In this document: piece after piece, positions 1 to 64,000 of the stretch
Position numbering within the stretch: position 1 is the stretch's first letter
How the letters are laid out: the number at the start of each line of letters is the position of its first letter
Source: Dichetophora obliterata
Lineage: Eukaryota > Arthropoda > Insecta > Diptera > Sciomyzidae
NCBI GenBank assembly: GCA_963920525.1
Contig: OY986435.1
Location: 170,945,127-171,009,126 of the forward strand
Direction: 5' to 3'
Length of the DNA stretch: 64,000 bases
Notes under the pieces: generated by a model
Seen by the model: only the letters and a program-made list of their open reading frames with translations
Told to the model about the DNA's origin: nothing
The model's database searches: none
Program-made: the position numbers and the translations under genes

Positions 1-640
1 TTCGGAATGGTAGATAATTTACAAATTGGGCGATAGTTAGTAACCTCATTCTTTCAACCAGATTTATGAATCGGTATAATAATGGTGGTTTTCCAACTAT
101 CTAAAAATTTGCCTTCCTTAAGTGACTGATTGAAGATCATCATAAGAGGTAAAGCTAACGAGTCAGCGCAATTTTTTAAGAGTATGGGTGGAAAATCGTC
201 TATCCCAGACTGTTTATCCTGATTCAATTGTTTTAAGCCTTCGAAAACTTCTAGTAAGCTAAGATTTAGGCTACCTATTAATAAAGGTGAATTTACAGAT
301 GAGTAAGCGTAAGTATCTGAGATAATATCAGAGGAAATATAAACTGATTTGAAAAATTCTGCGAAAAGATTGCATATAGAAAGGGGGTTGGATGTTGTAT
401 TACCCTTATAATTTATGGTATTTGGAATACCCGTTGACTTTTTTTTGCTGTTAATAAAATGCCAAAAACTTTTGCTGTTATTTTTGAGCTGGCGTTCAAT
501 CTGATAGATATAACTTTTGTAAAAAAATTTATATAAAAAATCAAATTTTCTAGAGAGTAACCTATTTTTAGCTCTTTATCTGATCTGACATGTCTTAGAG
601 AAGAAATTTTTGGGTCCGATGAGGTTGCTAGCATGTTAAA
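1..640 (-). mobile_element. Non-LTR retrotransposon fragment (jockey/CR1-like), RT amino-terminal part
   Basis: Read on the minus strand, one frame is open for most of 540 down to 1, with stops near 55 and near 580. It carries the order expected just before and within a non-LTR reverse transcriptase: SKSFWHFINSKKKS, then a DKQSGIDDFPPILLK block, then a TNYRPICKLSTIP block (RT motif region 1-2). The catalytic YxDD region would lie beyond the left edge. No poly(A) tail or target duplication can be seen because the 3' end is outside the window. It is a decayed copy; the clade assignment rests on motif style only. Confidence 0.75.
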
Positions 641-1189
641 AAGGTCCTCGTTCTGTTGCTTTCGTGAAATTTTACATGTATTCTGTAATATAATTTTTAT
701 GTCACAGCTTATTTAATGTAAGTGTAAACTTGTTAATTTATGCAAAATGTGTATGGGGTTTAAATAATTGTTGAGTTTAAATACCTTTGCCTACATTGAA
801 ATAAAATAGAAAAAAGATAGTAAAAAACATCAAATAGGCAACACTGAAATTTGGCGGCACTTCTTGGAAAGGAAAAGAAAAAACGTGGCTGCAAGCTGAA
901 GAAGAAAACATAAAAACAAAAATTTAATCTTATACAAGCTGATTTATTCAAAGAAAAAAGTAAATTGATTACAATTCTGATATTTTTATTTTTTGTAGTC
1001 TTTATTTTTGGATTCTAGCGCTTCTTCTGGCAATATTCTCCAATTGGTACAGATTAATATTCTATAATACTTTTACCGTGTACCAGCACTTTATGAACGG
1101 TAGACTTATTTTAAGAATTTATTTTAAAAAAATTTTTGTTTTCAGTTACTCTCAATATAAAGGTTAATGAATTAACTGCATCACTTTTG
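641..1189. other. AT-rich gap, no feature seen
   Basis: I see no conserved coding frame, terminal repeat or tandem array. Short open frames here are low-complexity. Confidence 0.5.
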
Positions 1190-2058
1190 CTGTGAGCCAC
1201 TGTAAGTTCTGGAATTTCTTTTGCGTCTTTTTGCATATTGATTTCGAGGAGAGTGTTGATTTCGTATTTGTTAGTTCGTTTAAAACTTTTCCGTCAATCA
1301 TAGTCAAGAAAAACTCATGTTTGATTTCAATCATTATTTCGTCGTTAACTTTATATCTTGAAGTTGCACTTGAACTGATATCTCAGTAAACTCTCCATTA
1401 GGCGAAACGCTTGTTTTTTTCGCTGCTATTATATTAGCATAATTTGGAAAAAAATCAACGTTATGTTTTCTTAAAGAATCTCGCATTAATGAATATTTTT
1501 CTTTTGATAATCCCAAATCCATGAATAAGGCCAACGCATCCTCGGAAGTATATTTGATGGGATGTACATTCGGTGGAGTAGGAATGCTGTCGTTATTCCT
1601 CTCTAGTCGGAGTGGACTAGCATATAAGACTGCTTTGGTTATATTACCTTTTTTTTGTTGCTGCTCTCTTTTGTATTTAACTTGCAAGACTGTTGAAACT
1701 TGACCAGTGGATAACGTTTCGGTGGAATCCATTAGCTTTTTCTTTTTTGTATAAATTGAACTCTCATCCATTGATTTTCGAGGTCTTCCTTTAGCAGATT
1801 TTGATGTTCTCGGCAGTTCATACAACTTTTCTGCTGAAGATGAAGATTCGTACTTTTTTCTAGCCAGTCTTTATTTTTTATACGATGTGACTCGATCAAT
1901 CTTTTTTTAATGATATAGTATATTCTATGTATTGATTTGTCAGTATCAGATGGGCTTTCTTCGGTTAACCTCAAATGATTTGTTACTGCCAAACTAAACT
2001 CATCTTTATCTAATGCGTTAATACACATTTCAAATAATTCTGAATTTTTAATAAACAA
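1190..2058 (-). pseudogene. Decayed RAG1-like (Transib) transposase relic
   Basis: Two overlapping minus-strand frames (2058-1732 and 1825-1334) plus a third continuing to about 1200 form a broken transposase. It aligns along its length with the two better copies at 21.7 and 46.9 kb: an SELFEMC start block like RSLFSVW, a DWLEK block, an ELPRTSKSAKGRPRKS block like [15 protein letters not shown], and DALALFMDLGLS like [11 protein letters not shown]. After VQVQLQDI the sequence jumps to LTMIDGKVLNELTNTKST, the second catalytic aspartate motif. About 100 residues with the first aspartate (DGSxGH) are therefore deleted. The CxxC after MIDGK has decayed and the carboxy-terminal glutamate region is missing. 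No flanking heptamer ends were found, so it is a fragment. It represents a third, divergent Transib lineage. Confidence 0.72.
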
Positions 2059-3289
2059 TTTTAAGTTTTTTGTCTCATTTTTTTAATATTTTTGTCGGAG
2101 AATAAGAATAAGACAATCTCACAAATCTTATACAATCTTTCAAATATTTTTTTAACCTTTTTGTCACCTGCTCTTAAAAATTTTTTAAAGAAAAACAATT
2201 AAGGTAGGTAATCGAACTGTCTGCAAGGGCAAATTACCATCATTTATTTTTTTTTACTTGCTTAAAGAACGGACTTACTAAAATATTTCTGTTTTCTCTT
2301 ACCTGCTCTTGACTTTCTTGGATCGTTTGGTAATTTTTAGACTTAATATCTGATATAAAAAATTCCAATTATCAATTTAGAGTTGTTTGTTTCTTTCTAC
2401 GAGCATAAATAAACTTCAAAAAGATAAGTATGTCTAAATAAGAAACGAAAGGTAAAAAAAATTCGACAAAATGAAATTTTTAAAAAGTGACGTTTTCAGT
2501 CAGATGATTTCAAAAAATTTTTAATTGTGACTATTATGGTCCAAAAGGGATCTGCTTACCAAATTTCACCTTTCTAGCTCAAAACTTAAGATTCAATGTG
2601 TATAAGATACTGGCGGACGCAACTTCCTACAACCAAGACCTCTCCATAACAATCGCTCTAGCGCAAAAAAGTTGTGCATAGTTGCAGCTGAGTTTTTTTA
2701 CAGAATGCTAAGAAATAACCATCAAATACATTTTTTGTAACTATAACATGTAACTACACGTGGATTTTTTTGAAACTCCACGTTAAGTTTGAAAACAACG
2801 CCAATCAGTGTTAAACGCAAAAAAAAAATAAACAAAAACAAAAAAAAACCACTTAGTTTTTATTTTCTTTTATTTTCATATACACCAATACTTACTTCTG
2901 TGACAAAATCATGTTCATGTTTTGAAACGTTACTCAGAAATTTCGGAATGAACGTGATTTTTTTTTCAAAAAAATAATTATTTTGCAAACTTGAAAAATC
3001 ACTGAACTTAGACGAATTATACGAATAAAACTAATTACCGAATTGAGTTAAAGTTTCGGATTCCTTAGCTCCAAACATTTTTTTTATCTGATTAAAATAT
3101 CAAGTATGCAAAAAAGAACTACTCGAAAACTGACTTTTGCCACGACCGTTGACAGAACGAGCCATTGTGAGGCGTCCGCCCATTTTGAGAATTTTTTGGA
3201 TTTTTTCGCGTCACGTGCTTCTCGTGCAAACTCGACTGTAAAAACGTGCATGCTGTTAGAACTGATGCATGTTGAAAAAATAAATAAGT
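2059..3289. other. AT-rich gap, no feature seen
   Basis: Low-complexity AT-rich DNA with a short hairpin near 2757-2785 (ACGTGGA / TCCACGT). No coding frame with recognisable motifs was found. Confidence 0.45.
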
Positions 3290-3829
3290 TGATGTCCATG
3301 TGGAGAATATTTCAAGAATAGCGACAACTCTAACTCTTAGTTTTTGCGGATTATATGAATTCTGATAAATCTGATAAATTTCAGGCCGCTATTGGTTTAT
3401 GAGTTATATGCCCCTAAAACTGGAAAAATGGTCTAAAAATCTTTCTGGTTTAGTTAAAAAATAAAAAATTCTTATTTGAAAAGAGGAAAACTTGGGGAAA
3501 ACTTTATTTAAGGATAAAGGAGACCTCACATGATTTAATTTACTAAATTACTAAGAATATTTTTTTAGAAAAAATTTTTTGAAATTACATGAAAAAAAAT
3601 TAAGTTTGAAAATGTTTCGGGCATGGTACGAGAAAGACTTTTACCCCATCTTTGAAATATATATCATTTTCTTAAGTGTACAAGCGTGTGTCAACCGGCG
3701 TATCATGATAACAAAACTAGTACCAAAAATCTCAGAAAATAGAATTATATAGGTTACATTTTCTTTATGTGCATTTTAGACTCCTTTATGCCTTTGTCCC
3801 CCCCTAGAACAAATCCTACGAAAGCCCTT
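3290..3829 (-). mobile_element. Terminal fragment of a hAT-type element (same family as 56,668-61,062)
   Basis: In inverted orientation this stretch matches the first ~650 bases of the hAT element at 56,668. Shared landmarks are the outer terminus (CAAGGGC, then TTTGTTCTAGGGGGG read on minus), the block around the words for GACACACGCTTGTAC, and the inner block ending near TATTCTTGAAATGTTC. The terminus lies at about 3829. The opposite terminus was not found nearby, so this is a truncated or solo end. It shows that the family is present in at least two copies in this window. Confidence 0.6.
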
Positions 3830-4280
3830 GGTTGTTTGTATATGAAAATGCCGAGTGTCTAACTTTTTTTATATTTTTGTTTTTTAAAATTTGTAGAAGT
3901 ACAATTTTAAGGTATGAATTATTTCCCGAGATATGACATTTTTTTAAGAATACCACAAAGCAGAAAAGCATGAATTTGCATACTTTTGATATTTAACAAC
4001 AACAACAATAAAAAATATGAAATGAAAAATTAGTAAAGCACTTAAGGAATGTAAAAATGTTCATTAAATGAGTATTTTTGTAATAAAATAGCATCTAACA
4101 AATAATGTTTGGTTTTCACTATGTCAGTTTTATGAAGACGTAAAAATTAATAACCTTAAATATCACCTACATAACATTATAGTACATTTTCTTCGAAGCT
4201 CAATTCAATAAATTAGTTGTTTTTAATTTTCTAACATTGCCAAAGATAAAAAAGTCAACGTGTTTTAATTTTTCATTTGA
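3830..4280. other. AT-rich gap, no feature seen
   Basis: No coding or repeat structure recognised. Confidence 0.45.
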
Positions 4281-6614
4281 GCTGGGATGTAATCAATTAT
4301 GAAAGTAATTACATATTAATTACAATTTCAATTTCAAATTATAATCGCAATCTAAATATTTTTAATTACAATTACAGTAATCGTAATTGTTAAAAAATTA
4401 CAATTACTGTAGTCATAATCAAAAAATTTCTTTATTAAGATTTCAGTAACTGTAATACAGCAGAATTATAATTACGATTACTGCAATCGCGATCATTCTT
4501 TTTATAATTGAATTACTGCATAAATCTGTATTTTTCATGATGCAATTCACAAAGAAGATCTATTCTAGCATCTTAATTTGTGCTGGGGCCTGCTGGAATA
4601 ATTCTCTTTGTAATTCTTTCTTTTTGATGCCGTTCACGGTGGTACGCTCATTCTGATTTTTTATTCGAAAAATTATTCTTATTTAGGGCAAATATTGATT
4701 TTTAATATTTCAGAATTAATTGGTTTTCTCTCGTTTCAATTTATGCATTCCTTATTATTGAGTTCGTTTCGGTTTATGTTAGAGAACTGCAAAAGCCTAC
4801 TTGAAGTCTATTTCAAGTACTTGCTTAAAATACAAGTTCAAGCTTGCTTGAGATTGATAATTTTCAATCAAGCATAAAATGAACTTGAATATAAATAAGC
4901 CAACGACCGCTTACGACGTGCAAGTATGCTAGCTTACAAGCGAACGGCACGAAGTCCCAAGTAAAGGAAAACTTGATGCCTTCCGCAAATAGCTTGAAAA
5001 GCTTGAAATTGAAGGCAAGTATCCACTTAAAGCAAGTATCCAAAAACTTCAATGAGCTTGTGTAGGAAAAGCTTAAGCGTATTAGAACTTTTAAGGGTTC
5101 TGTGGACTCCGTTTTAAGGGGTAGCTGATTTCGGAATTGATGTCAAAATTTAAAATTAAAGATGGCGGATAGAGTTGGCACCTAGATTTTTTTGTATTTT
5201 TGCGAATTCTTTTAATTTTGAAATTCTGACAACGGATTTGATTTCGAATCTTGTGTCTCAGTTTTAAAACTTAAGATGGAGGTTAGGGTTGCCACCTAAA
5301 CTTTTACCACAGTATTGCCGCCTAGCAAAATGTATTCTTAAGAGTTTTAAACATCATTTAACAGTGTTCAAATCTGAAGTCAGAATTTTAAAATTCTATA
5401 TGGTGGATAGGGCTGCCACCTAATTTTTTTTTTATTATAATGAATTCGGTGCTCGTGCCACTAGATAAAAATGGGTCGCTGAATCCAAATCCGTTGTCTG
5501 AATTTCAAAATTATGTAATTTTTATAACACCATCTGTTAACCATATCGATTTTTAAAATTCTGTCTTCAGATTCGAAACCCACTTACACTGTTAAATGAT
5601 GTTTAAAACTCTTAAAAATACATTTTATTAGGTGGCAACCCTATTATACAAAAATAACATAATTTTGAAATTTGGATTCGAACTCAGCCACCCAATTTTA
5701 CCTAATGCTAGCGCCAGCACCGAATTCGTAATAATAAAAAATTAGGTGGCAGCCCTATCCACTATATTAAATTTTGAAATTCTGAGTTCAGAATCGAAAT
5801 CAGCGTCCCCTAACACTGTTAAATTATGTTTAAAACTCTTAAATATACATTTTACTAGGTGGCAATGCTGTGGTAAAAATTTAGGTGGCAGCCCTAACCT
5901 CCATCTTAAATTTTAAAACTGTGACATTGATTTCGGAATCAAATCCGTGGCAACTCTATCCGGCATCTTGAATTTGAAATTTTGACATCACTTCCGAAAT
6001 CAGCTACCCCGAAAACTGCTAACGACGGCGTCAACAGAACCCTTAAAGGTCTTACTACGCTTAAGCTTTCTCTACACAACCTCATTGCATTTTTTGGATA
6101 CTTGCTTTAAATTCAATTAATTAGATACTTGCGAGCTTACAAGCTTTTGCCGATCGTTTCAAGCTTTTAAACTTTCTGACCAACAAAGTAAGTCTAAACA
6201 AGCCAAGTCAAGGAGCAAGCATGGATATGATTTGTATCTGTTTGGTATTTTTGCAAGCTGGCTAAAGTTTGCGATTTTAAATTTGAGTACATACTTGAAT
6301 TCAAGTACTTGAAAAGGCTTGAACTTCAAGTAGGCTTGTGCAGTTCTCGGATTAATATCACTATAAAACTATTGTTCAAAATAAAATAGTTTCGGAATAA
6401 AATTGCAATACATTTGCTTTTTAGTAAGTAAAATCAATAGATTTTTCCATTACAATTACAGTATTCGTAATTGTAATTTGCGTGTATACTGATTACATTA
6501 ATCGTAATAATACATTTCTTACATTACAATTGCAGTAATCGTAATCGTTAATTTTTAAGATTATAATTACTGGAATTGCATTTGGAAAGTAATTGTAATA
6601 GCAAAATACCCAGC
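4281..6614. mobile_element. Foldback-type element, 2.3 kb palindrome
   Basis: The two halves are inverted copies of each other around about 5570. Paired landmarks: GCTGGG at 4281 and CCCAGC at 6609; TAATTACAATTACAGTAATC-type tracts at 4350-4500 and 6450-6560; GAGAACTGCA (4780) with TGCAGTTCTC (6335); AGGGTTCTGT (5093) with ACAGAACCCTT (6038); GAATTCGGTGCT (5442) with AGCACCGAATTC (5715). Inside the arms a GGTGGCAACCCTA-type unit recurs. No transposase frame is present, so it is non-autonomous. A target duplication could not be fixed. Confidence 0.7.
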
Positions 6615-9119
6615 ACTGGTGAAAACCAAGCATAATAGTTCTCTTTTAATGTAGAGGACGGCAGAAAAATGGTTACTGGACAAACCCAACGGTAAAAGGC
6701 CACATGACATAATCAATTTTTTCTTAAATACAATGTAGTCGCGAAACTTCCAACACCTGTACAGAATTCTTAATTACATTTGTTTGGACTTAGCTTAGCA
6801 TAATATACTGATGACATCTACCTTACACAGTAAGTGACGATAGGAGTAGGTGGGTTGCTTAGGACGTCCAAGATACAAGAGAATAAAAACTTGATTGAAC
6901 GAGAGCAAAAAAATTGATTTTTTCAGAGCATTTCTACTATCTACAGTGTTTTGATCACTTCTAAACAAAAAAAGAGATCTGAAAAAACGGCAAGTGCAGA
7001 AATATGGCCGATAGACAATCACATAATCATATTTGTAGGCGCAGTGACGAAATAATGCATAGTTGTAGTTTAAACATAAAGTTTAATCATTTTCACAAAT
7101 ACACTTAACTGCAATATTCTCTGATAGAAAACACAGTGTAGCTAAACAGAAGAATAAAGTCAAACTATTGTCTCAAAACTTAAAAAAAAATATCGATATA
7201 AGCACAAATCAGATTTTGTTACATCCTACTTACAGTTCTGCATTACAATGTCATCACCGACAAATTGTTAAAAGCGGGTTATTAATTTTGTTTTTTTTTT
7301 TAGAGTGTTATATGTAAAGGATGCACATTTTCTATTACTTGTAAGTTCATAAGACAATGTGAAAAAACTCTTTATGTTATCGGGTTAGATTGGCTTTCAA
7401 CTTACTTTTTAACTGTAATACCTAAATATCTTTGCAGATTTCATGAAAATTTCTTCGAAAAGTATATGTTGAAGACTTTAGTGCAGTGTTTGATAAAATA
7501 AAGTAAATTTATTTTTTTTTTTACAATACTTACAATATTTGCATTGACTTTAAAGAGTGTTTTATGAACAACTCTAAACTTACTCCAACTCTAAATAAAA
7601 GTCAAACCTGCCCCAGAAATTATCCAGCAAATGAATGAAACATAACTTTCTTAATGTCCATCGATATTCAACAGAACCAAATGAAACATTAATAGCATTA
7701 ATTCCACTTGAATAGATTCAAATTTGTCAGAGTCAAGGCATAATTGAAACAGATATTAAAAAGCTGTGCCAACATCTGTTGAGGAACAAAACTCGCAGAT
7801 TCGAACAGAAATCAAAATTATATTTCCTTCATTCCGTCATCAATTTTAAAAATGTTCTTTATTTCCGCTGGCAAAAATATCATTACTATGCTAAAATCCA
7901 ATTATTATTTTTGATGTTTTGTTTTATGAAATAAAATAGCAGTCATCAAAACGAAGTTACGCAAGAATGATATACAAACAATTTCATTGAGCTTAAATTT
8001 CAAAACTTGAGAAAATTTTGTACATTGAAAACTTCGCAAGAGCAAAACTTATGGTGACTCTTAATGAAGAATAAATAAGCTTTAGAACACTACACTGTGA
8101 AAAATTCTTTTCATTGATCAAGAGTTGGTTATAGTTAATAAACGGCACACTTGCTAATGGCGATAAAAATATTTGGTTTTTGAAAACTGCTTATACTATA
8201 AAATAATTTAATATAATTTTATTAAATAACTGTACAACTTTTCTATTTTTCCAATGACATTTGTTTGAATGTGCCGAAGACAAAATGCAAACTATCATAA
8301 TGCAAGTTTGGTAAATATATATGTTTATTTGTGTATCTGATTAAAGTCTGGCATGCGCTTTTATGTAGTGATTCCTATCAGCAAAGCAGTAGTAACGCTT
8401 GGCTTACAGCAAGAAAAATTGTTTTCCAAACAGCTGCTCATTATTTCATAACTGCTCGACGGCAGTTAATGTTGCCACCACAAAGCAGCTCTTAACTATG
8501 CCACTCAAGTGGGATAATACCTTCAAAGGACACTACTTTGGATTCTAAACAATCGACGTCATCAGACGATGAACATAGTTTTATATCCGTTTCTGCAACT
8601 TGTTTTGTTCATAAATATGACAGCTTGGATAACAAGTACTTCGTTTTGCAGAGCATACATTAGCGCTGTTCCAATGTAATACAAGTGAAGGTATTTCAAG
8701 TGGGTGGTAAAAGTAGTTATGACGTGGCTTAAGAAAGCTTGTAAAAATTTTTTCATATTGATTATTTATTGAAAAATATAAGATATTTATTTAAAAATCG
8801 TGGGGAAATTTCAAAATTCTTTAAAAACTATTCGATGAATATTTTGCATTTAAAATAAACTTACTCCAAGCTTATCTACGTAAGCATTTTGTTTGAAATA
8901 AGCTTGCAAGATGCGTGGAAAACCTTTCGAGGTAATTTGGAAGTCAACAAAAAAGCTCCCTTTAATATACCACTTACGCAATACGCGTGCGGTATCATAA
9001 TTCCGCCAATATATGTAAGGGGTTTTTTAGCTGAATGAGAAATTTAAGTAATTATACAAGACAGAAATATTGTCGGAATTTTTTATTATTATAATTTGGT
9101 AAATAATTTCATGGCATTT
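6615..9119. other. 2.5 kb AT-rich stretch, no feature seen
   Basis: I looked for transposase, reverse transcriptase, zinc-finger and astacin motifs in all frames and for terminal repeats; none stood out. The longest frames (60-75 residues) have no recognisable similarity. Confidence 0.4.
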
Positions 9120-9123
9120 AGTT

Positions 9124-9330
9124 TTAATATATGATTTCTGGCATACGTTCGCCGCGGCTACGAGTTATATAGTCCATTCGATCAGTACAATTTTTCACTA
9201 CTTTTTTTAATAAATTTGACCGTATGGCGTCAATGGTGTCTTGAATATTGGCTTCCAATGCTTCAAGAGTTGCTGGTTTGTCGGCATAAACCAATGACTT
9301 ATGCCCACAACTCAATAGCGCGTTACGTCG
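9124..9330 (-). pseudogene. mariner transposase carboxy-terminal fragment
   Basis: The minus-strand frame reads KSLVYADKPATLEALEANI followed by RMDYITRSRGERMPEIIY, the standard mariner tail (VYxxKPxTixxLexNI ... RmxxcxxsRGxHLxdIIF). Only the last ~65 residues remain; the DDD catalytic region is absent. It is a truncated copy with no visible terminal repeat. Confidence 0.75.
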
Positions 9331-10158
9331 GTCGGTTGACAGCTAGACTAGAAACAACGAGTTGTTATGAAGTAACATTAAATTCGACCTCAGACTTTGC
9401 TTCGACCTCATCCCGTAAAAATCTAAAGCAGAGGTAAAGTACGATCAAAGTTGTAAGTAGAGAATTTTTCTACTAGCTCGTGCATTTGATATTCCATGCC
9501 AGTGCTGGGTTGCATTTTCGTTGAGAAATTTTAATATGCGGGTATTTCTTGTATTTCGATGGTAACAAAGATTTTCATGGGATAATCGTGGGATTTTATA
9601 ATTGGTATGACTTTTTTAAAATTTTATGCTGTTAAAGTAATATAATAACGATTTTGATGAATTTAATATGATATGAATATAATTTAATTATATATCCAAT
9701 TAAAATTAATGCATAAATTAATATATGAGAAATAATATAGTAATATTTTAATCAATATTTTATTAATAATAAAGTTATTAATAAAATATTGATTTTTGCT
9801 ATGAAAAAAGAATAGTAAGTTTCTTTGCTGCTAGCAAATCAATCACTGCATCCCTGCTATACACATGAACATAAATAAATAGGGGTATTCACGATTGAGT
9901 GCAGTTGAGGACTTGTAGTTGTGCAGTTAGGTTTTCGTGAACACACCACACTTTTGATTGTGAAATTCATTGAAGTATGTCTTATTTGTCAGAATCAGGT
10001 GTTGGCGAGGAATAGAAATTTAGTCATAAATTAAATATGAACATGCCGAAAAAGTTATTGAGTTATGAAATATTTGTAAAGAGAACTGTGTCGAGTCTCA
10101 TTCGTCAATTTTTTGTTTACACGAGCAATGATATTTTCTATTTTCATGTGCTTTTGTA
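9331..10158. other. AT-rich gap with a small AT palindrome
   Basis: The stretch near 9740-9795 pairs AATCAATATTTTATTAATA with its inverted copy across a short loop. No gene was recognised. Confidence 0.4.
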
Positions 10159-10560
10159 TGGAGACTCCAGCAGGGTGGCAGGTAAGGTTTAATTAATAGG
10201 ACCAGATCATACATTTAACCCTACTAAGTAATATAGATTTTTTGATATGAACTGCTTATAATTTAACATTTTTGTTTCGATTTTTTTGTGTATTTTTTAT
10301 GGGGACCCACAGAAGGGTAGCAGGTATAGTGTAGGTGTGTTCAGAAGAAATGTTACCCCCCCCCCCCCCCCCCCCCTTAAGGATAATAGATTTTTGAATA
10401 TGAACTATAATAGAAAATTTTTCATTTAGTTTTTTTTTAATGGAGACGCCCAGAAGGGAAGCAGGTAGAGTGCAGGTGTGTTCAAAGGAAATTTTGAGGG
10501 GGAAAATTAATAGGAACAGCTTATACACTAGAACCCACAGCAGAAAAATCTGTTGATTCA
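10159..10560. repeat. 141-bp tandem repeat, about three units, with a C21 run
   Basis: Units begin TGGAGACTCC at 10,159, TGGGGACCCA at 10,300 and TGGAGACGCC at 10,441, a constant spacing of 141 bases. Each unit continues with AGAAGGG(T/A)AGCAGGT and GTAGGTGTGTTCA-type sequence. The second unit contains an uninterrupted run of 21 C at 10,356-10,376. Open frames across this array are products of the repetition. Confidence 0.7.
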
Positions 10561-11074
10561 AACATAAAAGTGGTATTTTGTGGGTTAAAGGTAGATATGC
10601 CAAGAAAGAGCGTAAAAAGAGTGGATAATTTAGTGAAAACTGCTGCACTCGAGATAGCATGTAACACATTTCTAACAAACACATATGAAACTCTTGATGA
10701 ACTGATTATATCAATTAACCATAAAATATCAACCATACCATAAAAACCTCAGACTGTTTCAGAGAATAAACTAGTACATTTATTTCAACTATGGCCCATT
10801 TCTTGGTGCACTTAAATGTTTTTTTTTTCCATTTTCACTAGCCAAATGTTAGCTATTAAATAAGCACATGCGCAAAACCTGTTTATGCACCAGTTTTAAC
10901 GCTGTGCATTTATAGAAAATATAAGCGTGTACATATTTGTATATTTTTTTTAGCGTGAAGTTCATAAATGCATGAATATTCTGCTCGTGCTCAAATGCAC
11001 TGGATAGTGAATACCTCTATTATTTCACGTATTCTGGGGATTCAAGCAAATGGGCAATACCCTTATATATAGTA
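10561..11074. other. No feature seen
   Basis: AT-rich sequence without recognisable coding or repeat structure. Confidence 0.4.
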
Positions 11075-11931
11075 CTAGCAAATACCCGCTGCTTCGCCTG
11101 AGTAGCATAAGGAGTGAATAAAGTAATACTTCTACTATTATTTTCTACTACTACTAGGATTTTGTAATTTAATGAAGGCTACTCACTGGTTGAAAAAATG
11201 CTTTATTTTAATAATATAGGACGATTTTTGCAACAGCTTAAAATTTTCACAATATTATTTTGAAGATAAAGATAACAATACTACCATAAAACTGTGGGTT
11301 CTCTTTCTAACTTTTTTTGAAAAATGGCTGGCAGTGTTGATTCTTTCTATGCACATTTACCAGATCGGATTGATATATGACTTATGAAGTCAAACAATAA
11401 GCACTAAAAATATACGAAATAACTTATTTCCGCACATTAAATGCGTGTAAAGAAAATTTGTCTGTAAATGTGTTGATTTTGCAATGCACGCCACAATACT
11501 TCGTGCATAATCTGAAATAGAAATAATAAACTCCATTTGATTTAAAATAAACACCTGCGCAATCGCATCCATCACTTTTTGACAAGGCCATTGATGGTTT
11601 GACAGATATTTCACCATTTCCAATCCGTTAAAAGTATATATTTATAAGCCTGTGCTATTTTAAAATTTAATATGTGTTTCGTATAAAGAAGGTACTTTAA
11701 ACTGTAAAATTGCTCTAGCTAATTTTTGTCTGTGTTTTTATAAAAAAAGCGGTATTTTTACATTCAAAAAGGTGGCAGCATTGGTTCCGTACACATTACA
11801 TGTTGCTGTGCCCTTTTTGCGGACCTTGTTGACTCCTTGTTATCTTGCTCAAGAAGAGCTTGAAAAGAGAGCTTTTGTCTCGCAGCGAAAAAAAAGAAAT
11901 TTTTCAACTCAACCAAGGTTAATTTATAAGG

Positions 11932-12083
11932 TTGTGGAACTCCAGAGAAATTCACTCTTTTCCCGCCTTTGCTCGAACTGTCAATGTACATTTCTTTGTT
12001 CTAAGCATTCATTTTCTTCATTTCTTTTCATTCATTTTGACAGTTCGACCGAGTTCGCTCTCAAGTGCCACAACCTTATAAAT
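11932..12083. mobile_element. Small palindromic MITE
   Basis: ATTTATAAGGTTGTGG at the left pairs with CCACAACCTTATAAAT at the right. Inner arms (CTCGAACTGTCAA / TTGACAGTTCGA) also pair. It has no coding capacity. Confidence 0.5.
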
Positions 12084-12111
12084 GAGCCTTGAACACAACA
12101 AATTTTTCTAT

Positions 12112-12576
12112 GTCTCCTTTCACATTGTTCAAGAATTGAATTCAATTTTTTTTACGTTCTCTTTTGGACTTGACGAAAGTTTTCACATTTGTCAAGAATT
12201 GAGTTCAACTGTTTGTCATCTATGCTTGCTTTCTTAAAAACAAAAGCGATTGCATCAACAGCTTAAAATTGTTCGTAAAATATTAATTATAATTCATAAG
12301 CAATGGAAATATGCTTATTTTAATTAAATATCGAAAATAATTCAACAAAATAACTTGTTTTCAAGTTTTAGTACATCAAACGCACGCCGATACACAAAAA
12401 AAAAATTGAAGCAATCTGCAAAAAATGAGAAAAGCACAAAAGGAACACGAAAAAGTTGACGGTACAGAGACACCGGTACCGTCAACTTTTTCTCCCTTTC
12501 GTCGCTTCCGATTTACGGCGAATTGCCTACAAACTATAAAAATTGAATTCAATTCTTGAACAATCTGAAAGGGGTC
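12112..12576. mobile_element. PIF/Harbinger-type MITE
   Basis: It is bounded by TAT duplications at 12,109-12,111 and 12,577-12,579. The left end GTCTCCTTTCACATTGTTCA and right end (complement) GACCCCTTTCAGATTGTTCA match each other and the ends of the full Harbinger at 38,464-42,520 (GACCCCTTTTACATTGATCA). Subterminal words such as TTCTCTTTTGGACTTGACG and TTCCGATTTACGGCGAATTG are also shared with that element. There is no transposase, so it is a deletion derivative that the transposase of the 38 kb element could plausibly mobilise. A GGTAC-centred palindrome lies at 12,457-12,488. Confidence 0.82.
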
Positions 12577-12828
12577 TATCTTCTTAGCTAGCTTTGCTTT
12601 GCATGTTGCTCAAATAGAGTTTAAAAATAGAAAACTATTTTCTCGCTGAGAATAAGAACATCTAATGAAATTGTATAGTTATGTTCTTATAGTTTTAGTT
12701 AATCAGTTAAATAATAATTAGCGCAATTATACAGCTTAACTTTCAAATGGGTACAATAGCTACCCAAGCTACAATAGCTACTCAAGCTCTGAGCTGACGA
12801 ATATACGTGAGTCTCCTTTTATATAATA

Positions 12829-14000
12829 AAGGGTGGTTAAATTTTAAGGGCCGATGTTGAATGTGAACCACACCTAAACGTCAAGTTTTTTTTTGCATTT
12901 CATTTAACATTTCTTAATTTCAGACTAATTCAATTTAAACCATGGAAAGATACACAATCAAGCAACGCGTAGCAACGAAGCACTTCGTGATTTTTTCGGT
13001 CAATTTAATCGTCCAAATGTGCGTACAATCTGAAAAATCGTGCAAAAATTTGAGCAAACCGGGTCTGTAGGAGATGTGAAAACACCAGTGCATCCTCGTA
13101 CAGCTCGTGCTGCAGAAAATATTGCTGCTGTTCGCGATAGTGTAGCTGAAGTGCCGTCCACCTCAACTCGTCGTCGTGCCCAACAATTGCACCTCTCACG
13201 CACGTCGTCGATGAACATTATGCATAAAGACTTGCATTTACACGTTTACAATTGACTCAAGACCTAAAGCCTCTTGACCATTTCAAGCGTCGTCAATGGT
13301 CAGAATCAATTTTCGAAGAAAATCATCTTCAGTGATGAGGCACATTTTCACCTCAGTGGATTCGTCAATATGAAGAATTACCGTATTTGGGCGAATGATA
13401 ATCCAAGATTGTCGGAAAACCAATGCACCCACAAAGAGTGACTGTTTGGTGCGGTTTATGGGCTGGCGGCATCATCGGGCCGTATTTTTTCCAAAATGAG
13501 GCCGGTCAGACAGTTACTGTGAATGGTGTTCGCTATCGTGAGATGATAACGAACTTTTTATGGCCCGAATTGAAAGATATGGATGTGGACGATATGTGGT
13601 TTCAACAGTTAGGTGCCACTTGCCACACAGCTAACGAAACAAAGGATCTTTTGCGCGACAAATTCAATGGCCGTGTTATCTCACGTGGTGGCGATGTTAA
13701 TTGGCCGCCAATATCATGTGATTTGACACCGTTGGACTTCTTTCTTTAGGGTTATTTGAAAGAAAAGGTGTTGTCGATAAGCCAGCAACAATTCAAGAGC
13801 TAAAGGTTGAGATAATTCGGCACATTAACGGCATGCAACATCAATTATGCCTCAGCATCATCGAAAATTTGGACCATCGGATGGAGGTGTGCCTCCGAGG
13901 TCGCGGCTGCCATTTGGCCAATATTTTGATCTATATATAATTCAACCATACCAATATTATCATCAAAATCAACATCGGACCTTAAAATTTAACCAACCTT
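12829..14000 (+). mobile_element. mariner element, full length but coding-dead
   Basis: The 1,172-bp element is flanked by TA at 12,827-12,828 and 14,001-14,002. The terminal inverted repeat is AAGGGTGGTTAAATTTTAAG at the left, with the near-perfect complement ending AACCAACCTT at the right, about 28 bp in all. It sits inside the 5' terminal segment of the Helitron-like element. Confidence 0.88.
12942..13900 (+). pseudogene. mariner transposase pseudogene
   Basis: The start MERYTIKQRV at 12,942 is followed by the paired-domain-like DNA-binding region in several frames (KFEQTGSVGDVKTPVHPRT, then RDSVAEVPSTSTRRRAQQL). The catalytic domain runs from 13,423: VTVWCGLWAGGIIGPYFF, FQQLGATCHTA and PPISCDLTPLDFFL. 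In active mariners the second motif reads QQDGA; here the aspartate is leucine, so a catalytic residue is lost. Multiple frameshifts and the stop at 13,747 confirm inactivity. Confidence 0.85.
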
Positions 14001-14009
14001 TAGTATAGA

Positions 14010-17000
14010 TAAAGCGTGCAAGTTTATCAGCTTTATAAATTTAAATGAAGAAGCCTTTCACAAACCAGATATATTTGCTTTTTGATTTAGGTGGGCAAAC
14101 CTTTATCATGAAGAAGCTGTTTTTGTTTTTCGAAAGTAAATTAATTTTTTATCAGATGCCGTTAAAAAATCAATGAGAGTTAAGAATTTGTGAATTGGAA
14201 CAAAAGTATTAAATATTTTATTCTCAAAATTTCAGAAATCATTTTGAAAATTACAACTTCAAACTTATTGACAACATATGACAATATATTGCAGCTGACA
14301 TATCAGCTGCAAATGCACAATCGACTGTAAGGACTGTTCTTGTACCCTGCCTGATAAAAAGAACTAATTGCTTAAATTAAAATATTGCCACTTTGCAAGA
14401 ATACCCTTATTTATATTAAACGTACATTAAAAAATAGCTTAACATTTTAAAGTAGGTCGTTGAAGGATTTTATTACAATAACTAGCTGATATACGCGATG
14501 TTACTCGAGGTTCATTTATATATACATTTTAATATACACTTCTCGATTAAATGTTTTTTAAATTCTCGGATAGTGAAAAACATGTTGAATTTTATGTTTA
14601 AGCTACCGTTAGAAAGCTAATTGAACGAACTTTAATCAAAAAAGTTTTGAAATTTTTTTTTTGTTGGGGGTTCCACCTCTTGCTCACCGCTAATTGAATT
14701 CAAAGAAGGGGTACGAAAAATATATTTTAAAATTAAAAACAATTTAAATATTTTATTAAATTTTTTATTAAATATTTTATTAATATTTTATTTACTTAAT
14801 GTAAAAGCTAGCAAAATTACCTTTTCAACAATATAAAAATTATGGTGGGACTCAATGCGTCCTTGAGATATGGACATTTTAACATCTAAACAAAAATTTA
14901 TATAAAAAAAATTAAAGTTTTTTCCTAAATGACCTCTATATTACTTTATAAAGTCAACATATAAAAAAAAATTAAATTTTTAACAAAAAAAATTTTAATG
15001 ATATATATAAAAAACAGCGGAGATATCGGTATCAAAAGTAAAAACTTTGATTTTTATTTAATTTTTTTCTCATTCATAGCTATCAAAGTTTTATGTAAAA
15101 TATATATCAGCTGCGTTTTTTCCATGGGAGATCAGGATCATATCATCGCATTTCATCATCGCAAGAAAGCAAAAACAACAAATGATCCAGCAAGTGAGCT
15201 GGACATTTAAATTGATCTAATTCTATGTTTTAAAGTGTTGAGGGCGCAACTGTAAAAGTAGACAACACTTAGACGTTATCGACGGCTAGATGATGCTGCG
15301 ACTGAAAAAACTGGCAGTACTGCATTATTTGACATTTTAAAACTTTGGTAGCAATAGCATTTTCGCAAAACTTACCTGCTAGCTACATCAGAAAATCAGA
15401 TATTCTTCTGTAAGCAGAAAATAGCGCTATCTGTCTGTAACCCCAAACGTGTGGGGTTAAATTTGAAGAAACTTTTGGTAGACATCATTAGGCTATTCTC
15501 CGCAAGGTGTCAAGTTTGTACCCACAGTACTTACAAATGCGGCGCCATCTATCTGTGAATTTAAAGAACAGATCAAGACCAGTGAAATAATTGTGCTAAC
15601 CAGATGCGCATATGTTTTATTATATCGTCATATAGCTGAAACTGATTACATAAAAATATTTACTTCTACAGCATTCTATTCACGGTCTTCTTTTCGATGA
15701 AATGGTGATATAAATACAACATTTAAAGTACCATTGGTAAAGAACTGAGTGACAACGGTGACACAATAGTGAGAAAATATAGAGCCATCACAACAAAACA
15801 GATTGAGCAGGCGGGGGCGTGAGGTGGGGAGCCAAAAAAATTAATTAGATTGCTATAAGGAAGATTTTATACGAACCAAAATGTTCATAATTACTCTAGA
15901 CACACAACTTCATTTTCAGAGATAAATTTTAGAGATAACTTTAAAACAAAACTCTGTTTTATTAATAGTCTGGTATGAAAAAAATAGATTTTTATCCTCA
16001 ACTTTTGATTTGAAAGAGATATTGGGGTAATTTTTTCACATAAATTATTTTTAAGACTTGAATTTTTTTTAAAAATTATAAAAACAACATTTTGGAGAAA
16101 AAAAAATCTCGCGAAAAAAATCAAAGGGGGTACCCTTGTTGTTTTGATGACAAAAACAGTAAAATAATTTTTGCTATTAGCTGAAAGAATTTTTGCAAAT
16201 AAATGCTATGTCATATGAAAGATAGCCAGATGTGGTATTTTTAATTGATTTCATTTTTACAACTACAATTTTTGAGTAATTTTTTGAGTAAAAAGTCAAT
16301 ATGTTGGACCTTTTTTGACATAATCATAAAACATATATACACTGACTTAACGGTACAGTTCAACCTGTTTTTGTGAAGTGATTTTATTAAACTTTTCAAC
16401 AAAAAGAATGTGAATGAAATATATTAATGGACAGCGGAGATATTTGCATCGAAAAACAAAATTTTGGTTTTCATGTCGTTTTTTTCTCATTCTTAGGTAA
16501 CGATGTTTTATGAAAAAGTCGTTGCACTAAAAATTTCTCCAATTTTGAATATATGTGAGTGTTTTTCATGCCAAAATAACAAAAAAAAAATTAAAATTAA
16601 ATACACAAAAATCTCCGATAGTAAAAAGTTTTATAATAACATAATTACCGTTAGTTGAAAAATTTCGGAGGGGGCGTGGCAAAAACTAAGTATGTAACAT
16701 TTTAAGTTAGAATGCACTTAATATGTATACCTAGTATAAAGGCCGTGTATATATAAATGTATACCTAGATTTGTATAAAGGCCGAACAAACAAACAAAAA
16801 ATGAGTTTTATTACTATAGATTATTTATTTTTCATTGATTTATTATAATTAATTCCGCATCTATGAAAAACTGCATGATTTGGGATAAAGGGTAGTTTTG
16901 TGGGATTTTTTTAATATCAGCTTTTATTGGCATCACCGAAATGGCAAAGGAAAAGTTTTAGGTCGTGCGTTTTGACACTTATATAGTAAAATTTTTACAA

Positions 17001-17038
17001 CGCAGACTAAAGTACGATCAACGGCCGACCGACCTAAA
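14010..17038. other. 3 kb AT-rich stretch; weak dispersed direct repeat; possible Helitron end
   Basis: A block beginning CAGCGGAGATAT at 15,015 recurs at 16,432, each followed by a T-rich TTTTTTTCTCATTC segment and then ATGTTTTATG-like sequence. At 14,482 the sequence CTAGCTGATATACGCG looks like a Helitron 3' terminus read on the minus strand, but no matching start was found. No gene was recognised. Confidence 0.4.
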
Positions 17039-18887
17039 GGTCAAATTATAATAGACGTAATGTAAAGTAACGAAATGTTGTCAACTGTCATCGGGACGGG
17101 GCGTAATGTTAGAAAACGGTGTAGCAATTATAATAGGCAGTAACTAGACAGTTGTTTGTCGTAAATAATTGCACGTTCCCGTACAAGTGCAATTAAAACT
17201 TCGTCATCCATAGCTGTGGATATATAGAACTATCACATTAATATCGAAAACTCAACAAAAGCGTAGTTCAGTTCATAATATAAAATAGCGCATTAATCGA
17301 ATCTAACCTCAATGTTTAGTTGTTCTTTGAACAGACGTAATGTGAAGTAACGTAGAAATCGAAATCCAACGGATCTTTACGTCCCGTTACATTACGTTAC
17401 GTTTATTATAATCAGTTGTATAAGAAAGTATTGTTTGCAAAGAAGTAAAATATAAGGAAATGGTGTTGTTAACACGTACACTGTACGTGAGCTGTAAACC
17501 ATTCGTAAATTGTGCGAGCGAGAAAGAGAGTGTTTTTTGACATTTCTGAGAACCCTGGCAATTGATTGGAAGACTCCTCAGCAAAATAGTTGAAAATAGT
17601 TTAATTTTAAGTATTTTTCACTGCTTAAAAAGCAACAAAATGAAAGAAAAAAATCACAAAAATAAATGCAACATGAGTTGTGCATTTAAGAGTTGTAAAA
17701 GTTCCCGAAAACTTAAAAACAATCCGCTTTCGTTCCACAGGTAAATATGTCCACACGGTTTCATTTCTTTTTACAAAAGTGCTTTATTAAGTTTCTAACG
17801 ATGTTTTTTTATCTTATTTGTATTAGAAATGTATATATTTCTAATTAAAAATGGTTTAAAAATGCAAATTAGACCCGTTGATTTTGCGCCAGTTTGATCA
17901 AACCACATCTGTCAAAACACAAACACTTCTTCAGGAGCGCAGTCTTTTTTCACAGTAGAAAAATTTTTTGGGCGCTCTTGTTTTCAGCATAGTGAATCAG
18001 ATACTCAACAACTAGGCACAAACACCCAAAAAATAAGGATTTTAAAAAATTAACCTAATGAATTTTGTAATTAAAGTTGAAGTTAAGAATTTATTGGGTT
18101 ATCAAATTTAAAAAAATTACCTAAAAATATTGCTGTTTTTCTAGTTTTTCAACAAAACTAAGCTTTAAAAGTATTAAAACAAAGGTAATGCGCGCATATA
18201 TTCAATGAGGTGTGAAAAATAAAATTCCATGCATAACTTTTTAAGATATAATTTTTTTTTATAATTTGAATTTGTCTGAAAAACTAGTGGTTTCCCTTTT
18301 ACGAAAGCAATATATTAAAAACAGAATTATTGAAAAGATAACTACATCCAGAAGTACTGAAGATAGCAAAGCCTGTGTTGTACTTACTGAGGTTTGTAAT
18401 CCCTAAGCAGCGGCCGAAGGCCTCCTATTAATACATTTAGTAATTTTTATTAAATTTGGAAAAATCTCGGAAATTTATGATACCCATAAAGGTTAGTTTT
18501 GTTGGAAAACTTAAAAAATCAGCTAGATTTTTAGTCCACTTTTTCCAACGTTCGATGCCTATAACTTCTAAGCCAACTGCGAGCGATCTGAAATTTTTTA
18601 AATAATTAGAGTTGTTGCTATTCTTGACACGTTCCTAAAATTTTAATGCATAAGAACAAACTTTAGCAGTTTGGGCCTTCTTTTACGATACAACCGAATA
18701 CGGCCCTTTGTGATTGTTTCTGTATTTGTGTGAACCAATACCAATATAAAAAATACCACACTTTTCTGCTATTACACCACTTCCTTATATTTTACTTCTT
18801 TGATTGTTTGAAACAATAAGTGAAAGAACACACTGCTCAATTGACATTAGACCACATTACGTTACTTCTATTATATGTAATTGGACC
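17039..18887 (+). mobile_element. THAP-domain DNA transposon remnant (Kolobok- or P-like)
   Basis: Ends pair as GGTCAAATTATAATAGACGT at 17,039 and the complement GGTCCAATTACATATAATAG at 18,887. The flanks are TAAA (17,035) and TTAA (18,888), suggesting a TTAA-type duplication with one change, which would favour Kolobok. A further inverted copy of the terminal word lies near 17,385-17,413. The only recognisable coding part is a THAP exon at 17,640-17,740. P elements also carry THAP domains but make 8-bp duplications, which I do not see. The superfamily is uncertain. Confidence 0.5.
17640..17740 (+). pseudogene. THAP zinc-finger first exon of a transposase
   Basis: ATG at 17,640 opens a frame with MSCAFKSCKSSRKLKNNPLS then FHR, matching the start of a THAP domain (C-x2-4-C followed by the FHRFP-type block). 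It ends at CCACAG|GTAAAT, a good splice donor just where THAP transposase first exons often stop. No downstream exon with the later C-x2-H pair was found. The remaining coding part is lost or too decayed to recognise. Confidence 0.5.
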
Positions 18888-18912
18888 TTAACGCACTATT
18901 CAGTTTTGGGCA

Positions 18913-19340
18913 TTAACATAGCCCCCATAAAAAGAAATCGAGAACAGGACCACTTCTGGAAATAAAGTTGTCACCAAATAGATTTTGCAATAAATTGATG
19001 GCTAAGCACGCTGTATGGCAAGTTGCGCCATCTTGTTGGAACGAAATGTCGTCGATGTTTAGTTGATTGATTCTTGGAAACATAAAATCAGTCAGAATGG
19101 CACGATAGCGCTCGCCATTCACCGTGACGGCAGCTCCTTCCTCATTTCGAAAGAAATAAGGACCGATGTTGCTGCCAGCGTGTAAACTGCACAAAACAGT
19201 CAATTTTAATGGATGTAATGGTGATCCGTAAATGGCTTGAGGATTGTCTTCGCTCCTTATACTGCAATTTTGCTTATTGACGAAGCCAATTGCTTGCGCA
19301 GTAGGCCGATTATGTTGACCGTAAAATGGACGAAGTGATC
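18913..19340 (-). pseudogene. mariner transposase relic (catalytic part)
   Basis: The minus frame reads NKQNCSI upstream, then GSNIGPYFFRNEEGAAVTVN, GERYRAILTDFMFP and FQQDGATCHTACLAINLL, then FISRSGPVLDFFLW. These are mariner motifs with the QQDGA aspartate kept, but the NWPPRSCDLTP block has collapsed to a short deletion before LDFFLW. No terminal repeats were seen; both ends are truncated. Confidence 0.78.
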
Positions 19341-20156
19341 ATGCAGCTAAAAAACATCCTTTGTATGGTGGCATTTCACACAAGATTTGTCTCCAAATTG
19401 TGTTTTTTTTCATAAAAGTTTTTTATGTTTCATTAGTTAAAAATGTTTTATACGTTTTTTTTATATCAATATAATCTTTTGAGGTCGCAATACACTTATT
19501 TTTTGGTGTGTTTTTTACGCTTTTAAGACTTTATCAACTACTTTGTACCAAAAATCGGGGGATTATTAGACTTTTTCTTTACCTCTTCGCTATGCAAAAC
19601 AAAAAAAAATCCAACATAAATTAAATTTTCTAAACAGAACTACAAAAAATTGTTTGTAATTAAAATTTGGCAAAATTAATATTAATGTATGGTTTTGTGT
19701 GATAACATATATACATAGCTGTGCGTTAGAGAATGCGAAGAAAGCTTAATGACTTGTTTTTAATACAACAGATGAACCCACATGACCTTAGATTTCAGGA
19801 AGCAAAAATGTTGTTTGTATAGCTTTGTATACGTAAACACTTCTTGAATTCGTTTTGATTTAAGTACAAATTAAATGTAAAGGGCTAAAAAATGCAAAAA
19901 ACCATAAAATTATAATGCCTGAAATTTTGTCACAAAAGTGCACAAATTTTATCGAAGCAGAACGTAAGGTTAAAGTAAAACATTCAGTTTTACTTGCATT
20001 ATTTTCAATTTTTTTCGTGCCGTAGCACAGTGGACAAAAATCAAAAAGTTTGTGTCTTGAAATCCTGCAAATTTAGTATCAATCGACAGGTAATACTTAG
20101 ACTATTGATAATTCAAGATACTGGAGCAATACAATGAGTTTTGGTTGAGCTGCAAC
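19341..20156. other. No feature seen
   Basis: AT-rich sequence without recognisable motifs. Confidence 0.4.
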
Positions 20157-20699
20157 CAGTGGCGTAAAAAGCGGGCGCAACTATGCCAGGGGCGCCCTCA
20201 AGTTCCTTGATGAAAATGATTCCAATTCGATTTAATTTTGAATACTGATTCCGTATTAAAAATTAATTATAATACTAGCCATACTATCAAATTGATTCCA
20301 CGGCATTAAAATTTAATAAAAAATTTTATTAAAATATAATACAGAATGACTTAGAAGTTAAATGCCATATTCACCATAGTATTGAATTGATTCCAAGGGT
20401 ATAAAATATCGTTGTAATATTTGAACTGTATGAAAATGTATAATAAAATAAATTAAAAAAATTTTATATTCAATTGAGAAGTATTAAATTTAATGCTTTT
20501 TGTATTAAAAATCTGTAAACTTTATTACAAATTTATTCCAAGATTTCTAACCGTGAATATTTACTTTCATATTTTTAGCAAGTCAGCTTCTGATGTTATA
20601 AAGGGTGATTTTTTAAGCGTTTGGTTTTTGAAAATTGAAATAAAAAACAGAAAACTTGCAATAGTGTATAAAATACTTATTTGGGGCGATACATCAATG

Positions 20700-21179
20700 C
20701 CCAATGATAAAATTTTTTTTTTTAAAAGTATTTCATGTACATGTTCCCCGCGGATACACCTGAGGTGTTCCATCCGTAAGCTCCAATTTTGTTATACTTT
20801 TTCCAGCATTTCGGGCGGTATCTAACCAATGACAGCTTTAACGTTGTCTTCCAGGTCTGCAATTGTTTATGGCTTGTCTCTGTACACGAGAGATTCTACG
20901 TAGCCCCACAAAAAAGTCTAGTGGGGTGAAACTACATGATCTTGGCGTCCAATGGACTGCTCCAAACCATGAGATTAATTGCTAACGAAACTTGCCTCTC
21001 AATAGGTCCATGGTATCACGTGCCGTGTGGCATGTGTCACCATCTTGTTGAAACTTTATATAATCCAAATCACATTCTTCCATTTTTAGGCAAAAAAAAA
21101 TTCGGTAATCATCGCACGGTACCTTGCTCCGTTGTGTTTTTCATTATTTTTGAAAAAGTACGGTCCAATGATGCCGCCG
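20700..21179 (-). pseudogene. mariner transposase, carboxy-terminal half
   Basis: In shifting minus frames: GGIIGPYFF, GARYRAMITEFFLPKM, FQQDGDTCHTARDTMDLL and TPLDFF. Several frameshifts and stops interrupt it. It is the continuation of the fragment at 23,937-24,560. Confidence 0.78.
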
Positions 21180-23936
21180 CACTCTGGTCGAAATCAGTGA
21201 TCTAGCGTAAGAAAATCAAAATTTTCGACGTTCAAAATCTACTAAAATTTGATTGCCAGCCGATAACTAACTGCTCATTTAGTAAATCGATAATTTCCAA
21301 ATTGATAAATTTGCTTTAATTGATCAACTGTGAGCTTTCAAACACAGCCTATGTTAAAACAGCTGTGACAAAAACATTTTGCCGCCTTTTTACATGTGTG
21401 CAGATTGTGCTGAAAAATTGTGAAGAATCTTATTCCTAAATTGTTTGTTTTGGTTTTTGTAATAGTTAAAGGTATGTAGTTAAAAAAAAAAGTGTTTCGT
21501 GACTTGTGCAATATATGTTATGGTAGAAAATTGTGGTAGAATTCAACAACATTGCTAACTCCTTTTTTGCGACCGAACTTGAACTTCTGTAAAGCAAAAC
21601 TTATTTCAGAGGTGTTTCGAGGTAAAGAGACTGTTGTTTTATGTTAATATGTTTTGGCTACTTTGTGAAATGTCTCACATCTGCTGCGTTGACTTGCGTC
21701 TTCTGACTCTGTTTTAATTTTTAGGCACCATGTCGGTCTCCAAACGCTCCCTTTTTTCAGTATGGTATGGTGAAAAAGACGCAAAAAAAAAAATTGTCAG
21801 CACTGATGGAGTATGTTTTTTCGAATGTTATTGAGAAAGCAAACTGCACTGAGGAGGAGTACAATTTAGTTATTAAACAAATGACAAATTTTTGCACAGG
21901 GGTGACTGCAAAGTGGCGAGCATGCCATAGGAATTGTAAACGGTTCGAGGATAAATACAAAGTTTGGTTGGACGAAGACTTAGTTCTTGTATGTTCTTCT
22001 GAAAATGCTCAAAAAGGAGCAGGTAGAAAACAAAAGGAAATTGCTGATTGCCACGCAAAATATCAGAACACCAAAGTTTCGAAACTTGTCGAAGGCAATA
22101 CATGCAATGAACTAATGACAGCGACTCGCGTCAGCTTATACAAAGCTGGAAAACGGAGTGCATCGCAAGTTATTTCAATGCTAGGCACTGATTCCGATGC
22201 GTCTTCAAAAATAAAAAGAAGTCTTGAATTAAACCAACAGCTCCCTATCAAGGATACGCCCGAGAAAGCGTTGGCTCTGTATATTGATGGAGGGTATACC
22301 AAAAATTCATATCAACTTATGCAATCTGGTGCAAAAGCTCGCAATAGCGATTGATATATACCCAACATACGATGTTATGCTAGCCGCCAAAAAGAGCTGT
22401 TATGCAGATGCAAAAAGAACCGAAGAGTGTTGTGCTGAAGTTTCCTTGCAAGAACTACTGGATCACACAGTTAAAAGAATTGTTGAAGCCCACCCGGAGG
22501 CATTCAGCCAAATATCTGTTGATGAAAAGAATTATGAACATCCAACTGTCATTTATAAATGGGGATGCGATGGGAGTTCGGGACACGCAACGTATCGGCA
22601 AAGATTTACCAATACTGAGCACAATATGGTAGATGAACATTTGTTTGCAATTTGTATTGTGCCACTACAAGTACAATGGCGTAGCAGCATACTCTGGAAA
22701 AATCCGCGGCCTTCTTCAACTCAGTATTGCAGACCTCTCAAAATAATGTTTGCAAAAGAGTCCGCAGATTTGATTCGTGCCGAGATTGAAAAAATTAAAT
22801 TACAAATTATAAAACTTGAGCCCACGCTTCTGAGCTGTTTTCAAGTTCAACACTACTTGCAGCTTAAAATGATTGATGGCAAAGTGTTTAGCGTAATTGC
22901 AGAGACTTCCTCGCAAACATGCGGAATTTGTAAGGCATCGCCGAAAATTCTGAATGACCTTGATCACATTATGAGCTTGCCGAGTAACGAAGATTTGCTT
23001 CAATTCGCACTGTCGACCTTGCATGCATGGATTCGCTGTTTCGAGTGTATATTACATGTAGGATATAGACTACCAATCAAAAAGTGGCAGGTCCGCGGCT
23101 TGGACAAGATAGTAATCAACCAAAGAAAAGCAGAGATCCAAGATAGATTTAGGGTTGAAATGGCATTATTGGTGGATATCCCAATGCAAGGTTCTGGCAA
23201 CACGAACAGTGGCAATACAGCTCGAAGTTTTTTTGAACACCATGAATTGTCTGCTCAAATAACCGGCGTAAATGTAAATCTAATTCAAAGACTAGGTGTG
23301 ATTTTACGCTCTATGGCCTCCGGATACGAGGTAAATATTTGCAGATTTCGTGAGTACGCCTTACAAACCGCAAAGATATTTGTAAATGAATATCCATGGT
23401 TCTACATGCCTAGCTCGGTTCATAAGATATTGATTCACGGAGCTGATATAATTGAATGTGTATCACTTCCTATTGGTATGATGTCGGAAGAGGCCTTGGA
23501 AGCTAGGAACAAAGATTTCAGAAATTTTCGACTGAAGCATACACGTAAAACTTCGCGCATAAATACAATGGAGGATCTTATGAACTCTTTATTAATTTCT
23601 TCAGATCCTTTAATACCAAGTTTATCCAAAAACCCGTCTCGTCATTCCAATAAAAACATTTTTTTGGATAGGGAGATGAAATATCTGCTTTTAGATGCTT
23701 CTAAAGTATCAGAAAACTCCGATTCAGACTGGAGCACTGACGCTGAATAATTTTATAATTAAAAAAAAATTAAAAAATTAATAAAAAAAAATTAAAAAAA
23801 ATTAAAAAAATTAAAAAAAATTAAAATTTAGTGCCTTATTAGGTTACTGTTCCAGAAAAATTATCATTTGGTAGAAAACTTTATTTTTTTAAGTTATTAA
23901 TTTTCTTACGCTAGATCAGGCAAATCGGCCACTGTG
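21180..23936 (+). mobile_element. Transib (RAG1-like) DNA transposon, complete ends
   Basis: The 2,757-bp element has a perfect 5-bp duplication CGCCG at 21,175-21,179 and 23,937-23,941. The left end reads CACTCTGGTCGAAATC, the right end (complement) CACAGTGGCCGATTTG; both continue into a shared TGATCTAGCGTAAGAAAAT block, giving an imperfect inverted repeat of ~37 bp. Transib elements are known for 5-bp GC-rich duplications and ends starting CACWRTG, the same heptamer used by RAG1/2. The right heptamer here is exactly the consensus recombination signal heptamer CACAGTG; the left differs at one position (CACTCTG has two changes). Its transposase gene has two frameshifts. Confidence 0.93.
21730..23750 (+). 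pseudogene. RAG1-like Transib transposase, two frameshifts
   Basis: Translation most likely starts at ATG 21,730 (MSVSKRSLFSVWYGEKD); an 11-A run at 21,783-21,793 has one base too many and shifts the frame. The frame then runs to 22,354, where a second one-base shift near 22,345 moves it to the frame ending at 23,750. Aligned to RAG1, the catalytic triad is present: Asp in WGCDGSSGH (22,569; RAG1 D600), Asp in MIDGK (22,875; D708) and Glu in EALEARNKD (23,499; E962). Zinc ligands CGIC (C727/C730) and HKILIH (H937/H942) are also kept. The core from 22,360 onward is uninterrupted for over 460 residues. It lacks the intron found in the 46.9 kb copy. The damage could be real or could be homopolymer assembly error. 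Confidence 0.9.
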
Positions 23937-24560
23937 CGCCGGCCCAAAAGTCGCACCAAACAGATCATTTTTTAGGGTGCATTGGCAACTCTTTAACTGC
24001 CCATGGCTGCTATTCAGACAAAGTTCAGCAATTTTGTTTGTTGACGTACCCATTAAGCCAAAAATGAACTTCGTCGCTGAAGAAAATTTTTCAACAAAAA
24101 AGTTTATCTTCATTCAACTTTTCTAAGGACCATTCACCAAACAAACGACGTTGTGGTAGGTCGCTTCTTGCATCGGCTTCAGTTCTTGCATCAGCTGTAT
24201 TTTATATGGTTTCATACCGATGTCCTTACGTGAAATCTTCCAAATGTTCGAATAACACAAGACCAATTGCTGACAACGGCGACGAATTGACATAGCGCGA
24301 TCTTCGTTGACACTGACATACAGCAACAATATTCTCCTCACCACGCACTCTCCGCATACTGGTTGTTAAATTAACGTCCAATAAGGTTAAGCTGGTGTAG
24401 AATTTGGTCACAATAGCTTGAATGACCTGTTCGGTAGGTCGACTATGACGACCATAAATGGACGTAATTTGCAAAACACTTTCCTCACAGAGCACATATT
24501 TTGATAATAAAATTCAATGATTTGCAAGCGCTGTTCATTTGTTAGTTTATTCATGGTAAA
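23937..24560 (-). pseudogene. mariner transposase, amino-terminal half
   Basis: The minus frames give MNKLTNEQRLQIIEFYYQN (24,557 downward), RRCQQLVLCYSNIWKISRKD, YKIQLMQELKP and, in 24,113-23,937, a block starting KINFFVEKF, followed by ELPMHPKK and WCDFWAG before the Transib boundary. At least three frameshifts are present. MNKLTNEQR is a typical mariner start. Confidence 0.8.
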
Positions 24561-24728
24561 ATGGCAAACCTTACTGAGCATTTTTGGCTTGGCCACATGT
24601 TACAAATCACGCTACAATCAAGTGTCAAAAAATGTACACTGAAAATACAAATAGTAAAAAAGTATATAGCGGGGCGGTTTTAGAAACCTGCGGAAGGGAG
24701 CAAATAAAGTTACGCTACTGGCTGCAAC

Positions 24729-26204
24729 GCTTTGAAGTTGAGTATATTCTTTAAGAAATTGTAATTTTGAACACAGCTCTCTGAGGTAATTTATACAAAC
24801 AATTGCCAAAAATCCAGTTTTTAATAAAACTAAGCCAATTAAAGCTCATAATTTTAAAAAAATTTCGACAAAAATATGAAATCATGGGATCAAAACAGTG
24901 TTGCGTTGTGGAATTATTCACAGCATTTGTGTTTAGGCATGAAAACAGTACATTTTTAGTAGCAAAAAGTGTACTGGTGTTCAGGAATCATATGACCACC
25001 AGCATAACACACTTTCGTCACACAGCTCGAAAAAAGAGAGTAAAAAGTGTCATGGCCAGGGATCATATGACGACCACCGTAACATCACACTTGGTGACCG
25101 TGGTGGTGAAAATTTACTCTCTTGCTCGCGCTCTCAAATTTTTAATTTACATTGAAACAACAACAATGCATAACCATAATTAGCCCATGCATGACCTCCA
25201 CCGTAACAGAGCACTTCGCGATTCAGCTGAGAGTTGTGAGAGTCTACGAACAAACATTGCGAATATAGTGAAAATTCTGCCTGCTTCGAGATAAAGCTAC
25301 GTTGTTAATGGGACTCGCCAAATGCTTTGAGTTTTGTGCAATTTGCCTTGTAACAACACAAATTTGCATGGGCTCTGTATTTCATTGTCGCCACATGTCT
25401 TATTTGGAAAAACCTATTATATGCAGGCAAATCTATTCTAACTGGTGTTCATGGTCTTCGTAATTGAATCCTGTGACATCAATCTTGCAATCATTCCTTT
25501 TTTGTTTCTTGTGCACGATAAACATCAGCGTAGTTGAAATCAGCGCAGTACCTAACTGCGTAGATGACTCGCTGTGATTCGCTCAACCATTGAGAGTCAT
25601 ACGAATAGTTTATCAAAAAAGTATCCAAAGTATCCACTTTTCAAGAAAAAAGTATTCACGTATCAAAATGCGAAAACCAATAATATATTCATTTTCTTTA
25701 TAAAAAAATACAACTTTTATATTTTTAAATAATGAGCCTCAAATTTTTAAACCTCCATAACAATTTTATTTATTTAATTTTAAGACTAACAAATATTTTT
25801 ATTAAAATATAATACTAAGAAATAAAACATGTGTAATAATATTAAAAAGGAACATACATTTAATTTCTTCTGTCTTTTATATGTTATGCTATTGCCCCTT
25901 TAATTACATTTATTTCAAAAGTATAATAATTAGACAAAAGCAATATATAAAACAACATATATCCTTCCAATAGAACGTAAAGTTGAAGGGAATGTCTAGA
26001 ATGCCATCCCTCCACTTTCATACCCAGAAGGCATTCTTTTCACATATGCATGTCATTGGGAGGAATGATTTTCTTAGTCTTCTCTAGAAGTGTTTCCAGA
26101 ACTTTTCAATGGAAGATTTCTTTGAGCAATTCAATGAAAGGATTCTAGTAGGTGTTTTCTAGAAAAACTTTAAGAAGGCATTCCATGAATGGTTTTTGTG
26201 GTTT
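24729..26204. other. AT-rich stretch with short local repeats
   Basis: Between 24,980 and 25,200 the words CATATGACCACC and CGTAACA recur in direct and inverted order. No gene was recognised. A GTATCC-rich motif near 25,615-25,665 recurs near 28,590-28,680. Confidence 0.4.
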
Positions 26205-26400
26205 GGGGGTTAAAAAAATCCCTGGGAAAATATCCCAACATTCTTGCGATTTTGGTGTTGGAAATAAGAAGTGTTTGGGACTTATTGGGGATTTAAAAAA
26301 CTCCACGTAAAATACCCTTTTTTCCGATATTTAAAGCTTTTGGTGTTGGAAGTAGTAAGCGGTTGGGTTTAAAAAAATCCCACGAAAAATATCTAAAGCA
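26205..26400. repeat. Degenerate ~90-bp tandem repeat, about 2.3 units
   Basis: GGGTTTAAAAAAATCCC-type and TTTTGGTGTTGGAA(A/G)TA-type words recur in order at roughly 26,212, 26,295 and 26,367. It is non-coding. Confidence 0.5.
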
Positions 26401-26404
26401 CATG

Positions 26405-27140
26405 AGGAGTGTCTGTTCAAAAGGTCCTATTTTACATTTTTGAAAAAGCTGTTTTTACTATGGTTTAGCACTTCAAATATTGAATTCCATCATTTGCACA
26501 GATAAAAATTGAGAAAATCGTAAATATTTCAAAATGTATTTTTCTGTTCTGTGCATATAATTCCATGAATACTGAAAAGTTGCTTTTGAAGATATTTATT
26601 TTTAAACAAAAAGGACTAATATCCATAAAAGGTTTTAGTTTTTGTAAAATATTTAATTAAACTGGTTTGTTAAATTTTTGTTTAAGACTTAATTAGAAGT
26701 TTTATTTAAGCTAGGGAACTGATTATTCAATGAACGAAAGTCCTTAATGAATCCTTATCACTACAATGCGAAACCGACAACGAATGTGAACGTATTGAGC
26801 CCGTTCTAGGGCAGTTACGTACATAGTTAAATAATTATTTGTATGAAAACTTCTTATGAATATTTTATTGCTGAGTTCATTTAATAACATGCTTAAAAAT
26901 CTTATCAAAAGGGCTTATTTCTTGACTGACTGCGCAAAAGCGACTATTTTTGAATTTGAAATCTCTATAACTTTTAAACCATTTAAATTTTTTTATTCAT
27001 TCTTACATAATATATAAGCTGTGGGTAGATATATTTAATTTCGTTAAGAAGGTCTCAGAATTGTACGTTTTATGGACGTTTTTTCAGTTTTATTTAACTT
27101 CATACGATGTCTTGATAGGCCCTTTTGAACAGACACTCCT
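26405..27140. mobile_element. Terminal-inverted-repeat element, unclassified
   Basis: AGGAGTGTCTGTTCAAAAGG at 26,405 is matched by its complement ending at 27,140, with the following CCTAT also shared. About 736 bp, no coding capacity, no clear target duplication. Confidence 0.5.
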
Positions 27141-27589
27141 AATATATTATAATTATATATAATTCTTTTACTTTAATTGAATATAAATGCCATTTGAATG
27201 TCTTCCAGAAGTAGGTTATAAAAATGCTTCCTGAAATAACTTCTTTATAAGGCTAAGAAGAAGCACAGTTTGATGTATAGAATGTCTTCTGGAAGCAATG
27301 TCCCTAAGAATGCATATCACGTTTGCATCAAAAATTTTGTTGGGTAATTGCATAAAAAAAGAAAAAAAAAACTTGGTCAGTTTAGTGTAAAATTATATTG
27401 CCTTTTAATTAAATTAAGTTTACATTGCACGTTGAAAAAAAAAAGATTTAATATAAAACATTTACATTAAAGACTTGAAATTTATTTATAAAACAATACA
27501 AAAAACAATATTCCAAATAAATTTTTTTAATGTTTCTTCTTACTTGGTGGCGTAAATACAAGTATTGATTTTCAGACAGGTTTAAGATA

Positions 27590-27790
27590 TTTTGTCCCCA
27601 TTTTTTGGGAAAAAAATCAAAGTACATATTACTGCATCTTTATGTAAAACGAAACGAAGGCATAACGTCGTGAGAGAAACGAGCAACAATATTTTTTGAT
27701 ATGGAAAAAAGTATTGCTTACCGTGTCTCGCACCTCGTTCAGCCTTCGTTTCGTTCTACATAAAGATGCAGTTAATAAGGGTACATGACG
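27590..27790. mobile_element. Palindromic MITE with a 30-bp stem
   Basis: Positions 27,632-27,661 (CTGCATCTTTATGTAAAACG onward) pair with 27,742-27,771 with a single mismatch over 30 bases. The outer flank (ATATTTTG, then ATCAAAGTACATATTA) resembles that of the palindrome at 50,030-50,355, suggesting one family. Confidence 0.55.
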
Positions 27791-28034
27791 GTACAACCTT
27801 TATTAGAATTATTATACGAGAATCTTAACGGTAAACAATTATAGAAAAAAAAATTACTTTTTTAATTACTAAAAAAGACGCTAAGCCATGGCAGACTAAA
27901 AATATTGTTCACAAAATTTAAAAGTTCCTTGTAAATATATTGCTTTAATGCATTTTTTTATGAGAAAATATTGCCCAAAACTGTCTCAATGTCATAATTT
28001 TTTTAACGTTTTTGTCGAATTTAAGGGACTGCTT

Positions 28035-28520
28035 AAAGGGCATCTACACTATATGTTTCATACATATGACACGTCAAAAAATTACAAATAGTTTTTAACT
28101 ACAGATAGTGTGGAACATATGAAAATGTGGTTTTGAAATGTCGTTTGTATTTGCGTCTGTAAATTTTTGAATTAGAACCGTCTCTAATTTCGTATGTTTT
28201 TCTATCTGTACAAAATGTCAGTTTGATAAATTTTTTATTTGAAAATGGAAGAAAAGGCAAATTTCAAGATATTTATTCAATAAATTGATTTAAAATGAAT
28301 TTATTCTTAGTTTGAATGGCTACAGGAGGACACTTAAGAGCCTTAAGGCTTACAAAAATTTCAAAAGTTGTTTTTTATTTTCAAATGACGTGTCGATAGT
28401 GTGGAGACAATAGAAAAAAGCTGTCCGACAAAAAATTAGTTCTGACACACAGATGAAATTCGGTATGTAATTTTATTTGACATGTCATATGTATGAAACA
28501 TATAGTCTGGGGGCACCTTT
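28035..28520. mobile_element. MITE with ~44-bp terminal inverted repeats
   Basis: AAAGGGCATCTACACTATAT at 28,035 pairs with the complement AAAGGTGCCCCCAGACTATA at 28,520; both continue GTTTCATACATATGACA(C/T)GTCAAA. Internally a GATAGTGTGGA word occurs in both orientations. No coding frame. The target duplication is unclear. Confidence 0.62.
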
Positions 28521-30084
28521 ACTGGGGGCAAAATTATATTTTGCAAACAAAAACATATATTCATATTAAAACAGATTTATTTTTAAAAAAGTATCCAAAC
28601 TTACACTGAGGCTTAAAAAAGTATCCATCAATTTTTGAAGGAAAAAAGTATCCAAATGGATCCAATTGGATCCAAACGGCAGCACTGATGGCAAGCTTAG
28701 CGAAGTTTACTTTTTGAGCGAGTCCACATTTTGTTTATTCGTTGAAAGAGAATGCAATGCACGATAGCTACTCTCATTTTCAAAGAGTGCTTATATGTAT
28801 TAGTGAAGCTAACTAGTTGACTACCTTTTTGACGAATTTTCGTGAAGATCGGTCGACTTTTGTATGTACCTCCTTTAAGCATACAAAATTGCATTATCAT
28901 AGGAGCACTCCTTATTATATGCATTATCATAGGAGACAGTTCATTGTGCGTACGTATATTATTTATCTATAGGTATATTAACACCTTCACAGTTCTTTTT
29001 GATATAACACTCCTGCTCTCAAAAAGAACAAAACTGATATATGCCATTAGTTTTTCCAAAAGTCCATTTATTTGTAGAATATTATTTGTATACAGACTAT
29101 TATTTGGCCGTTAAAGCAAGCACTAGTGGGTACGACTTTTCTAGCCATTTTAATTTATCCCGAATGTGAACTCGTATGTTAAATAAAAAAAAATAAAAAT
29201 TTATATATGTTTCCTAGTGCACACATTTTGACCTAAAAAAAAATTAGAACTCCTTGCATTACCCTGCAGTCGCACAAACAAAGCTGAGTGCTTATGAGTT
29301 TAGAGTTCATTCTAAGTCAACAACTTTATAAATAGTTGTTGAGTTAAGTCGGAAATGACGTGAGCTAATGAGGCTATTATAAGACTTTAAATCGTTCACG
29401 AGAAAGTGACTTCAGACATAATTTCGTACTCGAAAATTTTTGTCTTAACATGGTTTTTTTTATACAAAAACAGGCATTGCGACTTTACATATTACACGCC
29501 CATTCCAAGCATAACGCAAAACGGGTCCGTCTCATGGCTTTCGATTTGTTTTATTTTAGGACTATAGGTTCCTATTAAAATTCTAATAACATAAATTCAT
29601 TTACTTTTTTATCGCCATTCGTTAAAAAGTTTGGACCTTTCAATTCTGAAAATCGTCCGAAAACGCCAGGATTGGAAAATTTTTAATTAATTGTATCTAC
29701 GTCAGTTTTTATCCAATTTTTATAAATAAGGTACCGTTAGAAAGGTATTAGAAAGTAATTTCTGGAAAAAATATATAATTTTAAAATTTTGGATGTTAGG
29801 GTTGCCAACACATTAAAAAAAAATTTATTTGCTTATTTCTCAAAAAACGCGTAATTTTTTTGCGATTTTTTATTTTTTAAATTTTGAGAAGAATGTTGCC
29901 TTTCAGTCAAAAACAATTTTATGATGGAGCTTTTATGTTTTTTTGCAATTACAATTTTTGTGCACATACCTTATAATTTTGAGGCAATTTATCGCCTATA
30001 AATTTCATAACGGTAAAGATATTTGCAAAATTTAATCTGCAAAATGGTTTGTCTTATAAGGACCAACATTTTTTTCATAAGTTT
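28521..30084. other. No feature seen
   Basis: AT-rich DNA. The 77-90 residue frames here have no recognisable motif. Confidence 0.4.
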
Positions 30085-30443
30085 CGATGACCTTACATTT
30101 GACCTTGGTAGAGAAAACTGGTAAATACCGAAAAAAATACTTTTAATTTTTTTTTCTTATATTTGTAAAAAGGTAAACAACATTTTAATTTCTATATTGG
30201 AGATTATTAAATTCTAACAGATTTTGTTCCAAAAAGTTCTAAAATCGGTCTCAAAACAAAAAAGTTATGATGGTTTAATCATGTGATATATTAAAAAGTC
30301 CTCTGAAGCTGAATATCGTCGAGTTTTAATCTCCCTATTATTGATGGGAACAAAACTGTGTAACTTTTGTATGCCGGTTATAGCTTCCACATTTTTAAAT
30401 TTTGATATCAACTCAACTTCAATATTTTCAAAAGACTCTTTTT
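30085..30443 (-). repeat. Left arm of a ~350-bp inverted repeat (TE gene 3' end)
   Basis: Its complement matches 31,201-31,545 at roughly 90 % over the inner 200 bases. Read on minus it encodes the same carboxy-terminal block (ITGIQKLHSFVPINNREIKT) and retains a short TRRYS segment that is deleted in the right arm. Confidence 0.8.
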
Positions 30444-30459
30444 ATATGTTTTTATATCG

Positions 30460-31376
30460 GAATTCAGCAAACAAGTTGAAACCACACGATTTCATCGCTT
30501 AAAAACAAGCGAATTATTTAAAAATGCAGAAGGAAGCATTGAAAACAGGAAAATTTGTTGTAATATGTGATTTTTCAGAAAATTACAGTTTTGTCATTCA
30601 GGTAAAACTAACGTTAACCCTACAATTCCTTAAATACTTGATCTGCAATAGAAAAGTATTTTTGGTAAAACATTTTTTTTATACTTTTAATAGAATGCTG
30701 TACAGTCTCAATATTGGTCTCATGAGCAATGCACTATACATCCGTTCTCCATTTATTTCAAAGATGACAGCAATGATGTTGGAAATCTTAGCGTTATCAT
30801 AATAGCCGAAAGTTTGATCCACAATTTCAGTGCGGTGTTTCAATTTCGAAAAGAATTGCTACTGTTCTTACGAGCTCGATTTAACGACATCAAAAGAATA
30901 AGTTTTTTTTCCAATGGAGCTGCATCGCAGTATAAGAATAGAAAGAATTTCTACCAGCTTTGCCAGTGGAAAGAAGAATAATATTTTGACGTTGAGTGGC
31001 ATTTCTTTGCCACATCGCATGATAACGGGCCGTGTAATGCCATCGGTGCAGCTTTTAAACGAAATGCTATGAGAGCCAGTCTTCAAAGAACATTTGATAA
31101 CTAATTAACAAACGCGAGAGAGCTTTACGAATTTAACAAAGGAGTTACTTTTATAACTTTTGAGCATAAGGCTATAACAATATGTTATCGGTTTTGCTCA
31201 AAAGAGTCTTTTGAAAATGTTGAAGCTGAGTTGATGTCAAAATTTACAAATGTGCAAGCTATGACCGGCACACAAAAGTTACACAGTTTTATTCCCATCA
31301 ATAATAGGGAGATATTCAGCTTCAGAGGATTTTTTAATATATCAGCTGATCAAACCATCATAACTTTTTTGTTTTG
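30460..31376 (+). pseudogene. TE-derived gene relic with FSxGAASQYKN motif
   Basis: Plus-strand pieces read KPHDFIA, then LKTGKFVVICDFSENYSFVI and Q. After a predicted intron (30,603-30,693; CAG|GTAAAA ... TTAATAG|AATG) they continue NAVQSQYWSHEQCTIHPF, NLSVIIIAESLIHNFSAVFQ, FSNGAASQYKNRKNF, EWHFFATSHDNGPC and KRNAMRASLQRTFDN, ending GTQKLHSFIPINNRE. I recognise this order from a widespread arthropod family of uncharacterised, probably transposon-borne proteins (DFSENYSF ... SDGAASQYKN ... WHFFATSHGKGPCDG). In-frame stops after HDFIA, KEE and FDN show it is dead. The function is not known to me. Confidence 0.6.
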
Positions 31377-31545
31377 AGACCGATTTTAAAACTTTTTGGT
31401 TTTGGTTTTAATCGGAATTTAATAATCTTCTATATGGCAATCTTGAAACAAAATTTTGTTCACCTTTTTACAAATAAAAGTAAAAAAAAAGTTAAAAATA
31501 TTTTTTGTTCGGTATTTACCAGTTTTCTCTACCAATTTTTTCGGA
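31201..31545 (+). repeat. Right arm of the ~350-bp inverted repeat
   Basis: Pairs with 30,085-30,443. It contains the end of the relic gene and its 3' flank through CGGTATTTACCAGTTTTCTC, whose complement occurs near 30,110-30,130. Confidence 0.8.
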
Positions 31546-33759
31546 TTGCCGAGTTTCTCAACATCCTCCTTCTAGTGTGCTACCAACTCCACGGAGCAGA
31601 AAATTTTTTGCAATTCAGTACAAAGTTTAACTCATCTAAGCAATATGATAGATTTCATTTATGCATTTATGAAAAAATTTAAATGGAAAATTTCTCACAC
31701 AGTTTTATAAAATACTTTTTATCTCATTCATATGCATATTTATTATCAGGTCACCCTCATTGAGTATTTTTATTGCTTCCTATTTTTGGTTCAAATTTCA
31801 AAACATGACATCGCATCAAACCGCACCATCAAATCACGCTTCAACTTCATTCTTTTCAATGAGGTAGTCCATCACACTTATGTTGCACTAGCAACATGTA
31901 TACAACCGTGTTTTGTCTCAATGCTTTAGAAGCGTGCTGTTGTCTAAAGATTGACATTTATCGGATGTTGGATGATAAGATGGTTACACTTCAAATCTGA
32001 TGTGGTGCACATTATTTTGCCTGTTTATCTTAAATTAATGGTGCATGCGCATATATGTTAAGAAGAGCCCTTTAGAATTTGATGTGGAGAAGCAGCACAC
32101 CGTCTGAATAATGGGTCATTGGCTTATGATGATAGAGCAAGAACGGAAGTTGTAGTGTAAATCGTTGAAGGGCTTACTCCATTCATACAAAAAGGGTTAG
32201 AGTTAAACTTACTAGAATGTTTCTGTGCACCAGCAGAGATGATTAAGAGAAGCGGATGGGGATTGGGAAGTGAAAACAAAAGTTATGTTGCCTATAAGGC
32301 TTAAAGAACAAAGGCTGATGTTGGTTCATTTGGTTTTCACAATAGATAACGTTTTCCGCATTCAGACTTGCAATTTAAAATAAACGTTTCGCATTAAAAT
32401 TATATTCTATTTGTAAATTTAATACTATAAAATAACAACAACAAAAATAAAAACAACTCCACACTGCTTTGAGATCAAAATTCTCGAGATTAGAAATATT
32501 TTAGATTAACTTTGATTTTTTAAATTAAATAGTCTCCTAACCTAATACCATAAATGTTTACAAGAGAAAGAAGTCCTTTCTTCATTTATAAAGAGACAAT
32601 TTCAGGATAAAGTTTAATTTGATTTCCGTCCAATTAAAATCCGGCAGAAAGGGGATTACGCACTATTGGCTGTTGATATAAGACGAATGGAAAATCATTT
32701 TCATAACGACATAGATAATTTATAATTTATTGATGTTAACCGTATAAAAAGATATTTTATTATTAAGAAATAAATGACTACACAATATTTAAGTTAACTT
32801 TTGTTTTCTAACAGCTTAACGGGGATAAAAGCATAATCATTTTTTTACAGATTCTAGAACTTTTGTAAAAAAAGTTTTCAGAATAAATGCTTGGTTCCAA
32901 AGAAGTTTGCAGTTAGTAAGGTGCGGTACAGTAAAAATTTACAATATTAACTTATAATTGTGTTTTTTGAGCCCCTTCTTCGAAATCAATTTCCTTACTG
33001 CAAGGGATTGAACCCCCAACCGCACAAATTTCCCAAAACTATTTTTGGATTAAAGTACGTTCAATTACCTTTCCAACGGTTGTTCAAACTTAATATTCGG
33101 TTAAGAAATTTGTTTGTTAATCAAAAAAAAAAATTTGTGTTTAGATGTTAAAATTACTAAATCTTATTAACCCATTGACTCCCCATTCTTATTTTTATAT
33201 TGTTGCAAAGGTAATTTTTCCAGCTTTAAAAAAATATTTAAATTTTTAAATGGTGTTCGTTGCACCCCTACATTGAAATTAATTATCTTACCGCAAAGGT
33301 ATGAATTTTCGTAAAAATCTGTTTTCAAAATTTTTGCCGATTTTTGTCAATTTTGTGAACCTTTTCAAACCATTGCAGTTCAAGAATTGCTATCGCTAGA
33401 GTCGAAATATTTGGGGAATCATCATGCCATAAGACAAGGATTATTTTGAGGAACTGCCCCGAACAACTTTTTTCGTGAGGCGCATATATAATGTATATAC
33501 ATGTTTTTCTCTTTAAAATGTCTGTTTTGGTTATTTAACTTAAATAAATACTTGTCGTCCTGCTCCAATTGAACCGATTGAACAGTTTTGTTTGTGTACA
33601 TGAACTGTGTTCTTTCTGGCCGAAGTTCTTTAATACAGAATTTGATGATGATTTCAACAGTAACAAACTCAACATAAATCCTATCCACAAAGCTACTACT
33701 AAACTAGCTAGTGACATCATTCACAAGCTCGGTGTATGGTTGGAGGCCTAAATTTACAG
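31546..33759. other. 2.2 kb AT-rich stretch, no feature seen
   Basis: No motif-bearing frame, terminal repeat or tandem array was recognised. Confidence 0.4.
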
Positions 33760-34450
33760 AAACACAGGTAATTATTTAGAAAATGTTCTGAAAAAGCGTT
33801 GACTGTGTCTTCATTTGAAATGACTACATTATTGTTTATATGAAGAAGTGGTTTTTGTGAATTTTTTTTCCTCAAAATTTTAGCAATACTCCAAAATTGC
33901 TTAAAGTGTTTTTCAAAGGACTTTCTTTTTTTATTCGGGACTTTTTTTATTCAGAGGACTCTCTTGTTTCGGACCTTATTCACTTCCCAAGTTCACTTCG
34001 GATGAATACGTTACACCTATTAATAAAGTTATAATTTTCTAATTATAATTATATTAAGGATATAGTAAGGAATTTTGTGCAAATAATTATTGGATTTAAC
34101 CTTTGAAAAAGTTGATCTAATTGCATCCATAAAGATTTTATTAAAAAGTTCGATTTTTTATAATGCTCGAAAATTTTGATATCATCTAATTCATATACCA
34201 TGTCTCTAAAAGAATTTCGTATTTTGCTTTTGAAATGTTTCCAATTTGTATTTTTTTATATTAAAAAAAAAAATTTATAAAATGGATTTCTGCAAGAAAG
34301 TTCAAATTTTACGGGAAGATAATCAGAGTTTAGCTCATTTAATGCTATAGGCTGCGAAAAATAAGCATTGACATTCGAAAACCCAACATCAAGTGTTGAA
34401 ACATTTCCTCTAGCAGAACTTGGTATAAATGTAGAGCTCCTAGGAAAAGA
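33760..34450 (-). mobile_element. Jockey-like LINE relic (endonuclease end to RT start)
   Basis: The minus strand reads NVSTLDVGFSNVNAYF ... NELNSDYLPVKFEL, the tail of an apurinic-type endonuclease (STLD ... SDHLPV). Further down come FWSIAKILRKK and NNNVVISNEDTVNAFSEHFL, the linker preceding reverse transcriptase. Frameshifts separate the blocks. Both ends are truncated, with no poly(A). Confidence 0.65.
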
Positions 34451-34489
34451 AATTGATGCATTAAATTAAAGCTTAAAAAATTAAAATTT

Positions 34490-34700
34490 ATTTTATACAA
34501 TTTTTTTACATAGCATTATAGTATATTACAAGGTACATTTTTTTACAGTTTATTACAAGGTACAAAATTGAAAGAACGCAAAATTTTTTTGTAAACAGAA
34601 AAACTTCTTTCTACTTCTGCACTGACGAGAGGAATATATTTAAAAAACAATATGTCATCGGTTGTAAGTTCCTTTTCTCATTTCATAGTACTAAAATTTT
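34490..34700 (-). pseudogene. hAT transposase dimerisation-domain scrap
   Basis: The minus frame reads DDILFFKYIPLVSAEVERSF followed by SVYKKILRSFNF, the hAT carboxy-terminal dimerisation signature (P-x-S-x3-ER-x-FS). Only this block is recognisable. It belongs to a different hAT lineage from the one at 58.9 kb ([16 protein letters not shown]). Confidence 0.55.
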
Positions 34701-35159
34701 TACCCAGCAATAGAGCATAAAAATAGATTTTATAAAAACTAGCATATCCTCAGATTTATTTAGCACTTGTTTCATCTTTCTACATACCCTTTCGTCAGTT
34801 TTACAACGCGCAGAGCTTTTTTTCATAGTGGTCTATAAACAAAGCTACTCCTTTTTCGAGAGGTTATGTTTTTGATTGAAGGAATTCTATTGTTTGCATT
34901 TTTAAATTGTTTGGTACGAAAAACAACGAAAAAAAATCATTTTAAAATTACAGTAAAATGACCTAAAAATTAAAAATGTCCAAAAATTACAATAAAATAA
35001 CTTAAAAATTGCTAAAAATTACCAAAAATTACCAAAAATGTCCTAAATCTATTAAAAATTATCTAAAAACTTAAGCCGATAAAAACGATGAAAAATGGCA
35101 AAAAATGACCTGAAAACTTTTCATATTTGGAATTTAGGAATGGACGTTCTAAATAACCA
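34701..35159. other. No feature seen
   Basis: A- and T-rich, including a stretch of repeated CTAAAAATT(A/T)CC-like words at 34,960-35,060. Confidence 0.4.
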
Positions 35160-35700
35160 GCGCCATATAAAATTTAATGTGACGTCACATGTCCTTTAGC
35201 CAGTGGACGATCAAAACGCTTCCAATGACATCTCATTTGTCAAATTACGAAAAGTAGTTTAGAAGTGAGGACTCATTTTACTTTCTGTCCTCTAGAGGGC
35301 GCTATGTTGAATTCAATGTGACATCACATAACCTATAACCAGCGCACGGTGAAAACGCTACTAACGATGCCTCATTTGTCAAATTATGATTAGTAGTTTC
35401 GAAGTTAGGGTAGTTTAACAGTCAGTGGTTTAGTTTACTTTATGTCCTCTAGAGGGCACTATATTATACTTTATGTGACGTCACATAACTTTATTCATCG
35501 GAAAATCAAAACGCTTCTAACGATACCTCATTTGCTTATGTCACTAAAAAAATTTTCTCATGACTTTATGTCCGCTAGAGGGCGCTATATAACATTTAAT
35601 GTGACGTCACATAGCCGTGACCCAGAGACTATCAAAACGCTTTCAACGCTACCTCATTTGTCAAATTATGATAAGTAGTTTAAAAGTAAGAGTGGAACAG
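35160..35700. repeat. Tandem repeat array, four ~140-bp units each with a TGACGTCA palindrome
   Basis: Each unit contains CTCTAGAGGGCGCTAT (or a slight variant), then AATGTGACGTCACATA, then TCAAAACGCTT(C/T)(C/T)AA and CCTCATTTGTCAAATTATGA. The palindrome is intact at 35,180-35,187, 35,476-35,483 and 35,602-35,609, and is TGACATCA at 35,319-35,326. Spacing is 126-157 bp. TGACGTCA is the canonical CREB/ATF site. The array ends in a (TACA)n microsatellite. It may be satellite-like or the tail of a transposon; no gene lies next to it. Confidence 0.75.
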
Positions 35701-35704
35701 ATGA

Positions 35705-35755
35705 ACATGCATACATACACACATACACATACACACATACATACATACATACAAG
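35705..35755. repeat. (TACA)n/(ACAC)n microsatellite
   Basis: Repeats of CATACATACA and CACATACA interrupted by the retroposon at 35,756 and resuming at 36,019-36,050. Confidence 0.85.
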
Positions 35756-36018
35756 GTAAAGGTTGTTGACCCGACGACAATCCCACAGTAGATCCCGGCA
35801 GTAGCCAAACAGTTTCCAGCCTAGTGCTGTTCCCAAGCCCCGCGAAGTTATGCTTTACGGCGGTCCCGCGGGGTCCTATAGGGTCGAAGATTCAATGCGA
35901 CGGTTATGATACCGCGAGGTATCATGTAGGTTTAGTGAGTAAAAATCGTACACTCCCACCTGCACGGTGGGGCCTTTTGAAGGTGCCCCCTTCGCGAATA
36001 AAATAAAAAAAAAAAAAA
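35756..36018 (+). mobile_element. Short retroposon (SINE or LINE 3' end) with A tail
   Basis: About 263 bp of distinctly GC-richer DNA ends in an A-rich tail (36,000-36,018). It is flanked by the 14-bp direct repeat TACATACATACAAG at 35,742-35,755 and 36,019-36,032. Because the flank is a microsatellite, that duplication is less diagnostic than usual, but the exact AAG ending supports it. No protein frame and no clear pol III boxes are visible, so it may be a 5'-truncated LINE 3' end. Confidence 0.6.
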
Positions 36019-36097
36019 TACATACATACAAGCAAACATACATACATACAGGTCAAACACATATACCTCTCCTTTTGCTTCGCTGTAGTGGGATAAA

Positions 36098-36180
36098 AAC
36101 AAAACAAGTCGACCTTTTTAGTCTAGTGAAGAGTGCGCTAGACTATCAACTCAGAGGTCCTCGGTTTGAATCCGCTTTCT
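36098..36180 (+). other. tRNA-like segment (possible SINE head or tRNA relic)
   Basis: TAGTCTAGTGAAGAG is an A-box-like word and GGTTTGAATCC a near B-box, at tRNA-like spacing, followed closely by T runs. The cloverleaf is not convincing enough for a functional tRNA. Confidence 0.33.
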
Positions 36181-36229
36181 TTTTTTCTTTGTTCTTTTCT
36201 ACATTTAAGAATTATTGAAACAAAAAATC

Positions 36230-36760
36230 CACAGCTAAATTGTGGAAAATGTTGAATTAAAGGACAGAAGTAACTAAAGGCTGGAAATGCTTGTCGAGGT
36301 GAAGGCAATTAGCCTAGGTTGTAAGCATTTAAAATTGTCTTTCAAGTATTTTCCGCCTAATCGATAATTCACGTATGGTTCCAACCAATTCTTCCTCTAG
36401 TAATCTATCGCTTTCCTTTTCTTCGCTCTTTTTAAAAAATAAAAATATGGGAAAACTATAGATAAAAGAGATATGCCCAAAAATATAACAAAAATTGGAA
36501 GACGGAGCCTCCTTTCAAAAGTAAAACTTAATTTTAAGATCAATTTCACATTGGACAATTGAGATTTATGTAGCAACTTTCAGCCCTTGTTAAAGACATG
36601 CAACAGCTCAGCACTTTAAATACATAGGCTTGCATTGCAGTTGTCACAACTTTTCAATTGCCCGAATTTTTGTGTTTTTCGAAAAAAATTTTATGGGATT
36701 TTTTGGGGGATTTGGGGGATTTCTAGGGATTGGAAACACTTACTAATATGTAGCATCACC
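36230..36760. other. No feature seen
   Basis: AT-rich, no motif. Confidence 0.4.
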
Positions 36761-37734
36761 ACCCAACGGGGAAAAAAGCAATCCGAAAAGCCTTTTTGAG
36801 TGCTTGCAAATCAGCTGAAAGCGCTGACTCCATGTATGACACACCAATGTATTTTTAACATTTCATGTCATTGGAAAAAATCACTTCAATTTAGCTTACT
36901 ATAAATTGCTTCAAAAGGGCTTTCATGTGAAGCTTTGGGTCAGCAGTTCGTTGCACTCTTTTTTGTTTTGCCTTCCAAAGAGAGAGAGGGATAGAGAGAG
37001 TGAGAGAGAGAGAGAGAGAGAGATTTTAGAATTCATCCAAAATAAGGGTTAGAAGACAAACATCGATACTGCTACAAAAGACCACGCTTGGAAAGCTTTA
37101 GGTCAGCAGTTTGTTTTTATTTTTGATAAGTAAGCAAAATATTTATTTATTTGTCAATATTTTACTCACTTTGACGTCAACTTCTCCGCACTTGTATCAA
37201 ACAACTGATTGAAAGCATTCCTTTCTTTTTTTTCTTTGTTCGTTTTTTTTCTTTTGTTCGTTGTTTCCTTTTGTTCGTTTCTCTTGTTGTGTCCGTTGCT
37301 GAGCGCACTTCATGCATTCCTCGCTTGCACAGTAACAAAGTAAGTGCTGACGTTTTGCTGCTGGAGTCAGCTGCTGACATGCAGGCCCGTTGAGTGTGTT
37401 AGAATGCCCAGCCCTGCTTTAAAGCAATTCAAAGTAAGCTAAAGTGAAGTGCTTTTTCCAGCTTCTTCCAGTAGCAAACGTCAGTACTTTATTTTGTTGT
37501 TGTGCAAGCGAACAATTCAAAAAGCTTGAAAACAAAAACGAACTGCTGACCCAAAGCTTTCCAAGAGAGGCCTTTTAAAGCAATTCAAAGTAAGCTAAAT
37601 TGGAGTGCTTTTGTCCTATGACAAACAATATTAGAATTACAATGGTGTATCATACGTCGGGTCAGCACTTTCAAACTTTCAGCTGACTTGTAAGTACTCA
37701 AAAAGGCCTTTCGAAGTGCTTTTTCTCGCTGGGT
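36761..37734. mobile_element. Palindromic (foldback) MITE, ~970 bp
   Basis: The left arm starts ACCCAACGGGGAAAAAAGC, the right arm (complement) ACCCAGCGAGAAAAAGC. Both continue through GCCTTTTTGAGT and TCAGCTGAAAG to a GCTGAC / ATGATACACCA-type block. A second pairing, AAGCTTTGGGTCAGCAGTTCG (36,930s) with its complement near 37,540, shows the arms extend inward. There is no coding capacity; a (GA)n microsatellite lies inside. Confidence 0.7.
36978..37022. repeat. (GA)n microsatellite
   Basis: GAGAGAGAGGGATAGAGAGA followed by an uninterrupted AG run. Confidence 0.85.
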
Positions 37735-38460
37735 ATGAACAGTTTTAGAAGAAAACTAAAAAAACATTTTAATTAATGGAGCCTAAGATGTTTATTTAAT
37801 TTGAATATATTGTAGCAAAAAATTAAAGGTATTTTCATAACCTTTTATTACGTATACCTTTCATTTAAATCAATTCATAAAAACGTATTTTATTTACCAT
37901 AACGTAGGATTACCATCTCGAGATTCACTAAAAATAATAAACTATCAATAACTAAAAAAAAACGAAGTTACAGAATTAAACTTTAACCTTATATTTGGAA
38001 TTAGCGTCTGATTGTAAATAAGGATTTCCTAATGTTCAACCCAGATCAGAATGGCTGTCGCATAGTGTAATTTATGAAAAAAAAAATAATTATTTTTTGA
38101 AAGTATTACATTATTATGCCCCTAAAGCGTGCTGGCGTTTTCGCTATTGCTGTTTACTATAGCTGTTTACACTGGTAGGGAAGAGGGACGCAGGTGCAGC
38201 AAGTATTATTCAATAAAATAAGTATTTGTGTTGTTATGGGTTGCAATTCGGTTTACAATTGAAGTGTTTTGCAACTTTTTACGCTGTTACGTTGTAGATG
38301 CATTACTTTTCAATTGCTCTATGTTTGAAAAGAGTTAATGCTAATATATTATTTTTTATACTTTATGGAACATAAGGAGGGGGAGGGGTTTACCCTAAAA
38401 TCCACACCATGTCTACGGTCCTGATTCAAAGTTAAGTCATTAGATGCTCTTAAAAATAGC
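37735..38460. other. No feature seen
   Basis: AT-rich, no motif. I searched here for an upstream tok exon (signal peptide plus donor) and did not find one. Confidence 0.4.
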
Positions 38461-38668
38461 TTAGACCCCTTTTACATTGATCAAGACTTGAAGTCAAGTT
38501 TTTTTGACGTTCTCTTTTGAACTTGACGAAAGCTTTCACATTGGTCAAGACTTGAATTCAAGTTCTTGTCTTCTTTCCTTGTTTTCTAAAAACAAAACGA
38601 GATAGGTAGCAAGCAAATGAATTACAGTTTATAGAAATTTGCAAACTGAATTTTAATTTTTTACCACG

Positions 38669-40124
38669 ATGGAAGTTAACAAAATGTTTTTGCTTAAAAA
38701 TTTAATGCAGTGTACTCAAGCAGCTATTGAAGTGTTTTCTGATGAAAGCGACGATGAAGTTGTCCTGGGTAAGCAATAATAAGTTTCCATAGGTTTTTTC
38801 ATGTTTTTAATATATTACATAAATTAACAGGTCTCCTTGATTTATGTCAAAAGGCAGCCGATTTACCTGATAAAGAAAAAAGCAAGCGCCAATGGATAAA
38901 ACCTTGGAGGCTCGAACGCGACGAGGATGTTTCATTTGCCTTCTTAACAAAGAAGCTGCTGCATACAGATGAGCCTTCATATAACAATTATTTGAGGATG
39001 ACTTCAACGCAGTTCGACTTCTTACTAAACTTAATAAAGCCGGACATTGAGCGCACCAACACACAACTTAGGGATGCAATTCCTCCGGAGGAAAAATTAG
39101 CAATGACACTGAGGTTTCTTGCTAGTGGTATGTTTGTGAAGTGTGAATTAATTTTGCATTGCAATTCATTCTTTGTTTTTTAATAGGAGAGTCATATAAG
39201 AGTTTGAACTATCAAACAAAGTTGTCGACATCATTTATATGCCAGGTGGTTCCTGAAGTGTGCACAGCTTTATACACTAGATTGAAAGGTCAATATGTAA
39301 AGGTATGAACGTTTTTTCATTACTTATGTTATAGATTATAATTGATTTTAATTTTCATTTAACATTTAAAGATGCCAAGCAATCCTGCGGAGTGGGAAGG
39401 AGTTGCTAAAGAATTTGCGTTGAAGTGGCAATTTCCGAACTGTCTCGGTGCTCTTGATGGCAAGCACATTACTTTTCGTCCACCGCATAATTCTGGTGCT
39501 TACTACCATAATTACAAAGGTACCGACAGCATAATTTTACTTGCGTTGGTCGACGCAAATTGCAAATTTATCTTTGTGGACATTGGTTGCAATGGGCGGT
39601 CAAATGACGCTGGCGTGCTCTTGCAAAGTCCTTTAAGAAATCTTTTAGACGAAGAAAAAGGCTTGCCATCTAATGCAATAGTCGGTAGAGGACGCAATCT
39701 TCCCTATGTTATAGTTTCAGATGATGCTTTTCCATTGCAAAGGCACATTCTGAAACCATATCCGTACCACACAAAAAGCAATGAAAAGAAAATTTTTAAC
39801 ATGAGGCTATCCCGTGCCAGACACGTTGTAGAGCATGCGTTCGGAATTCTTTCCAATAGGTTTCGCGTGTTCTTAGCACCAATTAATGTCCGCGTTGAAA
39901 CAGTGGAAAAAATAACATTTGCATGCGTGGCACTTCACAACTTCCTTATTGAAAATGACTTAAATTACACGGCAAGTTATGCAAGGGAAGAAATATCAAC
40001 TAATAACACCACGGCAGAAGGACTTTATAATCCACGGAAAGGTGAAGCAGAGAACATAAGGCAGCAATTCATGCAATACTTCAACGAAGAAGGCAAACTC
40101 AACTGGCAAGCAGCTAAAATATAA
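38669..40124 (+). CDS. PIF/Harbinger DDE transposase, four exons, apparently intact
   Basis: Predicted exons are 38,669-38,768, 38,831-39,127, 39,187-39,302 and 39,372-40,124, with GT-AG introns of 59-69 bp. The joined frame is 422 codons with no stop. Exon 2 carries the family's helix-turn-helix start (MTSTQFDFLLNLIKPDI ... AIPPEEKLAMTLRFLASG) and exon 3 continues ESYKSLNYQ. Catalytic motifs are in exon 4: ALDGKHITF (first Asp), NGRSNDAGVL (second Asp) and HVVEHAFGILSNRFRVF (Glu). Length is typical for HARBI1/ALP1-like transposases (350-450 residues). The enzyme would cut and paste the element, normally helped by the MADF partner, which is damaged here. The exon boundaries are my reading of the sequence. 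Confidence 0.9.
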
Positions 40125-40701
40125 AATATAATCCAACTACACTGCAAAAATCGACATATTATGCATTTTTTTCAAAATGTTTTCAAAAACAAGTTGACTT
40201 TTCCATATGAACTTATAGAATTTTTTTAAATATTGTTATATGTGTATTATTTCGACAAAATTTGTATGAAGCTATTTTTTACTACGAATTGTGTTTAAAA
40301 AAGACCTTCAATATGAAAAACACAACCTGTCTTATAAAACATTTTAAAGACAATGTAAAACATATAGATTTTTTTAGTGTACAAATAAAAACATTGATTT
40401 CAATAACACATTTAAATTTTATAAAAATTCACTCAAATCTGATTTAATTTATTTATTTCTTTTAATATGTATTATATCTAAGAATAAAAATTATTAAAAT
40501 TAATGATTTCAATATCACATTTAAATTTTTAAACTTCAACTTATATTATATGCAATTTAATGAATTATATGCTAACAAAAACAAAGATTAAAATAAATTC
40601 TTTCAATATCACATTTCAATTTTTTAAAACTTCAACTTAAATCTCATTTCATTTATTTTAATATGTAATGCATTATATACGGTGTATTGCAGTGTTGATA
40701 T

Positions 40702-40828
40702 ATATCGTCGTTACAAAAGTGAACTTGCGAAACTGAAAAATAAAATTTTTCATTTCTAATGAAAATTCTATGGAAAATTAAAAATGAAATTGTTCAGATT
40801 CGCAAGTTCACTTTTGTAACGACGATAT
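40702..40828. repeat. Hairpin with ~35-bp stem inside the Harbinger
   Basis: ATATCGTCGTTACAAAAGTG at 40,702 pairs with its complement ending at 40,828; the stem continues through AACTTGCGAA. It lies downstream of the transposase stop and may be a tiny nested MITE. Confidence 0.7.
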
Positions 40829-41183
40829 GTCGGTGGCATTATGTTAGAATAGCTTAAGTCGAAAAAAAGTAGTTTTGAGTTATTAAAATTTTTAAAAATC
40901 ATGTTAGAGATTTTAATATGGAAAATGAGTGGAATGCCATTAGAAAAATTAGAATAAGTTCCTTTAGAAATGGCGAAAGGAAAAGACACATGTGCATATT
41001 GAAATGGTTAATAATAATAAGTGAAATTTTAACATTTCGCTTATGTCGACTAAAGCTACTTTAACGTATTGCCAAAGATATATATAGATATGTACATGTC
41101 GAAAAATATGTTTTAAAAAAAAAGGCAAATTTTTTATATTACTTACACTTAAATAAAGAAATCTACTTTGTACTGACATTAAT

Positions 41184-41402
41184 GTCCCTGTTATGTATAT
41201 TAACTCAACTTAAGTTGACTAGATTCAACTAGATATTTTTGTATAACTTATTACATACATTTCAGATAAACAACATAGTTTGCTTTATTCTTTTAAGAAT
41301 TTTCAAATCACAATGTTCAACTGAAATGTATGTAATATGTTATACAAAAATATCTAGTTGAATCTAGTCAACTCAAGTTGAGTTAATATACATAACAGGG
41401 AC
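41184..41402. repeat. Near-perfect ~83-bp-arm hairpin inside the Harbinger
   Basis: The left arm begins GTCCCTGTTATGTATATTAA and the right arm ends with its complement; only two or three mismatches are seen over ~83 bases, around a ~54-base loop. It lies between the convergent ends of the two genes. The high arm identity suggests a recent foldback MITE or a selected structure. No target duplication was identified. Confidence 0.8.
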
Positions 41403-41428
41403 CTAAATCTGCGTATAGCATCATCACT

Positions 41429-42229
41429 TCAAAACTCATCAAAATCATCAGCATTGAACACTCCGTCCATAGACATCTCTAAAATGTCTCTTGGCGGAGA
41501 GGCGGATCGTGCTGACGATGTTGAGGTGTGCCTCGATTTTTCAATTTTTTTCCTCCAATATCTGTTCAAAGTACTCTGGACTTCCCAAACCGCATTTGGC
41601 TGATCCTCCTCGTCCAATTCCTCCATTTGTTCGGCAACCTGCTTTCCAAGCCAATCAAATTTTTTCTTAGTCTTTCTTTCCATTATAAGTTCTTTCATGT
41701 TGTCAAAATCTTTTTTGAAAGAAGCCGCTGTAAGTTTTGATGGAGTTTAAGTCTTCTCCGATGTGGTGGATTTTTTCGAGGTGCTGGCCTGCTCATCATA
41801 AACTTCACTTTCCTATAAAAGAAAAATAGCAATATTACAAACTCCTCGCATTTGAATGTAATCCAAAGCATTACAATGTTGGAGCTGCTAGTTCTCATCT
41901 GACTGTGAATTTTGAGAAAAGACAGCTCTTCAAAACACCACAACTTTGGTTTGTATATTTCTTCTACTCCAGATCCGCTTTTTTTTTGATCGATCAATTA
42001 AGCGGCACTCCTGCAGGAACTGAGTGCGAAGTCCCTTCCACTTCTTCTTTAAATCATCCACTGCAACGTTTTCAGACAGTTTCTTCATTTCTGTGAAGAT
42101 GATATTGAAGGCGTCTGATTTTTTTTGCCTGTTAAGATAATCCTTGCAACACACATTATACAAGCACTCGTGCTCCTGATAAAGAGCAATAAAGCTTTCT
42201 ATTAGCTCCTTGTTCCACTTAAACGACAT
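41429..42229 (-). pseudogene. Harbinger accessory MADF/Myb-like protein, damaged
   Basis: ATG at 42,229 starts MSFKWNKELIESFIALYQEH, a MADF (Adf-1-type SANT) domain, continuing through CLYNVCCKDYLNRQKKSD and LKKKWKGLRTQFLQE. A 9-A run (complement of 41,981-41,989) then shifts the frame by one base; the continuation GSGVEEIYKPKLWCFEELSF is in the next frame. A 62-bp intron is predicted at 41,813-41,874. The last exon ends TSSARSASPPRDILEM ... FDEF at 41,429 but contains one TAA near 41,750. In the family this protein binds the element ends and brings the transposase to the nucleus. Two lesions suggest the copy cannot supply it. Confidence 0.78.
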
Positions 42230-42729
42230 TTTTGGCTAGAAAGCAATGTTATTATTAAAAATATTTGCAAAAACCTCATCAAAATAACTCACACACAAAT
42301 TTTACTGCAACTGAAGTCTAACAAACTCACATTGATATGCGAAAAATAAAATAAAAAGCACTGTCAACAACGCGAGAATAGCAAAAGGAACACGAAAAAA
42401 CACGAAAAATTGCCGGTACAGCTTCAAGTTTCTTTTTCCCTTCCGTCGCTTCCGATGTGCGGCGAATTGCCAACAAACTCTCAGACTTGACTTCAAGTCT
42501 TGACCAATATAAAAGGGGTCTTAGTAAGTTATAAATTGAATACAATTGAATGCTTTCTTTCCTAATCAAACTTTAAAACATACAGTCCTAAGATAAAACA
42601 TTGGCTGAACATTAGTCTTAATTTTCTTCAAAACTTCTTTTATTGTTTCTAATTTGGAAATATAAAAAATCCACAATTTTATTGTTTAAAATATTATATC
42701 ATGTGCGATTTGTTTTATATTCTTTGTAG

Positions 42730-43019
42730 GTGGCTTCATGGGCGATATTGCTTTGCCAGATGTAAGCTATGATGATCCAATTATTGCTTTCACACCAGCC
42801 TGGCAACCACAAGCTGATGCACCAACAATGCAACAAGATAAAAGAAAAAAATTCAATGCAACATTTCAACAGGAGTTAGAAATTCTCAAACAGGAGGTAT
42901 ATCACGAAGGATTACAGGTGGAGGAGGAGGGACTGACGGATATCATAAGAAAGAAAACAAAACTGCCAAATTCCAATAATGAATACTTTAGTGAGCGTAA
43001 CCGCAATGATCCAATAATT
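42730..43019 (+). CDS. tok: tok-like propeptide exon 1 of those recognised
   Basis: Acceptor TTTGTAG|GT and donor ATT|GTAAGT delimit the exon. It enters in the middle of a glycine codon and reads [20 protein letters not shown]. The GDIAL block is the signature of tolloid/BMP1 propeptides (FLGDIALDEED in BMP1). The remainder is acidic and glutamine-rich with no membrane segment. It ends DPII in phase 0, matching the phase-0 start of the exon at 61,382. The ATG at 42,738 is internal, not a start. Confidence 0.75.
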
Positions 43020-46000
43020 GTAAGTAAAACTAATTGTAAAAATAATTGTAAGTAAAACTGAGACCAGCATTTTTAGAGGGAATTGAATGTAGATACTAAT
43101 ACTTATATAGTAGAAAATCTTTAGTTATTTTCGAGTTATTAAATATTATATTCACTGATAAAGCAATTTTACATTCTCATGTCAATATATTTTATTATAT
43201 TTTGTTTGGACGTATTTACCGGTGGTACCTCAATAATCATTAAAATAGCTGGCATAAACCAATATTCATTCAAGCCATGGCAGAGCATTTCGTTTTTAGT
43301 GTTGATGACAATTCGTATCAGACAAACTCACAACAGATAATTACAGTTTATTTATACTCTAAATCAAAACAAAATATTCTTGCAGTCGCAATTAATTGTT
43401 TTTGATTAAATACAAGCAAATATATATCATTTCTCTATTTCTCTATTGTTTAAAATGGCATTTCGAAATCGTTTGAACTTTTATGTTTGTGATACAGTTG
43501 TTTCTCTGAGGCAAAGTGTTAACATAAGCGGAGATGAAAATGAAGCTTAATGTTATATAGCTATTCGCAGGCGTGAATCTTTTGAAAGACCACCTCTTGC
43601 CATTACAGATCTCTCTCGTCTATGTTTCAATTGTAACTTAGATCCAGCCTGTGTGCTGTTAAATGTATTAACGCAAACTAGAAGTGGAATTTGTTTATTT
43701 TGTGGCGCCGATGTGGATATTCGTAGAATTTCGTTAAAATGCAGGGTTAACGTTTTTGTTGCACGTGATCAGGCGCGTACCCAAAAAAAAAATTTCAAAG
43801 ATGGTTTTTAGTTTTTTTTTTTTTAGATTTATTCCAATTTTTTTTTATATAATATATAATAACGGTTTATATATTTTTTTTTGGGCTAATGCAATTAAAA
43901 TTTTTTTCTGTGGTCACTTCCACATCCCTGTGAACATTTACAAGAGCTAACCCATGGAGCCTTTATTCTCCAGTTGTACTTCTCATGCATGTTTTGGGTC
44001 TTCGAAGCGACGCAAACGAGGGTTTGCTTGAAGCGACTGAAACCTGCAAAGTTGCACCAATCTTCAGGAATCGGCTTGTTGATGGATATATAACGTATAT
44101 ATGTAATGTTACAGGTCGATTTGTCTGTTTCAAGTAGTGCCTGCAAATATGGGGTACAAAATATTGATCAAAATCAATTTATGCACTGGAAAAATCATCA
44201 CGTTTTTAAATTCAACACAATGCCTTTAATATCAATGCATGATTTTTCATAAAAAATTTTAAAAAATGTTTCAAGCATTTTTTAACCAATTTTTAACTAT
44301 CTATCTATCTATCTTCTATCTATATATATAAAATAGGATGTGTGTATGTATGTAACGTATGGACTCCAAAACGGCTGGGCCGATTTTGATGAAATTTTCA
44401 GGTAATGATCATCTTGGTACGGTGGGTAACATAGGCTATATTTGGACCCGATAGGTGGCGCTGGGGTGGACTTATATCGAAAATTTGAATTTATGGACCA
44501 ATTTAACTGAAATTCAGAATGTATGTTTGTTTGATCATAAGAAAATAATTTGTGTATAAATGGACCCGAAAGGTGGCGCTGGGGTGGACTTATATCGAAA
44601 ATTTGAATTTATGGACCAATTTAACTGAAATTCAGAATGTATGTTTGTTTGATCATAAGAAAATAATTTGTGTATAAATGGACACGGTAGGTGGCGCTGG
44701 GGTGGACTTATTTCGAAAATTCGATGGCGTGAAAAATATATAAATACTTTTAATTTTATTTTATAACGAGGGGAGTAGCGAAGCACACCGGGTTCAGCTA
44801 GTATGTTATAAAAAATTTGCATTAAACATATTTTGTCAAAGTAGGAACAAATTGTTTTCAATATTTCGCCCATTTCACATTACAGTGTGATATCAGCTGC
44901 ACTGAACACCTCCGATTTGGCTCAAATTTTGTACTTAGACTAGTTTATTGTTTAGAAAACCAAATCCGGAGTTTGAGATTTCATTCATTCGCGAGATTTC
45001 ATAGCCGTGTGAATGCCAAAATAGGGTCTATTTTGAGACAACGTAGCCCAGTCAAATTAAATGCAATTTTCGTAAAAAGGGTATCATTTGAAATTTTATT
45101 TAGAGGGAAAAATGCTAAACTTTTTTAAAATTTGCAGTTACACGAACCATTATTAATTTTAAAGTTTAATGCCATGCCAGCCGCCGCACAGTCATGCTAG
45201 ACGGAAAAAAGTCGAAATCTTATTTCTGAATTTTGAATATGTAGAACTCTGAAGAACTGTCCACTGATATCAGGAAAAAAATTTTACTTACCTCCGCTTT
45301 CTACAAAAAATACTAAAATTGTTGAATGTTGACCCAAAAAGTGATATTTTTGAAATTTTAGTTCATGAGTTTTGTAGTTAAATTTAATTATATGTTTAAA
45401 ATATTTATCAACATTCAAAATAGTTGAAAATTGGCAGGCGTCATAAATAAGATATGATCTTTTGAAATAAAATAAATTTAGTAACGTATCTTATAAAATG
45501 TAGGCGCTATAAAACAGTATTTAAGGATAAATATGCATAAAAACGGAAAATTTGGTAAAATATTTTGGAAAATAAAAAAAGGACTGCCTCAGAATTGCAA
45601 TTTTTTTTTATTTAATAATTATTATGTCTTCTTTAAGCCCTGGGAGTGCCAAGGTGCGCAACTTTTTTTTTGAATTTTTTGTTCGAATGTATATGATGGT
45701 CTTAAAAATGGCTGTAAAAACCGTGCTCTGACCGTTTTGTATGAAAAAAGTCGAATTTGAGGTCAATGAGAATGTATGATGAGCTTAAAATATTTTCAAC
45801 ACATCACAAAATATTTTTACATAAAAAAAAAAAAATTTCAATACATACAAAATAAAAAAAAAAAAATTCTTAAACGAAGGTTTTTTTCTTAGTTAAAACA
45901 GAAAATTTGGTAAAACCTTTTTGAAAATAAAAAAAATGACTGCCTCAGATTTCCAAAATTTTTTTTTGTTTAATCAATATTATATGCACTTTAAGCTATA

Positions 46001-49000
46001 AGAGTGCCGAGGTGCGCAAATGTATGGTTGTCTTGTTATTTAACCTGTTTGATGAACCTAAAAATGCTATTTATTTTAATTGAAAAACCAAGTTATGACC
46101 GTTTTTTTCAAATAACGGCTGTAATCGTGACGACAGATTGACAGGCAGTCATTGCTAAATCTACTTAGGAGGTGATGCTGATCAAAAATATATATACTTT
46201 TCTACACCTGCCACGCCTATTTTTTGGCATTTCAGACAGAAAAAATATATTTCCCTTACAAAGTACACGTTTCGGTATTAAAATATGTATACATGAAATA
46301 AATAAAAATATATAATATATATCAATATAAAAATATATATATTACGAAAAGAAAACACTGCTCAAACTTAATGACAATGAATTAAAAAATATTAAAAAAA
46401 TATGTCTTGCTAATATTATATGGGAGTAACATGCAATTTCTTTACATTATATTCTTTGCTGTTTGTTCTTCTTGTTTTTATTTAAATGTATTTTTCTAAC
46501 TCGCTGATTTTTTATGCAATTCTTCAATTCAAAAAATGGGTAAAATCGAGAAAGTAAACGTGGTGGTATAAAAAAATATATATTAAGAAAACTATACACT
46601 CTGCTCAAACTGACATGAAAATCAATTAAAAATTATTAAAAAAATATATTTTGCAATAATTACATGAGGGAGCTGTGGGCTCTTATTGTTTTTTTTTTTT
46701 AAATGCATTTTTCTAACTCGCTCATTTTATGTACAGTTATTTGCTTTGTGAGAAAAAATAACAATAACGAAAAGCAAGTGAAAACGAAGTCAAAGTTGAT
46801 AAAAGTATTAACAAAAATAGTTAAATAATTAAAAGTTACTGAAGTGATTTGAAGATTAAGAAAATTAAAAATGACAGATTTTACTGGAGGTTTATTTAAT
46901 AAAACATTCATTGCTTTAAAAAAGTGGCTTTAAAAATATTTTTCGTAGGAATAGTTATTTCAATATCCCGTGTGGAGTTTTTTGAGTTATGGTGCGATCA
47001 ACAAAGTGATGACTTTTACGATACGCTCATAAATTTTGTTTCTTCAAATGAAATTTTATCTGATGAAATTGTTAATGAGATGAAGGTGAACATTCGTTTT
47101 TATGCAAATAAAATTCAACAAAAGTGGAAGTCAGCTGGTCGCCGTAAGGATAGGTATAAATGCAGCTATTGTGCTTACTACACTATGCGGCAAATTTTTA
47201 AGTTTCAAAATTTTGAAGTTCTACTACACAGCAAGACTGTTTTGAAATTTGTCATATAGTGTAAAGATAATATTTTTGTCTTCCTGTAAGAATAAATTGA
47301 AAATACTTTTCAGATTTTTGATGAAGAACTCAGATTGGTTACAAATGGAAGATATTGTATTAGTTCAACAGAAAAGTGATCAAGCCTCTGGTCAAAACGT
47401 CTTAGAAGAGCTCCCTACTACGTCTAAAGGCTCGCTCGGTAGGCCATCAAAACTTTTTGCAGATTTCGGAGAACGTTCAAAGCAAAATAAAGTACGTGAT
47501 TTGTTGAAATCAAGAACTGTGAATGAGCTCTCATATGCTGCTCAAATGTCTAAACGGGCAAGTGGACTCGGTACTGTTGCAGATATTATAAAATCTGTTT
47601 GTGAATCTCCCGAAGAGGCGAAAAAAATTAAAAAATTAAAATATAGTACAGAGGCACAACACACTTACACCAATGTGGAGGCGCTAGCCATTTACATTGA
47701 CAGTAGGTTAACTTCCTATACCTACAACAATCTTCGAAAAAGAGCATTACGAGCGAACCATAATTTATATCCTTCTCTTTATAAACTTGCAAAAGCAAAG
47801 AAAGACTGTTTTCCTTCAGAAAATTCAATCACTGTGACTGAAAGTAGTGCTTCCATAAATATGCAAGACATTGTCAATCACACTACGGAAAGGCTGTTAA
47901 ATGTGATACAGTCGGTTATTGCTGGCAATATTGAAAATTTTAGTACAATGACTTTAATTTGTAAATGGGGTGGTGATGGTAGTTGTGGTCATAGTACTTA
48001 TAAGCAAAGATTTAACGAAGAGGATAGCACTGATGAGTATTTATTTGTAATGTCATTTGTTCCTATACAGTTGCGGCCAACTGAAAATTCAAATGAAGTG
48101 GTATGGCAAAATAAACATCCATCGTCCACTCGGCTTTGTAGACCAATCAAATTTGTATTCGCTAAAGAAACCGAAAAAATAATAAAAGAAGAATTTGGAA
48201 ATATTCGTCATCAAATTGAAAGTTTGAAAGATGCTGACTTTTACATATCATCCAAATCATTAAAAATTAAATTCAATTTTTTTTGCACCATGATCGACGG
48301 TAAGATAGCCAATCATCTTTCGTCTCACAAGTCAACACAGTCGTGTTATATATGTGGTGCCAAGACAACTGAAATGAATGAAATCCAAAACCTCAAAGAA
48401 CCTCGACCAGAATTGTATTCTTATGGCTTATCATCTCTACATGCTTGGATCAAAACGCTTGACTGTATCTTACATATAGGGTACAGGCTAGATGTAAAAA
48501 AATGGGCAATCCGCGATATCAATGATAAGTTATCTGTCGAGAATAGAAAAAAGCAAATTCAACTTCGTTTTAAAAAAGAACTTGGTCTAGTTATAGATAA
48601 GCCCAAGCCAGGCTATGGCTCTTCAAACGATGGGAACACTGCTCGACGATTTTTTAAAAGCCATGAAAAAAGCTCTTCTATAACTGGAGTAGACGAGAAG
48701 CTTATAAAAAGATTTTATATAATTTTAAGCTGTATCTCCTCTGGTTATAATATAGATATTTCTTCATTTGAAATTTATATTAATGAGACTAAGGCATTAT
48801 ATATTCAACTTTATAGCTGGTATTTTATGCCGGTAACAGTTCATAAAATTCTCTGCCATGCTAAAGATATAGTGCAACAATGCATCGTTGGAATAGGGCA
48901 ATTATCTGAAGAGGCACAAGAGGCTCGTAACAAAGACTGTAGACGTTTTCGTTTGACAAACACACGTAAAAGCTCAAGAGTCAATACAAATACGGATTTA

Positions 49001-52000
49001 TTGAATATGCTTCTCATCAGTTCTGATCCTTTGGTTGATTCCTACCGAGAAAAGCCTCTAACTAATGTTAGAAAATTGCATCCGGACGTATTAGTTTTTC
49101 TTATTCCTGCTGGTGAATCAAAAATAACCGCCAGACGACAATCTAGTTTTCCTCTTGTTAATGATGATTCAACTAGTGATGAATTATAATTGATGATAAA
49201 GGTCCGATCCTGAGGGCGATTCTTGGTCGTCGAATTAAAGATGAACATCCAATTCTTAGTAATGTTAATATAAGAAAAAATAAATAAATTCTTCAATTTA
49301 GAAAGTAAATTTCGCAAATCACATACTATACGTCTATTCGTAATTTTGTAATCGTACTTTTTAAATTGTAAATTGTATGGCAGCTGCCACGCCCACTTGT
49401 CCAATCACGCTGAAATTTTTTTTACTTTTTTGAAGACGTCTATGGCTAATTTTGTTATCATAGCTTATCTCATTCCTAAGATATAATGCAAAATGTGTTT
49501 AAGTTGTATGGCAGCTGCCATGCCCACTTGTCCAATCGCGTTGAAATTTTTTTAACTTTTTTCAAATCTTATATTAGACATCAATGGCTAATTTTGTTAT
49601 CATAGCTTATCTCATTCCTAAGATATAGTGCAAAATGTGTTTAAGTTGTATGGCAGCTGCCACGCCCACTTGTCCAAAATTTCTGAAATACTTTTTTTTG
49701 TACTTTCTTGTACCATAAACATCGAAAACTACCAACAAATAATATTTTCCATCTAACTTGTACCAATCGCATCACTGTGCGCCGGTTGCTAAATAAATTT
49801 TTTTTTTCATTTTCAATATTTTCATTTTTTTTACGTTCCATTTTCTTTCCAAAGATATGAAATGAAAGTGTGTTCTTTAAGGCGTTTAAGTTATGGCGTA
49901 AAAACGTTTTCAACGAATTCAACTAGCGTTGATATTTATTGTAAAAAAACTACAATACAAAGAAATTTGCAAAATTTTTTACGTAAATAAAACAAAAATG
50001 TTTTTTTAAAGTTTATTTTTACAAAGTACAGGTTGTCCTTTGCAGCCGGTGGGTGTCAAGCAAGATATTTTGGTCCCAATTTATCGGTAAAAGAAAATCA
50101 AAGTGCATATTAATAAGATTACGACAACCTTAACTAGTATTATAAGGTTTGGCTACAATTTTTCCTCGCTATGGGGATAAAAAGCGCTGAAAATTACAGC
50201 ATTTTTCGAAAAGTCCCGCTAAATTTTTTCTATTGGGCCAAACTTAATAATTCTAGTAAAGGTTGTTGCTACAAGTGCCCTTATTAAAATGCACTTTGAT
50301 TTCTTTTTTCGATAATTTGGGACCAAAATATATATACGCCCGCCAAAAAGGACTGCTTTTTTTATGCCACCTATCGAGAAGAAGATGCAATTAAAAACAA
50401 ACAAAAAAATTCAGGTTGGAGTTTTTTTATATTATTTACACTGAATTAATATTATAAATATTATTTATTATATTAATAAGGCTCGAGACATGCTTGAAAA
50501 GGCACACGAGCTAAATCTCCTCCAGACCCTAGTTGAAATAGAGAATCTGCATAAATTACGATTACAATACGATTTCCCGATTGTAGACCTTGAGTTCTTG
50601 AGAAATCTAACAATTGGTGTTTATCAAATTCGGCTGACTCCATCCCATGTACAGGATAAATCGTAGCGGGATAAAACGGAAGAGATACAAGTAGAAGTGT
50701 TAGAAGATTGTGATAATATTCCACGACCTGGATTAATCAGGGTTAGGATTTTCTCTAGATTTCGTAACTCAGCAAAGCATCAGTTACGGATAGGTTAGGT
50801 TAGGTTAAACCGGATGCCTTCATGAAGGCTCACATAGACCAATTCAGGTCCTTAGTGGTACCGGTAGCGAACAAAAGTAACGTTTGTGTTTGTTCAAAAG
50901 TCTTTAAAGATTTGCCGTTAGGTTAAACCGGATGCCTTCATGAAGGCTCACATAAACCAATTCAGGTCCTTAGTGTTACCGGTAGCGAACAAAAGGAACC
51001 TTTGTGTTTGTTCAAAAGTCTTTAAAGATTTGCGTTGAGTTTGCAAACCTTAGGAGGGATTCTAGAGACACCCTGGCTACATCTTTAAGCGACGGGAATG
51101 TCGATGAGCCTAGGTATTTTAGTCTTGATCTAAGTAGGGCGGGGCATGTGCATAGAAGGTGCTCCAGGGTCTCCACTGTGCCCGGTTCTTTGCACTTCCT
51201 GCAGTGGTCATCCGTGGTGATGCCAAGCTTCCTCGCGTAGGCTGCCGTCATGCAATGACCAGTGAGCATGCCCACTAGTGTCCTGCAATCTTTGCGCGGG
51301 CGTGCCAAGATGAACAGAGTTCGTTTTTCGCATTGTGCATTGCACATGATTTTCGAGATTTTGCACGATGTCGTATCTCTCCATCTACGATTCACTGCTA
51401 GTGTGGCTCTTTTTTCGAGGTTCCTGTACAACTCTTGTAGCGGAGTAAGTACATGTTCTGCAAGTTCTGATTCCAGCCCGGCGCCTTCCTTTGCTAAACC
51501 ATCTGCCATCTCGTTTCCCTCAATGCCCTGGTCGCAGGGACCCAGTAGATGCGCACTTTTTTCGAAGCGCATAGTGCATCTAGTGCATCTCTGCCAGCCA
51601 AAACACTTTTGGACTTGATGCCAGCGGAGCGCAAGGATTTGATCGCCGCTTGACTGTCAACGAAAATGTTGATGTTAAAGTGTTGTGTGTCCATGCTGAG
51701 GGCTATCTCAGCAGCCTTCCTTATGGCAAATATTTCCGCCTGGAAGATACTGCAGTGGTTCGGCAGTTTATATGGCTGCCTTATATTAGGCTCTGCGCAA
51801 TATACCGCCGCACCTACCCCCGTAGGCATTTTGGAGCCGTCGGTAAATATGTTGACCGCCTGCTGTGCTTGTTCTATACCTTTGCACCAGTCCTTTGGTC
51901 CCAGAAGAGTTCGTACTTTGGAATTGACTATCGTGCGAGGCACCATGTAGTCCGTGCTTCTAGGTAGATCTTTTCCGATTGTACAATGTCCAAAATTTTG

Positions 52001-55000
52001 AATGTGCATGTTGCCTGCTGCCGTAAGGCGTTGTGCCGTTTTTCCGGCTATTAGTTTTGCGTGTATGTCCAGGGGGTCCATACTTAGAATCGTTTCAAGC
52101 GCTTTAGTTGGAGTTGACTTCAGTGCCCCCGTGATGCATAGCGCTGCCTGCCGCTGAGTTTTCTCCAAGTGCCTGAGGAATGTTGATCTGTTCACAGCCG
52201 GTCACTACACAATAATCCCGTAGAGTAGAATAGGACGCACTACCGTTACATAGATCCAGTGCATCAGAAAGGGTGAGAGACCCCAAGTACTGCCTAGCAT
52301 CTTTTTGGATGTGTATAGTGCAATGGTGGATTTCTTCACCCTTTCTTCCACGTTGGTTTTCCATGACAGCTTGCTGTCCAGGACGACTCCTAGATATTTT
52401 GTGTGAGTTTTCGGTATGAGACGTATATCGTTCTATTTCGGTGGTATCCACTGTGGTATCTTGTACATTTTCGTGAACAGAACCAGATCCGTTTTCTCTG
52501 CATTAATACTAAGACCGACAGAATTTGACCATCTAAGTACATCTTTGAGTGTGCTCTCCATTATGGAGCTTACTGTTGATAGACATTTCCCTACTATAAT
52601 AATGCTTATGTCGCCTGCATAGGCAGTTATCCACGGGGCTCTTCCTGCGAACTTTTCGAGTAGTTCATTAACTACAAGATTCCATAGTAGTGGCGAGAGG
52701 ACCCCTCCCTGGGGTGTCCCACTGCGAGCTTCCCTTACCATGGATTTCGTGCCCCACTCAGCCCGCACCTTTCTGCAGCTTAGCAACTTGTCTAACCATA
52801 GGTTTATTGCCGGTGGTGCCCCTATTACACGTAATCCACTAAGGATTGCGGTGGTTGATACATTGTTGAATGCATCTGAGATATCTAGAAACGCCCCGAG
52901 TGCGTATTCCTTGTGGTGGAAGGCTTTTTCTATGGTTACTACTAGGGAATGTAGTGCCGTTTCAACCGATTTCCCTTTCGTGTATGCGTGCTGGTTGGTT
53001 GATAACTGGATTGAATTGTTTCTTAGGTGCAAGTCAATCAGTTTCTCGAGCGTTTTGAGTACAAAGGAGGTCAGACTTATTGGCCTGTAGTCTCTCGGAC
53101 AGGGATGGCTGCTCTTACCTGCCTTCGGTAAGAATACAACCCTCGCTGTCCTCCAAGCCACAGGTACATAGTTTAGCCTGATGCATCCGTTAAATATATT
53201 CTTCAGCCATGGCACGACTCGCGATTCAGCCGTTTGCAACATGGCAGGAATTATACCGTCTGGTCTCGGAGATTTGTATCCCGAGAACGAGTTTATAGCC
53301 CATACGATTCCGTCCGACGTTATTAAGTCGTGTGGAACCTGTAGCGGGGTTGTCCTGTGCCCTCGTATTGTAGCAGTGCTTGGAGCTTCAGTACAGCCAG
53401 GAAAATGCACCTTTAAAAGCACCTCGAGGGATTCCTGACTGCTCTCCGTCCACTGGCCATTGTCTTTGCGTAGCTGGCTCTGAATGGAGGGCTGCTTTGA
53501 GAGTAGCTTCCTCAGCCTTGCTGTGTCCGCAGTTTTTTTCTATGTTTGAGCAGAAGTTCTTCCATGAGTGTCTTTTTGCTCTGCATACGTTTGTTTTAAA
53601 AAGTTTGAGCCTACATTTGTATTCCCCCCAAAATTTCCTCTTGGTCAGCTATTTTAGCTAGTTTAAAGAAATCTTTTAGGTCGCGTCTTTCCTCTGTAAG
53701 ATTCGGACTCCACCATGGTGGTCTGATCTTACGCTTTGTTCGCGTGGGCTTACAAGAGGCATGATAGGCCTTGAGAAGATGGGACGAGAGAATCTTCAGG
53801 GACCTTTCAATGCCCTCTTCCATATTAATTCAGTTACGGATAGCTTATAGATCAATTAATGACGAACTGGAAGATGAGGAAGAAAGTGATAATAGTTTTA
53901 TTGACGGATATTACTGTAGGTGCAAATCAGGTGCAAGAACTCGTGGTGCGTGTTATATGGTTTTTAGGTTATGCGAGACATGTACAAAACATTCGATATC
54001 CCCAACGAATTTGACGCATAATCTATACTATTATATAAAAGGAGACTCACAAAATTTGATCCAGAATAAGCTCGGTAACCGCTGAACCGATTTTGATAAT
54101 TCTTTTTTTATTCGATTCCTATGATAATATATAGTTATAGCTTACCAAGGTTTTCGAAAAATGTATTCTTTAATTATTGCAAAATCACGCATTTTATTTG
54201 ATGCCTACATTCAACCAGCAGCACAATATAACAGCAAACAAAGCTTTCCTCTCCTTGTCGAGAGAGCTTCTCTCAATATAACACGACAGCCATGTTGTGT
54301 AGTTAAGCTGAATTCACTGATAACCTTCAGCATGTTTTTGCGTGATTTAAAGTAATGTTAATCAAGTTCAGAGCGTGCAGAAATTTTTCTCTCTGAGCGA
54401 AAACTTTATATGAAAAAACTTTCAAAACATGCTGAAGGTGATCAGTGAATCCAGCTTTACTTTCAGGGAGATTCTTGCTTTCATACAGTGTTAATTAATT
54501 TTCTTTGTTAATGTTTTGAGGGGAGTTGCCAGAATTTAGTTATCTGCATTAATTATGTTTTTCAACCTTGCCAGTCAGCTTTTCCCCTTTTGAAATTGTG
54601 TTAGTTTATCTATACGAATATATAAAAGCGTTGTGATACTGCACGGATGTTTGACAAGTACGCAACAATCACTGAACCGATTAACACGATGTAGGTATCA
54701 AACGATTTGTTATTCCAACTTTATCGTAATATGCTATGTTAGATTTGCCACGTCTACTTTTCATGCCCACTTTTTGCAAAAAAGCTTGGAGTAAAGCAAA
54801 GCGCACTAGGTTTAAGCTCAATTGAGCTGAAATTATGGCATTTTATTGTTTCGAGTATGAGATGGTTGAAGTGAAAAAATGTTGCCACACCCCCATTACC
54901 GCCCAGAATTAATCAAAAATGTTATACTTCGAAGGGTTTTGGTTGTATTAGACTAAAATTTGATAATTTAGTTCATACGGCTACTTTCAGCAGCTGTACT

Positions 55001-58000
55001 AAAAATGGCGAATATATAAATTTTTTTTTCCGAGCAGCATAAAAATTCGTATATCGTAAAGTGGTCTGCAGCAGGACAACGTCTGCCGGGCAATACTATA
55101 CATCAATAAGAATGCTGTATACATCAAAAAATTCTGATCGTCATGCATTGACGTTTCAAAAGGAAACGTCTAGCATGAGTTTTGTTCGAAGGTCAATTTA
55201 CACTTTTACAAATTCACAAAGCGATCACAAAAAATTCATTGAATTGGGTCAGGACAAATTCTACAATAACTATAACGTGAATATATAGATAAGGAAATAG
55301 ATTAAAACATAGATTTATGTATATAACCTTGGAATAGTTTGAAATATTTGAAATATTTTTCACAGAATTATTTTTTGAGCTATATTTGAAAATGTTTTTC
55401 ACATAAATTAGTTTTTAAATTGTAGCACATTGCAGAAAATATAACAACATTTTAAGCAAATTAGTTTTCATCAAAAAATCATAGGGGTAGGTGGCTCATG
55501 ATTTTTACTGATAGAAACTGTTTGTGTCAAAATAGAACAATTTTGCAGGTAAATGATGTTATATGAAAGAATAGGGAAAATGAAAATTAAAAAAAAATTA
55601 AAATTAAAAAAAGAAATGTACAACAAAAGCAATTCTTAGCCTATTTTTGTGTACAAGTTGGATATTTGAGAGGTTTTTTTAAAAAAAATTTGCATTGGTG
55701 AGGTAACGGTGAACCTTTCTCATTTTCCCAATTTACTTAATTTCTTAAATTACTTAACTTTCAAACAAAGAAAATTGGATAAAAATCGATTTGAAAATGG
55801 CGGAACTGTTTGCTTGCTAAGTCAAAACATGAAATTTCAATAGTTTTTTCTCATTCTGAGGCTTATGAGTTATACTGCGAAAATCTTTAATATTGAGATA
55901 TCGCAAGAATTTTAATGTCAAAACTTACAAAATATTTTCGAAAATAAAAGAAAATTACCGTTAATTTTATTAATCAACGACTGCCCATACAAAAATGCAT
56001 TGTCATGCATTGAGAAAGTCCATAGTTTTTGAGATATCGCCAAAAGTTTGATGTCATTATAACGGTTCTTTTTAAATTTAAGAAGAATATCGGCCGAAGC
56101 CCAATAACAACAATTAATAACTGAAGAAAACCGATGTCCCACAACAATTTCAGAAGAATATATTTTTTTTTTCAGAATATATGTAAAAAATTACATTTAT
56201 GATTATAAATTTTAAAAATTTTGTACCCAAATTTTATTCTAACGCTGTTATGCAGGACTTTTTCAAAAGTAAAAAAAAAAAGAAAGCCAGGCAAATTTAT
56301 GTCATCATAACAATTACCGTTAAAATAAGTTATTCAAATTAAATAAAGTAATTTCTTAATAAGTATACCATTTTTTTCATAATTAAAGAAAACAACCACA
56401 ATAATTTTTATATTTTGAATTTGTTTTAATACATTTAAGTACTTTCATTTTAAGATTTTAAAATTTTTACATGGTATTTAATATTTTTATCGCAGGCGAA
56501 GCAGCGGGTATTTGCTAGTATACATAAATGACGCAGCAAACAGAGAATCACAAGAAAACCCATAGATTATTTTAACATATATGTACATTGTTCATAAGCT
56601 CACACAAACAAATACCTTAAAATCGGTCCTTTTAATGCCGGCGGTCATAAAAATATAGTGACATACACAAGGGCGTCCGCAGTATTTGTTCTAGGGGGGA
56701 AGGGGGCAAGGCATAATTGAATCTAGAATGAACATAAACAAAATGTGACCTATATAATGCTGTTTACTATACGATTATTGGTACTAATTTTGTGAATATG
56801 ATATGCACACTACACCGGTTGACACACGCTTGTACACATTAGAAAATCTAATATAATTTTAAAGATGGTGTAAAAATCTTTCTCGTATCATGTCCGAAAT
56901 ATTTAAAAATTTTATTTCATTTTTTGTCATATAATACATTTCAGTAATTTTTTGCTAAAGCAAATATTTTTAATAGTTTAATGAATTAAATAATGTGAGG
57001 CTTATATCCTTAAATGAAATTGCATTAATTACTATCGAGCCCAAAGATTTCAACTTTTAAAATTAGAATACAAAAATTTCCTAATATTAAACAATTTTTT
57101 TTTTGAAAAACTTAAAAAAAACTAAATTTTTAGGCCATTTTTTAACTTTGGAAGCCTTTATCCTAAATATTATAATTTATAATTCCTAAACCAATTTCGA
57201 GAGGACTAAAATTTTTCAGATTTGGATTTAGGAGGTCAAAATCCATATCATTCGCAAAAATTAAAAATTTGAGCTATCGCTATTCTTGAAATGTTCCCCG
57301 CATGCTAAGGAAGATATTTTTCTACGGATCTCACGCCGCATTGACATCAATTTACTTACTTCTTTTTCAAACATGAATCAGTTCTAGTAACTTGAAAGTT
57401 CCTACAATCGAGTTAAAACATGTACGTTTTATCTGAATAATTTAAACGATTTATATTTTTTAATTCAAAATGTATGAATAAATAAATAAAGAGGTGCATG
57501 TATATTAGATGTGTTTTGGGTTTCAAACATTTTCTTAACATATTCCAGAACCTGAAGAAAAGTACAGAAAATTCTCAAACTGGGTGGGCGCTGCTAAATA
57601 ACGTGAATTTTAAAAAGTATAAAATGATTGTTTGAAATTGAGTCTCTTATTTACGTTTATGTCATAAAATCCTTTTGATTATAACATATTCTTTTGTAAA
57701 ATCTTTATATGATATCTTTATATGATATAAGGTTTATAAGGTTTATATAAGCTTTATATGATATAAGGAAAAAATTAGTCCTTGATCCTTAATTGGCCTA
57801 CTTTATTAAATTTCCTAATTTTTTCTTTTGATTTTGCATTAGAAGCTATGCTCTCGCCTTGATCCCTGAAATTTTTTTAAAGTTAAATGCTGCAGAATTG
57901 TTTGTCATTTTATTTAGTTTAGGAAAAATTAAAAAAAAATCCAAATTAAATCATATTTATGATAGAAAAACGAGCCGACTTTTGGGAAAACATTAATTTT

Positions 58001-61000
58001 TTTATAAAATGTATTAACTTTGTCTTCTACTTGCTTGCAATGCCTTTCAAACATAAACTTGCGTATCGTCAAAATTTGTATCCGTTATTGAATTAAATGC
58101 CCCTTGCTATCTGTTGCTACGAAGAATGAATGATCTTCGACTAATAAGGGATATCATTCCTTAACATTCGTCAATTTCTCGTAGGAATAACTTCGTAATT
58201 TGTTTCACAACATTCGTAGTATTTACTAAAAAATTCGTTTGTAGGTTGACCGTACTCATTATTCGTAGAAGGTACGAAGTTTTGGTCGAGTTTAAAAAAT
58301 TTGCAACTGAAATCGTTCAGACTGGCTTGTTGAACAATTACCGAATATAAGGAAATGTGTGATTGCAAGATGGCCGTAGCCTACTGGAAGACTACGTGGT
58401 CTATAAGGTAAAGAACCGTGGTTCAAACCCCAGCTGAACAGAAGGTTTTTTTTTCGTAACTCGGTATTAGGATCATTCGTAAATGTATTCGTACAATATA
58501 CATTTGTTTTTGTACGAATACGAATAAAATATTCGAAATGTTTACCAAACTACGCCTCGTACTTTTCAGACACGAATAGCAAGCGCGTCGGAAGCTAATT
58601 TCATCTGGGGGGCAGTACAAATGGGGGCGCAGTACAAATGGGGGGAAGTACAAATGGTGGTGCAAAAGAAGTTCATTAAAATTTCTTCAAAGAAACATGA
58701 ATGTGAATAAACAAATTTTTTATTTTAGTTTAAAAAAAAAAAAAATATAAAAATATATAAAAAATATTAAAATTTCATTATTTTTAAAAGTTCTTCCAAT
58801 TTCAATATTAGAGATCATTCTTTAAAGGATCTTTTATATGGTAATATGAAAATATAAGAAATAATGGTTGCTTTTATAAAGCATGACTAGGTATATCTTT
58901 ACATGGTTTAAATGCAATTAGGTACAAGAAGTTATATCAATTTAAATTATTCCAAAATGTTTCCTTCTCTCCTTGCGAGAAACAAACTCTTTCACCACCT
59001 CCATCGAATTCAATTCTTCGGTTTTATCTTTGTGAATGTGTATAAGTGCCGCATGAGTGAGTTGTTTCTGTGTCACAGTTGCTCGAAGATACGTTTTAAG
59101 TCGTTTTAGTGCACTAAAGGAACGCTCAGATGAAGCTGCTGATGCAGGCACAGTCAAAAGCAAAGATTTAAGTTTTTCAACTTCATTTAATAGTTTTTTT
59201 ACAGTATCCGAATTTTTTGCAAATTGGGATACAATGCCACTACAATTTCAAGGTGTTTGGCCAGGCAATTGCTTCAGCAATTTCATCTGCAAAAAAGTCA
59301 TCTGCATAAAGATCTAGTTTTGTTTTTAGATTTTGTTCAGAAGGCACTTTTCCGTTGAAGGCTTCGATTACAATATTTTCCAACGATTCTAGAGTGTCAA
59401 AATCTGTTTAAATGTACAATAAGATTTACAAAGTGCCAGTTTACACTAGCTTCACTCAACCGACTCACCGAATGTTAAATCAAAGTGAGTCGGTTGAGTG
59501 AAGCTGGTGTAAACATGCAAAATTAAAAAAAAGTAAAATATCAACCTGTTTAATCGAATCTAGCCGTTATCTCATTTGAGCGAAGATCTAAAATTTCGAA
59601 ATAATCTTTTCGTAGACTATCATATAATGGCAACTGTACTGAAGGAACCGGATTTGATGTTTGTTCAAAGCGTCGAGGTGGATTTTCATCAGCTAATTCA
59701 CAGTAGGAGCTTTCGCATGGTCCAAAACATTGGACCAACATGGCAGATTGTACAACATGTAGTACCATGCGTAAGCTAAAACGATAGTTGACATTTTTGG
59801 TTTTTTTCTGCCGATTGTACAATATTGTACAACTATGTAAAATTACTGCTCAATTGTTAGGGCATCTAAAAGTTGCTTAGCTATTATCCGGATGTGTTCT
59901 GCTCGAGAGCTTGTAATTAATGATGTTGATTTACAAGTTGGATCGTTCGAACGCTCAATCAAATAGTCCCATTAGTTTTCCATCTAACTTATCATACAAT
60001 ATGTCGTCCAATATGGAAAGCCCCTAAGAACATGCCAAATTTTTTCTTACCAGAGTTGCAAAATGAACAAGCATTTAGCTACATACTTAAGGGTGCTTTT
60101 TAACTGAAGTGGTGGGTTTGTAGTAGAAACTCTACATTTTGTTCTATCTTTTTGCAAACACAGAGAAAGGAAATGGTTATTCGCAAGCATGCTTATGAAG
60201 AAGAGAGATAGAAGAGGAAAACATATACAAAAAATATTATCGTTGTAAGAAAAACTGACATTTTGAATAACTTTTGAAGTTTTCCTTTTAAATTGTTTAT
60301 CTAGCTAAAAAAGTGGGGGGCAACTGACCCCCTTTCCCCCCGCTTCTGACGCCAATGACGAATATAATTCGTAGAAAAAACGTTTTGAAAAGTTTTTGTG
60401 AAACAAAGTTAAATGAAATGGTATCATAAATTATTAGGCCGTGTTCATATTACTCTTTTTGTCGCGATTGCTTCACCGCTCTCAATTTTTTTTTCGTAAA
60501 CGCGGCTGAGATATACTGAATATTAAATAAATAAATGCATTTAAATACATGCAGTATTTTTCAGCAGCGTTTGCAAAAAAAAAAAAAGTGAGAGCAATCG
60601 CGAATAAAACGCGTTACATGAACACGGCCTTACAACAACGGATACAACATAAACACGGCCTTACAGCAACGGATGCAACATACTATTTGACCATTAATGG
60701 TTTAGCTCTGCTTTATTTATAAATTAACCTAAAAAAAGTATTTTTGTATATAATGAATATATCGTCATATGAAATCAAAAAAGCCATAAGTTACAAAAAA
60801 TTCAAAATCGAAATGCAAAATTTTAAACTTCTACAACTAAAACCGGCGTTTTTGTTAACAAAGTTCTCAAAGCCCTAAGTTTAAGCGCAACATACAATTA
60901 AGAAAGTTTTTAATTTTCTCTTAAAATTTTTTAATTAAAACTTACGGCTTTTTTGATTTAGTACGAAGATATGTATTTAAAAATTCATTGTCTAGAGGCA

Positions 61001-62944
61001 AAAAAAATTCATTGTCTAGGGGAGGCGCTTGCAAGCAGCTGGCCCCCCTGCGGACGCCCATGGACATATATATTCATATAGATGTATATTGGTCATAAGA
61101 TATCCATTTATACTCACATTCGTGAAAATTAGTACAAATACGTCACAAAACATATTACAAAATATATAGCAATGAGAATGTAAAATTGCTTTATCAGTGA
61201 ATAAATTATTGAATAACTCAAAAACTGTTCATTATTATTATCAATATTTTGTGCCCATTTAAAAGGCATTATTCAGAATGATTACAACCACAACATATCA
61301 AAAATTCTGACAATTTAACTGGGAGACAATTTTCATACATTTTGTGCGGGGTGAATTTTGTGAATTTGTTTTTTTTTTCAGTCCGCAAATGAACTTATTA
61401 AGCCAACAGATTACACAACAAATTTCGATTATTTGACTAAAAATTTAAAAACCGGCATTATTAGCCAACGTCCTCTGAATCATGTGTTGCAGTCTAAAGA
61501 AAACCCGTTCCTAACGGAAACAGACTATTACGAGCCCAAAATATCAATTCGAGAAAAACCCATCAGTGTTGTTGTAGATGAGGGTGCAGTGCAGAAGAAG
61601 GCCACAATTGGTCGCATTACACACACACATAATCATCGGATGAAAGTGGGATTTGATGCGGGTACTGACAAATTGGAAACAATTGATTCGCCAAGTAGCA
61701 CTGGCAATAAAGGCGCACCTGCTGGCGATGCTCAAAAGCTGAATAAATCGACGACAGGCATTGTCAGTCGTAATGTTGACCATCGTAAAATTCAATCAGA
61801 CACAAAAGACATCGAAGATGATTCCGGCAACAATTTCGTTTCAGCACGTAAATCTATAATTTTGCCCACATCGCTGCCAACGCAGAGAACAACGTTGCCG
61901 AATGTCTATAGCAATGCGGGTGGAAATGGATTGAAGTTGGATGATGTGGAGTTTCTGCATGCAGATGGGGTGGTTCGTCGTCGCCATCGTCGTGGACGCA
62001 AAAATCGGTAAGTAATTGAATAAAGCTTAGTGATTTGGAAAAAGTTTGCTTGGCAAGCCCTTAAAGTTAAAGAAAAGTTTATTGAAGTGCAAAAATTGGC
62101 AAAATTTTACAATTGTTAAGACTACCAAAAAAAATAAGAATGAATTTCTGAAATGCAAAAGCACTCAACTCTTATACATGTAGCCTGATTTTTCTATATA
62201 AATTGCGTGCATTTTTGTTTTGTTAAATTTTAAAACATTTCCTTTACAGTCGCAGTTCGGAAAAGCAACGCTCCTCCGATTATTCCCTAAAGCTACAGCA
62301 TTTAAGGGACGAACTGAATCGTCCAGTACGCACTGCTGACGATATGATTGCTTTGCGCAATCGTTACAGTTCTGCTCGAAAATTCGCCAATGGAAAACCA
62401 TTCAGCAATTATAACGCCACAATAAAATATGAAATGAAAAACATTAAACAAGACCATGACCATCGAATAAAATTTAAAAAAACAGCAAAAAATTTAAATT
62501 ATTCATCCGAAAGCGCCGATGAGCTAGAAATGGTAACGAAGCGGAAGTACACGATGGATGCCATGAACGCTGAAGTACAGCATTCATCGCTTGAATTGGA
62601 ATTAGAAAATGAAGAGTAAGTTATGGTTTGATGTTAGAAATGCTCGCACACTTTTCTTTGAGTGTATATTCATTGGTACATCAACAAATACATATGCATA
62701 TTTGTAGAAATTTCAAACATTTGGAGCATCACCATCGAATGGCACGAGCAGTAACAGCAAAAAAAGAAAGAGTCTGGGACTATGGCGTTATTCCATTCGA
62801 AATTGATGGCAACTTCAGTGGATTACATAAAGCTCTGTTTAAGCAGGCGATGAGGCATTGGGAAAATTTTACATGCATCAAATTTGTGGAGCGCGACCCA
62901 GAGATACATCCAAATTATATTGTGTTCACAGTTCGCGGTTGTGG
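42730..62944 (+). CDS. tok: Tolloid/BMP1-family astacin metalloprotease, tolkin-like (partial, spliced)
   Basis: Exons recognised are 42,730-43,019, 61,382-62,007, 62,250-62,615 and 62,708-62,944. Their phases chain without a break (0, 2, 2, then 2 at the window-side donor). Tolloids are secreted zinc proteases that cleave Sog/chordin and other matrix substrates to free BMP ligands; domains run signal peptide, propeptide, astacin, then CUB and EGF repeats. Here one sees most of the propeptide and the first ~65 residues of the astacin domain. The zinc site HExxHxxGxxH and the CUB/EGF repeats lie beyond the window. No signal-peptide exon was found, so the 5' end is missing or unrecognised. The tok rather than tld call rests on [13 protein letters not shown] and [13 protein letters not shown] am moderately sure. 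Confidence 0.78.
43020..43456 (+). other. Start of the 18.4 kb tok intron, no other feature
   Basis: AT-rich intron DNA. The whole interval 43,020-61,381 appears to be a single intron filled with the elements listed below. Confidence 0.5.
43457..43770 (+). pseudogene. Cysteine-rich amino-terminal relic of a DDE transposon protein
   Basis: From [20 protein letters not shown] at 43,457 there is one stop, then [28 protein letters not shown] and [14 protein letters not shown]. This paired-CxxC layout with LNVLTQT...CLFC resembles the amino terminus of an insect transposon family whose carboxy terminus has a GVYQIRL ... RVRIxSR ... [12 protein letters not shown] region. That carboxy terminus is present at 50.5-54.0 kb, so this may be the start of the same dismembered element. 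The family identity is from memory of motif style. Confidence 0.45.
43771..44318. other. Unassigned stretch
   Basis: A minus frame at 44,146-43,895 (83 residues, [19 protein letters not shown]) looks mildly protein-like but matches nothing I know. The rest is AT-rich. Confidence 0.35.
44319..44801 (+). mobile_element. Short Helitron-like element with internal 118-bp tandem repeats
   Basis: Starts A|TCTATATATATAAAATAGG and ends CGGGTTCAGCTAG|T, i.e. TC...CTAG between A and T with no duplication. The first 80 bases hold the ACGGCTGGGCCGATTTTGAT block typical of many insect non-autonomous elements of this kind. GGTGGCGCTGGGGTGGACTT recurs at 44,454, 44,572 and 44,690, giving a 118-bp repeat of about 2.3 units. 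Confidence 0.65.
45530..46730. repeat. Direct duplications in the 5' region of the Transib element
   Basis: A ~130-base block (GAAAATTTGGTAAAA ... GACTGCCTCAGA ... GTGCC(A/G)AGGTGCGCAA) occurs at about 45,545-45,665 and 45,900-46,025. A second block (ACTGCTCAAACT ... ATTTTTCTAACTCGCT) occurs at about 46,325-46,510 and 46,560-46,730. They are non-coding and may be subterminal binding sites or duplications. Confidence 0.65.
46871..49189 (+). CDS. RAG1-like Transib transposase, three exons, 699 residues, apparently intact
   Basis: Predicted exons are 46,871-46,889, 46,949-47,153 and 47,314-49,189 (GT-AG introns of 59 and 160 bp); they total exactly 700 codons with no internal stop. The start MTDFTGG joins [12 protein letters not shown], which aligns with the start of the 21.7 kb copy. 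RAG1-type catalytic core: Asp296 in [11 protein letters not shown], Asp403 in MIDGK, Glu611 in [15 protein letters not shown], corresponding to RAG1 D600, D708 and E962. The first two are 107 residues apart (108 in RAG1). Zinc ligands CYIC after MIDGK and HKILCH before the Glu match RAG1 C727/C730 and H937/H942. The [20 protein letters not shown] block aligns with RAG1 [20 protein letters not shown]. There is no RING finger, and no RAG2-like frame is present. It would excise and insert the element through hairpin intermediates. Confidence 0.93.
49375..49700. repeat. Subterminal tandem repeat at the 3' end of the Transib element
   Basis: GTATGGCAGCTGCCACGCCC (one variant base) starts at 49,375, 49,506 and 49,648. 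Each is followed by ACTTGTCCAA and, in the first two, by TTGTTATCATAGCTTATCTC. The third copy is truncated before the terminal repeat. Each unit contains the perfect palindrome GGCAGCTGCC. Confidence 0.85.
50030..50355. mobile_element. Palindromic MITE
   Basis: TATTTTGGTCCCAA(T) near 50,070 pairs with TTGGGACCAAAATA near 50,320; AAATCAAAGTGCAT pairs with ATGCACTTTGATTT; AAGGTT(G/T)G words pair near the centre. It shares flank words with the palindrome at 27.6 kb. Confidence 0.55.
50481..50793 (+). pseudogene. DDE transposase carboxy-terminal relic, part 1
   Basis: The + frame after an AG acceptor reads [33 protein letters not shown], a stop, then [27 protein letters not shown] ... LIRVRIxSR is a conserved block of an insect transposon family with a SWIM-like zinc motif at the end. 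The frame is cut by the LINE at 50,794 and resumes at 53,844. Confidence 0.6.
50794..53829 (-). mobile_element. 5'-truncated LINE with reverse transcriptase and RNase H
   Basis: A perfect 14-bp target duplication, TCAGTTACGGATAG, lies at 50,780-50,793 and 53,830-53,843. The element reads on minus: linker ([13 protein letters not shown]) at 53,720, reverse transcriptase, then RNase H, then a cysteine-rich carboxy end. It is 5'-truncated (no endonuclease) and has no long poly(A); its 3' end carries a 118-bp direct duplication at 50,801-50,918 / 50,919-51,036. RT plus RNase H order suggests the I/LOA/R1 group. Confidence 0.92.
51012..53823 (-). pseudogene. LINE ORF2 remnant (RT, RNase H, Cys-rich end)
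   Basis: Frame 53,422-52,433 holds the [68 protein letters not shown], and AYAGDISII where the catalytic YADD has become YAGD. Frame 52,195-51,494 holds RNase [41 protein letters not shown]. Frame 51,572-51,012 adds [17 protein letters not shown] (RNase H end) and a [20 protein letters not shown] zinc block. Frameshifts between the three and the YAGD change show it is inactive, though decay is mild. Confidence 0.9.
53844..54021 (+). pseudogene. DDE transposase carboxy-terminal relic, part 2 (SWIM-like motif)
   Basis: Continues 50,481-50,793 across the [24 protein letters not shown], then [17 protein letters not shown] and, one frame over, [18 protein letters not shown]. CxCKSGARTxG-C is the SWIM-like signature; a small deletion has removed the CxH part. 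The next Helitron-like element interrupts it at 54,021; about 37 further bases in frame ([13 protein letters not shown] then stop) follow at 56,519. Confidence 0.6.
54022..56518 (+). mobile_element. Non-autonomous Helitron-like element (same family as 11,075-14,009)
   Basis: Starts A|TCTATACTATTATATAAAAG and ends GCGGGTATTTGCTAG|T. Start and end are shared with the 11.1-14.0 kb copy: GGAGACTCAC near the start, and at least 24 identical bases (AGGCGAAGCAGCGGGTATTT then GCTAG) at the end. Removing it rejoins the interrupted DDE relic at an A-T dinucleotide with no duplication. A second start-like sequence, TCTATACGAATATATAAAAG, lies at 54,613, with GACAACGTCTGCCGGGCAAT near 55,080, so a smaller relative may be nested. 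No Rep/helicase frame. Confidence 0.65.
56519..56659. other. Tail of the DDE relic, then intron DNA
   Basis: See the DDE relic entries; nothing else seen. Confidence 0.4.
58368..58445 (+). other. tRNA-like segment with exact B box
   Basis: GGCCGTAGCCTACTGG resembles a tRNA D-arm/A box; GTGGTTCAAACCCC contains a perfect B box (GGTTCAAACCC). A T8-plus run follows at 58,446. The spacing of the two boxes (about 35 bases) is tRNA-like, but the acceptor stem does not pair well. It may be a SINE head or tRNA relic. Confidence 0.42.
58942..59990 (-). pseudogene. hAT transposase remnant
   Basis: Minus-strand blocks in order: [17 protein letters not shown] (about 59,870), [18 protein letters not shown] and [20 protein letters not shown] (59,822-59,550), an apparent intron containing a hairpin, [18 protein letters not shown] (about 59,390), then the dimerisation domain [27 protein letters not shown] at 59,163-58,942. 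[20 protein letters not shown] is the hAT signature of the ZMYM-like/TTF-type group. Frameshifts between the blocks show it is not functional. Confidence 0.8.
59439..59514. repeat. Hairpin with 30-bp stem in the hAT element
   Basis: GTTTACACTAGCTTCACTCA at 59,439 pairs with its complement ending at 59,514 (one mismatch over 30). It falls in what looks like an intron of the hAT gene. Confidence 0.75.
60437..60629. mobile_element. Small MITE with TTA duplication
   Basis: GGCCGTGTTCAT at 60,437 and ATGAACACGGCC ending at 60,629 are perfect inverted termini, flanked by TTA at both sides. Inner arms (CGCGATTGCT / AGCAATCGCG) also pair. The 3-bp TTA target fits PIF/Harbinger. The right terminus is repeated just downstream (AACACGGCCTTACA at 60,651). 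Confidence 0.72.
61071..61381. other. End of the large tok intron
   Basis: Intron sequence ending in a pyrimidine tract and CAG acceptor at 61,381. No other feature. Confidence 0.6.
61382..62007 (+). CDS. tok: tok-like propeptide exon 2
   Basis: Follows a T-rich acceptor (TTTTTTTTTCAG|TCC) and ends at AATCG|GTAAGT. It starts [18 protein letters not shown] and is open throughout its 626 bases. It is low-complexity and charged, as expected of a fast-evolving insect tolloid propeptide, and finishes in a strongly basic run ([10 protein letters not shown]) that could be a proprotein-convertase site. Codon use and GC content are clearly higher than in the flanking intron. Confidence 0.78.
62250..62615 (+). 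CDS. tok: tok-like propeptide exon 3
   Basis: Acceptor TCCTTTACAG|T completes the arginine codon of the previous exon. The frame runs [20 protein letters not shown] through an acidic tail (LELELENEE) to GAAGA|GTAAGT. The flanking introns are 242 and 92 bp. No known domain was recognised; it is linker between the basic run and the astacin domain. Confidence 0.78.
62708..62944 (+). CDS. tok: tok-like exon with propeptide cleavage site and astacin start
   Basis: Acceptor TTTGTAG|A; donor [30 protein letters not shown] contains the expected maturation site, RMAR|AVT, just before the astacin domain. Then [33 protein letters not shown] and [11 protein letters not shown] follow, all standard astacin amino-terminal motifs, with the cysteine of the first disulphide (TCIKF). 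The exon stops at the CG just before the CCSFVG block of the family. Confidence 0.92.
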
Positions 62945-63904
62945 GTAAGTAGTTGATATTAAAATCTAATGTTTTGGACAAACAAACATGTTAGAGAAAC
63001 AAAAGATTCTATTAAAAAAATAATTTCGTAAGGGAAAGATCTGTAGGCTGGCCGTAGTTTGTGTCCATATAACGCGGGAAAATAAATATTTAAAAAAAAA
63101 ATTAATGCATCATTGAGAGCAAACTTATATTTTAGAAATGTTCAATGACACTGTTAATATTGTCATATTCGTCTCCGATTTTTGTTTCCCTCAAATTTTT
63201 CTAAAATTTTGACTTTGACCGAACTTTTTAGTTTTTACACAGCCAAAAATTTGAAAGCAATAACTTAGACTGTAGAGAGTTTTAACACCTTTAAACAAAA
63301 AAGTTCTAGCCCTTTCTACAGCGATTTTAATAAACAAATTTTTTTTAAACTACTAAATTTGACATAATTTCGGGTGTCAGGTAAAATAAAGTAAAAAAAT
63401 ATGTTTTAAAATTGATAAGTATTTTTTTAACGAAAAATTTAGCACAAAAACGGATTTTTATATTTATATTTAACTCTTTTTCTCATAGTCGTAAAACATC
63501 GCACAGTGTAAGTTTTTCAAATCTGGCATAACAAAACTAAAAAAAAAAACAACTAATTTCCTCAGAAATAATTTGAGCAGCTTATAGTTAATGAACCGTC
63601 TGAACAGTGCAGGAAAAATTATGACGGTAGTTGCACTCATTTTTGAGTCATTTGTCTTACAAATGCCGCGTCTTGCTTGGTACATTCGAAAGTTTTTATT
63701 AGAAGGTTTTGTTCGCTTGAATATAATGACGAAGTAGCTATTTAACATATTTTTACAGCTGCTTTATAATTGATATTTGTCATCAAGGTATTCGTTCTTA
63801 GTTTTGACAAAAAAAATGCAAAAATATTGACATTTGTGTAATTTTATTCAATTCAACATACATCCAAAAATTAAAAAAAAAATTCGAAGTCATAACTTTA
63901 GAAA
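62945..63904. other. tok intron downstream of the astacin exon
   Basis: AT-rich intron DNA with no recognised element. A minus frame at 63,748-63,470 has no motif. Confidence 0.5.
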
Positions 63905-64000
63905 GACTGCAACAATTATCTTCAAATCTGCAAAGGCGTTTGATACGGTCGACCATAAGATATTACTACCTAAACTATTTAAATGCGGTTTCAGGGGCTT
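63905..64000 (+). mobile_element. LINE reverse transcriptase fragment running off the right edge
   Basis: The + frame reads SAKAFDTVDHKILLPKLFKC then GFRG, the (D)LSKAFDTVDH motif of non-LTR reverse transcriptases, with the first catalytic aspartate position already altered upstream. Only ~30 residues are in the window. It lies in the tok intron in the sense direction. Confidence 0.7.

Follow-up and report, generated by a model that had tools for sequence, protein, structure and literature searches.

Unequal, RSS-like ends in a fly Transib copy that very probably belongs to a young family with near-symmetric termini

A stretch of 64,000 nucleotides from the genome of the fly Dichetophora obliterata (the window) contains a RAG1-like transposon, called the window copy below, whose two ends are spaced unequally (Table 1). 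This raises the question of whether the ends are a working, RSS-like pair or the product of damage. The initial annotation, made from the letters alone, had described the element as apparently intact. Here, we compare it with its sister copies in the same genome and with known Transib and RAG systems. We will show that the description as intact fails, as the copy has lost 12 bp inside its 5′ inverted repeat and has gained a private insertion at the end of its frame. With high confidence, we regard it as one member of a young family of Transib DNA transposons, with one damaged end and a frame that has, most simply, stayed open by chance.

Table 1. Features of the window copy in window coordinates. 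HzTransib residue numbers are those given in passages of PMC6941560.
Feature	Position	Strand	Remarks or basis
Transib element (window copy)	45187..49779	+	4,593 bp
Target-site duplication CGCCG, left	45182..45186	.	sequence
Target-site duplication CGCCG, right	49780..49784	.	sequence
5′ terminal inverted repeat	45187..45210	+	comparison with 26 other two-ended copies
3′ terminal inverted repeat	49745..49779	-	heptamer CACAGTG, 24 bp to A tract
Subterminal direct repeats	49369..49716	+	three copies, 131-142 bp apart
Exon 1	46871..46889	+	19 nt, start codon
Exon 2	46949..47153	+	
Exon 3	47314..49189	+	catalytic core through stop
D296 codon	47975..47977	+	aligned with HzTransib D126
D403 codon	48296..48298	+	aligned with HzTransib D225
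E611 codon	48920..48922	+	aligned with HzTransib E436
Private 16-bp insertion supplying early stop	49185..49200	+	copy comparison

The boundaries given in the initial annotation, with CGCCG on both sides and the ends CACAGTC/CACAGTG (outward), match the window letter for letter. The two ends have CACAGTSATGC in common, followed by TAGAYGGAAAA at positions 12 and 25. This end motif has two matches in the window at up to one mismatch, both mismatch-free, compared to 0.98 expected, and taken alone it is not beyond chance, as 27 of 100 window shuffles also reach two matches at that threshold. Pairing the 71 heptamer-like starts with the 77 heptamer-like ends that lie 300-9000 bp apart in the window yielded a matching 5-bp repeat in three cases, namely the window copy, a second Transib, and a pair with 7 mismatches in 12 bases between its ends. 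The element call rests therefore on the sister copies and on the identity of the flanking repeats. Inside the element, 13 of 24 other copies have 131 extra bases in the subterminal repeat region. Two sets of imperfect direct duplications precede the transposase gene, one with units of 72-81 nt about 356 bp apart (45538-46037) and one with units of 52-59 nt that are 217-244 bp apart (46326-46741).

The second Transib (21180-23936; 2,757 bp) is a different element, with 41% identity to the window copy over 439 aligned positions. It has CGCCG duplications on both sides and near-symmetric ends, CACTCTG.../CACAGTG..., with TGATCTAGCGTAAGAAAAT common to both at equal offset, and its frame is disrupted by a frameshift in the region where its ORFs overlap (22233-22354). 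The window, which has a base composition of 33% G+C, also contains an ORF with a DDE_Tnp_4 domain (39363-40124, + strand), which we take to be PIF/Harbinger-like. Retroelement pieces lie in separate frames at 51012-53539 on the minus strand (reverse transcriptase 52433-53539, RNase H 51494-52201) and are probably a broken non-LTR element. For a further ORF at 61364-62011, 27 matches were obtained, and the two that carry organism names are from Sarcophaga bullata and Drosophila willistoni.

The encoded protein is a RAG1-core-like DDE transposase that is closest, by both sequence and fold, to a known Transib protein; the fold comparison is a re-examination of Foldseek's own matches, which leaves room for families absent from that list. 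All seven RAG1-type positions named in the initial annotation are present (D296, D403, E611, C419, C422, H585 and H590), and they constitute the D-D-E and CxxC/HxxxxH residues of the Transib superfamily. The first two aspartates are 107 residues apart, as had been claimed. We take D296, D403 and E611 to correspond to D600, D708 and E962 of RAG1. Another option considered was that the core belongs to a different DDE superfamily (P element, hAT or Tc1) and that its likeness to RAG1 is generic. P element and Hermes are indeed present in the fold list too, but the nearest matches in sequence and fold are to Transib, the opposite of what this option predicts, and we consider it extremely improbable. 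That this is a fly Transib transposase from the RAG1 lineage is thus supported by the sequence and fold comparisons. The protein gave no match when compared to viral contigs.

The absence of a RAG2 partner, as originally proposed, is also borne out. There is no second long frame, and of nine ORFs that lie within the element or cross its borders, not counting the exon 3 frame, none matched RAG2 in Pfam at E ≤ 0.1. These were taken from the ORFs of at least 60 aa in 44900-50100, such that a gene divided into many short exons would escape the search. The element has accordingly a single transposase gene, as is typical of Transibs. RAGL and ProtoRAG elements, in contrast, carry convergent RAG1L and RAG2L genes according to the passages of PMC7204232, and nothing RAG2-like was found among the element ORFs here.

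We now turn our attention to the sister copies. The genome search for near-identical copies that the initial annotation had recommended was run on the 1.31 Gb assembly (76 contigs), and the DNA search with the element gave at least 95 matches. From 36 retrieved stretches, 27 copies with both ends were obtained, the window copy and 26 further ones. The copies L036-L044, which lack a complete end pair, do not enter the counts of pairs, frames or substitutions. Frames and substitutions were counted also without L034, which is internally deleted and has no coding region, and L035, which is 14% diverged; the 25 copies used there still include L028 and L033, both with large coding deletions. L034 and L033 measure 1,407 and 2,860 bp, respectively, and with their complete ends and CGTCG duplications they are non-autonomous derivatives.

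The 5-bp flanks are identical in 24 of the 27 copies according to the script and in 25 by eye, the additional pair being that of L023, in which a 2-bp insertion displaces the end; L025 and L028 are one base off. Among the 24 duplications, CGACG occurs seven times, CGTCG five, CGCCG four, and CGGCG and TGCCG twice each, with four singles. The family shows thus the GC-rich 5-bp duplication of Transibs, and its target preference is sharp, since 18 of the 24 identical duplications (L009-L035) fit CGNCG. The ends of the family start with CAC and a CACAGTG-like heptamer, also as in other Transibs. At the 3′ end the heptamer is CACAGTG in all 27 copies. At the 5′ end it is CACAGTG in 23 (24 with L023), while CACTGTG, CACAGTA and the CACAGTC of the window copy occur once each.

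The spacing of the ends bears directly on the question. The distance from the heptamer to the A tract is 24 bp at the 3′ end in 27 of 27 copies and 23 bp at the 5′ end in 26 of 27 by script (it is really 25 in L023), and unequal spacers of the 12/23 kind are thus not a trait of this family. The window copy is alone among the 27 in having 11/24. It is without 12 bp between 45192 and 45193, inside the 5′ inverted repeat, where the other 26 two-ended copies carry 12 more bases (14 in L023). The missing bases begin at position 7 of the heptamer, so that the 5′ CACAGTC is a deletion junction. The RSS-type heptamers noted originally are therefore native only at the 3′ end. The missing stretch is flanked on both sides by an imperfectly repeated 5-base motif (GATGC/CATGC), an arrangement suggestive of a loss by slippage. 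The 28 other 5′ ends examined (26 from the pairs, plus L037 and L040) are all free of the deletion. Among the matches listed, 29 others reach the first 11 query bases, and none of them starts at query position 1; the alignments begin at position 7 in 27 cases and at positions 4 and 11 in one case each. Judged from the window alone, the ends could have been taken for a natural 12/23 asymmetry of the Transib5 type, a reading that was abandoned once the copies revealed a private deletion.

A copy with such ends could nevertheless still be mobile. In this scenario, the loss of 12 bp, about one DNA turn, would have converted a 23/24 pair into a working 11/24 (12/23-like) pair that then moved to CGCCG. 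A perfect CGCCG duplication does adjoin the shortened end, and Transibs with unequal spacers of 12 or 23 ± 1 bp are reported in the passages of PMC8355894. However, a deletion that took place after insertion would leave the same identical duplication, the last base of the heptamer is changed as well, and the deletion is absent from both sets of other 5′ ends given above. We consider it unlikely that the window copy is still mobile with its ends 11 and 24 bp from the A-rich block, and the chance that the shortened pair worked in the move to CGCCG is equally slim. With a single copy carrying the deletion, loss before and loss after insertion are both compatible with the data. We think that movement with the shortened end is impaired.

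Next, the gene model was considered. A three-exon frame of 700 codons had been described, and it is present, corresponding to 699 aa and a stop. In the ranges scanned, 63 GT/AG combinations leave a frame open, and the count of 700 codons is for this reason weak evidence. The chosen exon joins are supported, at the sequence level, by homologues that read through the exon 2/3 junction, among them P0010 (...KDRFLVKYKSWL...) and P0011 (...KDRFLKNNSQWI...), and by the splice sites across copies: 21 of the 23 copies having the sites show GT/AG at all four, and L015 and L022 have one deviating donor each.

Although the 700-codon frame exists, its stop does not belong to the family, whose frame has 711 codons. 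The stop, after ...STSDEL, is supplied by the 16-bp insertion, for which 21 of the 24 other copies have no counterpart; two have gaps from larger deletions at the site, and L023 has a different local insertion. The family frame continues for 11 more codons, to 710 aa in L014, and its last 12 residues are replaced by one leucine in the window copy. Outside the coding region, the window copy is also without segments of 32, 20 and 11 bp that are kept by 20 to 22 of the 24 others.

It is important to point out that an altered frame is not necessarily a dead one. The private changes of the window copy fall on none of 73 near-invariant columns, and the enzyme cannot for this reason be called dead. 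Two residues, D458 and G601, do depart from the E and P found in 120 of 120 homologues among the matches listed, but E458D and P601G were dismissed as disabling changes of the window copy, being the majority residues of the family and present also in L014. The initial annotation would have given up its reading if other copies revealed disabling substitutions. They do reveal a deletion, an altered C-terminus and 14 private replacements, while a disabling effect does not follow from these. Nor is the frame of the window copy the only intact one, as first appeared, since a recount to the family stop finds L014 open too. These two are the only uninterrupted frames among the 25 compared copies. L014 (C4:36683722-36688487, within the retrieved stretch C4:36683522-36688687) has the ends CACAGTG/CACAGTG and the duplication CGGCG, and its 710-aa frame runs without interruption and keeps the near-invariant residues, save the two family-wide departures.

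The coding region of the window copy has 14 private replacement substitutions (in 13 codons) and two silent ones, compared to a neutral expectation of 3.15:1 from the observed spectrum; summed over all 25 copies, the private changes are 205 replacement, 78 silent and 24 nonsense. With a ratio of 14:2 there is no sign of selection on the frame, and the purifying selection characteristic of a domesticated transposase is not seen, though 16 changes are few and weak selection is possible. We have in this context also considered that the window copy is an immobilised source of transposase that serves other copies in trans, or that its domestication is under way. RAG1 itself is a domesticated relative, and the combination of a damaged end with one of the only two open frames speaks in this direction; the place of the window copy among so few open frames could hint at constraint rather than neutral decay. 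On the other hand, the substitution ratio and the altered C-terminus do not fit this option, and L014, with complete ends and the full-length frame, makes a special source needless. The copies are also nearly alike, which leaves little time for selection to show. We judge this option to be very unlikely. The open frame of the window copy is most simply viewed as having survived by chance while the copy decays neutrally.

As regards the age of the family, 26 copies, with L035 set apart, differ by 0.30-1.21% from the column majority, and in the 25 compared copies there are 734 private variants versus 86 shared ones, with a star-like tree. The low divergence, the mostly private variants and the shape of the tree point to a recent burst from one or a few masters, and the suggestion of a recently active family was in this respect well founded.

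HzTransib and RAG1 act as dimers that pair both ends, nick at the heptamer and form hairpins on the flanks, and the freed ends are joined 5 bp apart to a bent GC-rich target. Both mechanisms are also described in passages of PMC6941560 and PMC11844651. By analogy, the family transposase would bind two near-symmetric ends, each composed of CACAGTG, 23 or 24 bp, and an A-rich block. It would then cut one strand at the heptamer, close the flanks into hairpins and excise the element, as reported for HzTransib, and the excised element would insert at CGNCG with a 5-bp duplication. The family has lately reached at least 27 sites. The window copy was inserted at CGCCG; since then, or at its last move, it lost 12 bp of its 5′ end and acquired the 16-bp insertion that closes its frame, its mobility being presumably reduced or lost.

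The family is different from that of HzTransib of Helicoverpa zea (PDB: 6pqn, 6pqr, 6pqu, 6pqx, 6pqy, 6pr5). The protein has 699 aa as modelled here (710 in the family) compared to 497 residues in the solved HzTransib chain, and the duplication is CGNCG compared to GCTCG in the HzTransib copy given in the passages of PMC1852546. The RAG strand-transfer complex is described with a CGCCG target site, the same five bases as in the duplication of the window copy, in passages of PMC11844651, and according to those of PMC8289069 the 5-bp duplications are biased towards GC in ProtoRAG, Transib and RAG alike.

Regarding the ends, Transib5 of D. melanogaster and Transib2 and N1-N3 of Anopheles gambiae have, like the window copy, a heptamer and an A-rich block at unequal spacing. 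In the passages of PMC8355894, these elements have unequal ends of 12 and 23 ± 1 bp and others have symmetric spacers of 20-22 bp; symmetric ends are ascribed to "most" Transib families in those of PMC8289069. The asymmetry of the unequal Transibs is reported as a property of the element itself (PMC8355894), whereas the present one stems from a private deletion in one copy of a near-symmetric family. At its measured 23/24, the family belongs with the symmetric Transibs, and the resemblance of the window copy to the unequal ones is accidental. Compared to RAG1 and its RSS, the nonamer ACAAAAACC is absent at the expected place. The system differs from V(D)J recombination also in that no RAG2 match was found among the element ORFs, in that the ends are near-symmetric in the family, and in that the enzyme is a transposase rather than an immune-gene recombinase.

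The presence of a RAG1 relative in a fly, put forward as a point of interest, is correct but has long been known, from Transib5 of Drosophila and the Transibs of Anopheles (PMC8355894). What the present results add, relative to the literature searched for Transib in general, is a young fly Transib family with a sharp CGNCG preference and with heptamers identical to the RSS consensus. If the unlikely case of a working shortened end were true, the 11/24 pair would represent a one-step natural route from symmetric ends to the unequal spacing of the V(D)J type, without RAG2. Otherwise the discovery is an ordinary one, with both the fly Transibs and the RAG1 link already known. Together, L014 and the natural 12-bp end deletion provide material for examining how a RAG2-free, RAG1-like enzyme tolerates a spacing change of one DNA turn.
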